DNA from: Eubacteriales bacterium
GTDB lineage: Bacteria > Bacillota > Clostridia > Lachnospirales > Lachnospiraceae
Direction: 5' to 3'
DNA length: 35,434 nt
Assembly: GCA_030533235.1 (NCBI GenBank)
Contig: JAUNJN010000025.1
Location: 1-35,434, forward strand
Shown here piece by piece: positions 1 through 35,434 of the stretch. A program made the position numbers and the translations under genes. The notes beneath the pieces were generated by a model that was given only the letters and a program-made list of their open reading frames with translations, did not search any database and was not told the origin of the DNA. Each line of letters starts with the position of its first letter. Within the stretch, counting starts at the first letter, position 1.

Positions 1-2333
1 AAAGTTATTTTGCCGTTTGCACAATCCAAAGTTATTCGTTTTTTCATAACAAGCTCGGCATAGGTTTGTTCCCCACAGCCAAGTGCAGCCGGTATCCCGT
101 ATTCTGCACAATGCAGTGCCATATGTGAGGTTGCTCCACCGTATTCCGTGATATAACCCACAATCTGTTTCTGAAAAATCCAGTCAAATTCGGGTGTTGC
201 CCTACTCATCAGAACAATCTTTCCTTGAACATCCGCCTTCGGATTTATGTCCAAATTAACGGCTTCCGCCTCCACATATTTGTTTGTAATATAATTTGGT
301 TTTGAGCTATCCACGTCAATGACATCAATATCTCCCACGCCATAGATCGTATCCGGAAGGACAAGATATGTATTCGCATGATACATATCACGTCTGCTTT
401 CAATAATTTGAATGTAGGTATCTCTGCTATGATAACTAAGCAGATCCGGAATCTCCAAATATGACAGATCTTCTCTGGCGATACCAAGCATTTCCCCGAG
501 TCTTATAATGATTTCAAGAATCAGGCATAAAGTTTTTTGATATTCAAACTCGTAAAACGACTCATTTATCATCGTTTGAACAATATAATCAGACAGCTGT
601 TCCTCATCGAAATCCATGCCCGCATCCGAAATCGCTGCTTTCAAGCGTTTCCGGTCCAAATATATAATTTCATCTGCTTCTTCTTCCTTTGGCATTACCC
701 GCTTATGCTGTTCCATCGTAATGTTCTTGCAGCAATCGGTTCGAATGTCATACGTCCCGACACGCAAATGTCCAAATTTTTTATCAAAATCGGCTTTGGA
801 TAATTCCCCATGAATATATTTGTCATAATCCCGTCCATATTCTCTTGATATGGTTGGAATGGATTTACGGAACAAGTCTATTTCTTCCTTTGAAAAATAT
901 CCTGCCTCAACCAAACTGTCGCAAATATTTCTTGATACGTACGCACACCCGCTCTGTCTCGCATATTGCGTTGTTCCATACTTTAACAAGTGGTCCATAA
1001 GTTCTTTGATATACTTATACAGTTTCATAACATTAGTTTCCTGCAAAGGAAGCTCTGCACGCACATTGTGACGAAACTCCGTAAGTGTTGCTACATCGGA
1101 CATATCCTCCTGACATATCTCACGATATGACCGAATCATATTTGTTGTTGTCGAAAACAAGATGTCTTTGATTTGTCGGATTTCCTCCGATGTAAAACCG
1201 GCCTCCGCAAGCCTTTGCAAACGATGTTCCGTCATAAAATCAAATGCATGAAACACAACCGAAGATTCCAGATTTTTGTGTCCGGTTTTATTGTTTCGCA
1301 GGTTTTCTTTGTAATAGCTAAACAGCTTGTAACGAAGTGTTTCATTTAATCCTGCCGGTGTTAATCCTGCAAATGCGTAATCCATTGAAATATACGGTTT
1401 GTTTCCGATTTTCTGCATAAGATCCTCGGCAACGTGTACATACCCCAGCTTGCATACACCATCGCTCCATGCACACGAAGTTATCAACTCGCGATACAAG
1501 GAGCAGTCAAGCGGTCTCGGATTCATCCCAAGATGCTTTGCCGGATTCCAATATGCAGTATCCGACAACATATGACCGGTGTCTAAATACAGGCATTTCG
1601 CAAATGATTTTGTATCGCGAAGTTCCCGATCAGATATGATATGTGGCTGATCAAGTACGGTCAAAAGCGGTCTTACCTGAAAAATAATAATCCGTTCCTC
1701 CTTATCAATCGCAAATTCAATATCCAAGGCATCTACGTCAGGAAACAATTCTTCAAGCTCTCTTACCGCCTGAATCAATTTTAAAAAACGCTCCTCCAAA
1801 AACTCTCTGGATACATTTTTTGCAATCCATCTCGTTTTACCGCTCATTCCGCCGGTTACCAAATCCGTTCGTTCATCATTTTCGTAGGATATCATATAAT
1901 ATGGCCGATTATAGATAATATCTCTCGTGAAAACAACACCGGACATAATTACATCCTTACTCTGCTTTTGGATTAAAATTTGTTCATCTGCAATTTCTGT
2001 TAAGCGTTCTTCCGTCACTTCCCCATCGATATACGAGTTCATAACTTTAGTAATCGCTCCGCATACTGCTTCAACATCTCTTGAATCTACATCAAGCACG
2101 CTCTCACAGTGTCCCCTACCGGTCCCTTCCTTCGTATCTTCAAAGGTAGATGAGCTGCGAACCACAACGAGTTCTCCCTTAAAGCGTTCTGCGATAATAT
2201 GAAAGGTCGCCCGTTTTCCGCGCAAAAAATCACGCACGCAAAATACCATCATATCCTCAATGTATGACTTTGCTACAATCGGTTTTAATGATAATAATGT
2301 ATTTGCTTTTGTTGACATCATCGGCTGATTCAT
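1..2333 (-). CDS. PEP-synthase-like ATP-dependent phosphotransferase, Cj1418/rifampin-phosphotransferase type (partial, C-terminus off window)
   Basis: An open frame reads from an ATG at 2333 to the window edge without a stop, 777 codons visible. The N-terminal part is an ATP-grasp (PPDK_N-like) domain: RSSSTFEDT at residues 59-67, then GVVFTRD near 132-138. The middle part carries FGHLRVGTYDI near residue 520. The swivelling phosphohistidine domain is at the very end: GGATSHMALHCAEYGIPA, with the histidine at residue 737 (codon 123-125). True PEP synthase and PPDK place this domain in the middle, followed by a PEP-binding barrel. The order seen here is that of rifampin phosphotransferase and of Campylobacter Cj1418, which phosphorylates the amide of L-glutamine for capsule phosphoramidate. 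The phosphate acceptor cannot be read from the sequence. The ribosome site GGGGAGG (2347-2353) precedes TTG-ATG at 2336/2333. The gene lies 27 nt after the HAD gene and probably shares its transcript. Only a few C-terminal residues seem to be missing. Confidence 0.85.
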   Translation of the reverse strand, partial: MNQPMMSTKANTLLSLKPIVAKSYIEDMMVFCVRDFLRGKRATFHIIAERFKGELVVVRSSSTFEDTKEGTGRGHCESVLDVDSRDVEAVCGAITKVMNSYIDGEVTEERLTEIADEQILIQKQSKDVIMSGVVFTRDIIYNRPYYMISYENDERTDLVTGGMSGKTRWIAKNVSREFLEERFLKLIQAVRELEELFPDVDALDIEFAIDKEERIIIFQVRPLLTVLDQPHIISDRELRDTKSFAKCLYLDTGHMLSDTAYWNPAKHLGMNPRPLDCSLYRELITSCAWSDGVCKLGYVHVAEDLMQKIGNKPYISMDYAFAGLTPAGLNETLRYKLFSYYKENLRNNKTGHKNLESSVVFHAFDFMTEHRLQRLAEAGFTSEEIRQIKDILFSTTTNMIRSYREICQEDMSDVATLTEFRHNVRAELPLQETNVMKLYKYIKELMDHLLKYGTTQYARQSGCAYVSRNICDSLVEAGYFSKEEIDLFRKSIPTISREYGRDYDKYIHGELSKADFDKKFGHLRVGTYDIRTDCCKNITMEQHKRVMPKEEEADEIIYLDRKRLKAAISDAGMDFDEEQLSDYIVQTMINESFYEFEYQKTLCLILEIIIRLGEMLGIAREDLSYLEIPDLLSYHSRDTYIQIIESRRDMYHANTYLVLPDTIYGVGDIDVIDVDSSKPNYITNKYVEAEAVNLDINPKADVQGKIVLMSRATPEFDWIFQKQIVGYITEYGGATSHMALHCAEYGIPAALGCGEQTYAELVMKKRITLDCANGKIT

Positions 2334-2360
2334 CAAACTACATATTCCTCCCCTAATCCT

Positions 2361-3164
2361 TTAAAAAAACTTTTCAACAACTGCAACAAGGCCGTCTTCG
2401 TCACAGCTTCCCGTAATATAATCCGCATGTTCCTTTACAATGTCCTGCGCATTTCCCATTGCCACGCCAACACCGGCATACTGTACCATTGTCAAATCGT
2501 TAAATCCGTCTCCGCAGCATACGGTATTTTCTCTTGAAATCGAAAGCACCTTAAGCAGACCTTCAATTGCCTTTGCTTTATCCACGCCGCTATTTGTTAT
2601 CTCAATAAAATATGGTTCCGAACGAAAAACATTTAACTTCGGTGCAAGCATTTTTTTCATTTGCTCTTCATGGAAAACAGCACATTCAGGCGACGCGGTA
2701 AGAAGACATTTTGTCATATCAAAATCCACGTAGGAAACAAAATCATCGACATATAATAACTCCATACCATTTAATCTTGCCTCATACTCCATATACGAAT
2801 CAATTTTAGTTCCGGTAACAACAACCTCTTTGTCATATGTCACAAGTCCCAATCCGTTTTCGATTGCATAATCATAAATCACCTTTGCAAAATGCTTTGG
2901 AACAGCCGCCTCGTACACCGATTCTCCGGTGGCACAGCAAACAACTTTACCGCCGTTAAAGGAAAGTGCATATCCTCCTCTTTTTTCAAGTTCTAACTGT
3001 TTTACAAAAGGGCGAAGTCCCGGGTACGGTCTTCCTGACGCAAGTGCAATGATATGTCCTCTGTCCTGTACCTTGATAAGCGCCTCCAACGTCTTCGGTG
3101 TAATCACCTTTTCGCTATTTACAAGTGTTCCGTCTATATCAAGAACCAATAGTTTTTTGTTCAT
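2361..3164 (-). CDS. Cof-type HAD-superfamily phosphatase
   Basis: A 267-residue protein of the Cof/YidA branch of HAD phosphatases, cytosolic enzymes that dephosphorylate sugar phosphates, nucleotides or cofactor precursors. Motif I is LDIDGTLV at residues 8-15, with both catalytic aspartates. A LASGRPYPGL motif follows, then a C2-type cap, and motif IV is GDGFNDLTMV with the metal-binding aspartates near the C-terminus. The length is usual for the family. The start has a good ribosome site, GAGGAAG, 5-6 nt upstream. It is the first gene of a two-gene unit with the PEP-synthase-like kinase downstream, so its substrate may be linked to that pathway, but this is inference. The family assignment is firm and the substrate unknown. 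Confidence 0.92.
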   Translation of the reverse strand: MNKKLLVLDIDGTLVNSEKVITPKTLEALIKVQDRGHIIALASGRPYPGLRPFVKQLELEKRGGYALSFNGGKVVCCATGESVYEAAVPKHFAKVIYDYAIENGLGLVTYDKEVVVTGTKIDSYMEYEARLNGMELLYVDDFVSYVDFDMTKCLLTASPECAVFHEEQMKKMLAPKLNVFRSEPYFIEITNSGVDKAKAIEGLLKVLSISRENTVCCGDGFNDLTMVQYAGVGVAMGNAQDIVKEHADYITGSCDEDGLVAVVEKFF

Positions 3165-3233
3165 TTTTCTTCCTCACATCTATATATTAAAGACCAAATT
3201 GCCTCATTTAATATCATATCATAAATATGTATG

Positions 3234-3262
3234 TTTTCATAGTGAACTTTTCATGATATAGT
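3234..3262 (+). promoter_or_regulatory. Possible sigma-A promoter for the RlmH-like gene
   Basis: TTTTCA (3234-3239), 17 nt, TATAGT (3257-3262). The -35 box is weak. It lies 43 nt before the ATG at 3305, in the divergent gap shared with the HAD gene. Confidence 0.35.
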
Positions 3263-3304
3263 GAATTTGTTTGAAATATGAATGAAAGATACATGGTGAA
3301 ATAA

Positions 3305-3724
3305 ATGGATATTACGATTTGTTTAAAAGCTAAAAAATTTGATAACAATTCTATGCAAGCACTTGCCGAATACTGCAAGCGCATATCGATTTTTTGTAAG
3401 GTTTCTGTTAATTTCTGCAAGACATACGAAGAGTTTCCCATATCAGACAGTCCGCACAGTATATCCTTCGTGGTGGCTCCCGGAAAAAATACGCCAAGTT
3501 CTCCTACACTGGCCGAGCAAATAAAGCAATTACAGGTAAATGGTTATTCCTCCATTTACTACTACGTGTGTGAAGATGCTTCAACAGGACAAGGATTTTT
3601 CCAAAAATCCGGCATTTTAAATCTGTCCTGCTTTTCCATGTCCCGCAATACAACCGCAATTGTGCTGACTGAACAGCTATATCGTGCATTTACAATTCTG
3701 AACAATATCACCTATCACAAATAA
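3305..3724 (+). CDS. Divergent RlmH-family (SPOUT) paralogue without the SAM-binding motifs
   Basis: A 139-residue protein that aligns along its whole length with RlmH, the 23S rRNA pseudouridine-1915 N3-methyltransferase. The N-terminus MDITICLKAKKF and the helix ALAEYCKRISIFCKV match the usual first strand and helix. About 20 residues of the following charged region are missing. The segment SISFVVAPGKNTPSSPTLAE matches the DGK..SSE region. The C-terminus TEQLYRAFTILNNITYHK is the full RlmH tail. The SAM loop, normally GGSxG, reads EDASTG (90-95), and the FPHQ motif reads SRNT (113-116), so it should not bind SAM or catalyse alone. A GGTGA ribosome site precedes the ATG. It ends with TAA directly against the stop codon of the convergent rlmH. 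It is either a degenerate duplicate or a partner subunit; family membership is clear to me by eye but has not been tested by search. Confidence 0.75.
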   Translation: MDITICLKAKKFDNNSMQALAEYCKRISIFCKVSVNFCKTYEEFPISDSPHSISFVVAPGKNTPSSPTLAEQIKQLQVNGYSSIYYYVCEDASTGQGFFQKSGILNLSCFSMSRNTTAIVLTEQLYRAFTILNNITYHK

Positions 3725-4174
3725 TCAGGATAACGTTTCCAATTGTTCAAGCAGCATCACACGCATGAGCTGATGAGGAAATGTCAGCTTTGAAAAGCTT
3801 AATTTATAGTTTGCACGCCGTGCTACCATTTCCGACAACCCAAGAGAGCCTCCGATTACAAAAACAAGATCACCGTCTGTCTGCCGGCTTTGTTCTGTCA
3901 TATGCCTATTTAGTTGCTTTGTTGTAAGCATCAAACCATCAATGCACAAAGCATATACATAATCATCATGCTTTATATTCCCCAAAATTCGCTTTCCCTC
4001 AATTTCCCGAATCTTTTCCTCCTGCGCCGAACCTGCATTCTTCGGAATACTCTCATCTTTTACTTCAATTAAGGAAAACACATGTCGTCTCTTTATTTGT
4101 TTTATTGTAGCTTCAATCTGATTTCTGTAGTATGCTTCTTTAACATTTCCCACTGCAATTAATTTGATTTTCAT
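3725..4174 (-). CDS. rlmH: RlmH-type 23S rRNA (pseudouridine1915-N3)-methyltransferase, C-terminal tail missing
   Basis: RlmH methylates pseudouridine 1915 in helix 69 of 23S rRNA on assembled 70S ribosomes, using SAM. This is a 149-residue SPOUT protein with the usual N-terminus MKIKLIAVGNVKEAYY, the SAM-knot motif FVIGGSLGLSE (GGSLG at 108-112) and LSFSKLTFPHQLMRVMLLEQ (127-144). Family members are about 155-159 residues long and end in YRAF-I--G--YHK. Here the protein stops after LEQLETLS, so the tail is replaced by four residues. No other frame downstream on this strand encodes the tail, so a simple frameshift is unlikely. In characterised RlmH the tail takes part in the shared active site of the dimer. 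The missing tail is present in the convergent paralogue, whose stop codon abuts this one. The putP terminator lies upstream, so rlmH probably has its own promoter. Confidence 0.88.
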   Translation of the reverse strand: MKIKLIAVGNVKEAYYRNQIEATIKQIKRRHVFSLIEVKDESIPKNAGSAQEEKIREIEGKRILGNIKHDDYVYALCIDGLMLTTKQLNRHMTEQSRQTDGDLVFVIGGSLGLSEMVARRANYKLSFSKLTFPHQLMRVMLLEQLETLS

Positions 4175-4304
4175 TCACTTTGTCCTTTTATTCAATATAT
4201 TTTTACATATTGTTGTTACTCTTGTCATAATTTGTTCATATTTAGGATGTATAGTATAAGTATAGTTTTTTTCATAAATCCTCTCTTTAAATTATACACA
4301 CATA

Positions 4305-4340
4305 CAAAAATGCCGGTTTTGTTGTTTTCCGGCATTTTTG
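4305..4340 (-). terminator. Rho-independent terminator after putP
   Basis: Stem CAAAAATGCCGG (4305-4316) pairs with CCGGCATTTTTG (4329-4340) around a 12-nt loop. It has T-rich flanks on both strands and lies 30 nt after the putP stop. It should end the long minus-strand operon before rlmH. Confidence 0.85.
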
Positions 4341-4369
4341 TTTTTTATTTATTTTTTCTATTACGCTTT

Positions 4370-5914
4370 CTATACATTTCCGTTTTTCACATCGTCGAAC
4401 TCTTTCATGACATCATCACCCATCTTTGGTGTAAGCAGCGATACAACAACGATAAAGAACAGACTCACAAAGAACCCGACAAGCAATGAATATATTCCTG
4501 TATAGGTTGCAAGTGTAACCTTTCCGTCCACTCCTGACATCGTAAATGCTTTTACATAATCCCAAATGATTACTGTAAGTCCGCCGCTTACCATACCTGC
4601 GGCAGCACCTGCAAGATTAATGCGCTTCCAGTAAAGAGACATAAGAATTGTAGGTCCGAATGCACTACCAAGTCCTGCCCAAGCATCCGACACCAATGCC
4701 ATGATGCTTGAATTCGGATCAAGTGCAATCACATACGCAATCGCCGCAATAACAAGTACTGTGATTCGGCTAACCCAAAGAACTGCCTTATCTGACATCT
4801 TCTTAAAGAAAATCCCGCTACAAAGATCCTTAGCAACTGCCGAAGACGATACGAGAAGCTGCGAATCTGCAGTTGACATAATTGCCGCAAGAACACCACA
4901 CAGCAAAATACCTCCGACAAACGGCAAGTTTGTCTCATCCATGAAAATTTTCTTAATCATCTCAATAAATACATTTTCACTGCCTGCAGAATCCAAAACC
5001 ATCGGATACAAATACGCTCTTCCGATGACACCAATCACACAAGCAACTGCAAGTGAAATAAGAACCCAGACAATTGCAACCTTTCTGGACTTTGACAATT
5101 CCTTTTCGTCGCGAATTGCCATAAAGCGAACAAGAATATGCGGCATACCACAATAACCAAGTCCCCATGCAAGCTGTGAAGCAATACTTGTTGCTGAAAT
5201 CGGTTTTCCGTTTTCATAGAAAATATTAAGAAAATCCTTTGCATCGACATTTAAATTGCTTGCAATCAGATTTGGTGTAATCTGGCCCGCCCCCATAAGC
5301 ATAACAGCCACAATCGGAACGGCAAGAATACCTACCAACATCAATGTACCCTGAATAAAATCTGTTTTACATACCGCAATAAATCCGCCCAAAAACGTAT
5401 ATGCTAAAATAACGACCATACCGATTGTAAGTGCCCACTTGTACTCGATATTCATAACCGAAGAAAACAGCTTACCGCCTGCTGCAAATGCAGAAGCCGC
5501 ATATACAAGGAAAAAGATAACAATCACAACTGCAGAAATAGCCATCAAAATATGATTTTTATCGCGGAAACGATTACTCAAGTATTCCGGAATTGTCATT
5601 GCATTTCCTGCTTTAATTGTGTATCTGCGGAGTCTTCCCGACACAAACAGCCAGTTAAGTACGGTTCCGATAAACAAACCGATTGCAATCCATGCCTGGT
5701 TGGCACCGAGTGCATAGATACATCCCGGAAGCCCCATTAAAAGCCATCCACTCATATCAGATGCCTGCGCAGAAAGCGCTGCCACCCATCCTCCTAAATT
5801 ACGTCCGCCCAAGAAATAATCATCGGCGTTTTTACTTTTTTTTGCGCTTGTTGCTCCAATTAATAGCATTCCCGCCATATAACAGGAAAACGCTGCAATT
5901 ACCCATGCATTCAT
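4370..5914 (-). CDS. putP: Sodium/proline symporter (SSS family)
   Basis: A 514-residue integral membrane protein of the sodium:solute symporter family, with about 12-13 hydrophobic segments and the LeuT fold expected. PutP imports L-proline with sodium, for nutrition or osmoprotection. Recognisable PutP features are DDYFLGGRNLGGWVAALS near residues 31-48, SAQASDMSGWLLMGLPG at 48-64, and the gating segment LCGVLAAIMSTADSQLL in the middle. The length is normal for PutP. It starts 3 nt after the thiN stop, with only a weak ribosome site, so translation is probably coupled to thiN. It is the last gene of the long operon and is followed by a strong terminator. The subtype proline is likely but not proven. 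Confidence 0.9.
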   Translation of the reverse strand: MNAWVIAAFSCYMAGMLLIGATSAKKSKNADDYFLGGRNLGGWVAALSAQASDMSGWLLMGLPGCIYALGANQAWIAIGLFIGTVLNWLFVSGRLRRYTIKAGNAMTIPEYLSNRFRDKNHILMAISAVVIVIFFLVYAASAFAAGGKLFSSVMNIEYKWALTIGMVVILAYTFLGGFIAVCKTDFIQGTLMLVGILAVPIVAVMLMGAGQITPNLIASNLNVDAKDFLNIFYENGKPISATSIASQLAWGLGYCGMPHILVRFMAIRDEKELSKSRKVAIVWVLISLAVACVIGVIGRAYLYPMVLDSAGSENVFIEMIKKIFMDETNLPFVGGILLCGVLAAIMSTADSQLLVSSSAVAKDLCSGIFFKKMSDKAVLWVSRITVLVIAAIAYVIALDPNSSIMALVSDAWAGLGSAFGPTILMSLYWKRINLAGAAAGMVSGGLTVIIWDYVKAFTMSGVDGKVTLATYTGIYSLLVGFFVSLFFIVVVSLLTPKMGDDVMKEFDDVKNGNV

Positions 5915-5917
5915 ACG

Positions 5918-6568
5918 TTAATCTTTTGTCTCCATTACCAACAAATACCCATCTTCAATGGTAATGCGACATTCCTCCTCTCTCATCTCGTTACTGATAC
6001 CCAGTGTTTCTTCTTTTATCATAGTTGCATCCTGTAAATTATACAAAAAACCGGTCAGATTAATTCCCTTCACCGTATCCGAATATGGGATCAACGAAAT
6101 ATACTTTCCATACTGCGTTTTTTTGTACAACGTTAGCATGCGATCTATCATTCGTATTTTATTATGACTGTCATATATAACAGCCTCAATACCGCTCATT
6201 CGACAGAGCTTTAGCAATGCAAGATTCCCCTGCATGTGATCAAATCTCGTACCGGTAGCGCCAACAAGAATTATCTGACTCGGACGCCTCAAAAGTGCCT
6301 GTTCCACAGCCACATGCGTATCTGTATAATCCTTCATGGGATTCAGTTTGATAACATGTTCAAAATTCTCGTAAGCAATCTTTGTTTGCTCACTTGCAGA
6401 ATCAAAATCACCGACCGCAAGATCCGGTTTTATTTTAAATTTTTCAAGTGTATCCAAACCGCGATCTACGCCAATCACATATGCACCTTTATACTGTCCC
6501 ATAAGCATTGACAATACGGATTCTTCTACGGTTCCTCCCGTAACAACCACTACGGTATCTTTATTCAT
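5918..6568 (-). CDS. thiN: Thiamine pyrophosphokinase
   Basis: A 216-residue enzyme that transfers pyrophosphate from ATP to thiamine, giving thiamine pyrophosphate in the cytosol. Family motifs are visible in order: VVVTGGTVEES at the N-terminus, GVDRGLDTL, AVGDFDSAS (the GDFDS metal/ATP motif), KDYTDTHVAVEQAL (the D-x-TD motif) and GATGTRFDHMQGN. The C-terminal beta-domain that helps bind thiamine is present. The length fits the YloS/ThiN type. In Firmicutes this gene commonly closes the prkC-rsgA-rpe run, as here. It begins 21 nt after rpe with a GGTGAAGG ribosome site. I see no TPP riboswitch in the window. Confidence 0.94.
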   Translation of the reverse strand: MNKDTVVVVTGGTVEESVLSMLMGQYKGAYVIGVDRGLDTLEKFKIKPDLAVGDFDSASEQTKIAYENFEHVIKLNPMKDYTDTHVAVEQALLRRPSQIILVGATGTRFDHMQGNLALLKLCRMSGIEAVIYDSHNKIRMIDRMLTLYKKTQYGKYISLIPYSDTVKGINLTGFLYNLQDATMIKEETLGISNEMREEECRITIEDGYLLVMETKD

Positions 6569-6589
6569 GAACCTTCACCACACAACCTT

Positions 6590-7243
6590 CTATGCTTCCA
6601 AAATATTTTTGAATGCTTGTACATTTCGCATAATATCCCCGTTAAATACGGCCGATCCGGTTACAATTACATTTGCACCCGCTTGTAAAACCTGTCCGAC
6701 ATTTTCCAAACGAATTCCTCCATCCACCTCAATATGAAGTGATGAATTATATTTTTTTGCCCATGTACGCACGGTCCGAACACGCTCAAATGCTTCCGGC
6801 ATAAATTCCTGTCCGCCAAATCCCGGCCGGACACTCATAATCAAAACTAAATCAACAAGATCTATATATGGTTCCAAAACGCAAACCGGTGTTTCCGGAC
6901 TGATTGACACTCCAACCTTTACGCCTGCATCTCGTATTGCTTTTATTGTTTTATTTAAATCCTCGCACGCTTCATAGTGAACAGTAATGGAATCCGCTCC
7001 CACTTTTTTGAAGGTCTCAATATAACGAATCGGATCCATAATCATTAAATGCACATCGAAAAACTGCTTCGAAATCTTTCGAAGTGATGAAATCACAGGC
7101 GGACCAAACGAAATATTCGGTACAAAGCATCCGTCCATAACATCAAGGTGTAACCATTCAACCCCTGACTGCTCTAATAATTTGACATCTCGTTCTATGT
7201 TGTTAAAATCAACTGCCAATAATGATGGTGCTAATATATTCAT
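6590..7243 (-). CDS. rpe: Ribulose-phosphate 3-epimerase
   Basis: A 217-residue TIM-barrel enzyme of the pentose phosphate pathway that interconverts D-ribulose 5-phosphate and D-xylulose 5-phosphate. Typical motifs are APSLLAVDF at the N-terminus, HLDVMDGCFVPNISFG with catalytic aspartate and metal ligands, DVHLMI, MSVRPGFGGQEF, and EVDGGIRLENV with the second catalytic aspartate. The GSAVF phosphate-binding loop is near the end. The length is normal. The start lies 1 nt after the rsgA stop, and its AGGAG ribosome site is inside the rsgA end, so the two are translationally coupled. Its place beside rsgA and prkC is conserved in many Firmicutes, though the functional reason is not obvious. 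Confidence 0.96.
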   Translation of the reverse strand: MNILAPSLLAVDFNNIERDVKLLEQSGVEWLHLDVMDGCFVPNISFGPPVISSLRKISKQFFDVHLMIMDPIRYIETFKKVGADSITVHYEACEDLNKTIKAIRDAGVKVGVSISPETPVCVLEPYIDLVDLVLIMSVRPGFGGQEFMPEAFERVRTVRTWAKKYNSSLHIEVDGGIRLENVGQVLQAGANVIVTGSAVFNGDIMRNVQAFKNILEA

Positions 7244-7244
7244 A

Positions 7245-8141
7245 TTACCATCTCCTTTTATTCTTCAGCTCTTCATAAAGCTGTAAATAATTGTCGTAAC
7301 GTAAGGAACTGATTTTCCCTTCCTCCACAAATTGCTTCACCAGACAATCCGGTTCTTTCACATGAACACAACCGACAAATCGACATTTCCCTTGACACTC
7401 ATCAAATTCCGGATAGTAGTTCTGCAACTGTTCCGGCATAACCTCTTCTAAAAAAAGAGAGCTAAAGCCCGGTGTATCCATTATATACGTATCACTGCCT
7501 AATCCCAAAAGCTCTGAATGTCTGGTCGTATGCTTACCACGTTTAATTTTCTCACTGATTGCACCTGTCTGAACAGAAGCCTCCGGCATAATTGCATTTA
7601 GCAAGGTTGATTTTCCTACACCGGAGGGACCGGCAAACACCGTTGTTTTTCCTGCAATTAATTTTTTTAGAGTTTCAACTCCTGCATCGAATGTATTTGT
7701 CATGCAATAAGAAGTTGTGGTTATGACAGCATCATAACCACAATTCTCATAAATTTCCTTTATTCTGTTTGCATCGTCCGCACAAACAAGATCGGACTTA
7801 TTGAAGCAAATGAGGGTCGGTACATGTTCAAACTGCATGCGAATCAGAAATCGATCTAACAAATTGTAATTCGGTTTTGGATCAGCAAGTGCAAAGACAA
7901 CAACCGCCTGATCAACATTCGCAACGGCAGGACGCAACAGTTTGTTCCGCCGTTTGAGAATCGACACAACATGTCCCGTCATCGCATCCTCATCCAAAAT
8001 CTCAATTTCCACGTCATCACCGACGGCCGGCTTCATTCCCTGACTTCGAAATGCGCCCTTCGCCTTACACTCAAATATACGTCCGTCCGACAAATGCACA
8101 TAATAAAATCCACCGACACCTTTAACGATTTTACCCTTCAT
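7245..8141 (-). CDS. rsgA: Ribosome small-subunit assembly GTPase RsgA
   Basis: A 298-residue, circularly permuted GTPase that binds the immature 30S subunit and drives late assembly. It has an N-terminal OB-fold (about 1-75), then the GTPase motifs in permuted order: NKSDL (G4), GPSGVGKSTLLN (G1/P-loop), TTRH (G2 area) and DTPGFSS (G3). The C-terminal zinc knuckle is CQGKCRFVGCVH followed by PDC. The length is usual. It starts 5 nt after the prkC stop with no strong ribosome site of its own, so coupling to prkC is likely. In Bacillus the orthologue (YloQ/CpgA) is a substrate of PrkC and lies beside it in the same way, which supports a shared signalling role. Confidence 0.96.
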   Translation of the reverse strand: MKGKIVKGVGGFYYVHLSDGRIFECKAKGAFRSQGMKPAVGDDVEIEILDEDAMTGHVVSILKRRNKLLRPAVANVDQAVVVFALADPKPNYNLLDRFLIRMQFEHVPTLICFNKSDLVCADDANRIKEIYENCGYDAVITTTSYCMTNTFDAGVETLKKLIAGKTTVFAGPSGVGKSTLLNAIMPEASVQTGAISEKIKRGKHTTRHSELLGLGSDTYIMDTPGFSSLFLEEVMPEQLQNYYPEFDECQGKCRFVGCVHVKEPDCLVKQFVEEGKISSLRYDNYLQLYEELKNKRRW

Positions 8142-8146
8142 ATATA

Positions 8147-10468
8147 CTACTGTGTTTCCTCACTGAAATTCGAGCCCACTGATGATCCAAATTCATTTGT
8201 TACATTATTGTTTTCATATAAAATAACAACTTGAGCGGAACCTGTTTTATCCGTATAACCTGCTCTCGAAATATTAAATGTATGTGTTCTTGCATCCGGA
8301 CCGATACTCCACATCTGCTCATCAATCGGAACACCATTAAATAATATCTGCACAGTTACGGAATAACCATCATAGGATTCATTTGAGATAGATACAGAAC
8401 CGCTTACATTCAATGTATATGTCACGGTCTTTTCTTCCGGACCTTCGCTGATTACGATATCAACCGTTGTATCCTCTGCAACCTCTGTATTCGCAACCGG
8501 ATTTTGCTTTATTACCTGATCCTTTGGAGTCGTATCACTATTTTCATATGTTATTGTACCGAGCTTGAGATTTGCAGCCTCCAATGATTGTCTTGCCTGT
8601 GTCTCTGTCAAACCATTTAAGTTTGGTACGTTTACCTTCTTAACCTCGGAACCGTTACTGATAATAACCTTAACCTCGGAACCCTTTGGTGCCATACTGC
8701 CTGCTTCCGGCTCCGTCTTAATACAGAGATCCTTCTCTACCTCGTCGCTGAAGGAATATCCGTGAACAGGCTTAAAGCCTGCTTCTTCAAGTATGGTACA
8801 CGCCTGCTGATCGGTATATTTTGATACATCCGGTATTTCAACCGCCTCAGCACCTGCACTTACCTTTAACACAATTTCTTCATTGATGTCGACCATCTCA
8901 TCCTTTTTGAAATTCTGATCAAAGACATAACCTTCCTGCACTTCGTCATTTTCTTCCTGGACAATCTTAATCTTATCTTCCGGGAATCCCATATTTTTAA
9001 GCATCTTGACAGCGGCATCCTCCGAATAACCTAATACATCGATCATCGGAAGCTCGCTCACAAGCTCTTCCGTATCCGTATCTTCTGTAGACTTGCTTTT
9101 ACCAAATTTGAAGATACCGGTCAACTTACCGAGTACAACCATAAGCACGATAGCAATAATAACGGCTGTTACAACACCTGCAATCGTGACTGCTTTTCGA
9201 AGTCCCGGATCAATCTCTCCGTTTCCCTCATCTTCTTCATAATCGTCATCTTCGTAATCCGCAACTTTTTTGATACTGTTTTTCTTTACCGGAACAGGTT
9301 CTTCCTCTTCAAATGCATCCTCCCATGGGTCCTCATTTAACAGACTGTTGATTTTCTGGTTATTAACCGGCATCATGGAAATACCGGATACACCTGCAGT
9401 TCCCCCGGTGATTTCTCCCATCTCATTTTGAACCGGCGGGTTGTTGAATGTATTAAGCTGATTGTTTGTATATGGATTGTTATATCCGGCATTGTTGTAT
9501 GCCGCATTTCCGTAAGCATTTGTGTCATATGTATCCGTAGACGGATCCTTGTACGCGCTTCCGTCACGGATCGCACGAACATCCTCCTTCGTCCACTCCT
9601 GCGTCGGGCTGTTCGTAATAGCTGTCGGAGCAACAACAATATCGATATTTGGATTATTCTGAACACGCTTTAAGTCTGCAATTAACGCACTTGCCGTAAG
9701 ATATCTGCGCTCCGGTTTCTTCTGCGTTGCCTTCATAATTACCTTCTCAAAGCTGGAATAAATATCCGGATAATACTGTCTCGGCGGGATCATATCATTT
9801 TGAATATGCATCAAAGCAACGGATACATTGTTATCCCCTTCAAAAGGAACACGTCCCGTTACCATCTCATACATTGTCACACCAAGTGAATAGATATCAC
9901 TACGCTCATCACTGTATCCACCTCTTGCCTGCTCCGGAGAAATATAATGAACACTTCCGACTGCACCGGAAGTCAACGTGTTTGAAGACGCAGCTCTCGC
10001 AATACCGAAATCCGTAACCTTGATATTTCCGTTTTTGGCAACAATAATATTTTGAGGCTTAATATCTCTATGTATGATATGATTTTCATGTGCAGCCTCA
10101 AGACCTGATGCAATCTGAATTGAAAAATCTATGGCCTGCTCCATGCCAAGCCTTCCGTTTTGCTGAATATATTCCTTTAACGTAATACCATCCACAAGTT
10201 CAAGAACAATAAAATAGATACCCTCGTCATCATATACATCATATACATTTACAATATTCGGATGTGTCAGGCCGGCAGACGCCTGAGCCTCTGTCTTAAA
10301 TTTCGTTACGAAGTTTTTATCATTGCAAAATTCCGGCTTTAACACCTTAATTGCAACATTTCGATTGAGTCTGTGATCACGTGCCTTATACACAATAGAC
10401 ATACCGCCTGCGCCAACAACCGCAAGAATCTCATATCTGTCACATAACATCATTCCTGGTTTCAACAT
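8147..10468 (-). CDS. prkC: PASTA-domain Ser/Thr protein kinase (PrkC/Stk type)
   Basis: A 773-residue membrane kinase that senses muropeptides or lipid II and phosphorylates cell-wall, translation and metabolic targets. The kinase domain (about 1-275) has the glycine loop GAGGMS (19-24), lysine AIK (41), HRDIKPQN (133-140), DFG (153-155) and the activation segment up to SPEQARGG. An Asn/Tyr-rich linker with repeats such as AYNNAGYNNPYTNN and acidic stretches follows. One membrane helix, VTIAGVVTAVIIAIVLMVVL, lies near 435-455. Outside are three PASTA repeats, then about 95 residues rich in predicted beta-strands (YTLNVSGSVSISNESYDG) that are not PASTA. It lies next to its phosphatase stp. 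A 16-nt palindrome lies in the 48-nt gap upstream. Confidence 0.96.
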   Translation of the reverse strand: MLKPGMMLCDRYEILAVVGAGGMSIVYKARDHRLNRNVAIKVLKPEFCNDKNFVTKFKTEAQASAGLTHPNIVNVYDVYDDEGIYFIVLELVDGITLKEYIQQNGRLGMEQAIDFSIQIASGLEAAHENHIIHRDIKPQNIIVAKNGNIKVTDFGIARAASSNTLTSGAVGSVHYISPEQARGGYSDERSDIYSLGVTMYEMVTGRVPFEGDNNVSVALMHIQNDMIPPRQYYPDIYSSFEKVIMKATQKKPERRYLTASALIADLKRVQNNPNIDIVVAPTAITNSPTQEWTKEDVRAIRDGSAYKDPSTDTYDTNAYGNAAYNNAGYNNPYTNNQLNTFNNPPVQNEMGEITGGTAGVSGISMMPVNNQKINSLLNEDPWEDAFEEEEPVPVKKNSIKKVADYEDDDYEEDEGNGEIDPGLRKAVTIAGVVTAVIIAIVLMVVLGKLTGIFKFGKSKSTEDTDTEELVSELPMIDVLGYSEDAAVKMLKNMGFPEDKIKIVQEENDEVQEGYVFDQNFKKDEMVDINEEIVLKVSAGAEAVEIPDVSKYTDQQACTILEEAGFKPVHGYSFSDEVEKDLCIKTEPEAGSMAPKGSEVKVIISNGSEVKKVNVPNLNGLTETQARQSLEAANLKLGTITYENSDTTPKDQVIKQNPVANTEVAEDTTVDIVISEGPEEKTVTYTLNVSGSVSISNESYDGYSVTVQILFNGVPIDEQMWSIGPDARTHTFNISRAGYTDKTGSAQVVILYENNNVTNEFGSSVGSNFSEETQ

Positions 10469-10493
10469 AACAATCTATCCTTTCTGTTATATC

Positions 10494-10509
10494 CTACATA
10501 ATTATGTAG
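10494..10509. repeat. Perfect 16-nt palindrome between stp and prkC
   Basis: CTACATAATTATGTAG is its own reverse complement. It starts 8 nt after the stp stop and lies 25 nt before the prkC start. It could be a protein-binding site or a small mRNA hairpin that tunes prkC translation or mRNA processing. Confidence 0.6.
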
Positions 10510-10516
10510 CGATTTG

Positions 10517-11236
10517 CTATTCTGATAAGATGACAACGGAAATATTATCCGACCCACCATAATAATTGGCTCTGTCAACCAACGCTTGTGCAATCTGTTC
10601 GAGGTTGTGATGTTCCACTACAATGTCACGTATTTCGTCATCCTCTACCATGTTAGACAAACCGTCCGAACATAACAAATACTTATCATCTGCACTTATC
10701 TCTATCTCAAAGAAATCAGGTATGACCTCATCCCTGGATCCCATCGCCTTTGTAATGATGTTTTTTTCAGGGTGATTCCGACCTTTTTTTCGTTCGAGTT
10801 CGCCGCTTCGGATCAATTCCTCTACAAGAGAATGATCCATTGTGATTTGCTGAATCTCGGTCCCGATCACATACAACCTGCTGTCACCGACATTTGCAAC
10901 ATATAATCTTCCTTCCTCAGCAACGGCTGCAACCATCGTTGTACCCATTCCGTTTAAGTCAGGGTCATGACTTGCCGCCTTATAAATCTCATTATTTGCA
11001 AATATCATCGCTCGTTTTAGGATGGCTATTGGATTTTCCAATGTTGATTTTTCTACAAAATCAATCGTAATATCAATCGCCATGCGCGATGCTTTATCGC
11101 CGGCTCTGTGCCCGCCCATTCCGTCCGCAACAATATACAAATTCGGCAACGGTCCTACCGGCTTATCAGAAAAGAAAATACTATCCTGATTGTTGCTTCG
11201 CTTGTTTCCCGTATCTGATTTTCCAAACGATCTCAT
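10517..11236 (-). CDS. stp: PP2C-family Ser/Thr protein phosphatase (PrpC/Stp)
   Basis: A 239-residue metal-dependent phosphatase that removes phosphate from PrkC and its substrates. I start it at the ATG of MRSFGKSDTG (11236), which has GGAGGG 5 nt upstream. A longer frame back to 11281 overlaps rlmN and adds residues not seen in the family. PP2C motifs run in order: RSNNQDS, YIVADGMGGHRAGDKAS (metal ligands), GMGTTMVAA, VGDSRLY, LLCSDGLSNMV and GGSDNISVVIL at the C-terminus. The length is typical for bacterial Stp. It sits 16 nt after rlmN and 48 nt before prkC, the standard kinase-phosphatase pair. Confidence 0.95.
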   Translation of the reverse strand: MRSFGKSDTGNKRSNNQDSIFFSDKPVGPLPNLYIVADGMGGHRAGDKASRMAIDITIDFVEKSTLENPIAILKRAMIFANNEIYKAASHDPDLNGMGTTMVAAVAEEGRLYVANVGDSRLYVIGTEIQQITMDHSLVEELIRSGELERKKGRNHPEKNIITKAMGSRDEVIPDFFEIEISADDKYLLCSDGLSNMVEDDEIRDIVVEHHNLEQIAQALVDRANYYGGSDNISVVILSE

Positions 11237-11252
11237 TCGTACCCTCCAACAA

Positions 11253-12296
11253 TCACCGATGCACATCACTTTGTGCTGCATACTTTCTCCTCAACTGACC
11301 GCAGGCAGCGTCTATATCGCTACCCACACTCCTTCTTATAGTACCATTTATTGATTTTTTTTCAAGAGCTAATTTAAATTTTTGAACCGAATTTTCGTCA
11401 CTTTTCTCATAACTGCGCTCATCAATCGGATTTACGGGAATCAAATTCACATGACAATTGACTCCCCGCAGCAAATCCGCAAGACGGTTTGCATGGTCAA
11501 TCGAATCATTTTTCCCCTTTACCAAACTGTATTCAAATGTAATTCTACGTCCTGTTTCACGAAAATATGCCTTACATGCCTCTATTGTTTCCTGTAGTGT
11601 GTACCTGTGTGCAATCGGCATCAGTTCCTTTCGTTCCTCGTCGCTCGGTGCATGCAGAGACAGTGCAAAAGTAATTGTAAGTTTTTCCTTCGCAAGATCA
11701 TAAATACGCGGAACAATCCCACAGCTTGACACCGTAATATTTCTCTGGCTGATATTATACCCGTTCTCATCGGAAACAAGCTTCACAAAACGGATGAGAT
11801 TATCATAATTATCAAGCGGCTCTCCCGTTCCCATAACAACAATATTTGAGATGCGTTCTCCTGTTGCACGCATAACCGCATATACCTGCTCCAGCATTTC
11901 CGATGCGGTCAAATTACGCACCAGCCCACCGATAGTTGAGGCGCAAAAGCTACATCCCATCCTGCATCCTGCCTGAGAAGAAATACAAATCGAATTTCCA
12001 TAGGAATACCTCATAAAAACAGTTTCAATCATCTGACCGTCCTGCAGACGAAACAAAAATTTGATTGTCCCGTCTTTCTTTGACGTCATACGTGTTTCCT
12101 CCTCAATGACTGTGAATGATAATTCATGAATTTGCTCCCTTAACTGCTTCGGAAGATTTGTCATCATATCAACGGAAGCAACATATTTTTGATGCATCCA
12201 ACCAAACACCTGCTTGGCACGAAACGACGGCTGTCCCACCGACTGTAACCAATCCGCAAGCTCTGTCAAATACATGGATTTTATGTCAATACTCAT
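11253..12296 (-). CDS. rlmN: Dual-specificity radical-SAM RNA methyltransferase RlmN
   Basis: A 347-residue radical-SAM enzyme that methylates C2 of A2503 in 23S rRNA and A37 in some tRNAs. The 4Fe-4S motif is CRMGCSFCAS (CxxxCxxC). Other conserved parts are NIVVMGTGEPLDNYDN, the N-terminal helix-hairpin-helix-like region (LAEQ-type helix ADWLQSVGQPSFRAKQVF) and the C-terminal cysteine in SVGSDIDAACGQLR, which forms the covalent RNA intermediate. The length is normal. It begins 5 nt after rsmB, with AGAGGA about 8 nt upstream of the ATG. The gene sits between the rRNA methylase rsmB and the stp-prkC pair, as in many Firmicutes. Confidence 0.97.
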   Translation of the reverse strand: MSIDIKSMYLTELADWLQSVGQPSFRAKQVFGWMHQKYVASVDMMTNLPKQLREQIHELSFTVIEEETRMTSKKDGTIKFLFRLQDGQMIETVFMRYSYGNSICISSQAGCRMGCSFCASTIGGLVRNLTASEMLEQVYAVMRATGERISNIVVMGTGEPLDNYDNLIRFVKLVSDENGYNISQRNITVSSCGIVPRIYDLAKEKLTITFALSLHAPSDEERKELMPIAHRYTLQETIEACKAYFRETGRRITFEYSLVKGKNDSIDHANRLADLLRGVNCHVNLIPVNPIDERSYEKSDENSVQKFKLALEKKSINGTIRRSVGSDIDAACGQLRRKYAAQSDVHR

Positions 12297-12301
12297 ACAT
12301 T

Positions 12302-13585
12302 TTATCCTCTTTTCAAAACTGCAAAAAAGAAACCGTCACACGTATCCTTTCCCGGCAAAAACAATCGCATCTGCTCTAAAGAATACTCCGGATGCTCCTT
12401 TAAAAACCATTCAACATTTTCTTCGTTTTCAGATTTATTTATCGTACAGGTAGAATAAAGCAGTGTTCCACCCCGTTTTACATATCCGCTTATATTTTCC
12501 AGTATTTCTTTTTGTAGTGTAACAAGCGATTTGATACCATCCGGCTCTAATCGGTATTTAATATCATTTTTTCTGCCTATGATTCCAAGACCCGAGCAAG
12601 GAACGTCCGCAATCACGACATCCGCATCCGGCACATCAAACGGCTTCGTTGCATCATGTGCTGATATAGTTACATTGGAAAATCCGAGACGTTCTACATT
12701 TTCTTCGATAAGAGAAAGCTTATCCATAGAAACATCCATAGAGTAAATATGCCCGTCTCCCTGCAAATACTCTGCTGCCGCCGTTGTTTTTCCACCCGGT
12801 GCGGCACATACATCCATTACAATATCTCCCGGTTTGATTTTTGCAGCACGAACGGCACACATCGAGCTTTCATCCTGTACCGTAAATAATCCTTTTTTAT
12901 AGCCGGGCACCTTTCGAATAAAATCATATCGCCTGATTTTCAGTGCAGCCTCATCATAATCCCCGTCCAAAACTTCAATACCTGCATCAACAAGCATATT
13001 CCTTAAAGTTTCCTTATCTGTTTTACAAGTATTTATGCGAATTGTTGTAGGGCGATCCAAAAAGCAACCCTTGATGATTTGCATCGCCTGTTCCCCGTAA
13101 TCCGAAACAAATTTTTCAACAAGCCATTCCGGCATCGAATACCGTACAGACGCATACCGAACCGGATCCTTTTCCTGATTTGGATAGACAATTTGTTTCT
13201 TATTTCTGGCAATCGTACGAAGCACACCGTTTACAAAACCGGACAACCCCGAGAAACCATGCTTTCGCGCAAGTTTAACACTCTCACCAACTGCCGCATG
13301 ATCCGGAACCGCATCCATATACATAATCTGATAAGCTCCCATACGAAGCAGCGTACGAATCATAGGCTTGCATTTATTAATTTTTGTTTTTGAATATTGA
13401 TTCACAATATAATCCAGCGTGATTTTTGATTCCGTGACTCCCTCCGCAAGTCTTGACACAAATGCCCGTGTTTGTTTATCTTCAAACTGATTTTTTTTCA
13501 ATGCTTTTGTCAAGGCCATATTGGAGAAGGTACCGTTTATCTCAATATCCATCAAAATATCCAACACTATTTCCCGTGCATCCAT
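12302..13585 (-). CDS. rsmB: 16S rRNA (cytosine967-C5)-methyltransferase
   Basis: A 427-residue SAM-dependent methyltransferase that makes m5C967 in 16S rRNA. The N-terminal 130 residues form a NusB-like RNA-binding domain (AREIVLDILMDIEINGTFSN, then LLRMGAYQIMYMDAVPDHAA). The catalytic part has VCAAPGGKTTAAAEYL (SAM site), IADVPCSGLGIIGRKNDI with the first cysteine, and LLYSTCTINKSENE with the catalytic cysteine. The end FFFAVLKRG is standard. The length is normal. It starts 12 nt after fmt, in the conserved fmt-rsmB order. Some relatives have a zinc-peptidase gene between these two; here there is none. Confidence 0.96.
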   Translation of the reverse strand: MDAREIVLDILMDIEINGTFSNMALTKALKKNQFEDKQTRAFVSRLAEGVTESKITLDYIVNQYSKTKINKCKPMIRTLLRMGAYQIMYMDAVPDHAAVGESVKLARKHGFSGLSGFVNGVLRTIARNKKQIVYPNQEKDPVRYASVRYSMPEWLVEKFVSDYGEQAMQIIKGCFLDRPTTIRINTCKTDKETLRNMLVDAGIEVLDGDYDEAALKIRRYDFIRKVPGYKKGLFTVQDESSMCAVRAAKIKPGDIVMDVCAAPGGKTTAAAEYLQGDGHIYSMDVSMDKLSLIEENVERLGFSNVTISAHDATKPFDVPDADVVIADVPCSGLGIIGRKNDIKYRLEPDGIKSLVTLQKEILENISGYVKRGGTLLYSTCTINKSENEENVEWFLKEHPEYSLEQMRLFLPGKDTCDGFFFAVLKRG

Positions 13586-13597
13586 CGAATCACCTGT

Positions 13598-14530
13598 TTA
13601 CCCGCAAATCATTCCTACAGTAAGTTTATTTCCGTTTAAATAAGATGCGGCATCCATTTCCTTTTTTCCTTCCGGTTGCAAACGAAGAATACGAAGTACA
13701 TCCTCTCCGCATGCAATCTCAAAATACTTCTTTGTAATATTGATAATTTTACCCGGTGTTATATTTTCACCATCGTGTGAAACAACCTGTGCCCGAAATA
13801 ACTTTACATATTTCCCGTCAATGACTGTATATGCACAAGGCCATGGGTTCAGTCCTCGAATCAAGCGTTCAATTTCCGTTGCACTTTTTGTAAAATCAAT
13901 ATTGCCCATTTCCTTTTTCAGCATAACTGCATAACAGCTTTCTTCATCGTTTTGCTTTGTACGAACAGCCGTACCGTCCGCAAGCTTCTCCAACGTCATA
14001 AGTATAAGCTTTGCGCCTGCCTGCGCCAACTTATCATGAAGCGTACCTGCCGTATCCTCCGGCTCGATTGCAACGGTTGCAACATCTAACATATCTCCCG
14101 TATCAAGTCCCTTTTCCATATACATCGTCGTAACTCCGGTTTGCTTTTCTCCATCGATAATCGACCATTCGATTGGTGCCGCTCCGCGATATTTTGGTAG
14201 TAAGGATGCATGAATATTTATACATCCCATCGGCGGTATTGACAAAATGCTCTCTGGCAAAATCTGTCCGTATGCAGCAACCACAATAACATCCGGTGCA
14301 AATGCTGCAATCCGTTGTATATTTTCCTCACTTTTTAGTTTCTCCGGCTGATAAACCGGTATTCCCAATTCGAATGCTTTTGCCTTTACCGGTGTAGGAA
14401 CAAGTTTATTGCTACGCCCCTTCGCCTTATCCGGCTGTGTAAATACCGCAACTACCTCATGTCCGGCATCCACAAGTGATGAAAGTGCATGTACAGCAAA
14501 ATCCGGAGTTCCCATATATACGATTCTCAT
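13598..14530 (-). CDS. fmt: Methionyl-tRNA formyltransferase
   Basis: A 310-residue enzyme that formylates initiator Met-tRNA with 10-formyl-tetrahydrofolate. I start it at the ATG of MRIVYMGTPDFA (14530), the family's usual N-terminus, with AAAGGTTGGG upstream. A TTG four codons earlier is less likely. Motifs are MGTPDFAVHAL, VVAAYGQILPESIL, and INIHASLLPKYRGAAPIEWSI, which holds the catalytic Asn and His. The C-terminal OB-like domain for tRNA binding begins near GKIINITKKYFEIACG. The length is normal. It follows def by 18 nt, so formylation and deformylation genes are transcribed together. Confidence 0.96.
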   Translation of the reverse strand: MRIVYMGTPDFAVHALSSLVDAGHEVVAVFTQPDKAKGRSNKLVPTPVKAKAFELGIPVYQPEKLKSEENIQRIAAFAPDVIVVAAYGQILPESILSIPPMGCINIHASLLPKYRGAAPIEWSIIDGEKQTGVTTMYMEKGLDTGDMLDVATVAIEPEDTAGTLHDKLAQAGAKLILMTLEKLADGTAVRTKQNDEESCYAVMLKKEMGNIDFTKSATEIERLIRGLNPWPCAYTVIDGKYVKLFRAQVVSHDGENITPGKIINITKKYFEIACGEDVLRILRLQPEGKKEMDAASYLNGNKLTVGMICG

Positions 14531-14548
14531 ATAAACACCCAACCTTTT

Positions 14549-15037
14549 CTATTTATCGTTTGATTCTTCTATTTCCATATCAACACGATGAAGTCCGCCT
14601 TCAACCTTGTCTTTATATAAAATACCGTCCAAATGATCAAGTTCATGACAAATTGCTCGTGCAAAAAGCTCCTCACCCTCTACGATAATTTCATTCATAT
14701 CAATATCAAGCGCTTTACATACAACATGGTTTGGTCTTGTAACCTGACCGGAAAGTCCCGGAAGACTTAAGCAACCCTCTTCTCCGACCTGCTCTCCATC
14801 TACGGAAACAATTTCCGGATTAATTAATGTATACGCCTCGCCGTCACATACATCAATGACGACAATACGCTTTAGTATTCCAACCTGCGGTGCTGCAAGT
14901 CCCACTCCGTTTGCCTCATACATCGTATCATACATATCCCCAATCAAAGTCCTGATTCGGTCAGTCATTTTATCAACCGGCTTACATGTTTTTCTTAATA
15001 CATCATCACCATCTACACGAATTTTACGAATTGCCAT
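14549..15037 (-). CDS. def: Peptide deformylase
   Basis: A 162-residue metalloenzyme that removes the N-formyl group from new proteins at the ribosome exit. The three family motifs are present: GVGLAAPQVG (motif 1), EEGCLSLPG (motif 2, with the metal-binding cysteine) and HELDHLDGI (motif 3, HExxH-like, with two metal histidines and the catalytic glutamate). The length and the motif 2 sequence suggest the type I class. The start has a strong AGGAGG ribosome site. It lies 18 nt after priA and just before fmt, the standard priA-def-fmt order. Confidence 0.97.
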   Translation of the reverse strand: MAIRKIRVDGDDVLRKTCKPVDKMTDRIRTLIGDMYDTMYEANGVGLAAPQVGILKRIVVIDVCDGEAYTLINPEIVSVDGEQVGEEGCLSLPGLSGQVTRPNHVVCKALDIDMNEIIVEGEELFARAICHELDHLDGILYKDKVEGGLHRVDMEIEESNDK

Positions 15038-15055
15038 CTTTTTGTCCTCCTAAAA

Positions 15056-17065
15056 TTAATATGATTGCATCGGATCAACATCGATCTGAATGCTTGTCTG
15101 TTCATAGGAATATGCCTCTGCACATTCTCGCAGTTTTCGTAATATGTCATCCTCCATCGATTTAATATATATCACACGCCGATACATATCATTTAATCGA
15201 ACAATCGTTGCATCCGACGGACCAATGATTCGAGTTTTTCCTTCGTTATCTGTCAACTGCTTCAACATCTCCGTCAGTTGCTCGGACGCAGTCTGCGCCT
15301 TCTCATAATCAGAGGCAACGATAAGTACTACCATCATATGATATATCGGCGGATATTTCATCAGTCTTCGGTAAGACATTTCCATATCAAAGAAACTATT
15401 ATAATCCTGTTTTGCCGCTGAAGCAATTGCATAATGTTCCGGTCGATAGGTCTGAATCAGCACTTGACCGGGTTTTTGCCCTCTTCCTGCACGTCCTGCT
15501 GCCTGAGTTAAAAGAGAAAAGGTTCTCTCTCCTGCCCGATAATCATTTGCAAACAATGATATATCTGCAAGCATTACTCCAACCAGAGTAACATTATTAA
15601 AATCATGTCCTTTTACTATCATTTGCGTACCGATTAAAATATCTGCTTTGCGATTTAAAAAATCGGTAATTATTTCTGCATGTGCATTTTTGCGTATCGT
15701 TGTATCCTTGTCCATACGGAGTGTACGTGCTTTCGGGAATAATCTGTGTATTTCTTCCTCAACCTTTTGAGTACCGGTTCCAAAGCCGCCAATCAGCTTC
15801 GATGTACATTTCGGGCATTGCTTTGGTGCGCGCATCATATATCCGCAATAATGGCACTTCATAAATCCGTTGTCGTGCAACGATAACGATACATCACATT
15901 TCGGGCACGTAATGACTTCCCCGCATTCTCTGCAGGATACAAAACTATTATATCCCCTACGATTGATAAACAACATAATTTGCTCGCCCTTTTGCAAACG
16001 ATCCTCAATCAAATCATATAACTTCTTACTCACAATGCTTCGATTGCCGAGACGAAGTTCCTCCCTTAAGTCAACAACCGAAACCTCGGACATAAAAACC
16101 CCCTCCGGTCGTTCCTTAAGTTCCCAAAGCCGATACTTTCCAAGCTTTGCATATGCGTAGCTTTCGATAGTCGGTGTCGCAGACCCTAAAATTACCGCTG
16201 CCTGTTCAAATCTGCCTCTTGCAATCGCAGTCTCTCTTGCATGATATTTCGGAGTCTGTTCACTTTTATACGCCATGTCATGCTCTTCGTCAATAATAAT
16301 CAATCCTAAATTACGACATGGGGCAAACAATGCGGAACGGGGACCAATAATCACATCTGCCGTCCCATCTTGTGCCCGCATCATCTCACGGTATTTTTCA
16401 CCCTTACTCTGCTTTGAATGAATCAGTGCAACACGATCACCAAAGTGCTGCTTAAACCTTGCAACATTCTGATACGTAAGTCCGATTTCCGGAATTAAAA
16501 CAATCGCCTGACGACCTTCCTCAATGACCTTTTTGATACATCCGATATAAACTTCTGTTTTTCCGCTCCCGGTCACTCCGTGTAATAAATATGTGTCCCG
16601 CATACCTTTTTTATAATCCTCGGCAAAGCTGTCCACAAGGCATTGCTGCATCCTATTTAAACATATGACCGGTTGGCGTTCCAATTCGTAATTTGCCTCC
16701 GGAACCTTTTGCGCAGTATCACGTATTTTTTCTTTTACCGGCATTACTGTCTGCAGCGCATGATTCATCGTAGAACCATATGTATCCTTCATCCACACGG
16801 CAAGCTTAATAAGCTTTCCTTCAATTTGAAGCGCTTTATCCGGAATATCAATGATTTCCTTTATACGGTCAACGTCATATTCCGGTTTATCAGATATTCC
16901 GATAATATATCCCTTTCGGCGACGATTTCCCATTCCGAACGGTACAAGTGCCTGCGCACCTACTACCGCCCGGGACAAAAGTTCTTCCGGTATTTTATAT
17001 TGAAATGTCTTATCGATTGCTTCATGCGAAATATCGATGATTATATCCGCATATTGTTGTGACAT
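15056..17065 (-). CDS. priA: Primosomal replication-restart helicase PriA, short form
   Basis: A 669-residue superfamily 2 helicase that reloads the replisome at stalled forks. The N-terminal 3'-end-binding domain covers about 1-110. Walker A GVTGSGKTE is at 163-171, DEEH follows near 256, and later helicase motifs include GSATPTIES and QAAGRAGRG. The zinc-binding insertion has CRECGEVITCPKC and CHYCG...CPKC, eight cysteines in all. The E. coli protein has about 732 residues, with Walker A about 60 residues later. The segment that normally holds the winged-helix domain is reduced here to roughly 25-30 residues. The start has GGAGGA 6 nt upstream and lies inside the murE end, overlapping by 44 nt. 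Confidence 0.95.
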   Translation of the reverse strand: MSQQYADIIIDISHEAIDKTFQYKIPEELLSRAVVGAQALVPFGMGNRRRKGYIIGISDKPEYDVDRIKEIIDIPDKALQIEGKLIKLAVWMKDTYGSTMNHALQTVMPVKEKIRDTAQKVPEANYELERQPVICLNRMQQCLVDSFAEDYKKGMRDTYLLHGVTGSGKTEVYIGCIKKVIEEGRQAIVLIPEIGLTYQNVARFKQHFGDRVALIHSKQSKGEKYREMMRAQDGTADVIIGPRSALFAPCRNLGLIIIDEEHDMAYKSEQTPKYHARETAIARGRFEQAAVILGSATPTIESYAYAKLGKYRLWELKERPEGVFMSEVSVVDLREELRLGNRSIVSKKLYDLIEDRLQKGEQIMLFINRRGYNSFVSCRECGEVITCPKCDVSLSLHDNGFMKCHYCGYMMRAPKQCPKCTSKLIGGFGTGTQKVEEEIHRLFPKARTLRMDKDTTIRKNAHAEIITDFLNRKADILIGTQMIVKGHDFNNVTLVGVMLADISLFANDYRAGERTFSLLTQAAGRAGRGQKPGQVLIQTYRPEHYAIASAAKQDYNSFFDMEMSYRRLMKYPPIYHMMVVLIVASDYEKAQTASEQLTEMLKQLTDNEGKTRIIGPSDATIVRLNDMYRRVIYIKSMEDDILRKLRECAEAYSYEQTSIQIDVDPMQSY

Positions 17066-18545
17066 TTTCTTCCTCCATTATCTCATCTATGAGCTTACGC
17101 TCATCCATATCATAGCACACTCCGCAAATTTCCTGATATCGTTCATGCCCCTTCCCTTCCAGAATGACAATGTCGCGATTACCTGCAACTTTTAGCGCAT
17201 ACCGAATAGCTTCTTTCCGATCATATATCTTGCAAAATGCGGCGTCTGTATTGCGGAATCCTTGTTCTATATCGGAAATAATATCCTCCGGTTTCTCAAA
17301 TCTCGGATTATCGTTCGTTAATATCGATAAATCAGCCAGTGTCGCTGCAACTCTTCCCATCTGATTTCTTCGGTCTCTCGAACGGTTTCCTCCACATCCG
17401 AAAACCACAATAATACGTCCGGGGTTATACATCCGAAGTGTCGACAAAAGGTTTTTTAATGCACACGCATTGTGCGCATAATCGATAAAAACAGAAAACG
17501 CAAAGGATACACGGATTTCTTCCATTCGTCCGGGAACACTGATTTTTTGCAAAGCCTCACACATTTTGTTCCGACTAATCCCAAGCTGATCACATACGGC
17601 GATTGCAGCAAGTGAATTATACACCGAAAAAAGGCCCGGCATTGAAACCATAAGCTTGGAATCCGCATGAATACACGTACCCATTTTATTTCGACAAAGC
17701 AGCTGATATCTCATGCCGTACTTTCGTTTTTCCATGACATACTCCGGACACTCGGCCATATAATCGCCGGCTGTCTTGATTCCATATGTGACATAACGAT
17801 TATTTCCCGCAAAACACATATCTGTTCCGTACATATCATCCATATTAATTATGCCCACTCGTGAATGACTGAATAATTGTGTTTTCCAATATTTATATTC
17901 TTCAAAATCATCATGCTCGAAAGGCCCGATATGATCCGGGGTCAGATTTGTAAATACACCATAATCAAATGTAATTCCGGTAACCCGATTTTGTTTGAGT
18001 CCTTGTGAGGAAACCTCCATAACAACTGCTCTTATCCCCTGTTCATACATTTGTGCAAGCATTCTCTGTAACACATGAGACTCCGGCGTTGTGTTTTTTG
18101 CCGGATGCTCACCGTTTGCATCTACAACCGCAACCGTCCCGACCAAGCCGGTTTTATATCCTGCCTCCTGCAAAATTCGTTGAATCATAAAAGCTGTTGT
18201 TGTCTTTCCCTTTGTACCTGTTACGCCAATCATCAAAAGCTTTGACGACGGATTGCCAAAAAAAGCGCAAGCCACCATCGCCATTGTATATCGTACATTT
18301 GAAACCAAAATGATTGTCACATTCACCGGCGCATATATTTGCCGTTCTGATACAATGGCACATGCACCACGGGAAAACACTTCATCCAGGAAATCCTCAC
18401 CCTTAAATTTGGCACCATCGATGCAGAAAAACAAATCATCCTCTGCCACCCGTCTCGAATCACTACATAATCCATTAATTGATCCTTTCACATTTCCCTG
18501 TAACACCTCATACTCCATGCCTTGAAACAAATCTTCAAGTACCAT
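17022..18545 (-). CDS. murE: UDP-MurNAc-tripeptide synthetase MurE, meso-diaminopimelate type
   Basis: A 507-residue cytosolic Mur ligase that adds the third residue of the peptidoglycan stem peptide using ATP. The ATP motif is GVTGTKGKTTTAF. Conserved EVSSQGL, NLTPDHIGPFEH and the lysine-bearing YWKTQLF follow, then IDYAHNACAL and LEGKGHERYQ. The specificity motif is TNDNPRFEKPEDI; DNPR is characteristic of enzymes that add meso-diaminopimelate, not lysine. I start it at the ATG at 18545 with TAGGAG upstream; a TTG six codons earlier overlaps that ribosome site. Its last 15 codons overlap priA, so the two are tightly coupled. Genomes of this group may have another murE in the division cluster, which cannot be checked here. 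Confidence 0.93.
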   Translation of the reverse strand: MVLEDLFQGMEYEVLQGNVKGSINGLCSDSRRVAEDDLFFCIDGAKFKGEDFLDEVFSRGACAIVSERQIYAPVNVTIILVSNVRYTMAMVACAFFGNPSSKLLMIGVTGTKGKTTTAFMIQRILQEAGYKTGLVGTVAVVDANGEHPAKNTTPESHVLQRMLAQMYEQGIRAVVMEVSSQGLKQNRVTGITFDYGVFTNLTPDHIGPFEHDDFEEYKYWKTQLFSHSRVGIINMDDMYGTDMCFAGNNRYVTYGIKTAGDYMAECPEYVMEKRKYGMRYQLLCRNKMGTCIHADSKLMVSMPGLFSVYNSLAAIAVCDQLGISRNKMCEALQKISVPGRMEEIRVSFAFSVFIDYAHNACALKNLLSTLRMYNPGRIIVVFGCGGNRSRDRRNQMGRVAATLADLSILTNDNPRFEKPEDIISDIEQGFRNTDAAFCKIYDRKEAIRYALKVAGNRDIVILEGKGHERYQEICGVCYDMDERKLIDEIMEEENVTTICGYNHRYFA

Positions 18546-18651
18546 TTGCACATCTCCTAACAAACCATTTTTGATTTCAGATGGTATGTACGGAGTACAA
18601 GGGTCCGATAGTGCTTTTCACTACAGCCGGGGTAAAAATATGATTCGAGAA
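18546..18651. other. Gap upstream of murE, probable operon promoter region
   Basis: The gap before the murE-priA operon has no gene. It holds a short inverted repeat TGTAC-GGA-GTACA (18587-18599) and a second one, TAGTG-CTTTT-CACTA (about 18608-18622). I see no convincing -35/-10 pair. Confidence 0.4.
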
Positions 18652-18688
18652 AAAAGGGTTGCCCTCACTCACGGGAAGCAACCCTTTT
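18652..18688 (-). terminator. Rho-independent terminator after rpoZ
   Basis: Stem AAAAGGGTTGC (18652-18662) pairs with GCAACCCTTTT (18678-18688). On the minus strand it is followed by TTTTTTCTC. It lies 5 nt after the rpoZ stop and should end the yicC-gmk-rpoZ transcript. Confidence 0.9.
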
Positions 18689-18693
18689 GTTTC

Positions 18694-18927
18694 TTATTCG
18701 TCGTCGCCGACAATCTTAACCTTTGCGTTATATAATTCCTCAACAGCAATAGAAAGCGGCTTCTTACCTTCACCCGGAACAAGCGGCTCATCGCCTCCGA
18801 TAATCTGTCTCGCACGCTTTGACGTTGCCATAACGATTGAATAACGACTCTGAACGACCGGTTGTTCGCCCGGTTCCACCTCACTATTAACAACTTCCAT
18901 TAAATCTGAGTATGATGGATGTAACAT
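18694..18927 (-). CDS. rpoZ: RNA polymerase omega subunit
   Basis: A 77-residue protein with the omega signature: MLHPSYSDLMEVVN at the N-terminus, SRYSIVMATSKRARQII in the core (the conserved R-x-VxxxxxRARQI helix) and KPLSIAVEELYNAKVKI at the C-terminus. Omega helps fold and assemble the beta-prime subunit. The length is in the normal range for Firmicutes. It starts 14 nt after gmk with AAGGGAG as ribosome site, in the common gmk-rpoZ order, and is followed by a terminator. Confidence 0.96.
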   Translation of the reverse strand: MLHPSYSDLMEVVNSEVEPGEQPVVQSRYSIVMATSKRARQIIGGDEPLVPGEGKKPLSIAVEELYNAKVKIVGDDE

Positions 18928-18941
18928 ACTATTTCTCCCTT

Positions 18942-19559
18942 CTACTGCTCCTGCAGCTCTTCCTTTATTGCTTCAATAAATTTAATATTGTTTTCACGTA
19001 AACACTTGTTACTAACTATGACGGAATGAACTGTCTGAACACAAATATCCAAATCATCGTTCACGACAATATAATCATATACCGTCATGTCTTTTGACTC
19101 TTCTTTCGCACGTTTCATTCGCTTGGCAATCACAGCATCCGTTTCCGTACCGCGTCCCTTTAGACGTTGGCGTAAGCTGTTTACATCCGGTGCTGTCAGG
19201 AAAATAAGTACCGCATCCGGATACTGCTCCTTCACATGCATCGCACCCTGAACCTCGATTTCCAAAATGACATCATGACCTTTTGCCATCTCACTTTCTA
19301 CAAACTTACGAGGGGTTCCGTAATAATTATCTACATATTGCGCCCACTCAATAAACCCATTGTAGTCAATCAGGTTGCGGAAATCTTCTACGGATTTAAA
19401 ATAATAGTCTCTGCCATCGACTTCCCCCTCACGCGGGGCTCTCGTTGTTGCGGAAACCGACAAGCTATAGCCATATTCGGAAACCAGGCGTTTCACTACT
19501 GTACCTTTTCCAACGCCGGAAAAACCCGAAATAACAATCAGCAATCCTTTGTTTTCCAT
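18942..19559 (-). CDS. gmk: Guanylate kinase
   Basis: A 205-residue enzyme that phosphorylates GMP to GDP with ATP. The P-loop is SGFSGVGKGTVVKRL near residues 11-25. The GMP-binding part is SVSATTRAPREGEVDGRDYYF. The segment VILEIEVQGAMHVKEQYPDAVLIFL and the lid region RLKGRGTETDAVIAKRM are typical. The length is normal. It has a strong GGAGGAG ribosome site and lies 15 nt after yicC. In many Firmicutes a small remA gene sits between yicC and gmk; here none fits in the gap. Confidence 0.97.
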   Translation of the reverse strand: MENKGLLIVISGFSGVGKGTVVKRLVSEYGYSLSVSATTRAPREGEVDGRDYYFKSVEDFRNLIDYNGFIEWAQYVDNYYGTPRKFVESEMAKGHDVILEIEVQGAMHVKEQYPDAVLIFLTAPDVNSLRQRLKGRGTETDAVIAKRMKRAKEESKDMTVYDYIVVNDDLDICVQTVHSVIVSNKCLRENNIKFIEAIKEELQEQ

Positions 19560-19574
19560 CTTGTCTCCTCCAGC

Positions 19575-20453
19575 CTATTCCATATTCTGAATCTGTTCTC
19601 TAACTTTTTCAATCGTTGTCTTAAGCTCAATTCCGATATCCGATATTTCAAGAGAATTGGACTTGCTAAGAATCGTATTGGCCTCACGATTCATCTCCTG
19701 TGCAATAAAATCGAGCTTACGTCCTACAGGTCCGCCGGCAAGTAAAATATCCCTTGTTGTGGTAATATGGCTCTTTAGACGAACAATCTCTTCATCCACG
19801 CATATCTTATCCGCGTATAATATAACCTCTGTTGCAATACGCTGTTCATCGATCTGAACATTTGCAGCAAGTGTATTCACACGCTCAATCAACTTATCTC
19901 TGTATTCCGAAATAATGGATGGAGCCTTGCTCTCAATGAAATCAACCATCGATATCATCTCGTCAAGCTTTGCAAGAAGATCGTCACACAATCTCTGTCC
20001 CTCTGTAACACGAGATGCTACAAATATATCGGCCGCCTCTTTGATTGCAGCCTCCAAATGCGGCCAAATTTCCTCGTCATCTACAGACTGTTCTTCCAAA
20101 GAAAAGACCTCCGGAAATCTGCCGACGGCAACCGGCGACATGCTTCCTTCGATACCAAATTCTTCTACCATACTCTTCATATATGCAATGTATTCTGCAG
20201 CAACCTCTCGGTTGTATTTTACACATACATTTGACTTTGTATAATCTTCATATGTAATAAACACATCCACCTTACCTCTTTGGATATATTCCTTTAAAAG
20301 ATTACGGATTGTGTTTTCAAAGCAATTTAATCTGCGCGGAAGCTTAAGATTCATATCACAATATCTGTGATTAACTGCCTTCATCTCCACAACGATTTTG
20401 CGTTCTTCTGTAATTATTTCGCTTCTTCCGAAGCCGGTCATACTCTTAATCAA
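19575..20453 (-). CDS. yicC: YicC/YloC-family endoribonuclease
   Basis: A 292-residue protein of the YicC family, recently shown to have endoribonuclease activity and a role in RNA turnover. The family N-terminus MIKSMTGFGR is present and starts at a TTG codon, supported by an AGGTG ribosome site 7 nt upstream. Other marks are EMKAVNHRYCDMNLKLPR near 27-44 and the C-terminal DUF1732 part, GRKLDFIAQEMNREANTILSKS, followed by IELKTTIEKVREQIQN. The length is normal. It is the first gene of the yicC-gmk-rpoZ unit, with a near-consensus promoter 70 nt upstream. Confidence 0.94.
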   Translation of the reverse strand: MIKSMTGFGRSEIITEERKIVVEMKAVNHRYCDMNLKLPRRLNCFENTIRNLLKEYIQRGKVDVFITYEDYTKSNVCVKYNREVAAEYIAYMKSMVEEFGIEGSMSPVAVGRFPEVFSLEEQSVDDEEIWPHLEAAIKEAADIFVASRVTEGQRLCDDLLAKLDEMISMVDFIESKAPSIISEYRDKLIERVNTLAANVQIDEQRIATEVILYADKICVDEEIVRLKSHITTTRDILLAGGPVGRKLDFIAQEMNREANTILSKSNSLEISDIGIELKTTIEKVREQIQNME

Positions 20454-20522
20454 AAATTTTCACCTGTATTCTACTATAATATGCCTCATTTTCCTACATG
20501 TACCCATAAAAGCACGAGTATT

Positions 20523-20551
20523 ATTATAGTATATTTATCTAAAAAAATCAA
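20523..20551 (-). promoter_or_regulatory. Sigma-A promoter for yicC-gmk-rpoZ
   Basis: On the minus strand, TTGATT (20546-20551), 17 nt, TATAAT (20523-20528). The predicted start of transcription is about 60 nt before the yicC TTG. It sits just after the rqcH stop. Confidence 0.82.
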
Positions 20552-20555
20552 TTCT

Positions 20556-22349
20556 TTACTTAACTTCTTCAATTCCGTGAATATCCGGTTCAATTGTCAT
20601 TGAATAATTTGTATGATAAATCACAAATCCCGGCCTTGCCTTCGGCGGCTTTTTCAAATTTTTACGAGCCGTATAATCGATTTCCACCTTCGGTGCCTGC
20701 TTCCCGGATGAGTAAAAAGCTGCAAGTCTTGCTGCTTCTTCATATGTTCGGTCAGGAAGCTCCTTTGCTCCTTCCAGTTTCACAATCACATGCGATCCCG
20801 GAATCTGCTTTGCATGAAACCAAATATCATTTCCGCCGGCAAGCTGAAAGGTAAGTACTTCGTTTTGATAATTATTTTTTCCAACATACATATGGTAACC
20901 ATCTGAGGAAATATAATGTAACGGTTTACTTTTTTCCGGTTTTCCGCCTTTCTTCGCACCGGATTTACCACGAATATATCCACTTTCAATCAATTCATCC
21001 TTAATCTGCTGCAGGTCATATTCGGAAGTGGCGAAGGATAATGATGTCTGTACAGACAACAGATAATCAAGCTCCGTCTTAGAATGCTCTGATAATTCCG
21101 TAAGTGCGGAAAATGTACGTTTTAGCTTATTGTACTTTGCAAAGTATCGTTTTCCGTTTTCCATAACGGGAATCGTCGGATCAATCGGAATCGTAATGTT
21201 ATTCCCATCGTAATAATTCTCACAGACAAGTTCCTTATCACCCGGCTGCAAATTATATCCGTACGCTGTGATAAGCTCTCCATATACCCGATATATTTCA
21301 CGGTTTTTAGTATCATCAAGCTGCGCGAGCTGTAAATCATATTTTTTGGAGGTCCTCTCAATTGCACTTGCAACGATTCTTCGCAAATCCGATCCACGTT
21401 GTTTCATTCTTGTCACAATACTTTTTGAACGATAGTATGTCTCGACAACCTCCGAACAGGAATCAAATTGCAGAAGTCCCTTTGCCTCTTTTGACATAAC
21501 AAAACCGTCTGCAAAAACATCTCCGTACGACGACAATAAAACTGTTGAAAATTCTCTCGGTTCATATCCAGCATAAGCAATGCACGGTGTATATACACCC
21601 GCTTTCACATCGTCGAATATCGCCTGAAAGCTCTCAAACAAGCGTTCCTTTTCAGGCAGTGTCAGTGCTGCCGTACTAATTCCGCCATCCACTCTTCCTC
21701 GATATGCAATCTCATTTGCTACGACCGGGGATATACCGGTGAGCGAGGTGTATATTGCCTTTGCAACCGAAAGCGGTTTACTCATCACATGATTCACCCA
21801 GTAGTTTATATCAATCTCGAGCGGATTTTTCTTATCCTGCATCGGCGGATATTCATATTTTCTTCCCGGAAGCACCTCCCTTACAGAACTCATCTGAAAG
21901 GACACGTGTTTAATGCTGTCAATGATGCGACCTTCGACATCCGTAAAAATCAAATTGCTGTGTTTTCCCATAATTTCCATAATCAGCTTTTTATGACAGA
22001 GATCGCCCATTTCATCTAAATGTTCAATCGTAATCTCCACAATACGTTCGAAATTCGGTTGTCGGATATCAAGGATGCGACCATTTCCGATATGCTTGCG
22101 CAACAGCATACAGAAATTCGGTGCAATCTGAGGATTTTCCTTAACGTCCTTTGTCAAATACATAAGAGGCAAACTGGCATCTGCAGACAGCAAAAGTCGC
22201 TCGGTTATATTTTGATCGTCCAAGCGGTTTTTCACAACCAGGCATATCTCGTCAATCTCCGGCTGGTATATTTTATAAATTCTTCCGCCAACCAATCGTT
22301 TTTTTATCTCACTTACTATTCCAGAAACTACAATTCCATCAAATGCCAT
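20556..22349 (-). CDS. rqcH: NFACT protein RqcH, ribosome quality control
   Basis: A 597-residue protein of the Rqc2/NEMF family (also called FbpA). RqcH binds stalled 50S-peptidyl-tRNA complexes and recruits tRNA-Ala so that alanine tails mark the nascent chain for decay. The NFACT-N domain starts MAFDGIVVSGIVSEIKKRL. The HLDEMGDLC and EIMGKHSNLI segments are typical. The tRNA-selecting Asp-Arg pair of the family reads Glu-Arg here (101-102, in QPNFERIVEI). A coiled-coil middle follows (about 290-430), and the C-terminal NFACT-R domain has GSHVIVKL and KKPPKARPGFVIYHTNYSMT. It lies 18 nt after hscC, so it appears to be co-transcribed with that chaperone. Confidence 0.94.
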   Translation of the reverse strand: MAFDGIVVSGIVSEIKKRLVGGRIYKIYQPEIDEICLVVKNRLDDQNITERLLLSADASLPLMYLTKDVKENPQIAPNFCMLLRKHIGNGRILDIRQPNFERIVEITIEHLDEMGDLCHKKLIMEIMGKHSNLIFTDVEGRIIDSIKHVSFQMSSVREVLPGRKYEYPPMQDKKNPLEIDINYWVNHVMSKPLSVAKAIYTSLTGISPVVANEIAYRGRVDGGISTAALTLPEKERLFESFQAIFDDVKAGVYTPCIAYAGYEPREFSTVLLSSYGDVFADGFVMSKEAKGLLQFDSCSEVVETYYRSKSIVTRMKQRGSDLRRIVASAIERTSKKYDLQLAQLDDTKNREIYRVYGELITAYGYNLQPGDKELVCENYYDGNNITIPIDPTIPVMENGKRYFAKYNKLKRTFSALTELSEHSKTELDYLLSVQTSLSFATSEYDLQQIKDELIESGYIRGKSGAKKGGKPEKSKPLHYISSDGYHMYVGKNNYQNEVLTFQLAGGNDIWFHAKQIPGSHVIVKLEGAKELPDRTYEEAARLAAFYSSGKQAPKVEIDYTARKNLKKPPKARPGFVIYHTNYSMTIEPDIHGIEEVK

Positions 22350-22367
22350 AACTTCCTCCGGGAAAAA

Positions 22368-24062
22368 CTATTGTAATTCTTCCTCTATACTATCCAAAAA
22401 TGTCTTAAGATTTGCACGGGCCTCTCCGATTACCGAGCGATCCTGCTTATCCAATATTGCCTCAAAATCCTGCAATTTTAATTCAATCATTCTACGGACA
22501 TCTCCGGTTGCCTCTTCATACAACCGATCACCGCGCAGTAACACGAGTTTATTTTCTTCCTGCTCTCTCGGATGAATCTTCAACGCCTCCAAGGATGCCA
22601 AACGCTCATCAATCTCTTCATCTGACATATCGGTTGCTTCATTCTTGATTACAATTCGTTTTTTGACCTTCGTCGAAACAACCGTAACCATGACCTCTAA
22701 AATTGAATTTACGTCATATGTATAGGTTACATCAACTGCTTCCTGACCTGCAGGTCCCACCGGAACAGGGACCTCAATATCTCCAAGATACACATTGTTC
22801 CGTGCATAGCGACTTTCTCCCTGTAGTATTTCAACCCGAATCATGCTCTGATTATCTGCCGCCGTATATAAGCGTTCTGTATGACTGACCGGAATTACTG
22901 AATTCCGCTCAATCATCGGCAAATAATGTCCGTTTTCCTTCATACCGCCTGCCCTTACAACTACAATTTCTGTTCCGAGTGTAAACGGACAGACATCCGT
23001 AAGAATCATCTCCCGAACCGCCTCATTGCGTTCCTTCATTGCAGCCTGCGTAGCCGCACCCACAGCGACCACCTCGTCCGGATTAATACTCGTATTCGGT
23101 AACCGTCCAAACAAACGGCTTACAAACTTTCGGACAACCGCAAGCTTTGTCGCCCCTCCGACCAAAATAATCTCCTCAATATCCGCGATCTTAATATTAG
23201 CATCACGAAAGCTTCGCTCGATCGGCTTTTTTATCTTTGCAAGCAACAACTGACAGGCACGCTCATACTCGTCTATGCCAATTTCGTATTCATAGACATC
23301 CTCCTCGATCCTACATTTCATAACGGAGGTTTTCCCGTCAGCAAACCCAAGCTTACAGGCTTCTGCCTGTTTATGTATCTTTGCCCTCGTTTTTTCGTCG
23401 ATACTATCCCTGTCTATTTCTTTTTCGCGATAAAACATCTGCTCAATTACTTCCGTGAAATCTTCTCCGCCTAAGAAATTATCACCTGCAACCGCGCGCA
23501 CTTCCATAATATTTTCAAACAACTCAAGAACCGATACATCAAACGTACCGCCACCAAGATCAAACACAAGAAATTTTGTATCTGCATGTTTTAAATTCAG
23601 ACCATATGCAATTGCTGCCGCCGTAGGCTCGCTTACAATACGCTCAACAACGAAGCCGGCCATCTCACCCGCTTTTTTTGTTGCACGTCTCTGTGCATCA
23701 TTAAAGTATGCCGGGACACTAATCACAGCCTCCGTAATCGGTTGATTTAAGTATGCCTCAGCATCTTCCTTCAGAGATTTCAGCACAAGACTTGACAGTT
23801 CTTCTGCCGTAAACGTACGGTCACCCAACGTAAACAGCTTTCCGGTTCCCATACTGCGCTTAAAAACAGAAGCTGTCTGTTCCGGGAAAAGTAAACCACG
23901 TTCCTTAGCAGTTTCTCCGACATAGAAGATTCCGTTTTCATCAACGCTTACTACGGAAGGCGTAAGTGTATTTCCCAATTTGTTCGGAATTACCGTTACT
24001 TTGTCATCGCTCATATATGCAATTAAACTGTTTGTCGTACCTAGATCAATTCCTACTATCAT
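22368..24062 (-). CDS. hscC: HscC-type short Hsp70 chaperone
   Basis: A 564-residue Hsp70, shorter than DnaK (about 610-640) because the C-terminal lid is reduced. The nucleotide-binding domain has GIDLGTTNSLIAY at residues 4-16, ISVPAYFNDAQRRATKKA, EPTAAAIAYGL, FDLGGGTFDVSVLE and LVGGATKL. The linker region LTDVCPFTLGTEI has the HscC form in place of the DnaK LLDVTPLSLGIET. The substrate-binding part follows (VEILQGESRYARNN). The ATG overlaps the stop of the upstream J-like/TPR gene as ATGA, so the two products are probably made in fixed ratio and act together. HscC of E. coli works with its own dedicated J-proteins, which fits this pairing. Confidence 0.93.
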   Translation of the reverse strand: MIVGIDLGTTNSLIAYMSDDKVTVIPNKLGNTLTPSVVSVDENGIFYVGETAKERGLLFPEQTASVFKRSMGTGKLFTLGDRTFTAEELSSLVLKSLKEDAEAYLNQPITEAVISVPAYFNDAQRRATKKAGEMAGFVVERIVSEPTAAAIAYGLNLKHADTKFLVFDLGGGTFDVSVLELFENIMEVRAVAGDNFLGGEDFTEVIEQMFYREKEIDRDSIDEKTRAKIHKQAEACKLGFADGKTSVMKCRIEEDVYEYEIGIDEYERACQLLLAKIKKPIERSFRDANIKIADIEEIILVGGATKLAVVRKFVSRLFGRLPNTSINPDEVVAVGAATQAAMKERNEAVREMILTDVCPFTLGTEIVVVRAGGMKENGHYLPMIERNSVIPVSHTERLYTAADNQSMIRVEILQGESRYARNNVYLGDIEVPVPVGPAGQEAVDVTYTYDVNSILEVMVTVVSTKVKKRIVIKNEATDMSDEEIDERLASLEALKIHPREQEENKLVLLRGDRLYEEATGDVRRMIELKLQDFEAILDKQDRSVIGEARANLKTFLDSIEEELQ

Positions 24063-27000
24063 TTTTTATTAATCCTTTTCAAACGTTTCTCATAAACTGC
24101 ATGATGCCCACACAGACGAATTGCCTCCTGCAGGCACATTTTCGCCATATCATAATCACGCTTTCGCTCATATATAAGTGCTTTTTCATATAATGCCTCA
24201 TGACAGCGGCTATAAAAGCAACCGCTGCATCGCTTCACATGCAATGCCTTATCAGAAACCTTCATTGCTTTCTCCAGATTTCCCATACACCGAAGCAACC
24301 GGGACAACCGAATAAAATCCATCGGCATACTAAGCTTACGATCCACGTATGTTTCCTGCGCATGTTTTAACAAATCCGGCATTTTCTTGAGACGAAAATG
24401 TATTTTATTTGCCACTGCTTCTACTAAATCACTATAATAATTTTCTTTTGAATCCTTGTCAAGCGTGACAGCCTTCTCCAAAAAACAAACAGCTTCTTGA
24501 TAACATTCATTGACAAAATACGCACGTCCTATCGCCGCATATGTTTTGGAAGAAAGCGTTACCCCTTCCTTCGTCAACCAATCAAACAATTCCTGCACAG
24601 ACTTTATTTTTCCCTCTTGACCACAGATTCCGACAAACTGTCTGATACATGCATGTACCTGTTCGTCCTGCAGGTTATTCTTCTTAAAAAATGCCATCAA
24701 AATATCAATTGCTTCTTCGCCCCTGCCACATCGCACAAGAAGTTCTGTGTAATCATAAACAACGTCTGCATCGCTGCCATACAGCTCCATATATTGGTTA
24801 TATAGTCGCAGACTACGGTCAAACTGTTTTGTAATCTGCAATACTCTTGCCATATAAACAAGCAGACTTTTCCTCTCTTCTTCATACCGGCTTTCTGTAT
24901 GCTTGTATGCACGTTCAAAACAATTCATGGCATCCTGAAACTTATTCGATGATTCTAAAATTAGTCCCATACGCACAAGACAAAATCGATTATTTTCATC
25001 ATAAGCAAGTGTTTCCTTATAGCTCTCAAAGGCCTTTCGTTCTTCGCCGAAATATTCAAGCAAAATTCCTTGTTCAATTAAATACGCCGGATGCTTTTTT
25101 ATCTCAAGCTGTCGCTCAAAACTAAGAAGTGCCTGATTAAAATTCCCCTGTTTCTTATATATGTAACCAAGTCTGCCATTTGCAATTAACTGGTTCTTAT
25201 CAAGCTCCAGAGCTTTTTCATACATTTCAATTGCCTTTTCCAACCGATCAAGTTTTTCCAAATGAAAGCCCAACATCATATAAATATCATCAAAGGCTTC
25301 CATATCACTTGTTTCACAATCTGTGCGTTCCAATGTTTTTTCAAGCAAACAAACGATTTCCTCATGCTTATCATCAAGCTCTAAAATGCATGCATCCAGG
25401 TAGTCAAGTTCATCACTCGGTATACCAAACGCGCGAAAACGATCCAACATTTGTTTTGCCACTTCCGTCTGACCGGCCTTCAAATAAATATGCGCTTCCA
25501 GACAATACGGCTCTGCCACATACGGATACAATGCAATCGCATGCTCACACGAAGTAAGAGCATCCTTGTAGTACTCTAATTGGTAATCAGATTTTGCCTG
25601 AAACATATACGCAATATAACTTCTGTCATCTCGCATAAGTAAGCTTTCACAAGCATCCAAACATGCTGAAAAATCGCCGGTTTTATACTCTAATTCACAC
25701 TTAGCTTCACAGGCAAGTACCATCTCGTCGTGCTCGGTTGCAAGAGCAACGTCAAGATATTTTCTTGCTTCATCATACTCCCGTTGTTTCAAATAGCAAT
25801 CTGCTATCAAGAAATGAACATACGGCAACCGTTTACGAAGCTTTGAATCCTCCTCACTGCAATCATTGTCATCAATTCCTAAAATGGCATCCTTCCATAT
25901 AAAGAAATCCTCTCTTGCCCTGTCATATTCTCCCATGCAAAGATAACTTCTTCCTCGCACATTATGCAATTCAAAAACCTGTTTTCCAACAGGTACAACA
26001 CCCTCCAAAATATCAACCGCTTCTTTAAAATGATAATTTTGGTAATAACACCAGGCCATTTCGATTCTCGTATGTGCATCCTCGGGATTTTCATCGAGCT
26101 GCTTTTGATAATTTTGAAGTAATCCGACATTGGCACGAATCATTCCCGCCCGAACATTATTATCATAATGATTGATACGTAAAAGCTCGAGGAACAGATC
26201 TCTTGATTTCGCATATTCACCCATACTGTATAATAATTCCGCCTGCTTTCCCTTCACCACATATAAATCCGGTGCAAGTGCATAGGATTTATCATAATAA
26301 CATTTTGCCTGGTCAAGCTTGTTTTGTACAAGTGCTAAATCTCCGCATATATGAATAATTGTAATATCCTCCGGATACATGGCATGGAGTGTCTGTGCTG
26401 ACTTTTCGATTGCCGCAAGCCTGTCCTGAAACAAATCGGTCAATTCACTTTTTTTCTCATCTGCCTCATCTCGCATAAGCTGAAGTTCTCTGCGAATACG
26501 TGCAACATCCAAATACGGATGTGAGACATCAAGCTCCTCCAAAACCTTTAAATACTTTAACTGCTCCTCATACTCTCTTTTTCGGATTGAGGCATCCAAC
26601 CGATAATAATTTTCGATGAATGTATCATAATCTGTCTCATCCCCGCTGAAACAGTCATAGGAAAGCACATCCTCATATATAGAATTATTTATCATGTAAT
26701 CGAGAAAATCTGCCGGAAACTGCTCCGATAATTCTTTTTTTCTCTCTCGAATATCAAACTGCTCAACCAAAAGCTTCCATATCCGCCGAGGTAAATTATA
26801 ATGCTCCATCAAATACCTCATGAGCTCTGTAAAAGCATCCATCGATGTATCAAGCGCAACAAAATCATCGATATCCAAAAGCATTCGCCATGCTTCCTCA
26901 GATATTCGACTCGAAAAATCCATATATACTGCCGCTATCTGACTTTGCAGCTTTGATACGTCCTCCTTCGTTTCCGTAGCACAAGACGACACGGCAAGCT

Positions 27001-27148
27001 TATTTGCCTGTTCATAGGCAGCACGAAGCTCCATAAATCCTTCCGCATCATCTTCCGGATTTACGGTCTGTAGTCTGCTTCGATAAGCCCGTTTTATTTC
27101 CTCTAATTTATTTGTTTGTTTAATTCCAAGTATACTCCAAATATCCAT
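24059..27148 (-). CDS. J-like domain and TPR-repeat protein, putative HscC partner
   Basis: A 1029-residue cytosolic protein without signal peptide. Residues 1-50 look like a J-domain: WSILGIKQTNKLEEIKRAYRSRL (helices I-II), then a loop and AEGFMELRAAYEQANKL (helix III). The HPD loop reads NPED (30-33), so the histidine needed to stimulate Hsp70 is changed. From about residue 200 to the end the protein is a series of many TPR-like helical repeats, for example LEKAIEMYEKALELDKNQLIANGRLGYIY, which I break here: LEKAIEMYEKALELDK, then ANGRLGYIYKKQG. A cluster CSGCFYSRC lies near the C-terminus. It overlaps hscC by 4 nt (ATGA). The TPR array probably gives client or complex binding. No exact function is known to me. 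Confidence 0.85.
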   Translation of the reverse strand: MDIWSILGIKQTNKLEEIKRAYRSRLQTVNPEDDAEGFMELRAAYEQANKLAVSSCATETKEDVSKLQSQIAAVYMDFSSRISEEAWRMLLDIDDFVALDTSMDAFTELMRYLMEHYNLPRRIWKLLVEQFDIRERKKELSEQFPADFLDYMINNSIYEDVLSYDCFSGDETDYDTFIENYYRLDASIRKREYEEQLKYLKVLEELDVSHPYLDVARIRRELQLMRDEADEKKSELTDLFQDRLAAIEKSAQTLHAMYPEDITIIHICGDLALVQNKLDQAKCYYDKSYALAPDLYVVKGKQAELLYSMGEYAKSRDLFLELLRINHYDNNVRAGMIRANVGLLQNYQKQLDENPEDAHTRIEMAWCYYQNYHFKEAVDILEGVVPVGKQVFELHNVRGRSYLCMGEYDRAREDFFIWKDAILGIDDNDCSEEDSKLRKRLPYVHFLIADCYLKQREYDEARKYLDVALATEHDEMVLACEAKCELEYKTGDFSACLDACESLLMRDDRSYIAYMFQAKSDYQLEYYKDALTSCEHAIALYPYVAEPYCLEAHIYLKAGQTEVAKQMLDRFRAFGIPSDELDYLDACILELDDKHEEIVCLLEKTLERTDCETSDMEAFDDIYMMLGFHLEKLDRLEKAIEMYEKALELDKNQLIANGRLGYIYKKQGNFNQALLSFERQLEIKKHPAYLIEQGILLEYFGEERKAFESYKETLAYDENNRFCLVRMGLILESSNKFQDAMNCFERAYKHTESRYEEERKSLLVYMARVLQITKQFDRSLRLYNQYMELYGSDADVVYDYTELLVRCGRGEEAIDILMAFFKKNNLQDEQVHACIRQFVGICGQEGKIKSVQELFDWLTKEGVTLSSKTYAAIGRAYFVNECYQEAVCFLEKAVTLDKDSKENYYSDLVEAVANKIHFRLKKMPDLLKHAQETYVDRKLSMPMDFIRLSRLLRCMGNLEKAMKVSDKALHVKRCSGCFYSRCHEALYEKALIYERKRDYDMAKMCLQEAIRLCGHHAVYEKRLKRINKK

Positions 27149-27204
27149 ATATACCTCTATACAACAATCCGTGACGTTTCATGTATTTTGCAAGAAAGTA
27201 AAAC

Positions 27205-27251
27205 AGCTGTCCCAACAAGCGAAGTATTACTTCGCTCGCACAAGGACAGCC
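27205..27251 (-). terminator. Two-level hairpin after icd, possible terminator
   Basis: An outer stem GCTGTCC (27206-27212) / GGACAGC (27244-27250) encloses an inner stem AGCGAAG / CTTCGCT (27218-27224 / 27230-27236). On the minus strand only GTTTTACTTT follows, so termination may be weak. It lies between icd and the J-like/TPR gene. Confidence 0.55.
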
Positions 27252-27293
27252 TTTCTGCACCAAAATAGTCCCAATCGGATGTAAATTGACAAA

Positions 27294-28502
27294 TTATAAC
27301 ATTGCTTCCAATGTTTCACGAATTGCCTTGATAAAATTCTCGCTGTTTAACACAGTAACATTCTCAAGTGTTGTAATGAGTGCCAAATCCTTTGTCATCT
27401 TTCCATCTTCAATCGTCTTAATCGTTGCCGCTTCCAGCTTATCCGCAAATGCAACAAGCTCCGGAATCTCATCCAGCTCACCCCTCTTACGAAGAGCGCC
27501 ACTCCATGCAAAAATTGTAGCAACAGAGTTTGTAGATGTCTCCTCACCCTTTAAATGCTTGTAATAATGTCTCTGAACCGTACCATGTGCAGCTTCGTAT
27601 TCATAGTTGCCGTCCGGTGATACGAGAACGGAAGTCATCATGGCAAGAGAACCAAATGCAGATGAAATCATATCACTCATAACATCACCGTCATAGTTCT
27701 TACATGCCCAAATGTAACCACCCTCTGACTTCATTACACGAGCTACCGCATCATCAATTAATGTATAGAAATACTCGATACCTGCGGCATCAAACTTCTC
27801 CTTATATTCCGCATCAAAAATGTCCTGAAAAATATCTTTAAATGTATGGTCATACTTTTTAGAGATAGTATCCTTTGTTGCAAACCAAAGTGTCTGCTTT
27901 GTATCAAGTGCATAGTTAAAGCAGCTTCTTGCAAAGCTTTCAATGGAACCGCAAATATTATGCATACCCTGTACAATACCTGCTTCCTTAAACTCGTGAA
28001 TGAGCTCGACCGTCTGTGTTCCATCTTCTGCTGTATATACGATTTCAGCCTTTCCCGGTCCCGGAATCTTCATCTCCGATCCCTTATATACATCCCCATA
28101 CGCATGTCTTGCAATAGTAATCGGCTTCTTCCAATTTTTTACACATGGCTCAATGCCCTTTACAACAATCGGTGCACGAAATACAGTACCATCCAAAATT
28201 GCACGGATGGTTCCGTTCGGGCTCTTCCACATTTCCTTTAAGTCATACTCTGTCATACGGGCAGCATTTGGAGTAATTGTTGCACACTTTACAGCAACGC
28301 CATATTTTTTCGTTGCATATGCAGAATCAAATGTCACCTGATCATCTGTTTCATTTCTATGTTCAAGACCAAGATCATAATACTCAGCCTTCAAATCAAC
28401 AAAAGGATAAATAAGCTCATCCTTAATCATCTTCCAAAGAATTCTTGTCATCTCGTCGCCATCCATTTCAACAAGTGGCGTCTTCATCATAATTTTCTCC
28501 AT
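27294..28502 (-). CDS. icd: NADP-dependent isocitrate dehydrogenase, dimeric eukaryote-like type
   Basis: A 402-residue enzyme that oxidises isocitrate to 2-oxoglutarate and CO2, supplying glutamate precursors and NADPH. The N-terminus [20 protein letters not shown], the segment [20 protein letters not shown] (isocitrate-binding serine and arginines) and [11 protein letters not shown] are those of the homodimeric subfamily found in eukaryotes and some bacteria, not of the E. coli type. The metal aspartates are in the [17 protein letters not shown] segment, and [14 protein letters not shown] precedes the cofactor site. The start has AGGAGGAG 7-8 nt upstream and its own promoter. It seems to be a single-gene unit. 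Confidence 0.95.
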
Positions 28503-28546
28503 TTATGTACTCCTCCTTATTTCAATATTGCCTAAAACCATCTGTC

Positions 28547-28576
28547 ATTGTAGCATAAAGCTACGCCTTTACGCAA
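28547..28576 (-). promoter_or_regulatory. Sigma-A promoter for icd
   Basis: On the minus strand, TTGCGT (28571-28576), 18 nt, TACAAT (28547-28552), with an extended TG one base before the -10 box. The -35 box overlaps the end of the upstream HAD gene. Confidence 0.65.
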
Positions 28577-29366
28577 GAAGCTTTTCCTTTATTACTTTAA
28601 GTACACCTTGATTTTGCATCGTATCCGCAATATATTTTGCTGTGCGTTTTACTTCTTCTCTGGCACTTCCCACCGCATAGCTTTCCTTTGCACATTGAAG
28701 CATACCAATATCGTTGATATTGTCACCAAATACCATAACTTCATCACTTGAAACGCCGAGATGCTTCATTAAAAATGACAGACCTCCATCTTTGCCAACA
28801 TCAAACCGCATACAATCCACCCAATGAATCCCCGCAGGCGCAAGAAGGGCACGCTCCCTCCACTTGTCAAAAAACCATTTCTTTACATTACCTTCCGCAT
28901 CCGTCGGATGATAAATCGAAATCTTTACAATATCATCGTCAATCGAAAAAACATCCGGTACCTGCTTTATATCATAATGGTAGGAATCACGCATCCAGCA
29001 AAACAGTTCATCTGCACCTTCGCGCACATACGCATAATCCCTTCCGCAAAGCATAGGCTCTGCATCTTTTATTTTAAGAATATCCGACACGATTGACAAA
29101 ATCAGTTCTTTATCCATTGACTGCTTCATTAATGTCTCTCCATTTGAACCACGTACAAATCCGCCATTGTCCGGTATGTAAAATATATCCGAGGCAACCG
29201 GCGCAAACAAACGACGAAGACTTGCATATTGTCTTCCGCTCGCTGCAGCAAACACAATATTTTTTTTCTTTAATTTCCGAATTATTTCATACATTTCGGG
29301 ATTCAGATCAAAGGTTCCGTCCGCAACCAATGTTCCGTCCACATCACTTGCAACAAGTTTTATCAT
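28569..29366 (-). CDS. Cof-type HAD-superfamily phosphatase (second copy)
   Basis: A 265-residue HAD phosphatase. I start it at the ATG of MIKLVASDVDGTLV (29366), with AAAGGTGG 7 nt upstream. A longer frame to 29450 adds 28 residues unlike the family. Motif I is SDVDGTLVADGTF, the AAASGRQYASLRRLF segment is motif II, and motif IV is VFGDNINDIGMLQCA, followed by YAVGSAREEVKRTAKYI. The type C2 cap lies between. It is distinct from the HAD protein at 2361-3164, with limited similarity beyond the motifs. The substrate is unknown; sugar phosphates are common for this branch. It appears to be monocistronic. Confidence 0.92.
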   Translation of the reverse strand: MIKLVASDVDGTLVADGTFDLNPEMYEIIRKLKKKNIVFAAASGRQYASLRRLFAPVASDIFYIPDNGGFVRGSNGETLMKQSMDKELILSIVSDILKIKDAEPMLCGRDYAYVREGADELFCWMRDSYHYDIKQVPDVFSIDDDIVKISIYHPTDAEGNVKKWFFDKWRERALLAPAGIHWVDCMRFDVGKDGGLSFLMKHLGVSSDEVMVFGDNINDIGMLQCAKESYAVGSAREEVKRTAKYIADTMQNQGVLKVIKEKLLA

Positions 29367-29457
29367 TTTATATCCACCTTTACTACTATACATATCACGC
29401 ATAACAACAATCTGTATCCTATCATATTTGCCAAAAACCGACAAGCACATAACCTAC

Positions 29458-29486
29458 TTGCACATAGCTATAAAACCCGATATAAT
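29458..29486 (+). promoter_or_regulatory. Sigma-A promoter for the plus-strand membrane protein
   Basis: TTGCAC (29458-29463), 17 nt, TATAAT (29481-29486). It lies 36 nt before the ATG at 29523. Confidence 0.82.
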
Positions 29487-29522
29487 GACATTGATTCACA
29501 GAATTAACGAAAGGAGATGCCC

Positions 29523-29981
29523 ATGAGCTACACATATACCGTACCAAAGCGTCGCGCCAATCGCGTTTCATATCGAATTTTAGGTGGCGTATTTGTTGCC
29601 ATTTCCGTCTTGCAATTTGTTTTACTTACAACAAACCATATCAAACATATGTTACTTACGTTCATGTTTGCTTTTGTTCTTATGGTTTATGGTTTATACC
29701 TCATTACATCTTCATTTCGAAAACAGGCATTTGATATTACCTATCGTTTTGATGATAAAGGCATGTTGGTTACCCACCGCTATGGTGCAAAGCAATACAG
29801 CTTTGATGACATAGAGTTCATCACCATGGTCATTCCGGATGCAAGTCTTATCTATTATATGTTAAATATCAAAGCCGGTCGTGATGTATATACGATTCCT
29901 TTTACTATGAAAAAAGATTATTGCGAAGCAATCTATGAATTTGTGAACAATCGTATCAAGAAAGACAACGAGCATGAATAA
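29523..29981 (+). CDS. Small membrane protein, YcxB-like
   Basis: A 152-residue protein I cannot name. I use the ATG at 29523 because AGGAG (29512-29516) is 6 nt upstream; an ATG at 29517 is too close to this site. Residues about 18-38 (ILGGVFVAISVLQFVLL) and 43-63 (MLLTFMFAFVLMVYGLYLI) are two membrane helices. The rest is a cytosolic beta-rich part, with FDITYRFDDKGMLVTHRYG, SFDDIEFITMV and YTIPFTMKKDY, a pattern like the YcxB-type or bacterial PH-like domain. It has its own promoter and a terminator, so it is a single-gene unit opposed to its neighbours. The YcxB resemblance is by eye only. Confidence 0.85.
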   Translation: MSYTYTVPKRRANRVSYRILGGVFVAISVLQFVLLTTNHIKHMLLTFMFAFVLMVYGLYLITSSFRKQAFDITYRFDDKGMLVTHRYGAKQYSFDDIEFITMVIPDASLIYYMLNIKAGRDVYTIPFTMKKDYCEAIYEFVNNRIKKDNEHE

Positions 29982-30017
29982 AAAATGCGTTCCCAAAACC
30001 GGGAACGCATTTTTTTA
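29980..30017. terminator. Bidirectional terminator between the membrane protein gene and htpG
   Basis: Stem AAAAAATGCGTTCCC (29980-29994) pairs with GGGAACGCATTTTTT (30001-30015) around AAAACC. The T-runs on both strands suit both convergent genes. Confidence 0.92.
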
Positions 30018-30034
30018 TTTGTATTTCTATAAGC

Positions 30035-32011
30035 TTAAATCAGCATACCAAGTATCTCATTACTACGTGCTACAAACGCTGTCATCTCTTCAGAAGAGAG
30101 CGGCTTATTTGCAAGCACCGCAAGATCATATAACTGGCAGCAAATTGTATTTACATGCTCTCCTTCAGGATTTTCCAACACATACTTCACAAGTTTATTT
30201 CCGGCATTTAATACAAGGGTTTCTCCTTCTGCACCGAACATATTCGGATCCATGCCGGGCATGCTGTACATACGCATCATCTCTGCCATTCTTCTGGATT
30301 CCTCTGACAGTGTGAGCATAGAGGACACCGCCTCATTCTTCAAATTTTCAACTTTGATTGTAAGCTTTTCTTTTCCGGTTGCCTTCTTGAAGATTTCAGA
30401 CAGTTTTTCTGTATATTCTTTTGTCTGCTCCTCGGTAAGGGCTTCACCTACAAAGTTTTCTGACAAGTCTGCATCAATTCGCAGGAATTTTACATTTTCG
30501 TTTTTACCCTCCAAATGTGTAATGTATGCATTATCGATGTTATGTGTCAGATAAACCGCATCCATGCCCTCTTCTTTAAACATCTTAATGTACTGAGACT
30601 GTGCCTGCTCGTCTGTAACATAAAATACTTTGTTTTCGTACTTTTCCTTACCTGCCTCAAGATATTCCGGTAATGTAACGTACTTGTCCTCCAAATTCTT
30701 GAATAGCATGTAATCTGTCATCTTCTCACAGAACTTCTCGTCACGAATGCAGCCAAACTTGATAAACGGAGAAATATCATCCCAATATTTCTCATATTCT
30801 TCTTTTTCTGTTTTACACATACCGGAAAGTTTATCTGCAACCTTCTTTGTGATGTAATCGGAAATCTTCTTTACAAATCCGTCATTTTGTAATGCACTTC
30901 TTGATACATTGAGCGGAAGATCCGGGCAATCGATAACACCCTTCAAAAGAAGTAAGAATTCCGGAATAACCTCCTTGATGTTATCTGCGATAAATACCTG
31001 ATTGTTGTAAAGCTTGATTGTCCCCTCTAACTGATCATACTGTGTATTCACCTTCGGGAAGTACAAAATACCCTTAATGTTGAACGGATAATCCATATTT
31101 AAATGAATCCAGAACAATGGCTTCTTAAAGTCAAGGAATACCTTCTGATAAAACTCGATGTATTCTTCTTCCGTACAATCCTTCGCATTTTTCATCCAAA
31201 GCGGATGTGTATCGTTTAACGGCTTCGGTCCCTTGTCTTCCGGTGTCTCATCCTCAGTTTCCTTTGCATCGTCAGTCTTCTTTGGTTCATCACCTACCAA
31301 ATCATCTTCCTCGGTTGTGTCAACCTCAATAACCTTCTTTTTGTCTTCCGCAGCCTTCTTCGCTGCTTCCTCCTCCATCTTATCTTCATTGATAAAATAG
31401 ATATTGTATGGCATAAACGCACAATACTTTTGAATAACCTCACGCACACGATACTCGTTAGCAAATTCAAAGCTTTCCTCGTTTAAATACAAGGTAATTG
31501 CAGTACCTCTCGTGTCATCATCGCTTTCAGACATTGTAAATTCTGTACCGCCGTCACACTCCCAGAATACAGGCCGCGCATCCTTCTTGTAAGAACATGT
31601 CTCGATTGTAACCTTATCTGCAACCATAAACGCTGAATAAAAACCAAGACCAAAATGTCCGATAATTTGATCCTCATTTGTCTTATCCTTATACGTATTG
31701 ATAAAATCTGTCGCACCGGAAAATGCGATCTGATTGATATATTTATCAACCTCCTCAGCCGTCATACCAATACCGTTATCTACAAATGTAAGAGTCTTAT
31801 CCTTTGCAGATGCATAGACCTCAATCTTGTACTCTTCACCTTCTGCTTCCTCATACTCACCCATAAGTGAAAGCTTATGAAGCTTTGTAATTGCGTCACA
31901 TCCGTTGGAAATTAACTCACGAATAAAAATGTCATGGTCGGAATACAACCATTTTTTTATAATAGGGAATATGTTTTCGCTGTTAATTGATAATGAACCT
32001 TGTTTCTCCAT
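30035..32011 (-). CDS. htpG: Hsp90 chaperone HtpG with acidic linker
   Basis: A 658-residue ATP-dependent chaperone dimer. The N-terminal ATPase has RELISNGCDAITKL (31-44), VDNGIGMT (77-84), IAFSGATDF and GHFGLGFYSAFMVAD (118-132). The middle domain begins near HPLWMKNAKDCTEEEYIEFY (269-288), and the C-terminal dimerisation domain follows. Between N and middle domains, residues about 211-265 form a charged segment rich in Glu, Asp and Lys (EVDTTEEDDLVGDEPKKTDD). Typical bacterial HtpG has only a short linker here, so this one resembles the charged linker of eukaryotic Hsp90. The start has AGGAGG 9 nt upstream. A strong promoter and a perfect CIRCE lie upstream, so HrcA control of heat-shock expression is likely. 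Confidence 0.97.
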   Translation of the reverse strand: MEKQGSLSINSENIFPIIKKWLYSDHDIFIRELISNGCDAITKLHKLSLMGEYEEAEGEEYKIEVYASAKDKTLTFVDNGIGMTAEEVDKYINQIAFSGATDFINTYKDKTNEDQIIGHFGLGFYSAFMVADKVTIETCSYKKDARPVFWECDGGTEFTMSESDDDTRGTAITLYLNEESFEFANEYRVREVIQKYCAFMPYNIYFINEDKMEEEAAKKAAEDKKKVIEVDTTEEDDLVGDEPKKTDDAKETEDETPEDKGPKPLNDTHPLWMKNAKDCTEEEYIEFYQKVFLDFKKPLFWIHLNMDYPFNIKGILYFPKVNTQYDQLEGTIKLYNNQVFIADNIKEVIPEFLLLLKGVIDCPDLPLNVSRSALQNDGFVKKISDYITKKVADKLSGMCKTEKEEYEKYWDDISPFIKFGCIRDEKFCEKMTDYMLFKNLEDKYVTLPEYLEAGKEKYENKVFYVTDEQAQSQYIKMFKEEGMDAVYLTHNIDNAYITHLEGKNENVKFLRIDADLSENFVGEALTEEQTKEYTEKLSEIFKKATGKEKLTIKVENLKNEAVSSMLTLSEESRRMAEMMRMYSMPGMDPNMFGAEGETLVLNAGNKLVKYVLENPEGEHVNTICCQLYDLAVLANKPLSSEEMTAFVARSNEILGMLI

Positions 32012-32034
32012 TGAATAAAACCTCCTATAATGTA

Positions 32035-32056
32035 GCTTTTATCCCTCAATAAAAGC
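32035..32056 (-). other. Hairpin in the htpG 5' leader
   Basis: GCTTTTAT / ATAAAAGC stems of 8 bp around a 6-nt loop, in the roughly 80-nt leader, 8 nt before the AGGAGG site. It does not cover the ribosome site in this simple fold, but it could affect mRNA stability or translation. Confidence 0.5.
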
Positions 32057-32099
32057 ATAATACTTATGAATTTCGCGTCCTCTACTACGCCATACACTC

Positions 32100-32128
32100 A
32101 TAATAATACCTTAAAATAGCAATGTCAA
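32100..32128 (-). promoter_or_regulatory. Sigma-A promoter for htpG
   Basis: On the minus strand, consensus TTGACA (32123-32128), 17 nt, TATTAT (32100-32105). The -35 box starts 7 nt after the CIRCE element. Confidence 0.9.
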
Positions 32129-32135
32129 GAAAAAA

Positions 32136-32162
32136 TTAGCACTCATCTACAAAGAGTGCTAA
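32136..32162. promoter_or_regulatory. CIRCE operator (HrcA-binding site) for htpG
   Basis: TTAGCACTC-N9-GAGTGCTAA is a perfect match to the CIRCE consensus, the operator of the heat-shock repressor HrcA. It lies directly upstream of the htpG promoter. On the minus strand the same inverted repeat is followed by TTTTTTC and lies 7 nt after the stop of the upstream gene, so it could also act as that operon's terminator. Confidence 0.95.
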
Positions 32163-32169
32163 TAATACG

Positions 32170-32643
32170 CTAAATATAATATTTTTCTACTGTTTCATCC
32201 CAAATATGTTCTAAACTTTTATCCATTGTGAACACCTTCATCGACGTTCCGGTCGTAACAGACAATGCGCCATCCTCATATATGATATTCATAAACAGTG
32301 CCCCTACATCCGATGAATCCATCGGCAAATGATTCATTTCCACAAGTCTTGTGATATTGTCTCGATTAAACATAAGAACAATCTTGAATCGAAGCGGAAG
32401 TCTTGTTCCCTTCATAAAATCAAATATCGTTTGTTTCATATCCTTCCACATGACATATTCGGTGTCGGGAATCATTGCTTCATCCGTTTCCCCTTCATAA
32501 AACTCATAATGTATTTTACCGTTCACATAATAGTCCACTGCCGTTTTTACGCGCGCATCAAACAAATAAAAACTATCAAATTTTTCTTGTACAAGCAGCT
32601 CGTTCATAAACAGCTTGACATCCTCAATTGAAAAACTCTTCAT
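32170..32643 (-). CDS. DUF5721-like protein
   Basis: A 157-residue soluble protein of unknown function. It resembles the DUF5721 proteins found mainly in Lachnospiraceae: MKSFSIEDVKLFMNELLVQE at the N-terminus, FDSFYLFDARVKTAVDYYVN, and later LPLRFKIVLMFNRDN and ALFMNIIYEDGALSVTTGTS. There is no signal peptide, membrane segment or catalytic motif that I can recognise. It is the last gene of a three-gene unit, 6 nt after the transglutaminase-like gene, and is followed within 7 nt by the CIRCE hairpin. The family assignment is from memory of its pattern. Its conserved closeness to the upstream gene could link it to an envelope or stress function, but this is inference. Confidence 0.85.
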   Translation of the reverse strand: MKSFSIEDVKLFMNELLVQEKFDSFYLFDARVKTAVDYYVNGKIHYEFYEGETDEAMIPDTEYVMWKDMKQTIFDFMKGTRLPLRFKIVLMFNRDNITRLVEMNHLPMDSSDVGALFMNIIYEDGALSVTTGTSMKVFTMDKSLEHIWDETVEKYYI

Positions 32644-32649
32644 ATTCGA

Positions 32650-33738
32650 CTAGTCCCTTTGATTTAAATAAATGATTAGATACCGGTAATCCCCGTACGG
32701 CTCCGGATATGAGCTCATTTTATAATACATGAGATCCGGTATATCCTGCAAAAAATCATAGCTGTATGCATCCGTGTAATCAGAAAGCAACACCTCGATA
32801 GTCGCCCCGCTGTCCCAGGATGCCTGATACTTTACTTCATTAACAAACTGATTGTAATCACAGACGAGTCCATTTAGCACAAAATAATTTTTATCAAGAT
32901 CGTTGCACGGTTCATAACCATCCGACTCCCATATGTGCGTATCATCCATAACATCATCCGAAACATTAAAATACATATGTCCGGCGAAGCTTCCCCGGTC
33001 CGGAACCGGATCATCCCAGGTTGCATCTACCTGATACCATTTATCATCCAGTCTGACACGATTCCATGCATGAAGCTCACCGCCCGCCGTACCTGTCATG
33101 ATCGCATTCTCAATATCACAGCAAGACAACAAAAGCGCCATGGCCTCTGCGTATCCGTTACATACCGCTTTTTTATGTACAAGCGCACCGTACGATGTAA
33201 ATGCATAGTCCTTTGCATATTCCATATAACCGTATTCACAATTAGTGACCAAATAATCATGAATTGCCAGTTCCTTCTCATAATCCGACATACCGGGTGT
33301 AATAATCGTTGAAAGAATATCCTCAACCTTATCATAAAGTTCCACTGCATCCGGCCGGTCTCCCGGCATTTTTTCACCGGTTGTATAATACCTATACACA
33401 TAATAGTTATCGGAAATCTCATACTTTAATCGAATCCGCATACCGCCTCTTGTTTTCTCCAGTACGGAAAACTGACCGACAGAGCCATTCATACTGCAAA
33501 CATAATTATTGATTGTTTTTAATTCTTCCTCCGAGATTCCTTTTATATAAAAGGTTCCGTGCATCTTACCCTCATCAATCTGCCGACTCACAAGCATCGT
33601 AAGTGTCTCCATATCATAAGCAGTCTCTTCCGGATGCATTTTGGAACCAATCTCCCAACCATAAAAATAGTAACCAAGTATAACAGCCACAGCAAGAATC
33701 GGTATTATCCAGAAGATGCGACCTCGTTCCCTTTTCAT
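32650..33738 (-). CDS. Membrane-anchored transglutaminase-like protein
   Basis: A 362-residue protein with an N-terminal signal anchor (IFWIIPILAVAVILGYYFYG, residues 8-27) and an extracellular transglutaminase-like domain of the papain-type fold. The triad is visible: Cys193 in KKAVCNGYAEAM, His223 in GELHAWNRVRL and Asp238 in YQVDATWDD. Such domains in bacteria act as proteases, peptidoglycan-remodelling or cross-linking enzymes; which one applies here is not known. The segment before the domain (about 30-130) looks like an alpha/beta accessory region. It starts 2 nt after the small membrane protein gene and is followed 6 nt later by the DUF5721-like gene, forming one operon. Confidence 0.9.
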   Translation of the reverse strand: MKRERGRIFWIIPILAVAVILGYYFYGWEIGSKMHPEETAYDMETLTMLVSRQIDEGKMHGTFYIKGISEEELKTINNYVCSMNGSVGQFSVLEKTRGGMRIRLKYEISDNYYVYRYYTTGEKMPGDRPDAVELYDKVEDILSTIITPGMSDYEKELAIHDYLVTNCEYGYMEYAKDYAFTSYGALVHKKAVCNGYAEAMALLLSCCDIENAIMTGTAGGELHAWNRVRLDDKWYQVDATWDDPVPDRGSFAGHMYFNVSDDVMDDTHIWESDGYEPCNDLDKNYFVLNGLVCDYNQFVNEVKYQASWDSGATIEVLLSDYTDAYSYDFLQDIPDLMYYKMSSYPEPYGDYRYLIIYLNQRD

Positions 33739-33740
33739 GA

Positions 33741-33932
33741 CTATTCCTCCATATCCTGACTGTCGTCATCAACCTCATCTTCCGGTGTATCCTCTGACTG
33801 AAATGAGGATTTTTTCCCAACAATCAGAAGAACCGCCAACAATACGATCGAAACAATCAAGCAGATTGCTACAAATATCGGTTTACTGTCATCTCCCGTT
33901 GCAACGGTCAACATTGCAAAATAATCCGTCAT
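33741..33932 (-). CDS. Small single-pass membrane protein resembling a sortase-anchor tail
   Basis: A 63-residue protein with one membrane helix (PIFVAICLIVSIVLLAVLLIVG, which I split: PIFVAICLIVSIV and LLAVLLIVG), a KK stop signal and a strongly acidic C-terminal tail (EDTPEDEVDDDSQDMEE). The part ATGDDSKP just before the helix recalls the LPxTGD-S-P start of cell-wall anchor domains, but the Leu-Pro is absent and the tail is acidic and long, so sorting by sortase is doubtful. The ribosome site AAGGGGGA is strong, 8 nt before the ATG. It is the first gene of the transglutaminase operon. It may be a regulatory or scaffold peptide for that protein. No family is known to me. Confidence 0.75.
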   Translation of the reverse strand: MTDYFAMLTVATGDDSKPIFVAICLIVSIVLLAVLLIVGKKSSFQSEDTPEDEVDDDSQDMEE

Positions 33933-33975
33933 CTACACATATCCCCCTTCAAAATTTACGTCTGAACACTTCTAT

Positions 33976-34004
33976 ATTTTAATGGATAAACAAGCGAATA
34001 GCAA
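33976..34004 (-). promoter_or_regulatory. Probable sigma-A promoter for the transglutaminase operon
   Basis: On the minus strand, TTGCTA (33999-34004), 17 nt, TAAAAT (33976-33981). It lies 44 nt before the ATG of the small membrane protein, in the gap divergent from sigG. Confidence 0.55.
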
Positions 34005-34045
34005 CCATAAAATACCTCCTTCGTTTCTGAATAGAATCTTACGCA

Positions 34046-34064
34046 ACTGTAAATCCTTTACAGT
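34046..34064. repeat. Inverted repeat upstream of sigG
   Basis: ACTGTAAA-TCC-TTTACAGT, 8-bp arms around 3 nt, starts 47 nt before the sigG ATG. It may be an operator or a leader hairpin. I see no clear sigma-F or sigma-G promoter consensus here. Confidence 0.6.
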
Positions 34065-34092
34065 AACAAAATCACTTCCGGAGGAGCATAAA

Positions 34093-34869
34093 ATGGCACG
34101 AAACAAAGTTATGATCTGTGGTGTTAATACCTCAAAATTACCTTTGTTATCAGAAGAAGAAAAGCAGGCTTTATTTGAAAAGATAGCCGAGGGGGATATG
34201 GATGCACGGAAGCAGTTTATCAACGGAAATTTGCGACTTGTATTAAGTGTAATAAAGCGATTTGCAAATGCATGTGAAAATGCAGATGATTTATTTCAGG
34301 TTGGCTGTATCGGACTAATAAAGGCAATTGATAATTTTGACCGAAGCTTAGACGTGAAATTTTCCACCTATGCAGTTCCGATGATTATCGGTGAGTGTCG
34401 ACGTTACCTACGCGATAACAACGCAATACGGGTTTCGAGATCCCTTCGCGATATTGCCTACAAAGCAATTTACACAAGAGATATTCTCACCAAAAGTTTA
34501 GACCGCGAACCAACCGTAGACGAAATTGCAAAGGAGCTTGATATTCCAAAAGAAGAAATCGTAAATGCATTAGATGCGATTGCCACTCCCATGTCCTTAT
34601 ATGAGCCGGTATATCAGGAAGGTCAGGATGTTCTCTACCTGATGGATCAGGTGAGCGATAAAAAGAACCGGGAAGAAAACTGGGTGGAAAATATTGCTTT
34701 AAGAGAAGCAATGAAAAAGCTTGACGAACGGGAATCCAATATCATAAGACTTCGTTTTTTTGAAGGTAAAACTCAGACTGAAGTTGCAGATGAAATTGCA
34801 ATATCTCAGGCACAAGTCAGTCGCCTTGAGAAAAATGCACTGAAGACTATGCGAAATTATCTTAAATAA
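34093..34869 (+). CDS. sigG: Sporulation sigma factor G
   Basis: A 258-residue sigma-70 family factor that drives late forespore transcription. I start it at the ATG of MARNKVMICGVNTSKLPLL (34093), the highly conserved SigG N-terminus, with GGAGGAG 6-7 nt upstream. A longer frame to 33982 runs through the intergenic region. Region 2 has NLRLVLSVIKRFANACENADDLFQ, broken here as NLRLVLSVIKRF and ADDLFQVGCIGLIKAIDNFD, then FSTYAVPMIIGECRRYLRDN. Region 3 is SLRDIAYKA...REPTVDEIAKELDI, and the region 4 helix-turn-helix is KTQTEVADEIAISQAQVSRL. It is usually expressed under sigma-F and autoregulated. The presence of this gene marks the organism as an endospore former by ancestry. In Bacillus it follows spoIIG; here it stands alone. 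Confidence 0.96.
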   Translation: MARNKVMICGVNTSKLPLLSEEEKQALFEKIAEGDMDARKQFINGNLRLVLSVIKRFANACENADDLFQVGCIGLIKAIDNFDRSLDVKFSTYAVPMIIGECRRYLRDNNAIRVSRSLRDIAYKAIYTRDILTKSLDREPTVDEIAKELDIPKEEIVNALDAIATPMSLYEPVYQEGQDVLYLMDQVSDKKNREENWVENIALREAMKKLDERESNIIRLRFFEGKTQTEVADEIAISQAQVSRLEKNALKTMRNYLK

Positions 34870-34887
34870 AATATATGTCAATATTAC

Positions 34888-34923
34888 AAAATCCCATTCC
34901 TCTATCTCGAGGGACGGGATTTT
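34888..34923. terminator. Hairpin between sigG and the convergent YbjN-like gene
   Basis: AAAATCCC (34888-34895) pairs with GGGATTTT (34916-34923), with an inner CCTC / GAGG stem. The T-tracts are short on both sides. It is probably a shared terminator. Confidence 0.7.
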
Positions 34924-34928
34924 GATAA

Positions 34929-35426
34929 TTATAATTCAATTTTGAATTTATTTCTTTTGTCTGAGGATACAGAGATTATTTCTGGTTGTATTTCTTCCTC
35001 AATCGATAATTCGCATATATCCTGGATTGATTTATAAATGTCTTTTTCAATCTCCCTAACCCCATTAAATATATTAAGCACATATTCTGGGGGCATAAAC
35101 GGAAGCATATTGAAACTATAACTATTTACAATTTTTCCATTAGATAAATCAAGCCTAATTGTTGCATATCTTTTTGAATAATTATAATTTGTAAGGATAT
35201 TACTCAATTCTACTCTGCGATTTTCCGGACAAATAAAAGGTAACCCTACGTCCATATCACAAATTCCATCGTTATATACAAATACCTTACAGTCTGTATG
35301 TATCTTTCCATTCTCAGTAAATCTGATAGAAAAAATCATCAAATTGTCTTTTTTTATTTTTGAATAGTTCCAGCCTTCAATCTTAAATGCCATATCAATA
35401 ATATTACTATATTCTTCTAACGTCAT
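34929..35426 (-). CDS. YbjN-like protein
   Basis: A 165-residue soluble protein with the alternating alpha/beta pattern of the YbjN / type III secretion chaperone-like fold: FKIEGWNYSKIKKDNLMIFS, then FTENGKIHTDCKVFVYND, the segment DVGLPFICPENRRVELSNIL before NYSKRYATIRLDLSNGKIV, and a final helical part. I recognise no catalytic residues. The start has GGGG 4 nt upstream and lies 8 nt from the window end, so its promoter is off-window. It is convergent with sigG and shares a hairpin with it. The family call is from the pattern only. Its base composition is slightly more AT-rich than that of its neighbours. Confidence 0.75.
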   Translation of the reverse strand: MTLEEYSNIIDMAFKIEGWNYSKIKKDNLMIFSIRFTENGKIHTDCKVFVYNDGICDMDVGLPFICPENRRVELSNILTNYNYSKRYATIRLDLSNGKIVNSYSFNMLPFMPPEYVLNIFNGVREIEKDIYKSIQDICELSIEEEIQPEIISVSSDKRNKFKIEL

Positions 35427-35434
35427 GATTCCCC

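Follow-up and report, generated by a model that had tools for sequence, protein, structure and literature searches.

Two convergent RlmH-like genes at the locus

The window, that is the whole stretch of DNA analysed here (35,434 nucleotides, contig JAUNJN010000025.1 of the Eubacteriales assembly GCA_030533235.1), carries two genes of the RlmH family, called A and B below, which run towards each other up to their stop codons. Their features are the following.

3725-4174, minus strand: gene A, tail-less RlmH, predicted SAM-binding subunit (149 aa), from PF02590 and the residue sets
3305-3724, plus strand: gene B, RlmH devoid of the SAM site, predicted tail or RNA-side subunit (139 aa), from PF02590 and the residue sets
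3839-3853, minus strand: glycine-rich SAM loop GGSLG of A, aa 108-112, from the alignment
3770-3781, minus strand: FPHQ of A, aa 132-135, where H134 corresponds to E. coli H129, from the alignment
3728-3745, minus strand: eroded end QLETLS of A; full-length RlmH has here 16 residues after the E138 equivalent, ending in YHK
3377-3382, plus strand: K25-R26 of B, corresponding to E. coli R25 and R26, invariant in 58 aligned B proteins
3671-3685, plus strand: EQLYR of B, aa 123-127, with the E138 and R142 equivalents, from the alignment
3713-3721, plus strand: YHK of B, aa 137-139, equivalents of Y152, H153 and R154, from the alignment
3722-3727, both strands: convergent stop codons in direct contact, TAA of B (3722-3724) and TGA of A (3725-3727), gap 0

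Both proteins exceed the 27-bit cut-off of Pfam PF02590, A with 138.3 bits (E 2.8e-40) over profile positions 1-141 of 154 and B with 55 bits (E 1.3e-14) over positions 1-154 of 154. The C-terminus of A reads ...LLEQLETLS (minus-strand ORF 3725-4174) and that of B EQLYRAFTILNNITYHK (plus-strand ORF 3305-3724). Nine NCBIfam RlmH equivalog models are also matched by both proteins, which stay under every cut-off; with the best model, NF000985 (cut-off 172), A scores 163.1 and B 47, so the RlmH equivalog score is not reached.

The sequence-only reading of this DNA had described A as keeping GGSLG and FPHQ without the tail, and B as having the full tail with a degraded SAM loop and FPHQ. The ORF check, the alignment and the end of the PF02590 match at position 141 of 154 confirm the description of A; that of B is borne out by its alignment to ordinary RlmH, which places CEDAS at the GGxxG site and MSRN at the FPHQ site, close to the EDASTG and SRNT quoted at the time. 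The reported adjacency of the two stop codons is equally correct. The equivalents of R25 (as K), R26, E138, R142, Y152, H153 and R154 (as K) are kept in B. Neither A nor B unites in one chain the SAM site (GGxxG, H129) and the catalytic tail (R142, Y152, H153), and the eight residues of the SAM-site and tail-side sets defined below are all present across A plus B combined. Since A is without the tail and B without the SAM site, neither gene on its own qualifies as an RlmH enzyme.

That A might have a frameshifted tail in the window was considered and rejected: the DNA downstream of A is gene B, and tail loss is found in 80 unique A proteins. Upstream of A (window 4370-10474, minus strand) lie genes for a sodium:solute symporter, a thiamin pyrophosphokinase, a ribulose-phosphate 3-epimerase, the GTPase RsgA and a PASTA kinase, RsgA being another ribosome-related gene.

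Division of the active-site residues between A and B

In E. coli RlmH, according to those parts of the structural and mutational study that are used here (PMC5430550), the active site is shared between monomers: one provides the SAM pocket (e.g. L72, I74, G103-G107 and L122-L127, with H129) and the other the conserved C-terminal tail, with the triad E138, R142 and Y152. Likely RNA-binding residues are K11, K42 and R43 in the SAM-side monomer and R25, R26, R142 and R154 in the tail-side monomer. Activity is undetectable upon substitution of E138, Y152, H153 or R154, kcat/KM is reduced at least 30-fold in R142A, and partial activity is retained in H129A, H129 not being essential. The second SAM site of the homodimer is empty below 500 uM, its affinity being near millimolar (PMC5430550).

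We counted these residues, on E. coli numbering, in unique rows of 98 full-length RlmH (F), 80 A and 83 B. Identical sequences were left out beforehand, as were fragments shorter than 130 (A), 110 (B) or 140 (F) residues, the A of G574 among them, loci from the contig search not re-searched as whole genomes, G1042 and G1043 (the genomes G005 and G222), G1438 (whose coordinates are those of T. wiegelii, G1040) and G452. Rows with a GG motif off the pattern were typed by hand, G696, G1421 and G1430 as A and G729, G1049, G469 and G477 as F. In the counts below, those of the GG motif and the YH end are partly circular, because these motifs served to sort A from B; G9, R25, R26 and R142 are independent of the sorting, and H129 (in the HQ motif) was an alternative criterion for later-added rows only.

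SAM-site set whole (G9, G103, G107, H129): F 98/98, A 80/80, B 0/83
Tail-side set whole (R26, R142, Y152, H153): F 98/98, A 0/80, B 83/83
G9: F 98/98, A 80/80, B 17/83
G107: F 98/98, A 80/80, B 0/83
H129: F 98/98, A 80/80, B 1/83
K or R at 25: F 97/98, A 41/80, B 83/83
R26: F 98/98, A 13/80, B 83/83
R142: F 98/98, A 18/80, B 83/83
Y152: F 98/98, A 1/80, B 83/83
H153: F 98/98, A 0/80, B 83/83

E138 is still present in 73/80 A. After it come exactly 16 residues in 83/83 B and 98/98 F, and 5-22 in A. The invariant columns are E22, K25, R26, S66, E123, Q124, R127, I131, Y137, H138 and K139 in 58 aligned B, and G9, E59, G80, I107, G108, G109, S110, G112, S126, T131 and H134 in 56 aligned A.

The residues lost and kept by A and B match those that the E. 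coli structure assigns to each monomer, the RNA-binding R25 and R26 included, and the pattern at these two positions is a match beyond the residues on which the earlier reading was built. The SAM-side RNA residue K11 goes against the simple prediction, as this position is hydrophobic in A and F and K in 77% of B. B has a gap at the K42 and R43 positions, and most F carry T or A for R43. At interface position 74 most B have P or S in place of a hydrophobic residue.

The pair in place of full-length RlmH

A and B occur together in 78 distinct genomes (71 in the layout survey described below and 7 more), most genomes of the co-occurrence survey being drafts. Each of the 78 has two PF02590 matches (G009 has three) and never an additional full-length RlmH; nor was A found together with full-length RlmH in any genome examined. 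The sequence-only reading had named a complete third RlmH elsewhere in the genome as an observation that would speak against it. The window's assembly (2.28 Mb, 67 contigs, 87% complete) holds no other PF02590 match, and in a one-contig genome of the same genus (G006, 99% complete) A and B are the only ones. Within this genus, 30 of 37 genomes, the window's included, have the pair, five have one full-length RlmH and two, which are 79% and 64% complete, have none; the 18 genomes with a completeness of 90% or more and a contamination of 5% or less divide into 16 with the pair and 2 with the full-length gene. Chance, or an oddity of one genome, was rejected on the 30 of 37.

In a sample of 392 genomes of the order, 21 contain A, 20 contain B and 17 contain both; over the 345 genomes that have a match, Fisher's test gives p 2.5e-22. 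By genus, 12 have both, 2 A only, 1 B only and 136 neither (p 6e-15), and since genomes share descent both values overstate independence. The 345 comprise 17 with A and B, four with A only, three with B only, one contig-edge fragment, six multi-match genomes that turn out to carry full-length genes, whole or broken, and 314 whose single match is taken as full-length. This typing was checked by searching 30 genomes again, where 28/28 single matches tested reach profile position 154, as do all order-sample single matches among the matches listed. The same replacement is seen between sister genera: the pair is found in 10/10 genomes, four of them single-contig, of a Thermoanaerobacter-like genus (in the family of G1296, to which T. 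wiegelii belongs), and one full-length RlmH in 10/10 genomes of its two sister genera. Co-occurrence and the exclusion of the whole enzyme, as read from these genome sequences, show A and B to stand in place of full-length RlmH.

Nine genomes are exceptions. Relatives that keep the short rlmH without B, which the earlier reading had also seen as unfavourable to it, amount to only four genomes without detected B (G457, 92% complete, G560, G567 and G574), which belong to a single divergent family (f5) and have a completeness of 76-92%. B without A or full-length RlmH is found in G399 (98% complete, in 250 contigs, of which a 7.3-kb one holds B), G427, G465 and G831, where B begins at base 6 of its contig. 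B accompanies a full-length RlmH, without A, in Paenibacillus alkaliterrae DSM 17040 (G1041).

Beyond the window's genome, a B-profile search gave clear B-type proteins in at least 8 of 391 genomes of the class and at least 6 of 398 of the phylum, which are minimum counts, because weak B proteins get scores similar to those of full-length RlmH. The order, family, class and phylum searches together place B in at least 16 family codes; named carriers are Thermoanaerobacter wiegelii Rt8.B1 and Youngiibacter fragilis 232.1.

Some other arrangements were met on the way. G009 has, besides the usual A-B pair, one more B gene, on contig C48 of 4.4 kb (L115:940-1365). G452 was rejected as a pair, its overlapping fragments looking like a frameshifted full-length gene. 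Two full-length-sized rlmH-like genes lie in G358, on the same strand 2.6 kb apart (C1:4540042-4540515 and 4543160-4543633), one of them with an internal stop, and also in G474, on contigs C188 and C189 of an assembly that is 6% contaminated. No PF02590 match was found in 47/392 order genomes, near-complete ones included (e.g. G050, G054 and G055), so complete loss of RlmH is possible in this order.

Arrangement of the two genes

Among 71 pair genomes, A and B are convergent within 60 nt in 44, convergent but further apart in three, on the same strand in eight and on different contigs or far apart in 16. The 44 close pairs include 26 that overlap, 11 by 17 nt and 11 by 10 nt, with overlaps up to 29 nt. 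In the one-contig genome G057, A is at 0.27 Mb and B at 2.60 Mb; in G023 both lie near contig ends, so that some apparently unlinked cases may be assembly breaks. As the pair persists where the genes are unlinked, the link between A and B does not rest on adjacency alone. The abutting stop codons had been taken as the sign of a rearrangement that replaced the tail of A; with layouts ranging from a 29-nt overlap to unlinked genes in these 71 genomes, we reject this reading of them.

Genes for a sodium:solute symporter and a HAD protein flank the pair in the four genus pair genomes compared, as in the window, and the full-length rlmH loci of three other genus members share no such neighbour within 6-8 kb. 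In 10/30 genus pair genomes (e.g. L067 in G034), A and B share 17 nt at their 3′ ends. With this overlap the last codons of A are antisense to conserved tail codons of B, and evolution of the end of A may thereby be limited.

A proposed heterodimeric enzyme and its alternatives

We consider that A and B together make up an obligate heterodimeric RlmH, with one subunit each, at a probability of about 0.85. The proposal that one subunit serves SAM and the other provides the tail is strongly supported by comparison, through the complementary residues, the co-occurrence and the exclusion of full-length RlmH. In sequence, A retains the knotted SAM pocket and is without the catalytic tail and most tail-side RNA-binding arginines, and B retains the tail and the tail-side RNA-binding residues and is without the pocket. 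The two are predicted to dimerise antiparallel, like RlmH, and A to bind one SAM. The E138-R142-Y152 triad of B, with H153, K154 and K25/R26, would then cover the SAM site of A, the same residues may hold helix 69 of 23S rRNA, and the A-B dimer would methylate pseudouridine 1915 at N3. Only the mixed pair should be active, and judging from the genomes many Gram-positive bacteria appear to carry the split enzyme. The RlmH homodimer being already asymmetric (second SAM site near millimolar), losing one site should cost little. A point against the heterodimer is that H129, missing from B, is non-essential in E. coli (PMC5430550, as far as used here).

It is improbable that A works as a homodimer with another tail, B being a regulator or acting elsewhere. 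The SAM-site set in 80/80 A, E138 in 73/80 and the four genomes with A and no detected B would suit such an enzyme, but Y152 is missing in 79/80 A, H153 in 80/80 and R142 in 62/80, and in the E. coli data drawn upon, substitutions of E138, Y152, H153 or R154 are inactive and R142A has a kcat/KM at least 30-fold lower (PMC5430550). Moreover, the A C-termini listed have by eye no common new motif, and B keeps in 83/83 sequences catalytic residues needless for a mere regulator.

We find it no more credible that the A-B heterodimer modifies a different RNA site. Partners in new dimers can change target, and pseudouridine 1915 is assigned here by analogy with RlmH; however, in 83/83 B the tail-side RNA residues R25, R26, R142 and R154 are either present or exchanged for a similar residue, and the pair replaces full-length RlmH both within the genus and between sister genera.

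As judged by dN/dS, close pairs show A and B to be under purifying selection. In the 14 lowest-dS pairs listed for each gene, B has values of 0.06-0.29 and A of 0.04-0.19, apart from 0.53 and 0.55 in two pairs that both involve G696; the medians of all usable pairs, 0.37 for A (n=85) and 0.42 for B (n=60), are higher, perhaps from saturation. That A and B are decaying remnants of RlmH, the rRNA mark being lost, is the least probable of these explanations: each gene looks defective alone and the 47/392 order genomes without a match suggest that loss is tolerated, but dN/dS is low in most close pairs, the tail residues are invariant in B from 16 family codes, and the A and B reading frames are present in 30 genus genomes and matched in 10/10 Thermoanaerobacter-like ones.

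Relation to known systems

The proposed heterodimer of A and B shares with RlmH/YbeA/OrfX (PF02590) the fold family, the SAM-loop and tail motifs and, as the consulted parts of PMC5430550 describe it, the composite active site at the dimer interface. RlmH is one gene forming a homodimer, while A and B are two genes with complementary losses. On the sequence evidence, the best description of A/B is a heterodimeric RlmH variant encoded by two genes; the two would satisfy the definition of RlmH jointly, not singly. For annotation, A and B both match the RlmH family and neither should be active alone.

The nearest parallel, on the portions of PMC10570016 used, is SerRS2-alpha/SLIMP of metazoan mitochondria, likewise a heterodimer from a homodimeric ancestor, in which one subunit is without a domain and the other without the active site. 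That system is an animal tRNA synthetase, in contrast to the bacterial SPOUT methyltransferase with a divided composite site considered here. METTL3/METTL14, DNMT3A/DNMT3L and T. brucei PRMT1 ENZ/PRO also associate an active methyltransferase with an inactive relative, needed or regulatory. According to the sections of PMC10908127 relied upon, the inactive partner of this type activates, stabilises or regulates; B, on the other hand, is predicted to supply catalytic residues to A, whose own are lost. Yeast Ymr310c (COG2106) has been suggested as an inactive SPOUT subunit in a heterodimer, but it belongs to another SPOUT family, was put forward as a possibility, and no complementary loss is described in the part of that work cited (PMC1829167). 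The word 'heterodimer' is absent from the main text of a SPOUT review (PMC9508554, main text only). In line with the sequence-only reading, which knew of no heterodimeric RlmH, no split RlmH was found in the literature by titles and abstract openings, most subscription papers and bioRxiv being outside this scope.

If the heterodimer is real, nature would have dissected a half-of-sites enzyme in A/B, evolution having sorted the residues by the monomer that supplies them. The division agrees with the RlmH model drawn from mutants and ribosome-free crystals, and as A and B can be mutated separately, they would offer a clean test of RlmH asymmetry.

Probable origin and possible spread of A and B

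In a quick tree of 218 rows, B forms one clade of 77 rows (SH-aLRT 100), on long branches that shared losses could have drawn together. The best match of B is another B and not a full-length RlmH in 21/21 lineages sampled, coming from another lineage in 16/21 and from the same genus in 5/21. It looks from these comparisons as if B arose once, as one lineage.

Repeated origins seem likely for A, each from a resident RlmH that lost its tail, most clearly in Thermoanaerobacter. The A of this group is sister to the full-length RlmH of the sister genera (tail columns dropped; bootstrap 100, SH-aLRT 97), and that of T. wiegelii adjoins the same 370-aa neighbour, which we take to be htrA, as rlmH does in 5/5 sister loci compared. 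The A of family f24 groups with the full-length gene of its own family (86/79; tail columns dropped). A single A clade is present in 0% of 200 bootstrap trees and rejected (p-AU 0.038) with the tail columns dropped and the sister genera added; in the first tree of A and F, without sister-genus rows, it was not rejected (p-AU 0.70). The tail-dropped tree, which has few columns and a bootstrap that had not settled, needs 11 changes to A (8-11 over bootstraps), of which the starred branches force only 2. In G747 the loss is limited to YHK. Together the trees, the place of the T. wiegelii locus and the YHK-only loss suggest that A arose more than once by tail erosion, with moderate evidence for its polyphyly outside Thermoanaerobacter. 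Replacement of the original tail by rearrangement, as once proposed, is not borne out; A seems to have been eroded in place.

B may have arisen once and spread, either sideways or by descent accompanied by many losses, resident RlmHs then losing their tails more than once. We give even odds to a fuller scenario, in which B, a single tail-donating lineage, passed among distant Bacillota and captured one resident RlmH after another, whose redundant tail eroded until the heterodimer became obligate, in a constructive-neutral ratchet. Candidate stages of this capture would be full RlmH plus B (Paenibacillus alkaliterrae), YHK-only loss (G747), half-eroded A at the ancestral rlmH place (Thermoanaerobacter) and fully eroded A (the window's genus). 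If repeated capture holds, it would provide a replicated natural experiment on the passage from homomer to obligate heteromer.

The lone B of P. alkaliterrae possibly represents the first stage of capture, or else a contaminant contig. It is located at L150:4523-4924, near a large restriction-like ORF which presumably resembles a type I restriction subunit; G+C is 42.5% in this contig stretch and 48.5% around the full-length RlmH gene.

A search of plasmid and phage records and viral contigs with a B query gave no mobile carrier of B among the matches listed. The query matched 23 plasmid and 21 phage records, all below 60% identity, and the best 20 of these 44 matches (10 each) are all 453-480 nt long, as full-length RlmH is; viral contigs gave two weak loci. 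Among these full-length-sized RlmH matches, two of the records filed as plasmids exceed 2.6 Mb and several of the phage records are tiny and unannotated, and some of the records look like misfiled bacterial chromosome.
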